Positions 1 through 44,729 of a DNA stretch of 44,729 nt are shown one piece after another. Made by a program: the position numbers and the translations under genes. The DNA comes from a virus. The notes beneath the pieces were generated by a model. That model worked only from the letters and a program-made list of their open reading frames with translations. It ran no database searches and was not told the DNA's origin. The stretch is taken from positions 1 to 44,729 of the IMG/VR virus record IMGVR_UViG_3300043409_001453, one strand, 5' to 3'. Position 1 is the stretch's first letter. The number at the start of each line of letters is the position of its first letter.

Positions 1-215
1 GTTCGGAACCCCCCACTGTACACACCCACCTACATAGGAAAACACTAATGAGTTCGCGTACTTGGCCGCATGGGCCCTTTTCCTCGATGGATATGCAAGA
101 CAGGGCATATATGCCGCGAAAACAGGGGGCGACACGAACGACAGGCTTTTTAGGCTGCGGCGTGCGATTTCATGCCCGCTAGGCGTGAATGCTTGACTTG
201 CGCAAGTACCTAGGA
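1..215. other. Left-end non-coding stretch
   Basis: No convincing gene is seen here. It lies downstream of the last minus-strand gene. It holds two perfect 12-base palindromes, GGCATATATGCC (104-115) and ACTTGCGCAAGT (196-207), and the 14-mer GCATATATGCCGCG (105-118), which recurs with one change near the right end (44654-44667). A minus-strand Shine-Dalgarno-like GAGGAAAAGG precedes an 8-codon ORF starting at 71, too short to call. No T-rich terminator for the leftward operon is obvious. Confidence 0.5.
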
Positions 216-698
216 TCATTCGCGTTCCGAGCAGTAAGCCGCGTTTAGTGGCTCATTCCACAGCCAGGCCCACTCGGCCGCGGTCGACTCGCCCACGCAC
301 CAGGGACCGAATCCGCTCGCCCGCATGAGGTCGGCGGGGTCGGTCACATGGTGCAGCCCCATGACGTGCCCTGCCTCATGGGTGACGACCTCGGGCACCC
401 AGTACGCAGGCACGCCCAGGTCGATCGTGACGACCGCGTCGGAGTAGTCAGTACGCCGCCTGGTCGAGCCTGCAAGCCCGCCCGGCAGCGTGCCCCACTG
501 CCAGGCCACGCACGCCCTGGGCGGACCCTGGCAGGGCTGCTCGCGCCAGTCGAGCGTGGCACCTGCTGCACGCCAGTCGGCGACTGCTGCCTCGACGTAC
601 GGGCGCAGGCTGGGCGACTCGACGCTGAAGTCGGCGAAGCGCGGGTCGACCTCGGGCATACACCCAAGGGCGACGACAGCCGCGAGTGCCAGCCTCAT
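216..698 (-). CDS. Secreted metzincin-like zinc metalloprotease, lipoprotein
   Basis: A 160-residue protein with the complete metzincin motif HEAGHVMGLHH: His107, Glu108, His111 and His117 would bind zinc and catalyse peptide hydrolysis, and the Met in ADLM (about 125) could be the Met-turn. The chosen ATG at 698 gives a short lipoprotein signal peptide ending in the lipobox VALGC (Cys13). A longer upstream reading adds only a basic tail. The start overlaps the stop of the small gene before it (ATGA), so translation is probably coupled. It is the last gene of the early operon. A phage-encoded, membrane-anchored metalloprotease is unusual. It could act on envelope or competitor proteins, but the target is unknown. 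The motif is certain; the role is inference. Confidence 0.8.
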   Translation of the reverse strand: MRLALAAVVALGCMPEVDPRFADFSVESPSLRPYVEAAVADWRAAGATLDWREQPCQGPPRACVAWQWGTLPGGLAGSTRRRTDYSDAVVTIDLGVPAYWVPEVVTHEAGHVMGLHHVTDPADLMRASGFGPWCVGESTAAEWAWLWNEPLNAAYCSERE

Positions 699-823
699 GT
701 GCGCACCGCCACCGCGAAGCCGAGCAGCCACGCTGCCATGTCGGTGTGCCCAAGGACATGGCACGGCACCAAGTACCGCCCGCACCAGAAGGCGCGATCT
801 TCGACGCTGCGCATGTAGATCAT
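695..823 (-). CDS. Small hypothetical protein (42 aa)
   Basis: A short ORF placed by its neighbours. Its ATG at 823 overlaps the TGA of the upstream gene (ATGA), and its own TGA overlaps the ATG of the metalloprotease gene in the same way. The product begins MIYMRSVEDRAFW and ends with a moderately hydrophobic stretch (WLLGFAVAVRT). It fills exactly the gap between two coupled genes, which is the main reason to believe it is translated. No family is recognised. Confidence 0.55.
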   Translation of the reverse strand: MIYMRSVEDRAFWCGRYLVPCHVLGHTDMAAWLLGFAVAVRT

Positions 824-1014
824 GGTGACGACCTTTCGAGACAACGCGCGCACACAGGCGTGCGCCAGCCGACGCGGTCAGCCTCGACCGCCTTGCGACA
901 GATCACGCACCGCACGTGCGTCGAGCCTGGGTCGCTGCCAGGCCCGAACAGTAGGATCATGCCCAGCGCCCACAGCACGAAGGCGAGCGCGAGGAAAAGA
1001 TCCCAGCCGATCAC
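820..1014 (-). CDS. Small membrane protein with zinc-ribbon knuckles
   Basis: A 64-residue protein with a hydrophobic helix at about residues 4-25, then two CxxC knuckles (CVIC and CARC) about 15 residues apart that could bind one zinc ion. The start is GTG at 1014, overlapping the stop of the preceding gene (GTGA). The architecture suggests a membrane-tethered zinc-ribbon peptide facing the cytoplasm or periplasm. No specific family is recognised and the function is unknown. It belongs to the chain of tiny coupled genes at the end of the early operon. Confidence 0.65.
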   Translation of the reverse strand: MIGWDLFLALAFVLWALGMILLFGPGSDPGSTHVRCVICRKAVEADRVGWRTPVCARCLERSSP

Positions 1015-1208
1015 GGGCGCACCGCCCGGAACTCGACAATCTCGAACGCGGGATCGATCATCATGGCCACAGCTTGCCGCGTGCTGCGCGTCACCAGGAA
1101 GCCGTCATGCTCCCAAGCGCGTGACCGATAGAGCCAGATCCGCGCGGCTGTGATCTTCGCCGCGGGGAGCGGCGGCGGCGGCGGTAGCGGCGGCTGTCGG
1201 GCGTTCAT
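1011..1208 (-). CDS. Hypothetical protein with proline-rich N terminus
   Basis: A 65-residue product starting at ATG 1208, which overlaps the stop of the upstream gene (ATGA). It opens with a proline run (QPPLPPPPPLP) and continues with an aromatic, basic segment (RIWLYRSRAWEHDGF). The second half (residues 25-65) resembles a small compact alpha/beta domain. No family is recognised. Tight coupling on both sides supports translation. Confidence 0.6.
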   Translation of the reverse strand: MNARQPPLPPPPPLPAAKITAARIWLYRSRAWEHDGFLVTRSTRQAVAMMIDPAFEIVEFRAVRP

Positions 1209-1360
1209 GCTAGCGCCTCGACCGCGTCGCACAGGCGCCCGACGCACGCCCGACTCACGCTGAACTCGTGATAATTGCGTGCGTGTACGCTTGCGACAAG
1301 CGCGTGTGCAGCCGCCAGCAGCTCACGCCGCTTGCGCTTCCTGATCGCCTTGCGCTTCAT
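1205..1360 (-). CDS. Small basic hypothetical protein
   Basis: A 51-residue protein starting at ATG 1360 (ATGA overlap with the upstream stop). The N terminus is very basic (MKRKAIRKRKRRELL), followed by an alanine-rich helix and two cysteines near the C terminus. The charge suggests nucleic-acid binding, but there is no recognisable domain. A longer reading from 1483 exists but would overlap the upstream gene extensively. Confidence 0.55.
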   Translation of the reverse strand: MKRKAIRKRKRRELLAAAHALVASVHARNYHEFSVSRACVGRLCDAVEALA

Positions 1361-1620
1361 GCGTCGCCGCCTTTCGTCGTGACGATCATGTCGCGCGTGT
1401 CGGGCCATAGGATTTGCACGCCCAGCAGAGCGGCTTCGATGTCGCCGCCCGACTCGACAATGTGCGCGACGTACGCCGCACACAGCACGGTCGCGACGGT
1501 CGCGTTAGGCGCTTTGCCGAACTCGACCGCGACCAGTTCGATCGCCGCCTTGCGCGCGTCGTCACCCAGACGCCGCACGCGCCGCAGCTGCGCGATCAGG
1601 TCGTCGGCTTCGCGGGTCAT
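1357..1620 (-). CDS. Hypothetical helical protein
   Basis: An 87-residue protein starting at ATG 1620, in a four-base ATGA overlap with the gene before it. The N-terminal half is predicted helical and charged (READDLIAQLRRVRRLGDDARKA) and the middle is hydrophobic. No domain is recognised. Upstream in-frame sequence to 1956 is arginine-rich shadow reading of the neighbour and was excluded. Confidence 0.6.
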   Translation of the reverse strand: MTREADDLIAQLRRVRRLGDDARKAAIELVAVEFGKAPNATVATVLCAAYVAHIVESGGDIEAALLGVQILWPDTRDMIVTTKGGDA

Positions 1621-1946
1621 GACATCCCTCGACGCGACGAGAAACGCAGCGCCTCGAAGGCAAGCGTGCGCGCCTTGACGGCGATCCAGTCGGGCAGGCC
1701 CAAGCGCTCGATCGTCGCGAGCATCTTCCTGGCGCGCCCTTGCTCGCTGGACGTGCCGCGCGCGGCGACCTGGCGCAGCCCATAGACCTCGGGCGCTTCG
1801 CCGATGACATGCACGCCAGCGGCACGCACGCGCGCCCATGCCGCCCACAGTTCGGGCTGACGCGGGCTGAAGTCGTCGCCCCAGAAGAACACATATTGCC
1901 CGGTCAGCAGGTTGCGGGCGTAGTTTCGCGGGTGTGAAACGATCAC
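1617..1946 (-). CDS. Hypothetical protein
   Basis: A 109-residue protein. I chose the GTG at 1946 because it overlaps the TGA of the upstream HD-domain gene (GTGA), the pattern used throughout this operon. The first half contains YVFFWGDDFSPRQPELW, followed by a Rossmann-like strand-helix (ARVRAAGVHVIGEAPEVYGL). This loosely resembles nucleotide- or nucleoside-binding folds of the DprA/LOG kind, but a signature motif is missing. The function is unknown. Confidence 0.6.
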   Translation of the reverse strand: MIVSHPRNYARNLLTGQYVFFWGDDFSPRQPELWAAWARVRAAGVHVIGEAPEVYGLRQVAARGTSSEQGRARKMLATIERLGLPDWIAVKARTLAFEALRFSSRRGMS

Positions 1947-2548
1947 GGGTGTGCACCTTTCAGCTGGGCGAGGCGGTCGAGCCATAACGTGCACGCTTGC
2001 ACTGGCGTGCGCGTTCTGCCTAGTACCGCGTCGGCGTCGACATTCATGGCGTTGAGTGTATCGTGCCAGATGTCGAAACCAAAGTGATTTCGTGCCTGAT
2101 TGATCGACGCGACTTCGAGCGCGACCGACTCGGCCACAGCACACAGCAGGTCAGCGCGTCTGATCTCTGGCGTGTCGAGCTGCACGTGCCAGCGATCCTC
2201 GACCAGGCGATCGAACCCAGCACACAGCACGTCATGCGGGTGCGGCGTGCCTGGCGGCAGCATCGCGCGCTGCGCCTTCAGCACCGGACTGGGCATGTCG
2301 CCGAACACGGCTTCATGAAAGTCGTGCAGCAGTGCGCCCAGGGCATGCTCGGGCGGCGTCAGCCAGCTAGCCATGACGCAGTGTTCGGCGACGCTGAACG
2401 GTCGGCGCCAAGCGCCGCGCCATCGAGGCATGTGCGCCAGTGTCTCGACACTGAGCACTAGCGGCGGCAGCTGCGTGACTGGCAGCTCGACGGGCACGCC
2501 AGCGCGCAGCCAAACGAACAGCGGAGCGGTCATGCCGCGAGCGCTCAC
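1943..2548 (-). CDS. HD-domain phosphohydrolase, YfbR/DatZ-like
   Basis: A 201-residue protein. Residues about 38-100 carry the metal-dependent HD pattern of the YfbR (5'-deoxynucleotidase) family: a histidine in FSVAEHCVMA, then LLHDFHEAVFGDMPSPV, which supplies the HD pair, a Glu and the GD-P-P-V signature. YfbR removes phosphate from dNMPs. The related phage enzyme DatZ strips phosphates from dATP. Which substrate applies here cannot be read from sequence. The start is GTG 2548 (GTGA overlap); an ATG lies five codons in. It sits next to a second nucleotide-pool enzyme and the DNA polymerase, which favours a role in setting dNTP levels during replication. Confidence 0.75.
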   Translation of the reverse strand: MSARGMTAPLFVWLRAGVPVELPVTQLPPLVLSVETLAHMPRWRGAWRRPFSVAEHCVMASWLTPPEHALGALLHDFHEAVFGDMPSPVLKAQRAMLPPGTPHPHDVLCAGFDRLVEDRWHVQLDTPEIRRADLLCAVAESVALEVASINQARNHFGFDIWHDTLNAMNVDADAVLGRTRTPVQACTLWLDRLAQLKGAHP

Positions 2549-3186
2549 TTCGCACCCAGCGCTTCCTCGACAATGAAAGCTAGGCAGCAGATCGCGTGCG
2601 CCAGGTGCGGCTCGCCTGTCTCACTGTCGAGCTGTTCGCCGCGAGCGTGCGCGGCAATGTGGCGCAGCGCGGCTGCCAGGTAGCGGCGATCACGGTCGGG
2701 CACCTTGCGCCAATTGTCGGGCGCGTACTTGCGTGCGCCGAAGGTCAACACCCGCACGTAGCTTTCGAGCGCACGCCACTGCACCAGCGCCCAGTCAGGC
2801 TTCGCAGCGTCGAACTTGACGCCAGCAGCGGTCGAGCCGCCGGGCCCGCCTGGCTCGGGCGGCTCACCAGGCTCGGGTACCAGTGGCGGCGACGCATGCA
2901 CGTCGATGATCTCGACCAAATGCATGACGTTGGACATCCAAGCGTTGTCGACGCCCGACCCTGCGATGCCGTCATCGCGCTTGACGTGCGCGAACCCGGT
3001 CGGACCCAGCTTGACGACGACGCCACGCAAGCCAGGCCGCACGGCATCGCGCACGCGCATGCCGACCTCGATGCCGCGCACCGCGGGCATGTTCGGCTGC
3101 GTGTCGCGGCGCGGCGGACGCGCACCACGCGAGCGCAACGTCGGCGGCTTGTCTTCGGAGCCCTTGTCATCGTCACTTGTCGTCAT
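2545..3186 (-). CDS. dATP/dGTP diphosphohydrolase-like protein (DUF5664 type) with N-terminal SH3-like region
   Basis: A 213-residue protein. The C-terminal ~90 residues (GVKFDAAKPDWALV, then LTFGARKYAPDNWRKVPD, then HIAAHARGEQLDSETGEPHLAHA) match the phage family named dATP/dGTP diphosphohydrolase, formerly DUF5664, an all-alpha MazG-like fold. The N-terminal part (about 35-90) looks like a small beta domain, joined by a Pro/Gly linker. The start ATG 3186 has GAGG eight bases upstream; the longer frame reaches into the polymerase gene. Known members clear dATP or dGTP. In some phages this favours 2-aminoadenine DNA, but no PurZ gene is present here. Confidence 0.75.
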   Translation of the reverse strand: MTTSDDDKGSEDKPPTLRSRGARPPRRDTQPNMPAVRGIEVGMRVRDAVRPGLRGVVVKLGPTGFAHVKRDDGIAGSGVDNAWMSNVMHLVEIIDVHASPPLVPEPGEPPEPGGPGGSTAAGVKFDAAKPDWALVQWRALESYVRVLTFGARKYAPDNWRKVPDRDRRYLAAALRHIAAHARGEQLDSETGEPHLAHAICCLAFIVEEALGAK

Positions 3187-3196
3187 GGGGTTTGCC

Positions 3197-5548
3197 TCAC
3201 ACTTCAGACCAGCAGTCGCCGTCACCGATGTCGACGGGAAAGATCACGTCATGCGCGCCGACTCTGATCGGCGCCTCGAACAGCCGCACGCAAGTCGCCT
3301 TCGCTTCCTCGACCGCGCCGACCGGCACTTCAAACACGGCTGAGTCGTGCACCTGCGCGACCAGCTTCGCGCGCATGGGTGTGACCGCGTCGACGATCTC
3401 GGGCAGTCGCAAGTTCATGAGGTCGGCCGCGCCCGCCTGGATCGGGAAATTCGCGCATTCGGTCGGGCTGGGCTCGTGACCCAGCCAGCGTCGACGTTTG
3501 ATGATCGGTGACTCGACGTAGCCGCGCCGCACAGTGTCGGCAAGGTTCGCTTCCTGCCAGGTGTAGTACGCGGCGAACGCACGCCGCATGCGACGCAGCA
3601 TGCCTTCGACCTGCGACAGCGTGATCGGCGTACCGCTCGCCACGATCCGCGCGTACACGGTCTGGGCCTGCGCCATGTAGGCGACCGCGAAGCCCGCCGA
3701 CTTCGCCAGCGAGCGAAGCGCCTTGCGCCGGTCGCCTGTCGCTGCACTGAAGGGCGCGCCGAAGATCACGGCGGCATTCGCTGCGTGCAGGTCGCTCGAC
3801 TCGCACGCGGCGATCATGGCAGCGTCGCCGCTTGCGTACGCGGCGACGCGCATTTCCAGCTGCTTGGCATCGAAGGCGAGCAGGCGCGTGCCTGGTCGCG
3901 CGACGTACAGCGACCTGATGCCGCCCAGGTCGGCGGTCGGGTCGTTCTCTTTGCGTGGCAGGTTCATCAGGTTCGGACCCTGGCACGACCAGCGACCCGA
4001 CACCGCGCCGTAGTTCATCCAGGTCGGATGGATCCGACCCTTCGAGCTGACGGGCACCTTGATCACGTTCGTGCTGCGCACCTTCGTCACGCGCCGATAA
4101 TCCAGCACGGTCAATGCCAGATCGCGCAGCTGCTCGTCAGCGCACACCGCGTAAGCGCGCATTGCGTCGACGCCCAGGCTGGGCTGCTTGGTTGTCTTCG
4201 ACCGGAAGAACACAGGCGCGCCCATGCGCCCAAAGATCACGCGGCGCAGGTCGGTCGGCGACAGCAGGTTGATCCGCTCGCCCGCGAGTTCGCACGCCTT
4301 CTCAATCAGCTCGACCTGGCGCGCGGCGAGCGCGTCACCGAACGCACGCGCACGATCACGGTCGAAGGCGAAGCCGTTGACCTGCGCGTCGCGGCACAGG
4401 ATCGCCGCGCGCTTGTCGACCTCGTACACGTTGCGCACAGGGTCCAGGTCGCGCTGCATGGCTGACCACGCCAGCCGTGTGTAAAGCGTGTCGCGCCCAT
4501 TGTACACGTGCAGATCTTCGATCGCCTTGCTGTGCTCGAACTCTTTCCACGGCGGAACGCTGACGTAGTAACTCGCAACGTGCCCGAGGCGCTTGGGCAT
4601 GTGGCCTGCGATGGCGTGCGCCGCAAGCAGCGTATCTTCCCAGCGCCGCACGTGCATGCCGTAGCGGCGCAGCACAATGTGATCGAAGGCGGGCCCGTTG
4701 TGCGTGACTGCGACGCGGTCGCGCAGTGCCTTCGTAATCAGGCGCTTGATCGCTTTCGGATCAGCCCACCAGCACTCATGCCCGTTCGACGCCGTCGACC
4801 AGGGCAGCACAACGCTGGTGTGTGCGTCACTCAAGGCGAGACACACAAGGCGCGTGTGCGTCGGGCCAAGCCCGACCGTTTCGATGTCGACGCCGACGAC
4901 TTCGGCGAGCGCCGACAAGCGATCCGACAGCTCGGTCACGCTGTCAGCGATGACGATCTGCCTGCCGGGTTGTAGCTCGGGCGCGACCCAGCCGCGCCGC
5001 AGCACGTCGCCCAGGTGCGCGACGTCGCGTTCGAGGATCGGGGCCCACGCTTGGGCCCGGCGCACGAACTCAGGGTGCACCATTGCCATGACGCGAGCGC
5101 CAGCTTCGCCGCGCTGCGCGACAGTGCCGCGCCAGTTCAGGATCCGCGGCTTGCGTTCGAGCCTGCACACCGACTGCAAGGCGTACGCGCCCAGCGGCAC
5201 GATCGTGATGTCAGATCCGAAGGCGTCGAGCTGTGCCGTCAGTGCAGGGGCACACGCCTTGCGCGCCTTCGGCAAGTCGCCAGGCTCGACTGCGCAGGGC
5301 ACCGCGTGCAGCCAGGCGCAGTCATCGACGTCGAGCCCGATCGACTGCAAGCCGCGCGCGAACATGGGCCCGCCGCACAGCTGTCGCCCACGCTCGACCT
5401 CGTACCGCTGGGGCGTATCGGCGACGATGGTCAGGCGGGCCCGGCCAATGGCGGGCACCGCCTTCACCCAGGCGAGGTCGCGCCCTGGGCAAGCCGCGCA
5501 CGCAGTACCGCCTGGCTTGGCTTCTACTGCGTGCGCGGCGTCTGGCAT
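3197..5548 (-). CDS. Family A DNA polymerase with N-terminal UDG-like domain
   Basis: A 783-residue replicative polymerase. Residues about 12-185 align with family 4 uracil-DNA glycosylases, with four cysteines (17, 20, 85, 99) placed like their Fe-S ligands, but the catalytic box GE(G/A)PG reads ADTPQ (43-47) and the HP(S/A) motif reads HPE (158-160). Residues 215-360 are a proofreading 3'-5' exonuclease with its acidic residues intact (DIE 221-223, HNGPAFD 283-289, YNGRD 349-353). Polymerase motif A is DAKQLEMR (560-567), the O-helix has R612, K616, F620 and Y624 in E. coli Pol I spacing, and motif C is VHDS (733-736). Start ATG 5548 lies 8 bases after the previous stop. UDG-like domains fused to PolA are reported in a few phages, such as SPO1 as I recall. 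Confidence 0.93.
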   Translation of the reverse strand: MPDAAHAVEAKPGGTACAACPGRDLAWVKAVPAIGRARLTIVADTPQRYEVERGRQLCGGPMFARGLQSIGLDVDDCAWLHAVPCAVEPGDLPKARKACAPALTAQLDAFGSDITIVPLGAYALQSVCRLERKPRILNWRGTVAQRGEAGARVMAMVHPEFVRRAQAWAPILERDVAHLGDVLRRGWVAPELQPGRQIVIADSVTELSDRLSALAEVVGVDIETVGLGPTHTRLVCLALSDAHTSVVLPWSTASNGHECWWADPKAIKRLITKALRDRVAVTHNGPAFDHIVLRRYGMHVRRWEDTLLAAHAIAGHMPKRLGHVASYYVSVPPWKEFEHSKAIEDLHVYNGRDTLYTRLAWSAMQRDLDPVRNVYEVDKRAAILCRDAQVNGFAFDRDRARAFGDALAARQVELIEKACELAGERINLLSPTDLRRVIFGRMGAPVFFRSKTTKQPSLGVDAMRAYAVCADEQLRDLALTVLDYRRVTKVRSTNVIKVPVSSKGRIHPTWMNYGAVSGRWSCQGPNLMNLPRKENDPTADLGGIRSLYVARPGTRLLAFDAKQLEMRVAAYASGDAAMIAACESSDLHAANAAVIFGAPFSAATGDRRKALRSLAKSAGFAVAYMAQAQTVYARIVASGTPITLSQVEGMLRRMRRAFAAYYTWQEANLADTVRRGYVESPIIKRRRWLGHEPSPTECANFPIQAGAADLMNLRLPEIVDAVTPMRAKLVAQVHDSAVFEVPVGAVEEAKATCVRLFEAPIRVGAHDVIFPVDIGDGDCWSEV

Positions 5549-5556
5549 GGCTCGCC

Positions 5557-6066
5557 CTAGCTGCGGCGCTTGCGAGCCGCAGGCGCGGCACCTGCGTCGC
5601 CCGCCGGAGCACTGCCGGCGGCGGCTTCCTGGGCCTGGTCGCTGGTCAGGTAGCGATCGACGCGGGCGTTGACCTTGCCCTGGTAGGTTTCCTGCTTCAG
5701 GCGCACGAAGCCGGCGCCCGACTCCGACAGCGCCTGGGCGAACGCCTCGACGTGGTCGGGCGCGTTGCCGGGCGGCGGCTGCACGTCGAGCGCCTTCGCC
5801 AGCTGCTTGGTGCGAAACAGTGCTTCCTTCGTCAGCGTCAGTTTGTCGTACACCTTGCGCTTCATGTCGCCGGCACTGCCGCCCATGGCGTGCGTGATCG
5901 TCAGCACCAGCTTGACGCCCGGGTCGCCTTTCTTCGTCTGCTCGGGCTCCGCTTGCGCGATCTGGAAGCCGTAGATCCCAGCTTCGAGCGGCGGCGGTGC
6001 GTCTTCGCTGACGCTATCCCAGTCGAAAGAGTCGTTGTTTGCCCAGCCTGCTTGATTGGTTGCCAT
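5557..6066 (-). CDS. DUF669-like single-stranded DNA binding protein
   Basis: A 169-residue protein. The N-terminal half fits the phage DUF669 pattern: FDWDSVSEDAPPPLEAGIYG, then EQTKKGDPGVKLVLTITH, then a dimer-like strand with KVYDKLTL. These proteins act as single-strand DNA binding proteins beside recombinases. The acidic/alanine-rich end carries a short basic tail (ARKRRS). The start ATG 6066 is preceded by an AGAAAG-type ribosome site. It lies between a Sak4-like ATPase gene and the polymerase gene, consistent with coating single strands at replication forks. In-frame upstream sequence crosses the tRNA-like element and was left out. Confidence 0.75.
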   Translation of the reverse strand: MATNQAGWANNDSFDWDSVSEDAPPPLEAGIYGFQIAQAEPEQTKKGDPGVKLVLTITHAMGGSAGDMKRKVYDKLTLTKEALFRTKQLAKALDVQPPPGNAPDHVEAFAQALSESGAGFVRLKQETYQGKVNARVDRYLTSDQAQEAAAGSAPAGDAGAAPAARKRRS

Positions 6067-6137
6067 GTGTGTGTTGATCGCTTTCTGTTTCGGGGTTGCA
6101 TGCATGTCCGACACGCTTGCGTGCCGAACGGGAAAGT

Positions 6138-6229
6138 GAACGACGTGCGGGGTTCGAACTCGCATTCCAGGCGTCGAGCGCCCGGGCCTAACCATTGGCG
6201 GCTATGCCGCGCTTAGCTGAACGTCGTTC
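6138..6229 (-). tRNA. Possible tRNA-like element (identity unclear)
   Basis: Read on the minus strand, a 7-base acceptor ACGACGT (6227-6221) pairs perfectly with ACGTCGT (6146-6140), extendable to 9 pairs. A T-arm with loop TTCGAAC (6158-6152) sits directly before the 3' acceptor strand, with a 5-base stem holding one A-C mismatch. The body between is longer than in a normal class I tRNA. It can form GCTA/TAGC with a D-loop-like AGCGCGGCA, a GCC/GGC stem-loop containing GGTTA, and a CCGGGCG/CGCCTGG hairpin. No clean anticodon loop with U33 emerges. It may be a class II-like, degenerate or co-opted tRNA. The 170-base gap is conspicuous in an operon where genes otherwise overlap. Confidence 0.35.
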
Positions 6230-6236
6230 GGTTGTC

Positions 6237-6974
6237 TTAGGGCGCTAGCCCCAGCGCGTTGATCAGGTCGGCGAAGGTCGCGGGCACCATGTGCGTGCGC
6301 TTGATGTTTCGACCGCTGTGCGTCCACGCCTTCTGTGGCCCGAGCAACCAGGCACGCTCAGCATCGCGCCCGCCGATCTTCCGACCGGGCTCGATGTCGA
6401 GTAACACCCAGTCATCGAGCAGCGCGGGCAGCCTGACTTTCAGCTTGCCGCCGATGGCAGGCAGGATGCCCGCCGCGGCGTCAGCGTCGGGCGTCATGTG
6501 CGCGTTAACGAACAGGTGCGCGGGCATGTCGCGCATCAGCTTGATGCCTTTGATCACCGTGTTCGCGAGTTCGATCCAGACGTCCCAGCCCGTCATGGTG
6601 ACGCTGATTTCATCGAGCAGCGTGTCGGCAAGCAGGCTCGCCGTGTCGACCACAACCGTGCGCACCTTGCCTTGCTCAGCCAGCTGCGCCGCGCCTCGAC
6701 ATGCTGCAAGCCACGACTTGATCCCCGTGACGTCGACGCTCGCGAACTTGGCGCCCTGGTTGGCTGCGCCCTTCGTCGCGTTCGCGCCGTCGCAATTGAT
6801 GATCAGCGGCTTCGGCGCGCCAAGCACGACGCACGTGGTCTTGCCCGCCTTAGCCGGGCCCAGCACCATGACGCGCGCGAAGGCGGTGTCGATCGCGGTG
6901 TCCTGGTCATACACTTCGAGCCCAGGGATCGCGATCAAGGGTTCGGCGTCAGCTGTATTTTCGTCGACACTCAC
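6237..6974 (-). CDS. Sak4-like RecA-fold ATPase (AAA_24 type)
   Basis: A 245-residue NTPase with Walker A GPAKAGKTT (39-47) and a Walker B strand ending TVVVDTAS. Its size and layout match phage Sak4-like proteins, a reduced RecA fold that promotes single-strand annealing or helps replication when paired with a cognate SSB. The SSB-like gene is immediately downstream and an exonuclease gene lies two genes upstream, making a typical phage recombination set. The start is GTG 6974, overlapping the upstream stop. It could instead be called a generic phage nucleotide-binding protein; the neighbours favour Sak4. Confidence 0.8.
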   Translation of the reverse strand: MSVDENTADAEPLIAIPGLEVYDQDTAIDTAFARVMVLGPAKAGKTTCVVLGAPKPLIINCDGANATKGAANQGAKFASVDVTGIKSWLAACRGAAQLAEQGKVRTVVVDTASLLADTLLDEISVTMTGWDVWIELANTVIKGIKLMRDMPAHLFVNAHMTPDADAAAGILPAIGGKLKVRLPALLDDWVLLDIEPGRKIGGRDAERAWLLGPQKAWTHSGRNIKRTHMVPATFADLINALGLAP

Positions 6975-7201
6975 GACTCGCCGCCCTTGGCTTCGTTGCC
7001 CGCACGCTTGCCGCGCGTCTTCGGCAGGCGCTGCGCCGCGAGGTCGAAGCGCGCAGCCGCCGCGTCGGCGGTCGCGCCGATCGTGGTTTGCGTGGCGCGC
7101 GTCGCCTTCTGGATCACGGCGACGATGCTGCGCGCGATCATGACGTGCGCGAGGATCGCGAACAGGCTGATCAGGATCTGAATGAGAATGAGAATGATCA
7201 T
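6971..7201 (-). CDS. Small membrane protein
   Basis: A 76-residue protein whose first ~30 residues are almost entirely hydrophobic (MIILILIQILISLFAILAHV), forming one transmembrane helix. An amphipathic, Ala/Thr-rich segment and a basic C terminus (KTRGKRAGNEAKGG) follow. The start ATG 7201 overlaps the nuclease gene stop (ATGA). It sits between two recombination genes, so it might tether DNA metabolism to the membrane, but that is speculation. No family is recognised. Confidence 0.65.
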   Translation of the reverse strand: MIILILIQILISLFAILAHVMIARSIVAVIQKATRATQTTIGATADAAAARFDLAAQRLPKTRGKRAGNEAKGGES

Positions 7202-8091
7202 CGGGTTTCTTCCTTCGTTGCTACGGGGCCCACGCTATACAGCGTAGCCCGGTCATCGTCGCTGCCATGGCACCAGGCGAACGCCCAGCACCGCTGCTGG
7301 GGGCGCGGCACGCAGGCGTGCGGATTGTACAGCGTCACGTCAGGCAGCACGCCGTGCGCCAGATATTGCTGCGCTTCGGTGTGCCAGGACATGATCGCGT
7401 CATCGAAGCTGATGACCACGCGACGGAAGCGCGGCACCTTGACCTTGACGATCACGTCGGCGATCACGTCGGGCCAGTACGACAGGCCGCGCGCTTCGCG
7501 CACCAGCGCCGACAGCTGCGCGAACTGCGGGCGGGTGCGATACTCGGCCGCAAGTTCGTTGTCGCCGACGCCTTCGCGCAGGCCCGCCATGGTCTTGTAA
7601 TCGACGACCGCAACGCGCCCGCCGACCTCGACTTCGAGATCAGATCGGCCGGTCGTGCGCACGCCTTCGAGCACAGCGTCGTGCCCGACCTCGACGCCCA
7701 GCACCTTGGGCCAGCCGCCGTCAGCGCCCCATCGGGCGACGTACGCTTCGACCAGGCGACGCGCTTCGGCGACCGACTCTGGGTCATGCTCGAAGCCGGC
7801 GAGCACTTCAGGCGTCAGCACGTCGAGGTCATCGCGCGTGCGCGGCCAGGCACCCAGGGCGTACGCCCGGCAGGCGTGGAATAGCTTGCCGATTTCGAGC
7901 GCGGGCGCGGTGTCGATGGGCGTCACGCCCATGCCATAGCGCAGGTGCGCCGCCTTCGGGCAGCGCGACAGCTCAGCCCAGCGCGTGCTGCCCCACTGCG
8001 TGAAGGTGTCGGCGAGCGCCAGGCGCGCGTCAGCCAGGTCGCGCGCGTCTTCGATCGAGTCGACGCGCACGACATACACGCCGTCAGTCAC
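7198..8091 (-). CDS. PD-(D/E)XK exonuclease with Cas4/AddB-like cysteines
   Basis: A 297-residue nuclease of the RecB/Cas4 group. Catalytic positions are His72 (GKLFHA), Glu134, Asp151 (GRSDL) and Asp164/Lys166 (VVDYKT). One cysteine before the core (Cys44, SRCPKA) and three after it (Cys260, Cys268, Cys274, the last pair as C-x5-C) resemble the split Fe-S ligands of AddB and Cas4. The start GTG 8091 overlaps the upstream stop. A much longer open frame to 8547 is arginine-rich shadow. It would resect DNA ends to supply single strands to the Sak4-like/SSB pair. The iron-sulphur cluster is inference; the C-terminal spacing is looser than in the type proteins. Confidence 0.85.
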   Translation of the reverse strand: MTDGVYVVRVDSIEDARDLADARLALADTFTQWGSTRWAELSRCPKAAHLRYGMGVTPIDTAPALEIGKLFHACRAYALGAWPRTRDDLDVLTPEVLAGFEHDPESVAEARRLVEAYVARWGADGGWPKVLGVEVGHDAVLEGVRTTGRSDLEVEVGGRVAVVDYKTMAGLREGVGDNELAAEYRTRPQFAQLSALVREARGLSYWPDVIADVIVKVKVPRFRRVVISFDDAIMSWHTEAQQYLAHGVLPDVTLYNPHACVPRPQQRCWAFAWCHGSDDDRATLYSVGPVATKEETR

Positions 8092-8318
8092 AGCGACACC
8101 GACCAGGACGCGAGCGCCAGCATGATCGCAATCAGGCAGGTGCACGCGACAGCCGCCGCGCACCATGCCGCGCCCGCAAACAGGCTGTGCCTGCGATGAC
8201 TGACACGTGCGCGTTCGATCGCCGCGAGCATGCGCGCGACGTCGGCGCTGGTGTGTTCCTCGACCATGGGCGCGACAGTAGCAAGCTGCGCATGGCAACC
8301 CAAGAAATCTTTTGTCAT
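8088..8318 (-). CDS. Small membrane protein
   Basis: A 76-residue protein with a soluble helical N terminus (about 1-45) and one C-terminal transmembrane helix (LFAGAAWCAAAVACTCLIAIMLALASW). The start ATG 8318 shares its final A with the upstream TGA (TGATG), indicating coupled translation. No family is recognised. The topology resembles a tail-anchored protein and not a holin, and it is not close to the lysis genes. Confidence 0.65.
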   Translation of the reverse strand: MTKDFLGCHAQLATVAPMVEEHTSADVARMLAAIERARVSHRRHSLFAGAAWCAAAVACTCLIAIMLALASWSVSL

Positions 8319-10153
8319 CAGTGCGCCACCTTCGCGACTGCTTGCGTGCGTGCGTCTTCGACCATGCCCCACAGCTCGCCGGTTGGGTGCTTGTCGTACA
8401 GCGCGCACAGTTCGAGCAGTGCGGTTGCGTCGCCCATGGCGAGGCGCGTCGCGCACAGCTCAGCCGTGACACGCCACTGCGCAAACGACCGTTGCACCAG
8501 GAAGCCGCCAGCGTTCGCGCTTGCCGGCACCCGCGCAGCGAAGTCAAGGTGTCGCTTAGCGTCGCGCAGCAACCCAGCCAGGCGATACTCGCGCGCCAGT
8601 TCGGTGCGCGCTTCGAGGCGCATAGGGTCGATAGCGACCGCCATCTGATACCAGGTCACACGGTCGCGCGTGTCGGCTGCGGCGCGTGCCAGCCACAGCG
8701 CGGACAAGTATCGTTCGTCGTTGTAGCCGTCCGGCAGATCGACACGCGCACGAAATGCCCAGTCGGCGATCTCGCGTTGACCTGCGTCGCGCGCCGACTG
8801 CGCCAAGTAGTACCACGCGCGCGTGTTCGTCCGGTCGTGCATGACCTGCCCGAGGAAAGTCACGACATCGCGCCGGAAGCGCGCAGCCTGGTCGGCCGCA
8901 GATGCCGTACCATTGCCACCGTCCCGCAGGTTGTCGACGACCAGGTTGCAGGGCACGCACGCGCCATTGCCGCGCGGTGTCGCGTGTCGTTCGCCGTAGT
9001 ACGCCCAGCCCGCGTCGAGCCTGAATATGCGGGGTGACGTGACCTCCCAGTCGCCAGCCAGCAGGCGCGTGACGCTGTACGCCGCAGCGTCCAGCACAGG
9101 CGGCAGGTCGCCGCCCACGCAGTGCTCATCAGCGTCGAGGATCCAGGCGTACTCATAGCCGGCGGCGCGGGCGTCAGCGAGGATCTGCGTTTGGTTGCTT
9201 GCGAAGCCCAGCCACGGGCGCGACGTGACCTTCAGTGGCAGGTCGAGCGCCGCGCAGATCTCGAACACTTCGCGCAGCGTGTTATCGGTGCAGCCTGTGT
9301 CACACACCACCACGCCGCCGACGAAGCGCGCCGCGCCTTCGATGCACCGGGCGATAACGCCGGCTTCATTGCGCACGTTGATCGCAACGCACAGGTTGCC
9401 GATCGTGCGGCGCGGGATCGCTGCCTTGACGTACGACCAGCTGCGCGGCGGGTCGCTCTCGACCAGGTTGCCGAAGCGCTCGCGCACCGCGTGCTTGACC
9501 GTGCCTGGCCTGTCGTAGTCGTGCCCAGCCAGGCAGCCGTCGAGCTTGATCTTCGGCAGCCACGCCCGGATGTCGGCGCGCACAGCTTCGAGGCTGTGAT
9601 CGCCGTCGAGGAACACGAACGCCAACGACTCGGGCGCGAAGCGATTAGCGGCTTCGAGCGACGGCATGCGCAGCACCTTGATCACGCCGCTGACGCCAGC
9701 GTCGGCAATGTTGCGTAGGAAGTCGGGCAGCAGGTCAGCGCCCGCGCCCAGCTGCTTGTCGATGATCATGGTGTCGCGCCAAGGGTCGACGCAGAACAGG
9801 TTGATCGCCTTACCGCTGCGCTTGATCGCCTGCGCCAGGTAGATCGCTGACTTGCCGAAGTAGCTGCCGACTTCGACGAACGTGTCGCCGTCGGCACTGC
9901 GCTCGACTGCCGCGTCGTACACGTCGGCATAGTCGAACCAACCCGGTACCTGGTCGAGGTCGAAGGCGGGCGGCGGTGCGGGCGCGGCAGGCTCGACATT
10001 GATCGGCCACAGCATGCACCCGCAGTTCCCGCCCGCGCCTTCGCACCCGACAAGCGGGCCATAGTGCGCGCTGCGCAGGCAGCCGCACGCCGCACACGCG
10101 ACCGTGTCGCGCAACCCGATCAAGCCGCCACCAGCCTGGTGTCCCTCACTCAT
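8318..10153 (-). CDS. Zinc ribbon / SAM methyltransferase / GT2 glycosyltransferase / TPR fusion
   Basis: A 611-residue multidomain protein. Residues 20-46 hold six cysteines in a zinc-ribbon-like array. Residues 60-245 are a class I methyltransferase of the Methyltransf_24 kind (SAM loop TFVEVGSYFGKS 91-102; FLDGDHS 181-187). Residues 250-420 are a GT-A glycosyltransferase of family 2, with INVRNEAGVIARC, DTGCTDNT (285-292) and the metal-binding DAD (340-342). Residues 430-600 form TPR-like helical repeats. The start ATG 10153 has a strong AGAGGA site; about 108 bases separate it from the upstream gene. Such enzymes usually modify surface glycans or proteins. Its place in the replication operon leaves a nucleic-acid target possible but unproven. 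Confidence 0.85.
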   Translation of the reverse strand: MSEGHQAGGGLIGLRDTVACAACGCLRSAHYGPLVGCEGAGGNCGCMLWPINVEPAAPAPPPAFDLDQVPGWFDYADVYDAAVERSADGDTFVEVGSYFGKSAIYLAQAIKRSGKAINLFCVDPWRDTMIIDKQLGAGADLLPDFLRNIADAGVSGVIKVLRMPSLEAANRFAPESLAFVFLDGDHSLEAVRADIRAWLPKIKLDGCLAGHDYDRPGTVKHAVRERFGNLVESDPPRSWSYVKAAIPRRTIGNLCVAINVRNEAGVIARCIEGAARFVGGVVVCDTGCTDNTLREVFEICAALDLPLKVTSRPWLGFASNQTQILADARAAGYEYAWILDADEHCVGGDLPPVLDAAAYSVTRLLAGDWEVTSPRIFRLDAGWAYYGERHATPRGNGACVPCNLVVDNLRDGGNGTASAADQAARFRRDVVTFLGQVMHDRTNTRAWYYLAQSARDAGQREIADWAFRARVDLPDGYNDERYLSALWLARAAADTRDRVTWYQMAVAIDPMRLEARTELAREYRLAGLLRDAKRHLDFAARVPASANAGGFLVQRSFAQWRVTAELCATRLAMGDATALLELCALYDKHPTGELWGMVEDARTQAVAKVAH

Positions 10154-10192
10154 TTTTATTCCTCTTTTTCTCGGCAGTCTGTGCAGTTTCCG

Positions 10193-10230
10193 CCCTGGCT
10201 GCCCCGCCCCCGCAGGGCGAGGCGCCAGGG
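10193..10230. other. Inverted repeat upstream of the methyltransferase-glycosyltransferase gene
   Basis: CCCTGGC (10193-10199) and GCCAGGG (10224-10230) form a 7-base stem, with a shorter GCCC/GGGC stem possible inside. It lies in one of the few real intergenic gaps of the early operon (10154-10261). There is no T-tract on either strand, so an attenuator or an RNA processing site is as likely as a terminator. Confidence 0.35.
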
Positions 10231-10261
10231 TAGCATTTGCGGCATTTGTTCCCAAGTTTTC

Positions 10262-11116
10262 TCAACCGATTTCCCGGACCCTGGTCAGGTCGCCTTCGTC
10301 TTCGACAACGAACTCGCGCGCTGCCTCGCCGAAAGGGATCTCCCAACCGCGGTGCTTGACCCAGGTCGCGACGTTGTCGGCGACGACGATCGCAGCGTCG
10401 GCGCTGCCCGCGATCTCGCCGCTGCCGCGCATAGTCATCAGCCCGCCCATGTCGTCGCCCTTCGCGTTTGGTTTCTTCGAATGATGAATCACGACGACCG
10501 CCGCGCCGTACTGTGTCAGCCCCTTGAGTGCTGCCATGACCAGTGCCATTTCCTGCGAGCTGTTTTCGTCGGCCGTGTGCGACTGCCGCAGGCTGTCGAT
10601 CAGGATCATGGCTGGGCGCAGCCGGCTATTGATCGCGTGCAGCGTGGCGACTGCTCGCGGGTCGGGAAGCCGCAGCATGCCATCGGTCGAGCGCGAGTCG
10701 TCCTGGGTGTGGAAGATCAAACCCTGCGGGCGCAGCACGATCGCGTCATCGCAACCTGGGACCTTGATCGCCCTGAAGGCCGAGTCGTTCGCTTGCGTCC
10801 CCATGCGCAGGAAGCGCCGCCCGAGTTCGCTAGTCGGGTTGTCGTAGTTCGCGACCAGCACGCGCCCAGGTGCGGGTGCGTCGAAGTCGAGCCAGGGTTC
10901 GCCGCGTGCGACTGCCATCGCAGCGGCGTAGCCCAGCCACGATTTCTTTTCGCCCGGCGCACCAGCGAGTAGCGTCACAGCGCGGCGCGGGATCGCGCCT
11001 TCGATCAGAAAGTCTTGCTTCAATGCGGCGCGCGCAAGCAGCCAGGCGGGCTCGAAGAATGCCGACGCCAGCACGTTGTCGACATGCTCGCTGAAGGCAA
11101 GTTCGTCAGCCGACAT
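10262..11116 (-). CDS. RepA/AAA_25-like replicative helicase ATPase
   Basis: A 284-residue RecA-fold ATPase. Walker A is GAPGEKKS (52-59), in the AAA_25/RSF1010 RepA style. Walker B is MILIDSLRQS, followed by a histidine motif VVVIHHSKK typical of this family. These proteins are hexameric DNA helicases or loaders of the DnaB/KaiC superfamily. With a PolA-type polymerase and no DnaB in view, this is the best candidate for the replicative helicase. The chosen ATG 11116 has AGGTG upstream and overlaps the methyltransferase gene by 11 bases. No primase gene was recognised in the window. Confidence 0.8.
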   Translation of the reverse strand: MSADELAFSEHVDNVLASAFFEPAWLLARAALKQDFLIEGAIPRRAVTLLAGAPGEKKSWLGYAAAMAVARGEPWLDFDAPAPGRVLVANYDNPTSELGRRFLRMGTQANDSAFRAIKVPGCDDAIVLRPQGLIFHTQDDSRSTDGMLRLPDPRAVATLHAINSRLRPAMILIDSLRQSHTADENSSQEMALVMAALKGLTQYGAAVVVIHHSKKPNAKGDDMGGLMTMRGSGEIAGSADAAIVVADNVATWVKHRGWEIPFGEAAREFVVEDEGDLTRVREIG

Positions 11117-11723
11117 TGCACACCTGACCGATGCCACCGAACTCGCGCGCAAACAGTGTGCGCGTCGGCGGCGGGCCCAAGCAAACGATCACGTTTCCGT
11201 GCGTCGGGCTGGTGGCAGGCACGCGCTTCCCGTCGACCAGGCGGTCGAAGGCAATCCGGTCACGCGGGATCAGAAAGGTCCAATTCAGCGGGCCCCAGCT
11301 GTGACCGCTGCCCGGCTGCGCGGTGCGAATGATCTCCAGATTGAACCCAACGAAGATCGCCGCCGACCCATGCGCCCAGACGTGCCGGCACAGCTTGCGC
11401 CACCAGGCGACAGCGGTCGAGGTCGTCGACCAGGTCGCCGCCTGTTCGGCGGTCATGGTCGCACGCGCACCGCGGCTGGTACCGCCGGGCGGGTTGACGA
11501 AGATCGCTTTGTGATAGCTAGGCCAGGGCGTGTCGAGCCCATCGTCACCCTTGTCGAGCCACTGCCGCGCGGCAATGACGCGCTGGGCTTCGGCGCAGCT
11601 GCATGGGTCGAGGTCGATGACGCCGCCCAGGACCACGCGAGCGCGGTCGACAATCCACGCAGGCGTGTAGAACTCGACCGACTCGGCCGACAAGTGTGCA
11701 TTGTTTGGCTGCGCGGTATTCAT
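11106..11723 (-). CDS. DNA N6-adenine methyltransferase, phage Dam type
   Basis: A 205-residue protein fitting the short phage Dam family. EFYTPAWIVDRA lies near the start, VIDLDPCSC forms the SAM-binding region, and FVNPPG (75-80) is the catalytic (D/N)PP(Y/F/G) loop. It transfers a methyl group to adenine N6 in DNA. The tyrosine of the classical motif is replaced by glycine, as in many phage members of this family. The start ATG 11723 overlaps the helicase gene stop (ATGA). A likely role is protection from host restriction or marking of replicated DNA. The target site is unknown. Confidence 0.8.
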   Translation of the reverse strand: MNTAQPNNAHLSAESVEFYTPAWIVDRARVVLGGVIDLDPCSCAEAQRVIAARQWLDKGDDGLDTPWPSYHKAIFVNPPGGTSRGARATMTAEQAATWSTTSTAVAWWRKLCRHVWAHGSAAIFVGFNLEIIRTAQPGSGHSWGPLNWTFLIPRDRIAFDRLVDGKRVPATSPTHGNVIVCLGPPPTRTLFAREFGGIGQVCNVG

Positions 11724-13306
11724 GGTGCCTTCAGCTTTCCGACCGCGTCGATGATCGACGCGATCAAATCGTCTTCGTTCCCAAGCAGGTCAGCCGCTAG
11801 CGCTTGCTCGTCAGGCGCGTTGCCAATGATCGCGGCGAAGTGTTCGAGCCTGTCGATCACGCGGTGCTGAATCACTTCGTCGATCGTGCGGCTGCCGATC
11901 AGGTAGAACACATTAACTGTCTTCGTCTGCCCGATCCTGTGCAGCCGCGCTTCCATTTGCATCAGGGTCGAAGGCACCCAGTCGAGCCCGACAAATATGA
12001 GCGTGTCGAACTCGGTCAGGTCGATGCCAGTCGTGATCGAAAACATGGTCGCGACCGCGACGCGGCTGCCGACGATCGTCGCGCGTCGATCCTTAGCGTC
12101 ATCTTCGCCGGTCACGCACGGGCAACCCAGCTTGCCGGCGAGTTCGTGCGCGGTGTCGCGGCGCGTAGTCACCAGTAGCACGCGGCTGCCTTCGCCCAAC
12201 GACTCGACCAGTTCGACAGCTGCCGCCAATTTGTACGCCTCGACCTGACCCAGGATGCGCGCGACATCGTTGCCGGCAGTGACCGACACAGCTGCACGCG
12301 ATAGTGCCTTAACCGCCGCCTTCGGCATGTCGACTGGCAGGATCGTGCGCACACGCGGCGGCAGGTCGACTGCGACGTCAGCCTTAGTTCGCCTGATCAT
12401 GATCGCTTGCAGCCTGTCGTGCAGCTCGCGCTGGTGGCTGACGCCATCGGCGCGCCACACGCTGCGATCCATTCCAGGGATCTGCTCGAAGCGCCCGTCG
12501 CAGTAGCGGTGCGTGAACTGCCACCAGGTGCCCCAGCGTCCAGGCGTCAGCAGGTCGAGCGGGTTGTGTAGGTCGCGCGGGCTACTGAAAATCGGCGTGC
12601 CTGTCAGGCCCAGCACGATCGGGCGCGGGCTGCTTACTTCGAGCAGCTTGCGCACAGCCTTCGAGCGCAGCGACCGGCTGTTCGCCAGGTAGTGCATTTC
12701 GTCGCACACGATCACGGTCGCGCCTTGCAGGTCGTCGACGCGGCGGCGCGCCTTGTCGTAGCTGATCACTCGGAAGTCGGCAGTGCAGCCAGGCTCCCAA
12801 CGTGCGGCGGTTGCAGTATGCTGCCATGACCAGCGCTCGACTTGCCCGATCCAGTGCGGCACGACAACCGCCGGGCACAGCACCAGCACGTGCCCGCGCC
12901 CAGCTGCACGCCCGCCTAGCGCGAGCACTTCGGCAGCGCGGATCGCCTGCGCTGTCTTGCCGATCCCTTGCTCGTCGGCAAGCAGCGCGCCGCCGTACAG
13001 CACAGCCAGCTGCGCCAGCCGGCAGGCGCCGTCGGCCTGGTAGGGGCGCAGCCCGTCGACGGGCACGGCGACGTGCGGCAGCTCGACCGGCGGCACGTCG
13101 CCTTCGATGGCGGCAACCCGCGAGGCACGCAGCAGGGTCAGCACCTGCGGCAATGCCTCGCGAGGCGCCTTATACGCCTTGCTGTGCGCGTCCCAGCGCA
13201 GCCCAGGCAGCGAGCCCAGCTGCGCTCGAAGTGCGGCTGAGTAGGCGGCTGGCGTCAGCGTGGCCCAGGTTCGGCCGTCGGGGCCCACAGCAAGGCGCGT
13301 CGTCAC
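11720..13306 (-). CDS. SNF2-family helicase, SMARCAL1-like
   Basis: A 528-residue SF2 translocase. Motif I is DEQGIGKT (111-118), motif II is DEMH (202-205), motif III is LTGTP, and motif VI is HRIGQTK. The N-terminal ~80 residues are a small beta-rich domain before the core. Phage and bacterial proteins of this kind remodel forks or anneal strands without processive unwinding. The start is GTG 13306, overlapping the previous stop (GTGA). It is flanked by the adenine methyltransferase gene downstream and a coiled-coil protein gene upstream. Confidence 0.9.
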   Translation of the reverse strand: MTTRLAVGPDGRTWATLTPAAYSAALRAQLGSLPGLRWDAHSKAYKAPREALPQVLTLLRASRVAAIEGDVPPVELPHVAVPVDGLRPYQADGACRLAQLAVLYGGALLADEQGIGKTAQAIRAAEVLALGGRAAGRGHVLVLCPAVVVPHWIGQVERWSWQHTATAARWEPGCTADFRVISYDKARRRVDDLQGATVIVCDEMHYLANSRSLRSKAVRKLLEVSSPRPIVLGLTGTPIFSSPRDLHNPLDLLTPGRWGTWWQFTHRYCDGRFEQIPGMDRSVWRADGVSHQRELHDRLQAIMIRRTKADVAVDLPPRVRTILPVDMPKAAVKALSRAAVSVTAGNDVARILGQVEAYKLAAAVELVESLGEGSRVLLVTTRRDTAHELAGKLGCPCVTGEDDAKDRRATIVGSRVAVATMFSITTGIDLTEFDTLIFVGLDWVPSTLMQMEARLHRIGQTKTVNVFYLIGSRTIDEVIQHRVIDRLEHFAAIIGNAPDEQALAADLLGNEDDLIASIIDAVGKLKAP

Positions 13307-13821
13307 GACTCGACCTCACTCGGGCAGCGGTCGCACCCGCCCCCACATGACCCGCCCGAGCAGCCCAGGTCGCCCAGGTCGTCGTGCCCCAGGCTGTACG
13401 GCACAGGCGTGTCGAGCGCTTCGCGCACAGCGCGCAGCCAGTTCGGCGGCATGGGTGTCGCCTGCCGGTTGTCGTGCCCGATTGCGTCGCCGGCTGCGTG
13501 TAACCAGACCGCGACATCGAACGCAGTGGGCGGCAAGCTGCCGGTCATGAGCTGCACGCCTGTGCGCAGCAGCTCGATCACTTCAGACTGATCGACGATC
13601 TCAGCACGCACGTCGGACAGCTCGTCAGCCAGCGTGTCGCGAACTTCGCGCGCGGCGTCGCGCTCGCGGCAGGCGGTCGCGCAGTCGGCCCGCGCGGCGT
13701 CGCGTTCGTCGCATGCGTCGGTCAGTTCGTCGCGCACGTTGTCGAGGTCAGCCGTCAGCGTGTGGACTTCGCTGCGCAGGTCTTCGATGTCGTCGCGATC
13801 GGAACAGTGGCAGCAGGTCAC
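13303..13821 (-). CDS. Coiled-coil protein with terminal cysteine clusters
   Basis: A 172-residue protein starting at GTG 13821 (overlap with the preceding stop). It opens with CCHC (residues 3-6), then a long coiled coil of heptads (about 8-80, for example EVHTLTADLDNVRDEL), a helical middle, and a C-terminal Cys/Gly cluster CSGGSCGGGCDRC. Zinc or another metal could bind either end. No family is recognised. The much longer open frame upstream to 14139 is a shadow of the next gene. Confidence 0.65.
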   Translation of the reverse strand: MTCCHCSDRDDIEDLRSEVHTLTADLDNVRDELTDACDERDAARADCATACRERDAAREVRDTLADELSDVRAEIVDQSEVIELLRTGVQLMTGSLPPTAFDVAVWLHAAGDAIGHDNRQATPMPPNWLRAVREALDTPVPYSLGHDDLGDLGCSGGSCGGGCDRCPSEVES

Positions 13822-14144
13822 GACTCGACCTCGACGTCGACTTCCTCGATCGACTGTTCGACGCCGCTGTCGAGCTGCCCGCCCGCGTCCTGGGCGGCGT
13901 ACTTGTCGACGTGGTCGCTGGTGTGCGTCGTGCCGCCCAGCTTGAACGTCAGCCGCCAGCGCTTCTCGGTCTTCGGCGGCGCGGGCACCATGGCAGCGAA
14001 GCCGCCGTAATATCCGCCGTCGCCGAACTTCGCGACCGGCTTGCCATCGAGCAGGAAGGTTGCTGCCTTGCAGGTATTGTCGATGCTCTCGAACTCGACC
14101 GTGTACGGCGGCAGGTTGAGCGTGTGTGTCTTCGTCCATTTCAT
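13818..14144 (-). CDS. Hypothetical protein
   Basis: A 108-residue protein from ATG 14144. The body is beta-rich (KTHTLNLPPYTVEFESID, KRWRLTFKLGG) with a glycine/tyrosine loop FGDGGYYGGF. The C terminus is strongly acidic (EQSIEEVDVEVES), as in some single-strand DNA binding proteins, but no OB-fold signature can be confirmed. It is coupled to the coiled-coil protein gene downstream. Confidence 0.65.
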   Translation of the reverse strand: MKWTKTHTLNLPPYTVEFESIDNTCKAATFLLDGKPVAKFGDGGYYGGFAAMVPAPPKTEKRWRLTFKLGGTTHTSDHVDKYAAQDAGGQLDSGVEQSIEEVDVEVES

Positions 14145-14147
14145 GAC

Positions 14148-14471
14148 TCAGGTTCCTTTCGGGTTGTGGATCAGGTAGGCGGGTTGCGTGTCGTGCGCCT
14201 TCAGCTGCGCGGCGTAGGCATTGACTTTCGCCAAGGCATCGTCATGTGTCTGCTGCACGCGGGTGCGCCAGGCGGTCACGGCTTCGTGCACAGTGTCGAA
14301 CACTTCGCGCGCCAGCAGGCGGCGGCGAAAGTGTGTCACCAGCGGGTCACTCGGCTCGGTTGTGATGGCGACCTCATACTTCCCGAACGGCTTGACCTCG
14401 AAGGCGTACGCCGCAACCGCGCCCGCTTTCGCGTCGAAGGCCGCAACGTACACAGTGCGGGTTGCTTTCAC
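14148..14471 (-). CDS. Hypothetical protein
   Basis: A 107-residue protein starting at GTG 14471, overlapping the stop of the upstream small gene. The N-terminal third is beta-rich and the rest is helical (ARVFDTVHEAVTAW-like, then DDALAKVNAYAAQLKAH). No family is recognised and no catalytic motif is seen. Confidence 0.6.
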   Translation of the reverse strand: MKATRTVYVAAFDAKAGAVAAYAFEVKPFGKYEVAITTEPSDPLVTHFRRRLLAREVFDTVHEAVTAWRTRVQQTHDDALAKVNAYAAQLKAHDTQPAYLIHNPKGT

Positions 14472-14647
14472 TGCGACACCTGCTGGGCGCGAGCAAGCGC
14501 GCGCAGACGGCGCAGGTTACGGGCGCGCTGCTTGCTGCGCTTGCGGGGCGTTGCGCGTGACGCGCGCGACAGCGTCAAGGTGACCGTGCCTTTGCGCTTG
14601 GCGCGGTACGCGGTTGAACGGCGGATAGTGCGGATCATGCTTGCCAT
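14468..14647 (-). CDS. Small arginine-rich protein
   Basis: A 59-residue, extremely basic protein (RKRSKQRARNLRRLRALARA) from ATG 14647. AAGGA lies about ten bases upstream. It is probably nucleic-acid binding through charge alone. An upstream in-frame extension to 14719 overlaps the UvrD-like gene end and lacks a ribosome site. No family is recognised. Confidence 0.6.
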   Translation of the reverse strand: MASMIRTIRRSTAYRAKRKGTVTLTLSRASRATPRKRSKQRARNLRRLRALARAQQVSQ

Positions 14648-14718
14648 GGGTGTGTGTTCCTTCGGTTGGATGCAGCCGGCGCAAGGGGCGCGCTGTCGCG
14701 TCCCCTGCACCCGCGGCA

Positions 14719-16179
14719 TCAGACCGGGCGATCAGCGACCAGGAACAGCTCGCGCTTCGCGCGCGTGACCGCGACATACCAAAGGTTCTCTTCCTCAGTC
14801 GTCGCGCGCTTGCGGTACGTGCCGGCGAGCATAAAGACGCGGTCGCGCTCCAAGCCCTTCGCCTTGTGAGTCGACGACAGGATCACGCGCCCGTTGCTGT
14901 CGCCATCGTCGACGAACAGCGCTTCAGCGCGGGCGATGACCTCGGGCACGGTCGAGGCGCCGTCGCACAAGGCGAGCAGCGTGTCGGCGCGATCGTCGGC
15001 AGCAGTGATCAGTGACTCGGGCAAGGGCGACTGCTTGCACAGGCGCTCGATCTCGCGGTCGTGCCATTCGGTGATCCGCTCGCGTAGCCCGTCGACACCG
15101 CGGCACTTGACCTTCAACAACCAGGTCACCAGGCCCGCACCGATGTCGCGTCCCTTGATCGTCGCCTTGACGCCCTGGCGAATGAGTCGCAGGCAGGCGC
15201 TGACTAGCGGCGCGTTCGAACGCGACAGCACGAAGTCGCCAGGGCGCACGTCGCACAGCATGGTGTCATAACTGATCGACTCGATCACGCCTTCGGCCGC
15301 ACCCGGCGCAACCTGGAAGTCGGGCACGACCGTCGCCGCGAGTTCGACGACCGTGCGCGGGCAGCGGTAGCAGATCGACAGCGGCAGCACGTCGGCCGAC
15401 AGCTCGCGGGTGATCGACGCGATCGCGCCCGACGCCGCACCGCGGAAGGCGTAGATCGCTTGCCGGTCGTCGCCGACTGCCACGATCCGACCGCCTGCGC
15501 GGCACGCCTTGATCGCCAGGCGCAGCTGCGTTGCGTTCAGGTCTTGCGTTTCGTCGACGAAGACGCGATCGAACGTCTGCACCGCGAGGTCGTTGACGAC
15601 CGGCAGCCAGATCATGTCATCGAAGTCGAGGCTGTCGCCAGGGTTGCGGCACGCTTCGAGGATCGCCTGCGTGTGATCGATGGCGGTGCGGCGCGCACAG
15701 CTGCGCATGTGCGGCGTGGTCGTGCAGGTGCAGGGCAGATCCAGCTGGAAGGCGTCGATCAGGTTGTCGAGATCTTCGCCTTCGGTTGCGAGCGTGTTCT
15801 TCGCCAGGCCGACCAGCTTGACGATCGCGGTGCGGGTCGTGCGCGTTTCCCAGTCGCGCCCCATGCGCTTGTCGACCATGGCAGTGACCTTGCCGCCGTC
15901 GACACGCAAGCGCCCGAACGCCTGCGTGCACGCGCGCAGCCCGAGGCTGTGAAACGTCAGCGCGACGACGCCTTCAGGCACGCGGTCGGTCAGCTCTGCG
16001 GCGATCGCCTTGTTGAAAGCGAACACGGCGACCGACTCGGCGGCAGGCACGTGCGCCATAGCCTCGATGATCGTCCAGGTTTTGCCAGTGCCAGCGCGGG
16101 CGATCACGACCAGGTTACCCTTGGTTGAGTCGGCGACGTGGTCAAAGATTGCTTGTTGCAGGTGCGAAGGCGTCGTCAT
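14719..16179 (-). CDS. UvrD/Rep-like superfamily 1 DNA helicase
   Basis: A 486-residue helicase. Walker A is ARAGTGKT (27-34), the Q-motif-like HLQQAIFDHV lies just before it, Walker B is VFVDETQDL, and the C-terminal motifs read LSSTHKAKGLERDRVF and LWYVAVTRAKREL, the UvrD/Rep motifs V and VI. A cysteine group (CTC, then C eleven residues on: C-x-C-x8-C) sits between motifs and could bind metal. The start ATG 16179 has an excellent GAGGA site; upstream in-frame residues look like shadow. It probably unwinds duplexes during replication or recombination. The length is shorter than cellular UvrD. Confidence 0.9.
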   Translation of the reverse strand: MTTPSHLQQAIFDHVADSTKGNLVVIARAGTGKTWTIIEAMAHVPAAESVAVFAFNKAIAAELTDRVPEGVVALTFHSLGLRACTQAFGRLRVDGGKVTAMVDKRMGRDWETRTTRTAIVKLVGLAKNTLATEGEDLDNLIDAFQLDLPCTCTTTPHMRSCARRTAIDHTQAILEACRNPGDSLDFDDMIWLPVVNDLAVQTFDRVFVDETQDLNATQLRLAIKACRAGGRIVAVGDDRQAIYAFRGAASGAIASITRELSADVLPLSICYRCPRTVVELAATVVPDFQVAPGAAEGVIESISYDTMLCDVRPGDFVLSRSNAPLVSACLRLIRQGVKATIKGRDIGAGLVTWLLKVKCRGVDGLRERITEWHDREIERLCKQSPLPESLITAADDRADTLLALCDGASTVPEVIARAEALFVDDGDSNGRVILSSTHKAKGLERDRVFMLAGTYRKRATTEEENLWYVAVTRAKRELFLVADRPV

Positions 16180-16274
16180 GGGTGTTCCTCTTTTCTGGTG
16201 AACAGCCCAGCGCTGAGGCGCTGTGCCGTTCGCCGCGCGACCCGCGAGCAGTCGTGCGGCGAGCGGCGCAGCGA

Positions 16275-16577
16275 TCAGCGCACCTTGACGAACACGCCGA
16301 CAGTGCCCCAGCGCGGCGCGCAGCACATACAATTGTCGATAAAAGCATTCGAGTGCGCGTCGCCGTTGCATTCGGCGAGCATGCCGACACGCTTGCCGTC
16401 GACATCATACGCCAGGTACACATCGAGCAGCTGCTGTGCGAACTGGCGCGTGGGTTCGGGCAGGTGCTTGTTGATCACGGCGGCGCGTAGCGACTCGATC
16501 ACAGCTTCGGCCTGGTGGCGCGAGACATACTGGGTGTTCGGTGCGGGCTTGCGTGGCTTGCGGGTCTTCGTGGTCAT
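16275..16577 (-). CDS. Hypothetical protein
   Basis: A 100-residue protein from ATG 16577, preceded by AAAGGAACAGCAACACC. The basic start (KTRKPRKPAPN) is followed by a helical core (EAVIESLRAAVINK, PTRQFAQQLLDVYLAYDV) and an end with CMCC. No family is recognised. About 95 bases of plain sequence separate it from the helicase gene downstream. Confidence 0.6.
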   Translation of the reverse strand: MTTKTRKPRKPAPNTQYVSRHQAEAVIESLRAAVINKHLPEPTRQFAQQLLDVYLAYDVDGKRVGMLAECNGDAHSNAFIDNCMCCAPRWGTVGVFVKVR

Positions 16578-16610
16578 GGTGTTGCTGTTCCTTTGGGTGT
16601 GGGGGATCGG

Positions 16611-16904
16611 TCAGTGCGACAAGGCGGCGAGCGCCTTGCCCAGGTTGTGCAGTGCGAGGCGCCAAGCGGCGAGCGCTTCGCGTCCGTCGGGCATGCAGTG
16701 CACGCGCGGCATGCCAGGTTCGGCGGCGTGCGCGAACTGGCGCGCAGTCAGCACGCGCCAGGCCCGACGCTGCGCCACATGTAGCTGCGTGCGTGTCGTC
16801 GGCAAGCCCATGCGCCAGCGACGATCGTGCGTGTCGACGTCAGCCAGGACAAGCAACGCCTCGGGCGTCAGCGACCTGATGCGTGCATCGAGCGTCTTCG
16901 TCAT
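16611..16904 (-). CDS. Hypothetical protein, first gene of the leftward early operon
   Basis: A 97-residue basic, helical protein (ARIRSLTPEALLVLADVD, WRMGLPTTRTQLHVAQRR). The start ATG 16904 is chosen over one twelve codons earlier because GAAGGAACGCC lies immediately before it. It is the gene closest to the large non-coding region, so it would be transcribed first. The layout could be a small helix-turn-helix regulator, but I cannot confirm this. Confidence 0.6.
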   Translation of the reverse strand: MTKTLDARIRSLTPEALLVLADVDTHDRRWRMGLPTTRTQLHVAQRRAWRVLTARQFAHAAEPGMPRVHCMPDGREALAAWRLALHNLGKALAALSH

Positions 16905-17033
16905 GGCGTTCCTTCGCTGCGGGGCGACCGCAAGTGTCAAACTGCCACAGGTAGGGGCACCCGGTCCAGAAAAATCGACATGCCCCTTCAGTGGTCGAAG
17001 TCGCGATCTTCACCTAGCGTCACCTTCGCGCCC

Positions 17034-17117
17034 GCGGCACGCCGCTTGCAGGTGCTGGACGCCGCCGCGGGCTGCGGCACGCCGCTTGCTTGCAGGCACT
17101 TCGGCACGGCGCTTGCC
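17034..17117 (+). repeat. Iteron-like GC-rich repeats
   Basis: The 16-mer GCGGCACGCCGCTTGC occurs at 17034-17049 and again, identical, at 17074-17089, with a third imperfect copy CGGCACGGCGCTTGCC at 17102-17117. Each full copy contains the self-complementary GCGGC-AC-GCCGC. The spacings of 40 and about 28 bases are irregular. Repeats of this kind in a control region may bind a replication initiator or regulator. Confidence 0.55.
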
Positions 17118-17136
17118 TTCTGAAACCTGCCATATA

Positions 17137-17146
17137 TGACCATACG
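17137..17146 (-). promoter_or_regulatory. TATGGTC box, copy 1
   Basis: The minus strand reads CGTATGGTCA, identical to the box at 44691-44700. The preceding ten bases do not carry a clear second unit. It lies about 230 bases upstream of the leftward early operon. Confidence 0.4.
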
Positions 17147-17225
17147 CAGAAAGCCCGCGTTTCGTTGGCACGCCCCTTGAAAACAGGGCACAAATGCGAT
17201 CTCAGGCCCGCCGGCCGAAATCGAC

Positions 17226-17246
17226 CAGGATCGCGTTTCGATCCTG
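17226..17246. promoter_or_regulatory. Perfect 8-base inverted repeat
   Basis: CAGGATCG (17226-17233) and CGATCCTG (17239-17246) flank the loop CGTTT. It could be an operator or an RNA hairpin. No T-run follows on either strand. Confidence 0.4.
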
Positions 17247-17319
17247 TGGACGTCCTAGGGGGCGTCGAAACTGGCGGCGCGTCCTGGTGGCAGCCAGGCG
17301 GCAGCAAGCCGCGTTGTCA

Positions 17320-17339
17320 CACGTGGTCGTGTATGGTCG
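17320..17339 (+). promoter_or_regulatory. TATGGTC box, copy 2 (tandem units)
   Basis: Two 10-base units in tandem, CACGTGGTCG and TGTATGGTCG. The second matches the shared pattern YRTATGGTCR seen in four intergenic places. Ten-base spacing puts both TGGTC cores on the same helix face, as expected for a dimeric regulator. Confidence 0.45.
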
Positions 17340-17356
17340 CGGATCGCCCCAGGATT

Positions 17357-17374
17357 TGGGGGCATCAGCCCCCA
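17357..17374. other. Strong GC hairpin
   Basis: TGGGGGC-ATCA-GCCCCCA is a perfect 7-base stem with a 4-base loop. Followed on the plus strand by CAGCCGCAGAAAGG, it closely resembles the hairpin at 44600-44615 as read on the minus strand. It has no T-run, so it is more likely a leader structure than a terminator. Confidence 0.45.
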
Positions 17375-17583
17375 GCCGCAGAAAGGTAGCAGGTTGTACG
17401 CGCGTGTAGGTGGCGTCACACCCCGGTCTGATCGCGTCGGCGACTCGTCAGGCTGCGCCCTGAAAGGGGGCCTGCGGGTTCCGTTCGGTGCGCCGTCATG
17501 AGGAACGGGCGCGCGTGCGTAAGAGCACGCGGCATGCCGACGCCCGCAGGCATGTAGGCACGAACGATCTCGCGGTGTTGCGG

Positions 17584-17613
17584 GCGTGTATGTCTCGGAA
17601 CTAACATACACGC
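17584..17613. promoter_or_regulatory. Operator-like inverted repeat with extra half-site
   Basis: GCGTGTATGT (17584-17593) and ACATACACGC (17604-17613) form a perfect 10-base inverted repeat with a 10-base spacer. A further half-site ACATACAC follows at 17625-17632, next to a TATTAT that could be the -10 box (17635-17640) of the plus-strand gene. The arrangement fits binding of a dimeric repressor, perhaps the product of that gene. Confidence 0.55.
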
Positions 17614-17688
17614 GACCGCCGAAAACATACACAATATTATAGACTTAACCCCTTGACGCCGTGATCGACCGCCCCCACTCTGGTGGAC

Positions 17689-18108
17689 ATGACGACCACG
17701 AAGACCAGCGCAGCCCAGGGTGCCTTGCTTGTCCGCATTGCCGAGAGCTTCGACGGCGTGTGCTTCGGCGAACACAGCTACGTCAAGTCGAGCGTCGCCG
17801 AAGCGCTCGCCCGCAAGGGCTTGGTGGAGATCGTCTGGGACAGCCGCCGCAGCGCGTACGGGCGGCTGCATAGCATCCCCCGCGCGCGCCTGACCGTCGC
17901 GGGTGCCGAGTATGTGATCGCCGCGATCATCGTCGACGTCATGGCAGCGACCGTACGCAGCGCGGTGTCACGCTGGGGCACTGTGTCGATCGAGTTCGAG
18001 CGCTCGCGGGCGAACAGCTCACTGCACCAGCTGGCGCGCCACATGCGCAGGCGCTGGGCCCGCTACCCCGAACAGCTCGAAGCCGCTGAAGCTGCGAAGT
18101 TCAATTGA
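17689..18108 (+). CDS. Putative winged-helix regulator
   Basis: A 139-residue protein, one of only two convincing plus-strand genes. Residues about 25-75 (SSVAEALARKGLVEIVW, then RLTVAGAEYVIAAI) look like a helix-helix-wing arrangement. The C terminus is basic and helical (LARHMRRRWARYPEQLEAA). The start ATG 17689 follows GGTGG closely; a GTG two codons earlier is possible. It is divergent from the early operon across a region with operator-like sequence, the usual setting of a phage transcription switch. No named repressor family is recognised, so the role is inference. Confidence 0.6.
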   Translation: MTTTKTSAAQGALLVRIAESFDGVCFGEHSYVKSSVAEALARKGLVEIVWDSRRSAYGRLHSIPRARLTVAGAEYVIAAIIVDVMAATVRSAVSRWGTVSIEFERSRANSSLHQLARHMRRRWARYPEQLEAAEAAKFN

Positions 18109-18130
18109 TCGAAGGAAGGAACACACGCGC

Positions 18131-18163
18131 ATGACCGACCTCAAATGTGCTGCCACTGTCTAG
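18131..18163 (+). pseudogene. Very short ORF with a canonical ribosome site, possible gene remnant
   Basis: GAAGGAAGGAACACACGCGC precedes ATG 18131. The leader matches the AAGGAACAC leaders in front of several real genes here, yet the frame stops after ten codons (MTDLKCAATV). It lies between two converging genes, at the point where coding strand switches. It may be the 5' stub of a gene removed by recombination. Confidence 0.3.
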
Positions 18164-18600
18164 CTGTCGGCGTCGAGGCGTTCGCCGCGTGCGAGTGCTT
18201 CGATGTCGGCGCCCGTCAGGTCGCGTTGCAGTAGCGCTCGCGTCACACGCGCGTGCGCCAGGCCGCGCGTTTCGAGGATCGCGTCGGCGGCAACCGCAAG
18301 CGTCGCGATCGAATGCTTGTCGAAGCCCGCGCGGCGCAGCTCTTTGACGTCGGCACGTGCTGTTTCGAGGTCGCCCGCGCGGCGCTCGAATGCAACGCCA
18401 GCCGCGAGCGTGATCGCCCATGCCATGCGCGCGGCTTTCGGCACTTCGAAGATCGCATACCCAAGTTCGTTTGTTGCGCCGCCCACGGCGGCTTTGCGCA
18501 GGTGCAAGCCAAGCGCGACGCCGACGACCACGTGTGCAGCTTCGTGCTGCGCGTCGTCGATTGCTCGCTCGGTCACCTGCGCACCGCTGATTGCTCCCAT
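18160..18600 (-). CDS. HEAAH metalloprotease-like protein (M41/FtsH-peptidase-like)
   Basis: A 146-residue protein with zinc motif HEAAH (about 19-23, in DDAQHEAAHVVVGVALGL). A later segment AAGVAFERRAGDLETARADVKEL resembles the FtsH protease region that brings in the third, acidic zinc ligand. No AAA domain or transmembrane helix is present, so it is a free-standing peptidase-like domain. The start ATG 18600 overlaps the upstream gene by 28 bases. It may act on host proteins during infection. The family assignment is moderate and the substrate unknown. Confidence 0.65.
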   Translation of the reverse strand: MGAISGAQVTERAIDDAQHEAAHVVVGVALGLHLRKAAVGGATNELGYAIFEVPKAARMAWAITLAAGVAFERRAGDLETARADVKELRRAGFDKHSIATLAVAADAILETRGLAHARVTRALLQRDLTGADIEALARGERLDADS

Positions 18601-19736
18601 GCCTGACGCTCGATCGGTTCGCCGATCGGCGTGTTCTGCGTGTGCACGATCGACGGCGCTTCGTTCTCGAAGTACGCGCGGCGCGTCAGGTTGAAATCAC
18701 GCAGCGTGCCCGTGTCGGTCAAGCGCCATGCGAGCAGCAAGCCGCCCAGCGCGGTCGACCCGCCTAGCATCTTTGAGAAGCGCGAGCCTGCGCCCTGGAA
18801 GGTCGGGCAGCAGATCGCTTGCACGCCGCGTTCGTCGCAATGGTTGAACTGATGAAAGTGCCCGATCAGTACGATGTCGGGCTTGTGTGGCCCGTAGTTC
18901 GACTGCACGTACCGTTGCGCGCGGTACGACTTCGCATAGCTGATGCCGCCGCCTGGGTGCCACAGGTTGATCGTCGCACCGCGCACGCGCAGCGTGGCTT
19001 CGCGCCCGCCGTACACGTGCAGGTCGTCGCGGCCTGCGGCCTGCGCGCGTGCCATGATATAGCGCGACACGTCGAGCCCGCTACCGTCGCGGAAGGTGTC
19101 GTCGTGATTGCCTTCGATCGCGTGGTAGCTCAGCCCATCACAGTGCGGCAGCAGCTCGAACAGATCGTCACACTGCGCGTCGATCCCATGGTGCGTCAGT
19201 TCCCAGCGCCCGTGTCGGTAGCAGCCATCGAGCATGTCGCCTGGGCACAAGATCTCACGCACGCCCAAGCTGTATGCGTCAAGCACGAAGTCGCGCAGCT
19301 GCGCACGCATGCAATACTTCGAGCCTGCGTGCAGGTCGCTGATCACACCGATCAGCTGCCAGCCTGACGTTGGCTGCGCGATCTCGACAGGCGTATCGAT
19401 CGCCGGCTTGCGCCCGATGACGTCGGCGCTTGCGTGCACGTCATAGCCGGCAGCGTTTGCCGCGCTGATCATTGACTCGACGCGCAGCGGGCTGAGGTCG
19501 AGCGCGTTCGCGAGTTCGCGCACAGTGCGGGGCCCGCCGCGGATCAGCTTGATCAGGTCGTCGAAGTGATCGGCAGGGTCGAACGCCGACGGCTTCGGCG
19601 ACGACTCGCGGACTAATCGCAGCGCGTCGCACACGCTCGACGTGCGCAGCTGTAATGCGGCAGACACAACGCGCACGGTCGCCGTCGGGTGCTTGCCCAG
19701 GTACGCACGCACGCGGTCGAGGTCGGCTTGCTTCAT
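18573..19736 (-). CDS. Calcineurin-like metallophosphoesterase with N-terminal winged helix
   Basis: A 387-residue protein. Residues 1-110 contain two helix-turn-helix-like segments (TVRVVSAALQLRTSSVCDAL and TVRELANALDLSPLRVESM). From 125 on is a binuclear metallophosphoesterase: SDLHAG (133-138), GDMLDG (166-171), GNHDD (209-213), LWHPGG and a final GHFHQ. Enzymes of this fold include the Mre11/SbcD nucleases and other phosphodiesterases. The fused DNA-binding-like region points to a nucleic-acid substrate. It is transcribed alone with the HEAAH gene from a gap carrying a TATGGTC box. ATG 19736 is the first start. Confidence 0.85.
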   Translation of the reverse strand: MKQADLDRVRAYLGKHPTATVRVVSAALQLRTSSVCDALRLVRESSPKPSAFDPADHFDDLIKLIRGGPRTVRELANALDLSPLRVESMISAANAAGYDVHASADVIGRKPAIDTPVEIAQPTSGWQLIGVISDLHAGSKYCMRAQLRDFVLDAYSLGVREILCPGDMLDGCYRHGRWELTHHGIDAQCDDLFELLPHCDGLSYHAIEGNHDDTFRDGSGLDVSRYIMARAQAAGRDDLHVYGGREATLRVRGATINLWHPGGGISYAKSYRAQRYVQSNYGPHKPDIVLIGHFHQFNHCDERGVQAICCPTFQGAGSRFSKMLGGSTALGGLLLAWRLTDTGTLRDFNLTRRAYFENEAPSIVHTQNTPIGEPIERQAWEQSAVRR

Positions 19737-19771
19737 GACACCAGAGTACAGATCGCCGCAGCTAATCCCAA

Positions 19772-19791
19772 GGAAACGCGCGGAAACGCGG
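19772..19791 (+). repeat. Tandem 10-base repeat
   Basis: GGAAACGCGC and GGAAACGCGG sit back to back just upstream of the metallophosphoesterase gene. The core GAAACGCGG also occurs near 17155 and 44663 on the minus strand, always in non-coding DNA beside a TATGGTC box. Confidence 0.4.
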
Positions 19792-19806
19792 TGTCACATA
19801 TGGTCA
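19787..19806 (+). promoter_or_regulatory. TATGGTC box, copy 3 (tandem units)
   Basis: The units CGCGGTGTCA and CATATGGTCA lie in tandem in the 67-base gap between the lysis cassette and the metallophosphoesterase gene. The last three bases are the stop codon of the upstream gene. It probably controls the minus-strand gene starting at 19736. Confidence 0.45.
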
Positions 19807-20061
19807 CGGCACAGCAGTCGGCGGTGCCTTGCCTGGCGTGTGCGTGCACTGCGTCACGCCCAGGCTGCCGGCGGTCGTCAGCAGGCCGGCGACGACTGCG
19901 CCGATCGCCGACCAGCGGCGGGCCTGACCTGCCGCCGCCTTCGAGTCGCGTGCGTCACGCGCTTCGAGCACAGCGACGCGCGAGTTCAGCGCAGCGACCT
20001 GGTCGCGGGTGTCGATGGCGAGTTCGAGCAAGCGCGCTAGGCGGTCGTCATTGGCAGTCAT
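19804..20061 (-). CDS. Coiled-coil membrane protein of the lysis cassette (XhlA-like or spanin-like)
   Basis: An 85-residue protein. The N-terminal ~45 residues form a coiled coil (RLARLLELAIDTRDQVAALNSRVAVLEAR), followed by one transmembrane helix (WSAIGAVVAGLLTTAGSLGV) and a short tail with a cysteine. This is the shape of XhlA-type lysis accessory proteins or of an i-spanin in reversed orientation. The start ATG 20061 overlaps the endolysin gene stop (ATGA). Its position directly after the endolysin gene supports a role in lysis. Confidence 0.65.
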   Translation of the reverse strand: MTANDDRLARLLELAIDTRDQVAALNSRVAVLEARDARDSKAAAGQARRWSAIGAVVAGLLTTAGSLGVTQCTHTPGKAPPTAVP

Positions 20062-20849
20062 TTGCGGCACGCTTCCCAGGTTGCGAGGTCGACTCGGTCG
20101 CCATTGACGGGCAGCCCGGCGAGCAGCTGCACGACGCGCGTCGCGACAGCTGTTTCCTTGCCCCAGTCACTGTCGGGCCCGTACACAGGCAGCGCCTTCG
20201 GGTCGCGGGCGAGCATGCGTTTCTGCCACGCCAGGACAGCCGCAGCGCTCGCCGCGCCGCGCACCATGGGCAAGGCTGGCACCGCCATTGGTGGCTCGCC
20301 TGACGGGCCTGGGGGCGCGGCAATGCCCGTCATGCGATCGGGCATCCAAACACCTTGCAGGTGCGGGAAGTCGGCGCCGACATGACGCCAGGTGATCGCG
20401 CATTCTGTTCCGTCGCCGCCGCCGCCTTCGGCAGTAGCCCAGACGTCGCGCCCAAGCGGCGCCAGGAAGATCCCGACGTGGTCAGGGCTCGACTTCCAGA
20501 ACACTGCGCCTGGCATGGGCTCGACCAGGTTGCCGCGCGGCACCCAAGCAGGTTCCGACAGCGTCAGGCCCAGCCAGCTGGCGCCAGGCGCGCCGACCAG
20601 TGGCCAGCCCGGCACGCCGCCGGCAGGCGCAATGCGCCCGGCCCAGTGCATGCACGCGCGCACGAAGATGCCGCATGACGTGCGCACGCTGCTGAGGTCT
20701 TGCGCACGACCGCATGCAATCAGGTTGCGGTAATAGTCGAGGCGTCTGGTTTGACCCAAGCGCCCGGCGGCGAGCGCACTGACGGCGACCTCGACCAGGC
20801 GGTCGCCGAAGGGCGCAGTGGGATCACAATGTGGCGGCGTCCAAGTCAT
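20058..20849 (-). CDS. Endolysin: CHAP/NlpC-like hydrolase with C-terminal binding domain
   Basis: A 263-residue protein. Residues 50-165 look like a cysteine peptidase/amidase of the CHAP-NlpC type, with Cys59 in RTSCGIFVRA and His124 in SPDHVGIF preceded by PMPGAVFWKS. Residues about 200-262 (VLAWQKRMLARDP, YGPDSDWGKETAVA) resemble a peptidoglycan-binding domain. It would cut cell-wall peptides to release progeny. No signal peptide is present, so a holin is needed; a candidate lies upstream. The start ATG 20849 overlaps the previous stop. Confidence 0.75.
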   Translation of the reverse strand: MTWTPPHCDPTAPFGDRLVEVAVSALAAGRLGQTRRLDYYRNLIACGRAQDLSSVRTSCGIFVRACMHWAGRIAPAGGVPGWPLVGAPGASWLGLTLSEPAWVPRGNLVEPMPGAVFWKSSPDHVGIFLAPLGRDVWATAEGGGGDGTECAITWRHVGADFPHLQGVWMPDRMTGIAAPPGPSGEPPMAVPALPMVRGAASAAAVLAWQKRMLARDPKALPVYGPDSDWGKETAVATRVVQLLAGLPVNGDRVDLATWEACRK

Positions 20850-21043
20850 CGGCGTCGACCTTCCTGACGTCCCAGCATACCGGCCGAAAGCCGTTTCGAC
20901 ACTTCAAGCGCGGCAATGCGCTGGGCGTCCGGTTGTTCGGGGAATGCCTGCTCAATTGCATCGAGCGCGAATGCGACGACCTCGGGCACCAGCGCGTCGA
21001 GCGATACTTGGGACGACTCGGGTTGCCGTTTACGATCTACCAT
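20846..21043 (-). CDS. Small hypothetical protein of the lysis cassette
   Basis: A 65-residue protein starting at ATG 21043. The charged start (MVDRKRQPESS) is followed by a helix (LVPEVVAFALDAIEQAFP) and a basic end (GRQEGRRR). It is coupled to the endolysin gene by ATGA. Its ATG overlaps the ATG of the divergent plus-strand protease gene within the sequence CATG. No family is recognised. Confidence 0.6.
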   Translation of the reverse strand: MVDRKRQPESSQVSLDALVPEVVAFALDAIEQAFPEQPDAQRIAALEVSKRLSAGMLGRQEGRRR

Positions 21044-21740
21044 GCGCCATTTCCTCGTGTTCCTGTGTGCGTGCATTCTGTCGGCCTGCGCTACCGCGCC
21101 CAAGCCGGCGACTCTTCGCCCCCAAGCGATCCAAACGAACACACCCGCCGACTCGCTCGCCGCCACTGTGATCGTGCTGGCTGCCAAGCGCGACACGGGC
21201 GTGTGTGCCGGCACCTTCGTGCATGACGGCGTGCTGACCGCCGCGCATTGCATCCCGCCTGCGACCGGCTGCGCACGCGGCGACGTTGCTGCCTGCCTCG
21301 GTAGCCGCCCGCGCTTCGTTGCGTGGGGCAGCTTCGCCGAAGACAACGACGACATCGCGATCGAGTATGGGCGCACGGTCGCGATCGACTTCGACGCCGA
21401 TCTCGCCTTCGTACGCCTCGACAAGCCCACACACGTCGGCGTGCCGCTGGGCGCTGACGCGACGCCCGGGCAGCGCGTCTATTCGGTCGGACACCCAGAC
21501 GGGCAATGGTTTACGATCGCCGACGGCTACGTCACGATCGCGCACGACGACTTCACCCGCGTCGCGATCGCCATCTGGGGCGGGTCGAGCGGCGGCGGGC
21601 TGTTCGATCGGCATGGGCGCTTGATCGGCGTCGCGTCTAAAATGTCGGTGCCAGATGGCCGGGCGTACAGCGCGGCGGCTTTCTTCGTCAGCCCGTCGGC
21701 GGTGCTTGACTTCCTGTCGGCGCTGCCTTCGGCGCAGTAA
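21042..21740 (+). CDS. Trypsin-like serine protease, secreted lipoprotein
   Basis: A 232-residue protein with a lipoprotein signal peptide (MRHFLVFLCACILSAC, Cys16). It has a complete trypsin-fold triad: His69 in TAAHC, Asp120 in DFDADLAF and Ser183 in GGSSGGGL. The fold would make it a periplasmic or surface endopeptidase. It is the only plus-strand gene in the right two thirds of the window and interrupts the lysis cassette. Its start shares CATG with the divergent minus-strand gene, and its 3' end overlaps the converging lipoprotein gene by 53 bases. No strong ribosome site precedes it. It is a likely accessory (moron) gene acquired by transfer; the target is unknown. Confidence 0.88.
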   Translation: MRHFLVFLCACILSACATAPKPATLRPQAIQTNTPADSLAATVIVLAAKRDTGVCAGTFVHDGVLTAAHCIPPATGCARGDVAACLGSRPRFVAWGSFAEDNDDIAIEYGRTVAIDFDADLAFVRLDKPTHVGVPLGADATPGQRVYSVGHPDGQWFTIADGYVTIAHDDFTRVAIAIWGGSSGGGLFDRHGRLIGVASKMSVPDGRAYSAAAFFVSPSAVLDFLSALPSAQ

Positions 21741-21945
21741 ACGACTTGATCAGGATGGCGCACAGCGCGGCGGGCGTCACGCCCGCCTGTGCCGCCATCT
21801 TGCGCACGTCGGGATCGTTCTCGCACGCAGCCTGCACGACCGCCATGGCGTCAGCCTTTGACGGCATGGTCGGCATGCACGCGGCGCCGAGCAGTGGCGG
21901 CAGCGCGAGCGCGAGCAGCACGACTGCGACAGTTCGCTTGATCAT
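21688..21945 (-). CDS. Small lipoprotein, possible outer-membrane spanin
   Basis: An 85-residue protein with a signal peptide ending in the lipobox LGAAC (about 19-23) and a mature part with two further cysteines and a helix (VTPAALCAILIKSF). Small lipoproteins next to endolysin genes are often o-spanins, which fuse outer and inner membranes at lysis; the Cys pairs are compatible. The start ATG 21945 overlaps the holin-like gene stop. Its last 53 bases are antisense to the protease gene end. Confidence 0.6.
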   Translation of the reverse strand: MIKRTVAVVLLALALPPLLGAACMPTMPSKADAMAVVQAACENDPDVRKMAAQAGVTPAALCAILIKSFTAPKAAPTGSQAPPTG

Positions 21946-22136
21946 TTGGGCGGGTCCTTCGCCATGGGCTTCAGCGCCTCGACGGCGTGCTGCACAGGGC
22001 TTGGCACGCCCAGGGCGACCAGCAGCATGACAGCCAGTTCGGGCGTCATGTAGCCGGCGAGCATGGCAGCGGTAACCGCTGCGGCGGCGGCGTAAGGCAG
22101 AGCAATTTTCAGGATGACCGGCAATGCGACGGGCAT
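21942..22136 (-). CDS. Holin-like small membrane protein
   Basis: A 64-residue protein with two hydrophobic helices (PVILKIALPYAAAAAVTAAMLAGYM and LAVMLLVALGV) and a charged C terminus (EALKPMAKDPPK). This is the typical size and shape of a two-helix holin that permeabilises the inner membrane. The start ATG 22136 is preceded by a strong GGAGGT site eight bases away. It is the first gene of the lysis cassette, followed by a lipoprotein and the endolysin. The family is not identified by sequence. Confidence 0.65.
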   Translation of the reverse strand: MPVALPVILKIALPYAAAAAVTAAMLAGYMTPELAVMLLVALGVPSPVQHAVEALKPMAKDPPK

Positions 22137-22186
22137 GGTGTTGACCTCCGATAACAAGGTACGCCCAGTCGTAGGCGATCCCAAGT

Positions 22187-22804
22187 TCAAGAGACGTTTA
22201 CCAAAGGCAGATCGTACACGATAATGTGGCAGTGGTCCGACAACGGGCGGGTCGAGGCATAGATTTCGTAGCCGGCCGGGCTTGCCTCGATCACATCGAC
22301 GTCGACGCCGAAGTCGACTGGCGTGCCGGGCGACACGTTGACGACCTTGACGATCGCGCTCGACATCAGAGTCAACGCGACGTCCGACGGGTATCCGGCG
22401 ATCCCGCAACCGGCAATTGCCGTGCCGTCTTGTGTGAGCTGCACCCGCGCGTTTTCCCATGCGCCCGTTGCGCTGACGGCGCGCCCCGCCATCGACACCA
22501 GCACCAGCACGCGGTTAGTCGTAGGCGTGTGCGTGACCGCGACAAGGTCGGTGACTGGCGAGCCACCGACGATCGCAACGTCGCCGGCAAGCTCGTTAGT
22601 CGATACGGTTGGATCGGCGATGACTGGATCGGGATCGACCGTGAAGTCGACGATCGTCGCATCGTTCGCACTGTCGTCGCTCGCGGACACATTCACCGAG
22701 GCGTCGGATGATTTGAAGATCACGCGCTGGCGATCGGGCAGCTCGACTTCCGTCGCGTCTTCGATCAGGTGCCGAAACAAGTCGTCCAGGTATCGCACGC
22801 CCAT
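22187..22804 (-). CDS. Putative virion/tail accessory protein
   Basis: A 205-residue protein. The start is helical (VRYLDDLFRHLIEDATEVELPDRQ), followed by a beta-rich body with many Thr, Val and Ser residues (TPTTNRVLVLVSMAGRAV). It looks like a beta-sandwich structural protein, such as a fibre-associated or receptor-binding accessory subunit. It is the last gene of the virion operon before lysis. No family is recognised. Confidence 0.55.
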   Translation of the reverse strand: MGVRYLDDLFRHLIEDATEVELPDRQRVIFKSSDASVNVSASDDSANDATIVDFTVDPDPVIADPTVSTNELAGDVAIVGGSPVTDLVAVTHTPTTNRVLVLVSMAGRAVSATGAWENARVQLTQDGTAIAGCGIAGYPSDVALTLMSSAIVKVVNVSPGTPVDFGVDVDVIEASPAGYEIYASTRPLSDHCHIIVYDLPLVNVS

Positions 22805-22809
22805 GGTCT

Positions 22810-23511
22810 TTACGCTTCCTCGATCGTGACGTAGATCGCTTTCAATAGCAGTTTATTCGCTTGGGTGTCGGTGCCTGTCTCGCCGCGAAAGCTGACGTAG
22901 TACACCAGATCTTCGAGAGCATCCCAGGCCAGCCCGCCTGCGCCAAAGGCGCTGACGCAATCGATCGTGATCAGGTGCCGCGCCTCATACGTTGCCTGGT
23001 CGGACGACATGTCGTCAGCGTACGTATTGACGATCACTGACGTCTTCTGCGACGTATCCTCCGACAACAACGTCAGGCGCGGCAAAGTCGCGCCGCCATC
23101 GGTCGGGTCAGCCGCGTGCGTGGCGCATGCGACAACCGCCGAAATGTAAGTGATCCGACATTTCTTCGGCAGGCACGCCGACAGGTCGAAGGTCAGCGCG
23201 CCCTGGTCGGTCACGTCGACCTGCAACCAACCTGCGCCGACGTTCGCAAGCGCCGAAAAAATGAAGCGATCGCCAGGCGTCGCGGCTTCCTCGCTTAGCC
23301 CCCAAATGTTGAGAGCAACCAAAGGCACATGGATCTGCGTCGCAGTGCCAGGTTTCGCGACGCCCGACGCACGCGCTTCGAGGAAGGCGGTACGATCAGC
23401 GAGCGCTTCGATCGCGGTGTTGACGGTCGCGGCCGGCTTGTTATCGCCATCGCTCGGCTTCGTGATCAAGTCAGCGAACAGATCGGGATCACCTGCATAC
23501 GTGGTCGACAT
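22810..23511 (-). CDS. Putative tail fibre or virion protein
   Basis: A 233-residue protein. The N-terminal ~50 residues (TKPSDGDNKPAATVNTAIEALADRTAFLEAR) resemble the attachment region of fibre proteins, with a short helix. The rest is beta-rich (HVPLVALNIWGL, DRFIFSALANVGAGW). It follows the tail-protein-I-like gene, where Mu-like phages carry fibre genes. A fibre role is inferred from position and composition. Confidence 0.55.
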   Translation of the reverse strand: MSTTYAGDPDLFADLITKPSDGDNKPAATVNTAIEALADRTAFLEARASGVAKPGTATQIHVPLVALNIWGLSEEAATPGDRFIFSALANVGAGWLQVDVTDQGALTFDLSACLPKKCRITYISAVVACATHAADPTDGGATLPRLTLLSEDTSQKTSVIVNTYADDMSSDQATYEARHLITIDCVSAFGAGGLAWDALEDLVYYVSFRGETGTDTQANKLLLKAIYVTIEEA

Positions 23512-23513
23512 GG

Positions 23514-24341
23514 CTAGCTTACTCCGTCCCAGTAAATCGCGTCGGCACTGCGTGCCGGCACCTGCGTGCCCGCGTCGTTGATCGAGTCGTTCCCCCAGGT
23601 GCCGTCAGGGTTTGGCGGCGCTGCACCGGCAGGCTCGAAGGCGTCGTCGTTGTCGTCGAAGACGATCACAATGTTCGCACAGATCTCGTGTGCCGACTTC
23701 CAAGTTTTCACGATCTGTCGGATGTCGGCGACCTGCGTCGGCGTCGCGTTCGATCCCCAGGTTGAGTCGGTCGCGTCGCCCCACACTTCGCCATCGTCCC
23801 AGGTTCCGTCGCGATCGAACGGCACGCCCGCCGGGCTGTAAATGATCAGCCAAAAGCGCGCCCACATGGCAGGGTCGCCGCCGGTCGTAGAATCCCAGTC
23901 CCAGTTTCCTTGCGCGCGGTCGACCGACCACGTGACGCCGTCGGCTTCGAGCGTGTACCAGGTGCCGTGCGTATTGACGACCGCCATGCGCGCAGGCAGC
24001 GGCGACAGGTAGCCTTGCACCTGGCGCATCAGGGCGAAGGGGTTGCCTGCGACGCGCCAGTCGCGGCGATAGCCGGTCAGACGCACTGCGAACGCGGCAT
24101 CAGTTTCGGCCCAGCCGCGCCTGATGCGCCGGTCACGCGCCAGATATGGCAGCGCAGTCGGCGTGCCTTCGCCGGGCATGCGCGCCTGTAGCGCTTGCGT
24201 CGCAGCCTCGACCATGCCGTCGGCGATCATGCCGATCGCGTACAGCACGCGGAAGCCGCGCGTCGGTTTGGTCGTGTTCGGGCGCAGCCACGGCGGCGTG
24301 ATACGTGCGATCAGATCTCGAAGCTGCAACGCCATGATCAC
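23514..24341 (-). CDS. Tail protein I-like baseplate protein (Mu gp48 position)
   Basis: A 275-residue protein. The N-terminal half is helical (RDLIARITPPWLRP, MVEAATQALQARMPGEG, DRRIRRGWAETDAAFAVRL), as in phage tail protein I/gp48 wedge components. The C-terminal half is rich in Trp, Gly and Asp. It is coupled to the baseplate J-like gene: GTG 24341 overlaps its stop, and an ATG two codons later is an alternative start. It probably links the baseplate wedge to fibres. Confidence 0.7.
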   Translation of the reverse strand: MIMALQLRDLIARITPPWLRPNTTKPTRGFRVLYAIGMIADGMVEAATQALQARMPGEGTPTALPYLARDRRIRRGWAETDAAFAVRLTGYRRDWRVAGNPFALMRQVQGYLSPLPARMAVVNTHGTWYTLEADGVTWSVDRAQGNWDWDSTTGGDPAMWARFWLIIYSPAGVPFDRDGTWDDGEVWGDATDSTWGSNATPTQVADIRQIVKTWKSAHEICANIVIVFDDNDDAFEPAGAAPPNPDGTWGNDSINDAGTQVPARSADAIYWDGVS

Positions 24342-25480
24342 ACCTGCACGATCGTTGGCGTGACGTCGGCGACGTCGAGCGTCGCGACCTCAAATTCATC
24401 GAGCTGCACGTCAGTTTCGGGCGTCAGCTGTGCTTCGATCACGCCGTCGACTGCCTCGATCTGGCCAATGACGACGCGCCAGGGCACCGCGCCGCCGGCA
24501 CCATAGACGCCCGTGACGATCCCGCCGATCGGGATCGTCGGCACCCAGTCGGCAAGTGTTTGGGCGATCAGATCTTCCCAGTCGCCGTCAGTCAGACCGG
24601 CGCTTGCTTGAACGTACACGGTCGTCACGAAGGTCAGCGGCACGCCCGTCGCGCTGACGGCGGTTACTGTGGCGCTGCCGCCCGGTGTCGCCCAGGTGTC
24701 GAAGCCTGTCTGCACCAGGGCGACGTCGCCGCCGCTGACTGCGCCGTCGGCGTCGGCAAGGTACACAGTTAGCGTGCCGTCGCCTGGTGGCGTGCCCAGC
24801 TTGACGCGCGTGATCGCCGCGCCGCCGACAAGGCTGGGCGTCTTCGCGACGTACTCATAGGCGGCGGCGGGCCCGTTCGGCGACAGCGCGCCCAGGCTAT
24901 CGCGGCAGCGCTCGCGCAAGTCGGCGTCAGTTTCTTCGTCGGTGCCCAGGATGTCGTCGGCGTTCGTGACGGTCACACCCGTCAGGCTAGTTTGAAGCGT
25001 GGTCAGCGTGCCGGCGGCGGCGTTCGACTCAGTGCCCGACTCTTCGGCTGTGACGTCGGCGTCGACGCTGCTCGAAGGTGAGATCGTAACCTGTGCAGTG
25101 TTGACGAAAGTCTTGCCAGTGACTGCGTGCGCGACGACCAGTTCACCAGGATCGAGCACATACGTTGCGCCGCCCATGTTCGTCAGCGTGACTGTGCCTG
25201 AAGCGAACGTCGCTTCGACGCGCTCGACGCTGTACACCTGCGCGGCGAGCAGTGTGAGCCAGCCGCCCGTTGCGGTGTCGAGGAAGCCGGCCTGCGCGAT
25301 CGCCGTCAGCAGTGTCGAGAATGCCTCGAACACAACCGCAACGATCGCGAAGAAAGTTCGCAGCACGCTGCCTGCAACCCAGCTGGTCGTCGACAGCCCA
25401 AGCGTGTCGGCTGTGTCGTACAGATCTTCGAGGATCGCGTCGCTGGTCGTCGGTGTGATCAGGTCTTCGAGCGTGATCAT
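24338..25480 (-). CDS. Baseplate J-like wedge protein (Mu gp47 family)
   Basis: A 380-residue protein matching the Baseplate_J family. It has the N-terminal helical region (TSWVAGSVLRTFFAIVAVVF and ATGGWLTLLAAQVYSVER), a beta region (TFASGTVTLTNMGG, LDPGELVV), then ETDADLRERCRDSLGALSPNG and EYVAKTP, the usual central signature. It forms the baseplate wedge that triggers sheath contraction. It is coupled on both sides (ATG 25480; stop overlapping the next gene). Confidence 0.9.
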   Translation of the reverse strand: MITLEDLITPTTSDAILEDLYDTADTLGLSTTSWVAGSVLRTFFAIVAVVFEAFSTLLTAIAQAGFLDTATGGWLTLLAAQVYSVERVEATFASGTVTLTNMGGATYVLDPGELVVAHAVTGKTFVNTAQVTISPSSSVDADVTAEESGTESNAAAGTLTTLQTSLTGVTVTNADDILGTDEETDADLRERCRDSLGALSPNGPAAAYEYVAKTPSLVGGAAITRVKLGTPPGDGTLTVYLADADGAVSGGDVALVQTGFDTWATPGGSATVTAVSATGVPLTFVTTVYVQASAGLTDGDWEDLIAQTLADWVPTIPIGGIVTGVYGAGGAVPWRVVIGQIEAVDGVIEAQLTPETDVQLDEFEVATLDVADVTPTIVQV

Positions 25481-25869
25481 GTCGGCGTGACCTCTAACAG
25501 TTCGGCTTGCATGGCGCTGACGCTGCCGACCAGGTCGAAGCTGGGCCCGTCGGATGGCGTGACCCGTAGTTTAATCCGCCAGATCCCGATCCCCAATTCA
25601 GTCAGCGTGACTGCGACCGACTCGACGCGCGGATCCTTCAGCACTTCGCCGCGGATCCGACTGGGCAGCGTGAGCTGTTCGGCCTGCGCGATCGGCTGCG
25701 ACAGCATGCCCGCGATGTCGAGCCCATAGTCGGGATCGTCGATTAGCTGACCCTGCGGCGTGCGCAGCCTGCGCCACAGCGCTTGCCCCAGCAGCTCGAA
25801 CCCTTCGACGTTGCGCCCCAAGCTGTCGAGGTCGTCAGCGAAATCCAGGTCGGTGCCATAGTCGGTCAC
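25477..25869 (-). CDS. gp25/gpW-like baseplate protein
   Basis: A 130-residue protein of the gp25-like lysozyme-fold family. It includes QALWRRLRTPQGQLIDDPDYGLDI and the later RIRGEVLKDPRVESVAVT, both typical. It is a wedge component that nucleates sheath assembly, without lysozyme activity in most members. The start is GTG 25869, overlapping the preceding stop (GTGA). Confidence 0.85.
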   Translation of the reverse strand: MTDYGTDLDFADDLDSLGRNVEGFELLGQALWRRLRTPQGQLIDDPDYGLDIAGMLSQPIAQAEQLTLPSRIRGEVLKDPRVESVAVTLTELGIGIWRIKLRVTPSDGPSFDLVGSVSAMQAELLEVTPT

Positions 25870-26252
25870 TGTCGCCGCCTTTCAGAGATACAGATGTTTT
25901 CGGGCGAGTTCGGCCCGGGGTAGTTGTCGCCCGCCCAGTCAGGCTCATTTGTTGCGATCCAGGTGTACGGGGCATCGGTCACCGAGTCCCAGGCCATCAT
26001 CTGGTAGACCTTCAGCGTGGACGCAGGCACGCCCGACGCAGTGCCGCCGAGCGACGACGATAGCCAGAAACCTTCGAGGTCGTGCCCGCCTTCGAACAGG
26101 CCGATCCAGCGCTCGGGCGTGACGCCGCCATACCAGCCGTGCCCGGTCGCGGGAACGCCTCCGTTCGCTGCGTTCGGCTGCGGGGACGCGGGCGTGCTCT
26201 TCGCCAAATGCGCCACGAAGAACACAGCGATGCCCTGATCGACGCTCGCCAT
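25866..26252 (-). CDS. Hypothetical virion-associated protein
   Basis: A 128-residue protein from ATG 26252, which shares a base with the upstream TAA (TAATG). It is rich in Gly, Trp and Ser (GHGWYGGVTPERWIGLFEGGHDLEGFW). Its place between fibre-like and baseplate genes suggests a small tail component. No family is recognised. Confidence 0.55.
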   Translation of the reverse strand: MASVDQGIAVFFVAHLAKSTPASPQPNAANGGVPATGHGWYGGVTPERWIGLFEGGHDLEGFWLSSSLGGTASGVPASTLKVYQMMAWDSVTDAPYTWIATNEPDWAGDNYPGPNSPENICISERRRQ

Positions 26253-27652
26253 TACTGCACCGGGGTTGTCGTGCCATCGTAAGGCCCGATCACAATGCAC
26301 GGCGTCGTAGTGGTCGCGACGCTCACACCAAGCAAGGTCTTTCCGGCGAACGTGTCATAGGTGTTCCCGTTCGACGCGAGCCCCATCCAGCGACAGCGCC
26401 CCTTGACCTGCTGAAGGCTGCTCGTCACGAGGCACCCAGGCGTCGCGACAGCGACAGGCTCGATGATCATGGGGCGCACAGTGGCCGGGGAATTGAGCAC
26501 GCGCATGGGCTTCGCGAGGTCGGCGTTGAACTCCATCATGTGTGTGCTGCCGGCTTTCGAGTTCGCGCCCGAATAACAATTCTGCACGTCGAGCGTCGCG
26601 TGGCCCTTGCTCTGGTAGCCGAAGAAAAACGGGTAAGTTCCGCCCTGAAGGTTGGTGATACTGAAGTCGTAGGACTGCGAACCGAACGACTGGCCCGCGG
26701 TGTTGTAGTTGCGCGATGCGATGGCGGTTCCGTCTGTGCGGAAGAACACCCACGGATCACAGTCGCCGGGCTCAGTGTCGTCCAGGCGCATCAGGCCGAA
26801 GCCGCCGCAGCTATTCGCCACGCTGCTGTTCGTGGCTGTGATCCAGAAAGTTCCGTCGGCGCTCACTCCCGTCGCGGGGGTAACGTTCGTCGCGCAGATC
26901 TGGAAGTTCGTTTGAAAGCTCGCAGTCAGGTTGCCAAACCAGGCGTAATGTGTTCCGACTGCGCCCGCGGTGCCTCGAATGCACCACGCCTTAGCGGGAA
27001 AGCCGTTGCCTGTTCCGCCCATGCCTGGGCCCACGGTCGCAGTGCAGCCCGCCGCGTTCGCCGCGAGATACGAAAAAAACGTGGTCGCGTCCGCGCTCAC
27101 GTCGCCAACCATGTAGTAGATGGTGCCGAGCGTGACGTTCGAGCTGCCCGGCTTGAAAAACATCACCTCGCGCGCGAAGGTGATGATCGTTCCTGTGGGC
27201 GTGACGGTCGCCGCGCTGGTCGAGCCTGTGATCACGTTCGAGTTATTGAACGTGCCCGTACGTGGCAACACTGCCAGGTAGCCCGAGCTGCCCACGCTAT
27301 CCCAAACGAAGCCCATCAGTTCGCCTTCGGCGGCGCTGGTCGCTTGCGTGATTGTCTCGCCGCGCAGGAAGGTACCTGAAGGCGCAGCCGTGATCGGAAT
27401 GCGCAACGTGCGTGGACCTTCAGCAACCCACCAGGACGCATTGACGATCGACATTGCGGTGTCGCTCGACGGGTCAGCGTTGCCGCCATACTTGTCGTTC
27501 GACGCGGTGCCCGTGGTGTCCTTGGCCGAGCCGTCGCTGCTCGCCTTGTAGGTCCAGCCCGCCTTTTTCATGGCGCGTGTCAGTTTCCAAACGCCTTCCC
27601 ACACCGACGTCGAAGACGGAATTGGGTAATTTGAATACCAGACGTTTGCCAT
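26252..27652 (-). CDS. Putative tail fibre/virion surface protein
   Basis: A 466-residue protein, beta-rich with many Gly, Thr, Ser and aromatic residues and no catalytic motif I can see. It opens WYSNYPIPSSTSVWEGVWKLTRAMKKAGW and later has ETITQATSAAEGELMGFVWD. Size, composition and position right after the collagen-like fibre gene suggest a receptor-binding or tail-surface protein. The start ATG 27652 follows GAAGGG. No family is recognised. Confidence 0.6.
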   Translation of the reverse strand: MANVWYSNYPIPSSTSVWEGVWKLTRAMKKAGWTYKASSDGSAKDTTGTASNDKYGGNADPSSDTAMSIVNASWWVAEGPRTLRIPITAAPSGTFLRGETITQATSAAEGELMGFVWDSVGSSGYLAVLPRTGTFNNSNVITGSTSAATVTPTGTIITFAREVMFFKPGSSNVTLGTIYYMVGDVSADATTFFSYLAANAAGCTATVGPGMGGTGNGFPAKAWCIRGTAGAVGTHYAWFGNLTASFQTNFQICATNVTPATGVSADGTFWITATNSSVANSCGGFGLMRLDDTEPGDCDPWVFFRTDGTAIASRNYNTAGQSFGSQSYDFSITNLQGGTYPFFFGYQSKGHATLDVQNCYSGANSKAGSTHMMEFNADLAKPMRVLNSPATVRPMIIEPVAVATPGCLVTSSLQQVKGRCRWMGLASNGNTYDTFAGKTLLGVSVATTTTPCIVIGPYDGTTTPVQ

Positions 27653-27661
27653 GGGAGCCCT

Positions 27662-29158
27662 TCAGTAGAACGGATAATTTCGCGTCTTCGTTGCGACCGT
27701 GTCGGCCTGGTAATGCACGTCGGCCATCAGGACGAAGACGTCATCCTCATTGTCGGTGCCACCATTGGTAACTCGCGCCAGGTGCACGATCACCAGCCCG
27801 TCGACTTCGGTGTCGAGCGCGAGCCCTGACCCATCTTCCGAGATCACGTGATTGTATGCAGTGCCGTCGGGCGCTTCCTCGACTGTGAAAACATCCGGGC
27901 TCGCGAAGTCGAAGTTTCCGCGCTTGTAACCCTTTGCGTACACGACCGAAAGCTCGAACTTGACCGTGTTTGCGTCAGTACCATCGGTCGTCCAATGCAC
28001 GTGCGGGAAGATCGCAGTGCCTGGGCAGAGCCCGTGCGTCAGGTGATAATGGATCTGGCAGATGTCGCCAACCGCGAACTTGTAAGCCCGAAAGATAGAC
28101 GCGCCGATCTGCGACCAGGACGGATTTCCGGCTCCGGTCGTGCGCACAATGATCTGCCCCAGTTCATCCTGCCAGCCGCCATCCTGTCCGGTGAATAGAT
28201 CGATCTTTTCGGCGACTGTGACTGTGTTGAAAAAAGGATTTTCGGTGCCTGTGTCGCCCAGGTACGTCACACCGAAGACGCGCGCTTCGCGGCAAAGCGC
28301 GAACAGGGTTTCGCCCACGTCGCCCGTACACTCGACCTGGATCTGGTACACGTGCCCAGTCGTCAGGTCCGACGACAGGATGCCCGCGGTCAAGCGCACA
28401 TCGGTCAGCGAGCTGGTCTGCGCCGTGGTCGAGTTCGGCACGACCGCATTTGCCGTGACATCGAACAGCCGCGCACGCGCTGCTAGGTCGGTGTCGGTCA
28501 CACACAAGATCGCCTCAAAGGTCAACGTGCCGGCGATCAGTGTGTGCCGCAGATAGTCGCCGCCGATTACGGTCCAGCCGGGCGTCGCGTCGACGGCGTC
28601 GATCTGCGCCTGGCCAGCTGTGCCCAGGATCGCCTCACTCACGCCCGTTGCACCTGTGGGCCCCGTCGCGCCTGGTGATCCTGTCGCACCCGTCGCACCC
28701 GTGCCGCCGGTCGCGCCCACGCCGCCAGTCGGGCCCGTTGCGCCTGTGGCGCCTGGCGGGCCTGTCGGGCCTGTGGGCCCCGTCGCACCTGCACCTGGGG
28801 GCCCAGTCGGACCCGTCGGCCCGGTCGGCCCAGGCACGGTCGAGGCTGCGCCCGTTGCACCCGTCGCGCCTGGGGGCCCGGTCGGCCCGGTCGGGCCCTG
28901 ATTGCCTGTGGGACCTGTGGGCCCTATGGGCCCGCCTGACGGGCCCGTCGGACCTGGCGGGCCAGTGGGGCCAGTCGTACCGTCAGCGCCATCCTGACCG
29001 ACGCCAGGCAGCCCAGGCAGCCCGCGACCGCCTGGCAGCCCTTGCCGCCCCCTGGGCCCGGTCATGCCGCGCACGCCGCGCTCGCCCTTGTCGCCCTTGC
29101 GACCGGGCGGGCCTGCTGGTCCCTGCTTGCCCGCCTTACCTTGCAGAATGCCCGCCAT
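27662..29158 (-). CDS. Tail fibre with collagen-like repeats
   Basis: A 498-residue protein. Residues about 10-178 are nearly continuous Gly-X-Y triplets, dominated by [10 protein letters not shown] and GATGATG. This would form a trimeric collagen-like shaft, Thr-stabilised as in bacterial and phage collagens. Residues 180-498 are a beta-rich C-terminal region ([23 protein letters not shown]), probably the trimerisation and receptor-binding part. It lies between the spike-like gene and the gp25-like gene, where fibres attach. The start ATG 29158 overlaps the previous TAA. Confidence 0.85.
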
Positions 29159-29643
29159 TACGCCCGCACCTTGCTGACGACTGGCACAGCCGGCGCACCG
29201 AAGATCACTTCGCCGACGCCCGGCACGTTGACGCTGTCGCCGTACCTGATCACGCGCCCCACAGGATCGGCGACTGGCTCGCTGCCCGAAGCAAGCTCGA
29301 CGCCCGAAGCGCTGGCGCCGATCGCGATCACGCCCGAGGCGTCGATCGCAGTGTCGACTGGCGTTGTCGGCATGTGCGCGATGATCACGGGCGTCGACGG
29401 ATCGCCGTCGACGAACGCGACCAGCACTTCAGCGCTTAGCGCCAGCTGCGACACGCCGCCCGCGATCCCTGCCTGCGTCACGCGCGTCAGGTCGGGCATG
29501 CCTTGCGACTTGCGCACGGCTTGCAGGTTGACGCTGTCGCCATTCATGGTGACGACGCGATACCGTGCGACCGCATGAAAGCGCGTCGGCGCAGTCGCTT
29601 CGGCGATCAGCTTGCGCAGAACTGCGATCAGCTTGCCATTCAT
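29158..29643 (-). CDS. Baseplate spike/assembly protein V (Mu gp45-like)
   Basis: A 161-residue protein. After an N-terminal helix ([16 protein letters not shown]) comes an OB-fold signature ([40 protein letters not shown]) typical of gpV/gp45 spikes. The C-terminal part is beta-rich and short. It would form the trimeric central spike that pierces the envelope. The start ATG 29643 overlaps the hub gene stop. A long frame upstream to 29994 is shadow. Confidence 0.8.
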
Positions 29644-30308
29644 GCGGCACCCGTCCAGAAGTGCACGCGCGCTTTCGCCGGCTGTGCGACGACCGTGAAG
29701 GCGCGCACGACACGCGGCGCAGGCAGGCGCGGGCTGGTGATCGTGTCGCCGACGCCGACCGTCAGCGCTTCGAAGTTCGCTTCGGCGATCTCGCTGCTCG
29801 GGTCGTAGCTCAGCAGCTCGATCGCGTGCGTCTTCGCTTCGGGGCGCGCAACGTACGTTGTGCCGTCGAAGCCAACGAACCAGCCCGGGAACAGTGCCGA
29901 CAGTGATCGACTTGCGGTGCCTGCCGGTCGCACGTAGTGGTTCCCGTTCAGGCGATAGTCGCTCGATGGCGCGATCAGCACGACTTCGCCGCACGCCGCA
30001 GCCGCCGCGCGCACGACAGCCGCCGCCTTGACGCCGATGTCATTGCGATACTCTTGCGCCTTGATCGTCGACCGCCAGCCGAAGCCGCCGCACACCCGCA
30101 CACGTGACGTCAGCACGAACACGCCCGAGTTCGACGGATCGAGCTGCCCCGTCAGCGTCGAGCCTGCAAGTGTGACGACCGACTCGCCGCGCGCCTCGGG
30201 CATGGCGACAGGCTGATCGATCATCAGCTCGGCGATCCAAAGCCCGTCGCTGACGTCGAGCGTCAGCGAGTTCGCGCGCGTGCCGTTGTAGGCGATCAGC
30301 GGCGTCAT
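29640..30308 (-). CDS. Baseplate hub protein (Mu gp44/gpP position)
   Basis: A 222-residue protein, beta-rich (YNGTRANSLTLDVSDGLWIAEL) with a helix-rich middle (KAAAVVRAAAAACGEVV). Size and location between a tape-measure-proximal protein and the spike match the hub of Mu-like tails. Sequence similarity alone is weak, so the call rests mainly on gene order. The start is ATG 30308 (ATGA overlap). Confidence 0.65.
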   Translation of the reverse strand: MTPLIAYNGTRANSLTLDVSDGLWIAELMIDQPVAMPEARGESVVTLAGSTLTGQLDPSNSGVFVLTSRVRVCGGFGWRSTIKAQEYRNDIGVKAAAVVRAAAAACGEVVLIAPSSDYRLNGNHYVRPAGTASRSLSALFPGWFVGFDGTTYVARPEAKTHAIELLSYDPSSEIAEANFEALTVGVGDTITSPRLPAPRVVRAFTVVAQPAKARVHFWTGAA

Positions 30309-30856
30309 GACTTCAACGCTTTCCACTGCGCAGTCAGCGCCTCGATTTCGAGATCCTGCGCGTCTTTCGCCGTGGGTGCCTTCGTTTTCTTCGTGCCGCT
30401 GGGCGTGCCACTCGCGGGCTTCGGCTTGCGATACTGCTTGAAGGAAATGACGACCTGCCAGAAGTCGCCCGCGAACTCGATCGCGCCGATCTCAGTCGGC
30501 ACGCAGGCGCGCACATTGACCGGCGGCTCGCTGACGCTGGGGTAATAGAAGTCACACGCCTGCTTGCCCAGGGCAGCGAGTTCGAGGCGCGGCACGATCT
30601 GTTCCTGGTAGCGGTATCGCTGCTCGAAGGCTGTTTCGCCGCGCACGCCGTCGACGAACTGCAACGTGAGATCGAACTCGCTGAGTTCGTCGCCGACAAA
30701 CTTCGAGGTCGCGCCCGACGTGCCTGCGCCTTTGGCATCGTCCCATTTGATCTTGCGGCTTGCCTTCGTGACGACCGCGAGCCCGGGTGTGACTAGCCCG
30801 TCGATCAAGGCGTAATCCCATGCCAGGTGTGCGAGTTCGGGATCGGGCATTGCCAT
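30305..30856 (-). CDS. Tape-measure-proximal tail protein (Mu gpN position)
   Basis: A 183-residue protein. The middle includes KFVGDELSEFDLTLQFVDG and ISFKQYRKPKP, with a lysine-rich tail ending in a helix (QDLEIEALTAQWKALKS). In contractile tails, a protein at this place joins hub and tube or helps DNA circularise. A strong GGGGAGG site precedes ATG 30856 by nine bases. No firm family. Confidence 0.6.
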   Translation of the reverse strand: MAMPDPELAHLAWDYALIDGLVTPGLAVVTKASRKIKWDDAKGAGTSGATSKFVGDELSEFDLTLQFVDGVRGETAFEQRYRYQEQIVPRLELAALGKQACDFYYPSVSEPPVNVRACVPTEIGAIEFAGDFWQVVISFKQYRKPKPASGTPSGTKKTKAPTAKDAQDLEIEALTAQWKALKS

Positions 30857-30857
30857 G

Positions 30858-32819
30858 TTACGCAGCCTCCCCGGCCATACCATCGAGCGCCTTGTTTAGC
30901 GCGTCGGCAACCTTGCGCGCGAACGCGGGATCGTCAGCGCCTTCGACGCCGTACACGTTGACCGTGATCGCACCGACGCTGCCGCCGCCGACACCGCCGC
31001 CGCGCTTCGGCGCGACGATCGCGCCCGTCGCCAGGTCGTCGGCGGCGTTCTCGACCAGGCCCGCATTTGCTTCGATACCGCCCGCCATGCCTTGCGCAGT
31101 CGGCTTGCCAGCCTGATCGAACATGACTGACGAAGGCGACTTGATCCCAAGGGTCGACTTGACCGTGTCGACTGCCTTCGAGGCAAGCGTCTTCGCCGCG
31201 TTGATCACGCTCGACATGCCGCCCAGAATGCCGTCGGCGAGCCCTAGTGCGAAGTTCGCGCCCGCCGCGACGAACTCGGTTGCTTTTGCTGCCGCCATGC
31301 CCACCAGCCAGGCGAGCCCTGCGCCGAAGGCAACGACGACACCGATCGCCGCCAGCACGCCCGCGGTCATCAGCAGGATGCCGCCGACGAACACGCCGAC
31401 GACTGCCGCGCCCAGGGCGAGCGCACCAGCGACGACCATAGCAGCGGTGCCCAGCGCAGCCCAGTCGATCGACATGCCGCCCAGGTCGACATCGAGCATG
31501 TCTTCGAGCTGCTGCTTGATCGTCATGACGACGATCCCGAACTTCAGCGCGGCGATCACGCCCGCCCTGAACGCCGACCGCAACGCGCTGCCTGCGTCGG
31601 GCGCTGCGCCGAAGATCGGGTTTAGCAGCGTTTCAATGATCTCTTTCAGCGCCTTGCCGGTCGACGAAGTCGACTCGAACAGCTGAAGCACCTGCCGCGC
31701 GCCATCGAGCAGCGGCGTAGTGTTGACGCCCGAAAACAACGCTGAAGCGTTCTCTTTCGCCTTCGCGAACTGCACACTGAGCTGCCGCATTTGCACAGCA
31801 GCAAGCGCGCCGTATTTTTTCTGGATCTTGCCGGCGACTGCCTCGACGTCGCCGCCTGCTTTCGCAGCGTCTTTCAGTGACTTCAGCGCTTCGGCGCCGA
31901 CGCCGACCGACTCACCGATCGCGGCAGCTTCGAGCGCACTGCCGAGCTGGTCGGCTTCGACGCCCGCCTTCAGCAAGTCGGCGGCGAGCGCGTTGACCTT
32001 CGCACCTGCGAGCGGCACACGGCTTGCGACGTCGCCGACGACCTGGGCGAGCGCACCGCCAGTCACGGTCAGCTGCTTGCCGGCGATCGCGGCGGCTTCG
32101 AGCGACACGCCTAGCATGGCAACGGCTTCGGTCGCGCTGATCGCTTCCGACAGCATGGCAACCAAGCCGCGCACGAAGCCGCCAATGATCGCCGCCGACA
32201 GCAGCACGATCGCTGCCACAGCTGCGATCGCTGCGCCCGCGAGCCCAGCGGCACCCAGCCCTTCGGCGACGCTCGACAGACGCCCAGGCATGCCGCCCAT
32301 GCTGCCCAGTAAGCCCTTTGAAGTTTTCAGTAGCTCGCCTATGCTGGCTTGCGAAAACTCTGCCTCGCGCGCCTGCTTGCGCTGCGCTTCGGCCTGCTTG
32401 TTTGTGGCGACCGCGTTCGCATTCGCGTGCTTTGCCAGCCCGCTTACGATCACGCCCATCAGCTTCGACCTGCCTTGTGCTGCCTGGGCAGCTTCACCGA
32501 AGCCTGCCCAGCTGTCGCTGGCTTGCGCAACCCCCTTGTTGACCTTGCCAAAGACGCCGCCCAGGCTGACGTACGCCGCCTGCGCCTTCGCGATCGAATG
32601 TTTCTTCGCTTCGATCTGTTCCTTCAGGTTGCGGAACGCCTCGACGCTGACGCGGCTGCCGCCTTGCAATTGCTTCATGGCGGCATTCATGCCGCGCAGC
32701 GCCGTAGAGTCGGCGTCGATCTTTTTACGCAGGCGTTCGAGCGCTTCGGCCGCAGCGTTCGCTGGGCCTGACGTGCCGTCAACCAGGTCAATGCCGAGTT
32801 TCGCGACGACGCTAGCCAC
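30858..32819 (-). CDS. Tape measure protein
   Basis: A 653-residue tape measure. The N terminus is a long coiled coil (ALERLRKKIDADSTALRGMNAAMKQL). Several membrane-like alanine/glycine stretches follow around 190-240 and 450-520 (AAIAAVAAIVLLSAAIIGGFV), and the end is the conserved SPSSVMFDQAGKPTAQGMAGGI motif of tape measures. It sets tail length and may form a channel in the host membrane. The start is GTG 32819, overlapping the end of the chaperone frameshift product by 8 bases. About 65 nm of tail would be expected from the usual length scaling. Confidence 0.9.
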   Translation of the reverse strand: MASVVAKLGIDLVDGTSGPANAAAEALERLRKKIDADSTALRGMNAAMKQLQGGSRVSVEAFRNLKEQIEAKKHSIAKAQAAYVSLGGVFGKVNKGVAQASDSWAGFGEAAQAAQGRSKLMGVIVSGLAKHANANAVATNKQAEAQRKQAREAEFSQASIGELLKTSKGLLGSMGGMPGRLSSVAEGLGAAGLAGAAIAAVAAIVLLSAAIIGGFVRGLVAMLSEAISATEAVAMLGVSLEAAAIAGKQLTVTGGALAQVVGDVASRVPLAGAKVNALAADLLKAGVEADQLGSALEAAAIGESVGVGAEALKSLKDAAKAGGDVEAVAGKIQKKYGALAAVQMRQLSVQFAKAKENASALFSGVNTTPLLDGARQVLQLFESTSSTGKALKEIIETLLNPIFGAAPDAGSALRSAFRAGVIAALKFGIVVMTIKQQLEDMLDVDLGGMSIDWAALGTAAMVVAGALALGAAVVGVFVGGILLMTAGVLAAIGVVVAFGAGLAWLVGMAAAKATEFVAAGANFALGLADGILGGMSSVINAAKTLASKAVDTVKSTLGIKSPSSVMFDQAGKPTAQGMAGGIEANAGLVENAADDLATGAIVAPKRGGGVGGGSVGAITVNVYGVEGADDPAFARKVADALNKALDGMAGEAA

Positions 32820-33437
32820 TGCTCAACCCTTTCGCGATTGCCCGCAGGTACACCAGCCCTTCGGCAAGCAGGATCGCACCCGCCTGCCGCCGAACGTACG
32901 CGCCTTCGAGGTCATCGCTTTCGCTTTCATCACGCCATAATTCTAACAGGCATTCTGCGGCAACGTGAGTCGAGCTGTGCGCCTCGCCCAGGCGCGCCGT
33001 TATTTTCCCACGGCTTGCTCGCGCCCCCAGCCCGCGAGCCAGCACACCGCGTCGGCCGCGAGCTGCAAGGTTGCGGGGAAGTCGTCGCACAGCGCGCGAA
33101 ACGTCGCCTTGTCTGGGTAGATCACGCAAGGCGTGACCAGCTTATCCCATGCTTCGGTCGTCGCCTTGCCTGCGTCCAGGTAGCGGCGCACCAGCACGCC
33201 CGCAGGGCGCTTGACGACGACCATGCCGCCGGGTGTGTCGATACGTCGGATCCGATCGTCGATCTTGCCGTGTTCGAGTTCGAGCGTGTCGAGCGCTTCG
33301 GCTTCGGTCGCCTGGCGTTCGAGCGCCGCGAGTTCGATCGCGGCTTGCGCCTTCGTGTCGCGCTCGACACGACGGGCTTCGGCCAGGGCAATGCGCTCGC
33401 GCGCGAGTTCGATCGGCGACTTGGTTGACTCGGTCAT
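32812..33437 (-). CDS. Tail assembly chaperone, long form by -1 ribosomal frameshift
   Basis: The heptamer GGGAAAA (33009-33003, minus strand) falls exactly on codons GGA AAA just before the TAA of the short form. A -1 slip moves reading into an open frame that continues for 63 codons (ITARLGEAHSSTHVAAECL) to a TAG at 32812, 8 bases into the tape measure gene. The fusion is about 208 residues: bases 33437-33003, then again from 33003 to 32812. This gpG/gpGT arrangement is near universal in long-tailed phages. Frameshift efficiency cannot be read from sequence. Confidence 0.82.
33000..33437 (-). CDS. Tail assembly chaperone, short (zero-frame) form
   Basis: A 145-residue protein directly upstream of the tape measure gene, as in lambda gpG and Mu gp41. 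It is helical and charged at the start (SPIELARERIALAEARR), then compact (MVVVKRPAGVLVRRYLDAGKATTEAWDKL). A slippery heptamer lies at its very end. The start ATG 33437 is preceded by GAGGA. It folds or guards tape measure during assembly. Confidence 0.8.
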   Translation of the reverse strand: MTESTKSPIELARERIALAEARRVERDTKAQAAIELAALERQATEAEALDTLELEHGKIDDRIRRIDTPGGMVVVKRPAGVLVRRYLDAGKATTEAWDKLVTPCVIYPDKATFRALCDDFPATLQLAADAVCWLAGWGREQAVGK

Positions 33438-33504
33438 AGTTCCTCACTGCTTGGGGTTGTGGCGAGCCTGCACCAGCACCAGGCCGGCGCAGGCTCGCGG
33501 GTGA

Positions 33505-33915
33505 TCACTCGGGATCGCCGAAGGCGTACACGCGCACGCGACCGCTGCCGACCTGCGCAGCCGTTGTCTCGACCGTGCACGTCAGCACCTGACGCGCGGC
33601 CGACAAGGCGTCAGCGCAAACGACGACGCAGATCCCGCCGTCGGGCAAGTCGTGCGACGCGGCTGCGCCGCCGTTGACGTTGACCTTCAGATCTTGCCCG
33701 CTGTCGTTTTCGAGCAGCAGCAACGAACAGCCGTCGCCGATCGAACCGACGGGCACGTCGAGTTCGGTATCCTGTGCAGTGCCGTCGGGAATGTCGACGG
33801 TCGCGAGCGACTTGCCCACGAAGGGGCAAAGCACGGTCTTCGCCGGCACGCTGACGGTCTGCCCGTCTTCGGTGTAGGACAGCGTGAACTTCAAAGTCGC
33901 AGTGTCGTTTGCCAT
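33505..33915 (-). CDS. Putative tail protein
   Basis: A 136-residue beta-rich protein (LKFTLSYTEDGQTVSVPAKTV, GCSLLLLENDSGQDLKVNVNGG), resembling a small beta-sandwich tail or decoration subunit. It lies between the tube and chaperone genes. No family is recognised. Confidence 0.6.
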   Translation of the reverse strand: MANDTATLKFTLSYTEDGQTVSVPAKTVLCPFVGKSLATVDIPDGTAQDTELDVPVGSIGDGCSLLLLENDSGQDLKVNVNGGAAASHDLPDGGICVVVCADALSAARQVLTCTVETTAAQVGSGRVRVYAFGDPE

Positions 33916-33929
33916 GTTCGATCAGCCTT

Positions 33930-34412
33930 TCAGAGCGTGCCGCCGTTTGAGCTGTACAGCGTCAGCCCGTTGGTTTTGATCCGCATGACGTCGAGCGCGA
34001 CTTCGACCTTGTCGGGATCACCCGACTCTTCGCTCGAATTGTCTTCGCCGATGATCGCGACGTCGATGAACTCGACAGTAACCGGGTCCTGGTTGCTCTC
34101 GTCTTCGACGTACTGAAGCACCATGGGAAACTCGACGTCACCGAAGCTGGCCGCGTCGGCAGCCTTCGCCGCGAGCGCCTTGCACAGCTCATGATAGCTG
34201 TCGCGCCACATGGTGATCTTTGCCTCGCAAGAGTACGTGCCGCGCGAACGTCCACGCGGTGCGGCGTGCTTGCCCGCGCCGTACGCCTTTTTGCGATCGC
34301 GTTTCTGCGACCAGCTGATCGAGCTGAAGCCGTAGAAGGGTTCGCCGTCGACCTTGAGCGACGTTGACGCGAAGTCGTACTGATTGCCCTGGATCCTGAC
34401 TTTGTCTGCCAT
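33930..34412 (-). CDS. Tail tube protein
   Basis: A 160-residue protein following the sheath gene. It has beta strands (KVRIQGNQYDFASTSLKVDG), a basic loop (KRDRKKAYGAGKHAAPRGRSRG) and a helix (WRDSYHELCKALAAKAAD), the layout of contractile-tail tube subunits. Size and order (sheath, then tube) support the call. The start ATG 34412 lies four bases after the sheath stop. Confidence 0.8.
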   Translation of the reverse strand: MADKVRIQGNQYDFASTSLKVDGEPFYGFSSISWSQKRDRKKAYGAGKHAAPRGRSRGTYSCEAKITMWRDSYHELCKALAAKAADAASFGDVEFPMVLQYVEDESNQDPVTVEFIDVAIIGEDNSSEESGDPDKVEVALDVMRIKTNGLTLYSSNGGTL

Positions 34413-34416
34413 TTGA

Positions 34417-35889
34417 TCACCCAGCGGTTGCGCCGACCCAGCCGGCTTCGATCGTGATTTCCTTCGGGTAACCCAAAGGGGTCAGGCGCAAGCGCCCGGT
34501 CAGCGGATACGGTGGCTGTAGGATCGCGTCGTCGCGGTTCAACACCAGACGCGCGGCGCTCGCCTTCGGCTTCGCCAGCAGGCGCGACGCAAGCAGCGCG
34601 TTGCACTCTGCCTCGATGCTCAGCAGCTCAGCCTCCCGCACGAAGCCGGTCTTTGGGTTGACCTGCAACGGCTTCGACAGGCGGCGCGCCATGAAACGAT
34701 CGACGATCGTGCGCGCCTCATTCATGACGCGACGCTTTTGCAGGAAGTCGAAGTCACTGTCGGCCGCTGACGACAACCGCGGGTTGTTGACGTACACGCC
34801 CGAGTAGCCGTCCCAGGTGCGCACGACGCACGCGCCAGCGCTATCCAGCCCGGGGTTGATCTGCTCGTCGTGGTATTCATCGACCAGGTTGCCGGCGGCA
34901 TCGCGGATCGTGACACCAGGCAGCGGACCCTGATCGCCGCCGTACTTCGAGTCGAGCGCCGCCAGGTCGATCTCGCCCGAGCACTTCGCCGCCAGCGCGG
35001 CGACTGGGTGCACGACGGGTCGTTGGTAGCGTCGTCCGCGCGACACGCTCGACATGCACCGCACCGCGCCCGCCGTGGTCAGGCGGCTGGTGTTGCGCAC
35101 CAGGAAGACGTTGAAGGCGGTCAGGTAGTCGGCTTCCGACTCGCCGACCGTCGGCAGGCGAAACGAGCAGAGCACAGCGCGGTGTTTGCCGGCGGCGTGC
35201 TGTGCCGCCAGGAAGGCGTCGATCGCGTCGGTCATGTCCTGGTCACAGGGATCGGCGACCACGCACAGATCCCAGTCGACGACCGAATTGCCAAGCGCGT
35301 CGAGCGCGTCGGCGAGGTCGCCGTCATCGCACGCCTTCGCGTGGACGACCGCGGTTGCATAGTCGCCCGCGATCACGGTCGCAGATCCCGTGCCCGACAG
35401 GTCGAGCGTGATTCCTTCGGCGCTTGCCGTCAGCGAGTCGGCGGTGCCCAGCGCAGTGACTGGGCCGAACGATTGCCCGCCGTCGAAGCTGAGCTGATAC
35501 GTGATCCCAGCTGCGCCGACCGTGCCGCCTGACGGAAACTTGATCTTGATTTCGTAGTCGTCGGCGGGCTCGCTTGCGCCGTCGATCGACACGTTCGACG
35601 TGCCCGCCATGTTCGTATTGTCGACCGCGCCCAGTGACTTGGCGGTCGTCGTTTCGGATCGACACAGCAGCACGCCGACACCGAAGCGTCCGACAGCGTA
35701 CGCGGCGAGTTCGACCGCGCGCCCACTCGCGAAGTCGTCGGTGATCGACGACACGCGCGTGTAGCTGGCGGGCGTGTTCTTCGTGCCTGCCGCGCACTGG
35801 CCGATGACCGCGAGCGGCAAGCCGCTCGAAGGCGGCAGCACGCCCAGGGCGCCATCGAGTTCAGACGTGATCGCGAAGGGTACGGTCAT
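34417..35889 (-). CDS. Tail sheath protein
   Basis: A 490-residue sheath protein (Mu gpL-like). It has an N-terminal domain with PLAVIGQCAAGTKNTPASYTRV, a variable middle, and a conserved C-terminal core with YGGDQGPLPGVTIRD, VRTWDGYSGVYVNNPR and RRVMNEARTIVDRFM. It contracts to drive the tube through the host envelope. ATG 35889 starts the frame. It defines the virus as a contractile-tailed phage. Confidence 0.9.
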   Translation of the reverse strand: MTVPFAITSELDGALGVLPPSSGLPLAVIGQCAAGTKNTPASYTRVSSITDDFASGRAVELAAYAVGRFGVGVLLCRSETTTAKSLGAVDNTNMAGTSNVSIDGASEPADDYEIKIKFPSGGTVGAAGITYQLSFDGGQSFGPVTALGTADSLTASAEGITLDLSGTGSATVIAGDYATAVVHAKACDDGDLADALDALGNSVVDWDLCVVADPCDQDMTDAIDAFLAAQHAAGKHRAVLCSFRLPTVGESEADYLTAFNVFLVRNTSRLTTAGAVRCMSSVSRGRRYQRPVVHPVAALAAKCSGEIDLAALDSKYGGDQGPLPGVTIRDAAGNLVDEYHDEQINPGLDSAGACVVRTWDGYSGVYVNNPRLSSAADSDFDFLQKRRVMNEARTIVDRFMARRLSKPLQVNPKTGFVREAELLSIEAECNALLASRLLAKPKASAARLVLNRDDAILQPPYPLTGRLRLTPLGYPKEITIEAGWVGATAG

Positions 35890-35901
35890 GATGTTTCCTT
35901 T

Positions 35902-36456
35902 TCAGATGTCTTCGGTCAGGTCGCCTTCGACGTCGAGGTCGGCGCCCATTGTCGGGCTGGCTGCTTGCGTCGGATAGGCTTGATCGGGAACTGCGCAGTG
36001 CACTTCGAGCGCGAACGCGAGTTCGGCGCCGAACTGTCTTTCGACATTGTCGCCGACCCATTGCGCTTCGCCAATTTTCAATGGCAGGTCGGCAATGTCC
36101 TGGGATCGCGCTGCCAGCTGGATTGCCCGCACGACTGCGTCAAGCAGCATGCGGCACGCCGTGTATTGTGCGCGCTGGTCGTTCAGGGCAGTCGTGTCAA
36201 CGGCGTGCACGTACACGGTCACGACCTCGACGAAGGTGCACAGCGGGCGCGGGTTGCGGCCTGGCGCACGCGCTGACACGAAGCCGCCCGCCTTCCCCTC
36301 GGGCGCGAACACAACCCGGTTGGCGCGCCCTGGACCCTGGTTGAGCTGCTTTGCCGTTTCGCGGTTGCCGAACACCAGCGACGCGGTCGTCGCTTCGGCA
36401 GTGAATAGCGCGCCGACGAAGTCGAAGATCTTGAGGATCGGCAGCGTTTCAACCAC
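35902..36456 (-). CDS. Head-tail connector/tail terminator (Mu gp37-like position)
   Basis: A 184-residue protein between the tail-completion-like and sheath genes. It begins MVETLPILKIFDFVGALF and includes TFVEVVTVYVHAVDTTALNDQRAQYTACR, in keeping with proteins that cap the tail tube and join it to the head. The start is GTG 36456, eight bases inside the preceding gene. The family call is moderate. Confidence 0.65.
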   Translation of the reverse strand: MVETLPILKIFDFVGALFTAEATTASLVFGNRETAKQLNQGPGRANRVVFAPEGKAGGFVSARAPGRNPRPLCTFVEVVTVYVHAVDTTALNDQRAQYTACRMLLDAVVRAIQLAARSQDIADLPLKIGEAQWVGDNVERQFGAELAFALEVHCAVPDQAYPTQAASPTMGADLDVEGDLTEDI

Positions 36457-36835
36457 TGGCGACCTGCTTTTCGAAGTCGTCGACGAACACCTTGACGATC
36501 GCGGCTTCGAGGCGCGGCGTCAGCCCTTCGGGCACGGTCACGCGCTTCGGCAGCTGCTTGCCGCCTTGCTGGTGAATTGTGTACGGAAAAGGCACCGCCA
36601 TGACGATCGTGTGCCCCACTAGAACGGTCGTCAGCGCGCCCGCCGCGTTCGGCAGTGCGCGTCGACCTGGCTGCGCGGGCACCCAGGTCGAGCCATCGGG
36701 CGCGCGACCAGCGACCAGGTCGGCGTGCACTAGCTCGTATGCGGCGTCAGCCGCCTTCGGGCCGACGCGCGTGATCATGCCCGCGACCTTGCGCGTGCGT
36801 CTGATCAGATCGCCCAATGTGACGTAGCCTGCCAA
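36449..36835 (-). CDS. HK97 gp10-like tail-completion protein
   Basis: A protein of about 128 residues with an N-terminal helix (DLIRRTRKVAGMITRVGPKAADAAYELVHADLVAG), then GSTWVPAQPG and PFPYTIHQQGG, like HK97 gp10/virion morphogenesis proteins. The start is uncertain. No ATG lies near the previous stop; TTG 36835 has GAGGA upstream and is preferred. ATT 36844, TTG 36817 or ATG 36778 are alternatives. Confidence 0.65.
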   Translation of the reverse strand: MAGYVTLGDLIRRTRKVAGMITRVGPKAADAAYELVHADLVAGRAPDGSTWVPAQPGRRALPNAAGALTTVLVGHTIVMAVPFPYTIHQQGGKQLPKRVTVPEGLTPRLEAAIVKVFVDDFEKQVASG

Positions 36836-36839
36836 ATTC

Positions 36840-37328
36840 TCAATCCTCGTCGGCCGCGAGTTCCCGCTGTCGTCGCGTCCAGGTGTAAGGGCTTGCCTCG
36901 GAGTATGAGAGCGGGCCCCCACGGGTAACGCCGTTCGCGCTGTCGCTCGCCAGAAGCGGCAGCTCGAAAAGTCCCGTTTCGCTGTCGGCGGCTTCCTTCA
37001 ATTCCAAGCGCGCAAGCGCAGCCGGGTCGATGATCGCCGACTGATCGTAAGGGCTCGAAGGGTTCGCGCCGCGCTTCGCATAGCAGTCGGCAGTCACCAG
37101 CGCGGTCAGCCAGCGCAGCACGATCCGCGGCACGTCGGTGCGCGGCGAGTTCAGATCCGCCGCGCCGAACGGTACGGCGTAGCGCTTGGCCAAGCGCGCG
37201 TCGATTTCGTCGCTGGTGTCTTCGAGCTTCGTGTCGATCCAACCGGGCTCGATCGACTCGATCAAGTCGATGTCGGCGGCAGGCATGATCGACCGCGCCT
37301 TGAACCCGGCGAGATCCAGATAGGTCAC
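36840..37328 (-). CDS. Head-tail connector, DUF1320/Mu gp36-like
   Basis: A 162-residue protein starting at GTG 37328. The pattern MTYLDLAGFKAR, then IDTKLEDTSDEIDARLAKRYAVPF and VLRWLTALVTADCYAKRG fits the DUF1320 family of Mu-like phages, whose members adapt portal to tail. It follows the major capsid gene as in Mu. Confidence 0.82.
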   Translation of the reverse strand: MTYLDLAGFKARSIMPAADIDLIESIEPGWIDTKLEDTSDEIDARLAKRYAVPFGAADLNSPRTDVPRIVLRWLTALVTADCYAKRGANPSSPYDQSAIIDPAALARLELKEAADSETGLFELPLLASDSANGVTRGGPLSYSEASPYTWTRRQRELAADED

Positions 37329-37352
37329 AGCGCACCGCCTTTTGAAGGGCGC

Positions 37353-37395
37353 GGCGCTGCGCGCAGCGGAGGAACATCACACCGCGCGCAGCGCC
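37353..37395. terminator. Large GC hairpin after the major capsid gene
   Basis: GGCGCTGCGCGC (37353-37364) and GCGCGCAGCGCC (37384-37395) form a perfect 12-base stem with a 19-base loop in the 76-base gap after the capsid gene. No T-run follows on the minus strand, so it is more likely a partial attenuator or mRNA-stabilising structure than a full terminator. The connector genes follow. Confidence 0.45.
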
Positions 37396-37404
37396 CGCCG
37401 GAGA

Positions 37405-39046
<1,642 letters not shown>

Positions 39047-39049
39047 TTA

Positions 39050-39655
39050 TCAGCCTTTTCCTTTCACGATCGGAGCGCCCAGAAACATCAGATTTCCTTC
39101 GTGCCTGACGCCGGGCTCATACTGCGTCAGGCCCATCGCTGCATCGAGCGCGGCAGCCTCGGGCGCGGGCAGCTGCGACGCAATCGCAGTGCCATCGATG
39201 CTTGCCGGCAGCACGCCGCGTGCGTTGATCACATCGGCGGGCGTCGACTTCGGTGCGGCAGGCGTCGCGACGGGCATGCCCGCGAGCACAGCCTTCGCCT
39301 GCGCGGTCGACATGCTTGCAAGCGTGGCGCGCAGTTCAGCGCTGATGTCGGGGCGCGACGCGAGCAAGCTCGCACGCGCATTGACCTCGGCAGCGACACG
39401 CGCGTCGACGTCGGCGTCAGACGCAGCGGCGCAGTCGTCATGCTCGGGCTTGGCGGCGGCGGGCGGCGCGTCGTCGGCCGGCTTGTCATCGTCATCGGCC
39501 GGCTTCTCTTCCTTGTCGTCAGCTGGTGGCGGCGGCGGCGGCGCAGCGTCGAGCCCAGCCTTCGCGGCATCGAGCATTTTCTTTGCGAGTTCGGCGTCAG
39601 CGCCTTCGCCCGCGGCTGCCTCTTCGAGAGCGGCGATTGCTTCGGACAGGTTCAT
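39050..39655 (-). CDS. Scaffold protein from internal start (nested gene)
   Basis: An internal ATG at 39655, preceded by GGAG nine bases away, gives a 201-residue protein in the same frame as the protease. It begins MNLSEAIAALEEAAAGEG, a clean helical start at the domain boundary. Nested scaffolds of this kind are known (lambda Nu3, Mu gpZ). Translation is inferred from the ribosome site and domain boundary. Confidence 0.6.
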   Translation of the reverse strand: MNLSEAIAALEEAAAGEGADAELAKKMLDAAKAGLDAAPPPPPPADDKEEKPADDDDKPADDAPPAAAKPEHDDCAAASDADVDARVAAEVNARASLLASRPDISAELRATLASMSTAQAKAVLAGMPVATPAAPKSTPADVINARGVLPASIDGTAIASQLPAPEAAALDAAMGLTQYEPGVRHEGNLMFLGAPIVKGKG

Positions 39656-40477
39656 GGTTTGGATCTCCGGTGCTTGCGACTCGCCCATGGTAGGGGCGAT
39701 CGGGGTTGCGGCAAGTTTCTCGACATCGAATGGGGCAATGCGATCAGCGAGCCCGGCGGCGACAGCCTGCGCGCCGTACAGCACGCTGGCTTGCAAGCCG
39801 GCCGGCTGCACCAGCTGCGGACGCAGCTCGCTGACGGTTGCGAAGAACACACCCGCCAGGGCGTCGACCGCGCCTTGAAACGCAGCCCGCGCGCCGTCAC
39901 TGACGGGCACATGCGGGTGCCCGTCTGCCTTGCGCTCGCCCGAGGTCGTGACCGTGAAGCGCAGGCCCAGCGCGGCATCCTGAAGGCTGGCGTCGATCGC
40001 AGTGTGGATCACACCGATCGAGCCAAGCGCCGACGCTTCGCCACATACGATCTCGGTCCCAGCGCAGGCGAGCGCGTACGCCGCGCTGCACGCCTGACCG
40101 TCGACGAACGCGATCAGGCGCTTGCCCGCCGCAGCCGCCATCGAACGCAGGGCGCGGGCTGTCTCGAAGCAACCCGACACGTCGCCGCCCGGCGAGTCGA
40201 TCTTCAGGATCACGACTTGCGGCGCGCTGGGCTCGCACGCCGCCGCGACTCGTATGCGGATCGCGTCGTAGCTGTCGAAGCATGTGCCATCATGATGATC
40301 GAGCGGGCCTGTGACGTGCACGACAGTCGCCGCCGACGTCACTGCGTTCATGGGCGCGACCGACATGGGCGCGAGCAGATCGAAAAAGTCGGCTCGCATC
40401 GCAAGCAGACCCGCGCGATTGTAGCGCGCCAGTGGCTGACCTTGGGGCGGCGTCACGTGACCAGGCTCGCACGTCAT
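39050..40477 (-). CDS. Head maturation protease (S49/ClpP-like) with C-terminal scaffold
   Basis: A 475-residue protein. Residues about 45-260 are an SppA/S49-like serine protease: VVILKIDSPGGDVSGC (88-103), Ser131 in QACSAAYALA and Lys183 in GERKADGHPH form the likely Ser-Lys dyad. The rest (275-475) is acidic, Ala/Pro-rich and helical, a scaffold that the protease later degrades. ATG 40477 overlaps the portal stop. An internal start for the scaffold alone is likely (39655). Confidence 0.88.
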   Translation of the reverse strand: MTCEPGHVTPPQGQPLARYNRAGLLAMRADFFDLLAPMSVAPMNAVTSAATVVHVTGPLDHHDGTCFDSYDAIRIRVAAACEPSAPQVVILKIDSPGGDVSGCFETARALRSMAAAAGKRLIAFVDGQACSAAYALACAGTEIVCGEASALGSIGVIHTAIDASLQDAALGLRFTVTTSGERKADGHPHVPVSDGARAAFQGAVDALAGVFFATVSELRPQLVQPAGLQASVLYGAQAVAAGLADRIAPFDVEKLAATPIAPTMGESQAPEIQTMNLSEAIAALEEAAAGEGADAELAKKMLDAAKAGLDAAPPPPPPADDKEEKPADDDDKPADDAPPAAAKPEHDDCAAASDADVDARVAAEVNARASLLASRPDISAELRATLASMSTAQAKAVLAGMPVATPAAPKSTPADVINARGVLPASIDGTAIASQLPAPEAAALDAAMGLTQYEPGVRHEGNLMFLGAPIVKGKG

Positions 40478-42000
40478 TGGGGATCCCCCAATTCGGTCGC
40501 ACCGGGTTCGGGCACCACGGCAGCCGCCGCATTCTCGGCTGCGACGACCTCGCCAGCTGCGGCAGCCTTCTGCGTTTCTTCGAGTTCGAGCACAGTCATG
40601 CTGCCGCGTTCGTCGCCGATCGGCCCGAGCTTGCGACTCGCGCGCACTTCGTCGACGGTCACGCACTTCGCGAGGTCGGTCGGCGCGATGTCGAGGCGCA
40701 CGCCTGCGTCAAGGTCGCGCTTCGGCGCAGCCTCGACTGGCAGCCCGAAGCGCTCGACAATCTCACGCGCATTCGCTTGCAGATCGTGCGGGCCCAGCAC
40801 GTCATCGAGGCGCTTGATCAGATCAGCCGCCGTCAGCATTGCCTGACCTTCGGCGGCGCGATCCGTCGGCGGGTCGGTGTCCCATTCGATACGTGCGAAC
40901 TCGCTGCCTTCGACGTCGAAACCTTCCTGCGACAGCACGAAGTAAGGCAACACCTGGGTATTGAGCGTATGTGCGAGCGCGCTCCCGTCTGCCTTGATCA
41001 GGTCGGCGCGGATCGACTTGTGGATATCCGCATTCGCGAAGCCCGTGCCGCCGGTTGTGGTCACGATCTGGCCCGCGAGCGCGACCATGATTTCGAGGTC
41101 ACTGTCAGTCTTCGCTGCCGCGAAGATCTGATAGCCGCGCCCCTGTGTCTCGACCAGCTTGACGTCATAGCCGGGCGGCAGCTCGAAGCTGGTGTTAACG
41201 CCCCAGCCGATCAGCTTCGCGAGGAAACCTTCGCGCTGCGGCTCAGTCGCACCCGCAGGCGAGATCGCGACGCGCGCAGGGTTCGCCAGCTTGCTGACGA
41301 AATTGTCGCGGAAGGCGAGCGCGTGATCCTTGCTGATGAATGCGCGCGCGCACGCAGCCCACACGCCCGACTGCCAGGGCGTCAGGCGACCGCCCGCGAC
41401 GTGTAATACCCAGCGCCCGTCGCCGGGTTTGATCTCGATCTCGCCGCCGATCGATCGGTAGTACCAGCGCCCGGTCGACCATTTGTAACGCAGGAACTCT
41501 GGATCCTTGCGTTCGAGCACACCGTACGCGCGCCCGACCACAGGCACGATCTCGGCAAGCCCGATCCCAAGCGTCACGCCATCGGCCGCGAGCAGCGCGA
41601 GTTCGGCGGGCGGGCACATTTCGTCGAAGGCGGCGCGCGTGTCGTTCGTCGCTTGCAGCGCCTCGACTGCCTTCGCGTCGCCGCGGAAGCGTCGCGGCAG
41701 GCCGACCAGGCCCGACGTGCGCGTCGACAGCAGGCCGGCGAACATACCGTCACGCCGCATGGCGCGATACAGCTGCGCCGCCATTTGGAGATCACCCAGG
41801 TCGGCAGCCTGCTGCGCCGACTCTAGATCAGCGGCGTACCAACGAAGGCGCGTCGTCGGCAGCGGTTGCAGGTTGCCGCCGGTCATCTTGCGCGCCCGCG
41901 TGACCTGATCGTCATCCAAGTCGAGCGCGCCGAAGTTCATCGGGCCCGCCTCGTACACGCTGACGCCTAGCACACGCTGCACGAACTCACTCAAACCCAT
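40474..42000 (-). CDS. Portal protein, DUF935 (Mu gp29-like)
   Basis: A 508-residue portal of the Mu-like DUF935 family. Features include LYRAMRRDGMFAGLLSTRTSGLVGLPRRF, LLAADGVTLGIGLAEIVPVVG and the DNFVSKLANPARVAI region. It forms the dodecameric ring through which DNA enters. The start ATG 42000 has a strong GGAGGA site and overlaps the terminase gene by 14 bases. No MuF/gp30-like gene follows it, unlike phage Mu. Confidence 0.88.
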   Translation of the reverse strand: MGLSEFVQRVLGVSVYEAGPMNFGALDLDDDQVTRARKMTGGNLQPLPTTRLRWYAADLESAQQAADLGDLQMAAQLYRAMRRDGMFAGLLSTRTSGLVGLPRRFRGDAKAVEALQATNDTRAAFDEMCPPAELALLAADGVTLGIGLAEIVPVVGRAYGVLERKDPEFLRYKWSTGRWYYRSIGGEIEIKPGDGRWVLHVAGGRLTPWQSGVWAACARAFISKDHALAFRDNFVSKLANPARVAISPAGATEPQREGFLAKLIGWGVNTSFELPPGYDVKLVETQGRGYQIFAAAKTDSDLEIMVALAGQIVTTTGGTGFANADIHKSIRADLIKADGSALAHTLNTQVLPYFVLSQEGFDVEGSEFARIEWDTDPPTDRAAEGQAMLTAADLIKRLDDVLGPHDLQANAREIVERFGLPVEAAPKRDLDAGVRLDIAPTDLAKCVTVDEVRASRKLGPIGDERGSMTVLELEETQKAAAAGEVVAAENAAAAVVPEPGATELGDPQ

Positions 42001-43534
42001 TTGATCCTCCGCTGTATGGATCGATCGCACCTTCATACCGCGAGTCGATGGCGGTGCCTTCGTAGCGCCGCGGTGCACCTTCGGCCGCGATCAAAGGAAC
42101 CCAGCACGCAAGTGCACAGGCGTCGGCCCGATCGGGCGAGCGTCCCAGTAGCTTTCGCATTTCGCGCTTAGGCGTCACTTTAGTGCGCCCCCTGATGTCT
42201 CGAAAGAACGACGGGCAGTGCAGCTCGCGTTCTAGCTTCGCGTCTTCGAGCAACGCGCCGTCATCGCGCAGCCAATCGCGCATGTTTGCCCAGAGTTCGT
42301 CGCGCATGCGGTCATAAATGAACGGTTGCCGCAGGGCGCGATCACTCGGTCTGATCCGCATGACCTGGAAGGGCTGCGCGTTGCTCGGCTGCGTCATCAG
42401 AAACGCTTCGAGTACGCCCGCGATCGTCGTGCCGATCGGGCCTTCGTAGTCCAGGCAGACGATCGGCGGCAGCTCGGTCGTCGTTGGCTTGAACTCGGCG
42501 ATCACGTCCAGCACCATGGCAAGGTGCCCTTCCTCGTTCAGCCCGCGTGCGGCGCGCAGCCCGAGCAGCTTGCGCGCACGGCGCACGGCGGCGACTGTTT
42601 CGTCGCCTTCGCCCGAGTCGCCTGCGCAGTCGAGCCCGATGAAAAGCCGACCTTCAGGCACCGCCGCGTGCCAGCGCATCTGCGCTTCAGCGATCAACGC
42701 GAGCGGGATCACCTTCGCTTCCTCTGCGACGACGAACTTGCCCAAGACGCGCACCTTGAATAGCGGCGACTCGCGCCCCCACTCGCGCGCCTTCTCTTCG
42801 ATCCATTCGCGCGACGCCAGACCAGGGATCGGCGTGCCTCTGCCCGAGGCGTTCGGCGTGTCTTCGCTGCTGATCTCTAGCGTCGAATACAAGTCGCGCT
42901 TACTGTGAAACGCCTCAAAGAACTCGCCTTCACTGCGCGTCGGGTTGCTGATCAGCACGATCCGAACTTCGCCGCCTGCGCGGTTGCCTTCGATAGCCTC
43001 GAAGATCAGGTCGGGCACGCCGCTGGCTTCGTCGACCAGGTACAGCAAATGCTCGCCACTGATACCGGCGACGGCTTCAGCCTCGCGCGCAGTGAAGCCG
43101 ACGATCTCGCTGAAGTCGTCGGGATCCTTCAGGCCCGACCGTGCGAGGTCATGAATGTTCGCAGCGCCTGGGATCGGCAGCTTCGAGCGCTTGACCAAGC
43201 GCCTGACCTCGCGCCAGATGATCCCATCGACCTGACGCGCAGTCGTCGCTGTGATGATCACGCGCGCACCTGGGAAGCTGCAATAGAACCAAAGCGCCAG
43301 CACCGCGAGCGCTGTCGACTTGCCGACCTTATGCCCGCTGACGACTGCGACGCGCAGGTGATCGCGGCTGGCTTCGACGATCCTGATCTGCCCGTCCCAC
43401 AGCGCGATCCCCAGCACGGCGCGCGCGAAGCCGTTCGGGTCGGCGGCGTACGCACGCACACGGTCGGCGTCTGTTCCGATCAGGTCAGCTGCCGCCCGGT
43501 CTAGCTTCGCCAGCAGGCCGCTTGTCGTTCCCAC
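41987..43534 (-). CDS. Large terminase subunit
   Basis: A 515-residue packaging motor. Walker A is SGHKVGKST, Walker B is LLYLVDEASG, the coupling motif is ISNPTR, and the nuclease domain has IGLDCAGDSGEGDETV and later CLDYEGP and SPDRADACALA. It cuts and pumps DNA into the head. The start GTG 43534 is the most upstream one in frame with a usable leader. It is downstream of the sigma-region-4-like gene. Confidence 0.92.
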   Translation of the reverse strand: MGTTSGLLAKLDRAAADLIGTDADRVRAYAADPNGFARAVLGIALWDGQIRIVEASRDHLRVAVVSGHKVGKSTALAVLALWFYCSFPGARVIITATTARQVDGIIWREVRRLVKRSKLPIPGAANIHDLARSGLKDPDDFSEIVGFTAREAEAVAGISGEHLLYLVDEASGVPDLIFEAIEGNRAGGEVRIVLISNPTRSEGEFFEAFHSKRDLYSTLEISSEDTPNASGRGTPIPGLASREWIEEKAREWGRESPLFKVRVLGKFVVAEEAKVIPLALIAEAQMRWHAAVPEGRLFIGLDCAGDSGEGDETVAAVRRARKLLGLRAARGLNEEGHLAMVLDVIAEFKPTTTELPPIVCLDYEGPIGTTIAGVLEAFLMTQPSNAQPFQVMRIRPSDRALRQPFIYDRMRDELWANMRDWLRDDGALLEDAKLERELHCPSFFRDIRGRTKVTPKREMRKLLGRSPDRADACALACWVPLIAAEGAPRRYEGTAIDSRYEGAIDPYSGGSNGFE

Positions 43535-43543
43535 ACCCGCAGA

Positions 43544-44026
43544 TTAGTCGTCGAAATCTTCGTCGACAATTCGCGGGATCCTAACCCGCCGGTTGAGCTT
43601 CGCGAGCGCCGCGACTTCGGCGTGTCGCTTGGGCACGTTCGGATCGCCGCGCACGCCTGCGACCTCTTGCAGCAGTGGCGAGCGTGCGAGCTTGACCAGC
43701 GCTTCCGACTCAATCTGGCGGGCGCGTTCGCCGGTCAGGCCCAGCAGGTCGGCGATCTCTTCGAGCCCGATCCCGCCGCCATCTTCGGCGACGTCGAGCG
43801 CGCAGGTTTCGCCCTGCGGCTCGCAGCTCACGCCCCCATCTTCGTCGGGCACCGGGTGCACGAACTTCAGGTTTCCGGCGACCGTAACTTCAAGTTCTAG
43901 GTGGTAGCGGCAGCTGACGTACGGGCATGGGCGCTGCACGCCGCGACAATGTCCGCGGGTCGGCGGCAGGTTGCGCGGCGTGTTTACTAGGCTTGCGTGC
44001 TGATCGACGGCGACCATGCGTTTCAT
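43544..44026 (-). CDS. Sigma-70 region 4-like DNA-binding protein with Cys cluster
   Basis: A 160-residue protein. Residues about 30-45 hold Cys/His residues (HCRGVQRPCPYVSCRYH), perhaps a zinc site. Residues 74-115 match region 4.2 of sigma factors (GIGLEEIADLLGLTGERARQIESEALVKLA), which binds -35 promoter elements. Region 2 is missing, so it is not a complete sigma factor. It sits between small and large terminase genes. It could regulate late transcription or take part in DNA recognition during packaging. ATG 44026 overlaps the previous stop. Confidence 0.75.
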   Translation of the reverse strand: MKRMVAVDQHASLVNTPRNLPPTRGHCRGVQRPCPYVSCRYHLELEVTVAGNLKFVHPVPDEDGGVSCEPQGETCALDVAEDGGGIGLEEIADLLGLTGERARQIESEALVKLARSPLLQEVAGVRGDPNVPKRHAEVAALAKLNRRVRIPRIVDEDFDD

Positions 44027-44580
44027 GATCGCGCCTCACTCGCCGCCAGCGCTTCGCGCACTGCGTGTAAGGCGTCGGGCCAGTCGCGCAGCGCTTGGGC
44101 CAGCACTTCCTCAAGGCGCTGCCATGCGGGCGTGTTCCTGACCTGCGTCGGCGACAGTTCGAGCGTCGAGCCCGTCAGCTTGCCCAGCACCGCGAGCGAC
44201 TTCGAGGTCGACGCCATGACCCGGGCGATCTCGTATGGGCTGGACATCGGGTCGCTTGCGACCGCGTCGACCGTCTGCCGAATGATCGCCATCTGACGTA
44301 CGGCTTCGGCGACGACGCTGACGCGGGCTGACGCCAGGTCGACGATCTCTGGGCCGGTATGGGGCGGCACAGGGCGCGCCATGACCTCGGGCATGTCCTG
44401 GTCCCAGGCGTCATCAGGGATCCCCAGCAGGTGCCGCAGCCCGACGCGGTTGGCGTCGCTGGGCGTGCGGTCGCCCGACCGCCACAGGCTGATCGTGCTG
44501 ACGCCGACGCCCAGCTTCCTGGCGATGACTGCCGGGTCGCCGCCGGCCTGGCTGAGTTCGTACGATCCGCGTGTGCGCAT
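44023..44580 (-). CDS. HTH protein, candidate small terminase subunit
   Basis: A 185-residue protein. Residues about 15-45 form a helix-turn-helix (DPAVIARKLGVGVSTISLWRSGDRTPS). The rest is helical with a coiled-coil-like middle (ASARVSVVAEAVRQMAIIRQTVDAVA), suggesting oligomers as in TerS. It heads the late operon, two genes before the large terminase gene. TCAGG and AAGG precede ATG 44580. A regulator of the XRE type is the alternative reading. Confidence 0.65.
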   Translation of the reverse strand: MRTRGSYELSQAGGDPAVIARKLGVGVSTISLWRSGDRTPSDANRVGLRHLLGIPDDAWDQDMPEVMARPVPPHTGPEIVDLASARVSVVAEAVRQMAIIRQTVDAVASDPMSSPYEIARVMASTSKSLAVLGKLTGSTLELSPTQVRNTPAWQRLEEVLAQALRDWPDALHAVREALAASEARS

Positions 44581-44599
44581 GTGTGTGCCTGACCTTACT

Positions 44600-44615
44600 G
44601 GGGGCTGACGCCCCC
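44600..44615. other. Leader hairpin of the late operon
   Basis: GGGGGC-TGAC-GCCCCC is a perfect 6-base stem in the leader before the first late gene. On the minus strand it reads GGGGGCGTCAGCCCCCAG, almost identical to the plus-strand hairpin at 17357-17374. It shares two bases with the neighbouring terminator-like stem, so only one can form at a time. Confidence 0.45.
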
Positions 44616-44635
44616 TCGAATTTCTCGAGGTTTTT
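44614..44635 (+). terminator. Rho-independent terminator-like structure, rightward
   Basis: CCTCGA (44614-44619) and TCGAGG (44625-44630), with a 5-base loop, are followed by TTTTT on the plus strand. It would stop rightward transcription ahead of the late promoter region. On the minus strand it lies in the leader of the late operon. Confidence 0.45.
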
Positions 44636-44653
44636 GATGACGCGCCGAGACTA

Positions 44654-44667
44654 GCATATTTGCCGCG
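44654..44667 (+). repeat. Right-end copy of GCATATWTGCCGCG
   Basis: GCATATTTGCCGCG matches GCATATATGCCGCG at 105-118 in 13 of 14 bases. Both copies lie in non-coding DNA near the two ends of the window. Confidence 0.4.
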
Positions 44668-44690
44668 TTTCGGGCACTTTTGCAGTCAAA

Positions 44691-44710
44691 TGACCATACG
44701 TGACTATACC
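44691..44710 (-). promoter_or_regulatory. TATGGTC box, copy 4, upstream of the late operon
   Basis: The minus strand reads GGTATAGTCA then CGTATGGTCA, two tandem 10-base units, about 110 bases upstream of the first late gene. The second unit is identical to the box at 17137-17146. A TTGACT (44688-44683 on the minus strand) follows; no well-spaced -10 box is seen. This may be an activator or repressor site for the late operon. Confidence 0.5.
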
Positions 44711-44729
44711 TGGAATCCGACTCTCGCCT

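Follow-up and report, generated by a model that had tools for sequence, protein, structure and literature searches.

An N-terminal uracil-DNA glycosylase-like domain with a rewritten uracil pocket on a phage DNA polymerase I

Introduction

What does a uracil-DNA glycosylase (UDG)-like domain do on a phage replicase when the pocket that should hold uracil has been rewritten? The question is raised by a DNA polymerase gene in a 44.7 kb IMG/VR record (IMGVR_UViG_3300043409_001453, 66% G+C), the full length of which is referred to here as the window. The record includes tail sheath, baseplate, portal and major head genes, and is therefore that of a contractile-tailed phage. A preliminary description, made from the sequence alone, had suggested that the domain is either a damaged-base reader that has lost cleavage or a glycosylase of changed specificity, and had regarded its linkage to a replicase as notable.

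Domain architecture of the polymerase

Pfam searches agree with the preliminary description in assigning the ORF at 3197-5548, on the minus strand, to a DNA polymerase I-type enzyme of 783 aa with an N-terminal UDG-like domain. The gene and its domains are as follows.

3197..5548, minus strand: polA, encoding a UDG-like domain, a 3'-5' exonuclease and a family A DNA polymerase (783 aa; ORF list, Pfam)
4994..5509, minus strand: N-terminal UDG-fold domain, residues ~14-185 (PF03167; AlphaFold2 model superposed on family 4 UDGs)
4454..4960, minus strand: 3'-5' exonuclease domain with DIET, HNGPAFD and YNGRD (Pfam; sequence)
3200..4426, minus strand: family A polymerase domain, residues 375-783 (PF00476, 178.8 bits; Foldseek matches to Klenow, KlenTaq and Bst)

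The UDG family PF03167 was matched at residues 36-165 (39.3 bits, cut-off 24.3, E 8e-10) and DNA_pol_A at residues 400-782, while the exonuclease match at residues 204-339 scored 22.5 bits, slightly below its cut-off of 23.6, with the exonuclease motifs present. The order UDG, 3'-5' exonuclease and DNA_pol_A within a single protein is that of SPO1-type PolA, and the window protein is a UDG-superfamily domain on an SPO1-type PolA, the phage's own replicase. It carries the full SPO1-type residue set, with exonuclease D, E / D / Y, D in DIET, HNGPAFD and YNGRD, and polymerase D, E / R, K, Y / H-D as D560, E565, R612, K616, Y624, H734 and D735. The polymerase and exonuclease motifs are thus intact, as had been stated, with two small caveats: motif A (residues 560-565) reads DAKQLE and not DYSQIE, and motif C (residues 734-736) reads HDS and not HDE, its second acid being Ser, likewise in SPO1. 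The Ala-Lys pair that replaces Tyr-Ser in motif A is common to the window and a related record, IMGVR_UViG_3300046714_000194 (L002).

Fold and family of the UDG-like domain

The AlphaFold2 model of the UDG domain (pLDDT 84.7, pTM 0.83) has the predicted alpha/beta fold of UDGs and superposes on 1L9G (TM 0.71/0.74) and 1VK2 (TM 0.71/0.75) with E about 1e-10, the TM of this predicted model ranging from 0.65 to 0.75 across the family 4 structures of Tth UDGa (1UI0), T. maritima TM0511 (1VK2) and S. tokodaii (4ZBX). Superposition on UDG folds had been proposed as a check on the domain assignment, which it leaves in place (TM 0.71-0.75 on family 4 UDGs). Well above chance, a profile of the window domain and its relatives recovers family 4 UDGs of known structure at E values as low as 1e-52. 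The PF03167 match and the fold superposition together bear out that a domain of the UDG superfamily is joined in cis to a replicase.

With the solved family 4 UDGs (1UI0, 1VK2, 4ZBX) the domain shares the fold, the equivalents of E47 and H155, and four Fe-S-type cysteines (C17, C20, C85, C99), which align with the family 4 4Fe-4S ligands. Unlike them it is not stand-alone, and it falls outside family 4 as judged from motif 1 (ADTPQ in place of GE(G/A)PG), from Asn80, the contact to uracil N3/O4 (His81 in the window), and from the NCBIfam family 4 model TIGR00758 (25.6 bits, far short of the cut-off of 125.3); in motif 2, HP(S/A), His-Pro is kept and the third residue is Glu. Judged in the same way it is not UdgX either. 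M. smegmatis UdgX, a UDG relative with non-standard chemistry, resembles it in fold (TM about 0.66), but the UdgX R-loop KRRIH is absent from window residues 81-110, GEQPG is absent from residues 43-47, and no match to TIGR03914 (UdgX) was reported for the window.

The rewritten uracil pocket

Every motif quoted in the preliminary description is present at the residues given for it below.

5489..5500, minus strand: Cys17-x2-Cys20, first two Fe-S-type cysteines, aligned with the Tth UDGa and L002 cysteines
5408..5422, minus strand: motif 1 ADTPQ, residues 43-47, replacing GE(G/A)PG, with E41->D44 and G42->T45 (alignment)
5294..5308, minus strand: motif 3 H81-A-V-P-C85, with His at the uracil-binding Asn80 position (the Asn of the TN motif) and Cys85 as third cysteine (alignment)
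5252..5254, minus strand: Cys99, fourth Fe-S-type cysteine (alignment)
5069..5077, minus strand: motif 2 H158-P159-E160, with the catalytic His155 equivalent kept and S/A->E (alignment)

The uracil pocket of Thermus UDGa (1UI0) consists of E41, G42, E47, F54, N80 and H155 (PMC5387724), which align with D44, T45, E50, L57, H81 and H158 of the window protein. Four of the six are substituted (E41->D, G42->T, F54->L, N80->H); E47 and H155 are unchanged. The window sequence has a deletion where N89, which plays a minor part in catalysis, would lie, and the Arg of the HPxxxxR segment, a DNA contact at the LR position, is kept (HPEFVRR). In Tth UDGa, N80 substitutions lower k2/Km more than 40-fold, E41Q lowers it about 1000-fold, E41D is also substantially less active, G42D brings a loss of about 100-fold and F54A of about 17-fold, and H155S by itself, at the position where the window keeps its His, costs more than three orders of magnitude (PMC5387724). 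Because published mutagenesis of these same pocket positions lowers activity, there is good support for predicting that the window domain does not excise uracil at a useful rate, its excision being very weak or absent. The loss of normal uracil excision that had been anticipated from the rewritten site is thereby upheld as a prediction. Fold and DNA contact may persist in the domain despite it.

Relatives and grades of the pocket

Neither the fusion nor the altered pocket proves to be unusual, as the preliminary description had taken them to be. UDG-exo-PolA is a common phage architecture. Bacillus phage SPO1 gp31 scores 79.6 bits for PF03167 ahead of its exonuclease and polymerase domains, and resembles the window protein in this order within one polypeptide, in being a phage replicase, and in a rewritten pocket with HP kept (QENPF / S / HPN); it differs in having lost the Fe-S cysteines, in an intron with a homing-endonuclease gene, and in a polymerase that belongs to another clade. 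The family A polymerase of Thermus phage phiLo (PDB 9QHS) is a phage PolA of known structure that carries a UDG domain at its N-terminus, and the motifs of this domain, unlike those of the window, are canonical (GEAPG / TN / HPS); a literature search found no paper on 9QHS. A canonical phage UDG domain used as query matched 114 phage records, and most among the matches listed are annotated as DNA polymerase. Some UdgX chains in the PDB were named 'Phage SPO1 DNA polymerase-related protein' by their depositors; kinship with the SPO1 polymerase has therefore long been recognised.

In the aligned set, polymerase-fused UDG domains fall into three grades. The canonical grade (GE(A/G)PG/N80/HP) comprises L002 (GEAPG/TN/HPA), L003, L005, L007, L020, L021, L027, L032, L044-L049 and phiLo. 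The pocket-rewritten grade lacks N80 and, in most members, F54 or Gly44 as well, but keeps an acid at E47 and His-Pro; it includes, by motif 1 and the residue at the N80 position, the window (ADTPQ/H), L042 (ADTPI/H), LysYB1 (ADNPT/G), the Lebethron group (GDNPN/P), SPO1 (QENPF/S), L029 (QENPY/A), L057 (QDSPL/S) and L064 (GDAPN/P), with motif 2 as HPN in SPO1, HPD in LysYB1, HPA in Lebethron and HPS in L042. In the collapsed grade, found in Gordonia, Mycobacterium, Streptomyces Zuko and Microbacterium Huwbert phages and others, the His is also lost. Intermediates are L041 (GESPS/N/HPA), L009 (LEAPA/N/HPA) and L058/L059 (GEAPG/S/HPA). A rewritten pocket is common among the fused members, and UDG-PolA with such a pocket is already known from SPO1 and others; the window adds a further case.

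Phage DnaE also carries a UDG-like domain, at its C-terminus, which with PolA makes two replicase families in all, and bacterial DnaE with a UDG domain (DnaEX) has been reported (PMC3919608). These proteins, including those of phages B1VFA, nickie and RHEph10, resemble the window protein in bearing a PF03167-type domain on a replicase, with altered motifs in the phages, and differ in the C-family polymerase, in the C-terminal position of the domain and in the loss of the catalytic His in the phage cases. In L054, L055 and L061, phage DnaE (PolIII alpha) proteins, that His is replaced within SPG, NPA and NPG. Two further arrangements were seen among the records. L051 (2944-6693), L052 and L053 have a LAGLIDADG-type intein within the polymerase UDG domain, beginning at the third Fe-S-type cysteine (SNSMLC). 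In L012 (1-548) a separate 'ttudgA-like' gene with an altered motif 1 (GGGPT) lies shortly upstream of a PolA without UDG domain, a possible unfused counterpart.

Evolutionary history and constraint

The polymerase tree groups the window with L002, L041 and L042 in one clade (100/100), in which it lies outside the other three (99/92). L002, whose polymerase is 50-54% identical to that of the window, shares its domains and cysteines and differs in its canonical pocket and its split polymerase. Since L002 is fully canonical, this clade spans both types of pocket over a short evolutionary distance. On the starred branches, the canonical/non-canonical label requires at least 5 changes in the polymerase tree, and loss of N80 requires at least 3 in the UDG-domain tree, in window/L042, in the SPO1-LysYB1 group and in the Lebethron group. 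The same pocket has been lost independently in several phage lineages. ADTP together with His is common to the window and L042, which are joined at 87/76 in the UDG tree and stand apart in the polymerase tree; recombination and a shared origin are both candidate explanations.

Sequence identity differs in pattern among the rewritten groups. The UDG domain is conserved as much as or more than the polymerase between SPO1 and LysYB1 (48.7% vs 43.5%) and between Lebethron and L023 (75.6% vs 72.8%), which speaks for a kept function; on this comparison the rewritten domains do not appear to be simply decaying. No domain is less conserved than the UDG domain in the window clade (42-46% vs 54-57% for the polymerase, window against L002 and L041), and its faster evolution there also fits relaxed constraint. 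The ancestor of the window domain would have been an active, family-4-like uracil-DNA glycosylase whose fusion to PolA is ancient; its pocket was presumably rewritten at the four positions in the window lineage while the fold, the four cysteines, His-Pro and the flanking Arg were kept.

The window polA retains the fused form, unlike its three relatives, which encode the UDG-exonuclease part and the Pol part in two separate ORFs (L002:3624-7374; L041:2899-6339; L042:2744-6339). The split point is alike in all three, at window residue ~366-372, inside a long helix that the model places at 343-391. Other ORFs lie between the halves, HNH nuclease genes among them in L002 and L041. An intron was considered as the cause of the split; an Rfam search of L002 and the window matched no introns or other RNA families, and separate genes are the better reading.

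Possible function on the replicase

We favour, with moderate confidence, the reading of the window domain as a former glycosylase that no longer excises uracil efficiently and, as part of the replicase polypeptide, serves to bind DNA, by analogy with vaccinia D4. That the domain now serves replication and not repair is probable; its role as a tether, drawn from the poxvirus analogy, is less certain. The UDG-like domain would grip or slide along DNA near the fork and hold the polymerase there, much as the poxvirus UDG D4 does as a separate subunit of its replicase, and loss of cleavage would be advantageous at that site because base excision on a single-stranded template yields abasic blocks. 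Vaccinia D4 with A20 is the processivity factor that makes the polymerase processive (PMC10253040, PMC11142717), each encounter of vvUNG with DNA lasts for about 4200 steps (PMC10253040), and MHV68 vUNG does not depend on its catalytic residues for binding to the polymerase and processivity factor of the virus (PMC10312458). The likeness to the D4-A20-E9 holoenzyme, a UDG-fold protein of a different family as polymerase processivity element, is one of analogy, since D4 is a separate subunit bridged by A20, serves a family B polymerase and is an active glycosylase. For this reading speak the repeated loss of the pocket, the conservation of the domain in the SPO1-LysYB1 and Lebethron groups, the canonical pocket of the close relative L002, and the presence of UDG-like domains on two replicase families, PolA and, at its C-terminus, phage DnaE. 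Net charge, taken as a proxy for DNA binding, averages +4.4 in canonical, +3.6 in rewritten and +1.0 in collapsed domains, with no clear difference between canonical and rewritten, and is uninformative. The kept equivalents of His155, the foremost catalytic residue of family 4, and of the pocket residue Glu47 argue against selection for complete inactivity, and since relatives with fully canonical pockets share the fusion, the fusion itself does not require inactivity.

That same catalytic His is the best argument for a still active glycosylase of changed specificity, in which His155, Glu47 and Asp44/Thr45/His81 would form a new pocket for a different deaminated or modified base, such as hypoxanthine, xanthine or hmU, in co-replicative repair. 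His-Pro and the acid at E47 are kept in all pocket-rewritten members and lost in the collapsed ones; position 42 is Asn or Thr alongside loss of N80 in most rewritten members, so that the pocket change looks co-ordinated; ADTP with His joins the window and L042 in the UDG tree against the polymerase tree; and in other UDG families changes in motif 1 have given rise to new modes of catalysis (PMC5387724). This reading is nevertheless unlikely: ADTP with His at N80 occurs in none of the characterised active UDGs found by search, the base-holding N80 and F54 are both lost, and the NCBIfam family 4 cut-off is far from reached.

A non-cleaving reader, which would sense a template base that is flipped or deaminated before the polymerase reaches it and would stall the enzyme without cutting, like the uracil read-ahead pocket of archaeal PolB or UdgX binding, would fit the predicted loss of cleavage with fold and motif 2 kept, and UdgX is a UDG-fold protein shifted from simple excision to binding (PMC10359453). 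It too is unlikely, as precisely the uracil-selective N80 and F54 that a uracil reader needs are lost, and the UdgX loop is absent by sequence. Least likely is an evolutionary relic, in which the domain would do no more than cap the exonuclease, retained for the sake of folding and in slow decay towards the collapsed grade of Gordonia/Mycobacterium phages; the graded series from canonical through rewritten to collapsed does exist and the UDG domain is the least conserved in the window clade, but the window keeps four cysteines, His-Pro and frame, and in the SPO1 and Lebethron groups conservation of the rewritten domain matches that of the polymerase.

The interest of the domain lies in the repeated, independent rewriting of one pocket in polymerase-tethered UDG domains and in the matched canonical relative. 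A literature search found no explanation of what the UDG-like domain does on SPO1-type phage polymerases. Tentatively, and with somewhat less confidence than for the window domain itself, phage replicases of two polymerase families may repeatedly and independently have turned a tethered UDG into a module that holds DNA or reads lesions but does not excise, a parallel to poxvirus D4, the window clade with its canonical relative catching this conversion over a short evolutionary distance. The window and L002 form a matched pair (54% identical polymerase domains, rewritten vs canonical pocket) on which a repair or a replication role is directly testable. If the tether role is correct, it would extend beyond poxviruses the reuse of a repair enzyme as polymerase accessory, and would offer natural processivity modules for polymerase engineering.

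Genome context

A further observation in favour of the tether role is the location of polA in a recombination/replication module, which also includes SNF2 and UvrD helicase genes. Neighbouring genes are as follows.

1943..2548, minus strand: HD-type deoxynucleoside 5'-monophosphate phosphatase (phrog_318, E 2.7e-19; weak YfbR-like PF12917)
2545..3225, minus strand: dATP/dGTP diphosphohydrolase (PF18909, 107 bits; phrog_801)
5557..6195, minus strand: ssDNA-binding-protein-like gene of the replication module (phrog_378, E 1.7e-5)
6237..6974, minus strand: Sak4-like ssDNA annealing ATPase (phrog_124, PF13479)
7198..8547, minus strand: PD-(D/E)XK exonuclease (PF12705, phrog_69)

The two dNTP-pool enzymes said to adjoin polA are both confirmed (PF18909, phrog_318), but their link to polA is not conserved in L002, L041 and L042: PF18909 lies about 4 kb from the UDG ORF in the L002 record and is absent from the L041 and L042 records. 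Several genome-level links were considered and set aside. A Z-genome (aminoadenine) set of PurZ with DatZ/MazZ/DpoZ is not indicated, with no adenylosuccinate synthetase (PurZ family, PF00709) in the window or the three relatives, whose records may be incomplete, and a DpoZ model score of 56.6 against a cut-off of 500. Nor is a uracil-DNA genome, with no dUTPase (PF00692) in the same, possibly incomplete, records. A second intact UDG elsewhere is not seen either, each record of the window and relatives having one PF03167 match.

Searches of genome contigs gave no prophage relatives pointing to a host. The window encodes a small lipoprotein-like metalloprotease with HEAGHVMGLHH (216-785, minus strand) and L002 a Gly-rich lipoprotein-like ORF (9470-10063); both products resemble myxobacterial proteins, which we take to be a weak hint at the host. 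Within the replication module, the window also carries a fusion of Methyltransf_24 with a family 2 glycosyltransferase (8318-10255, minus strand).
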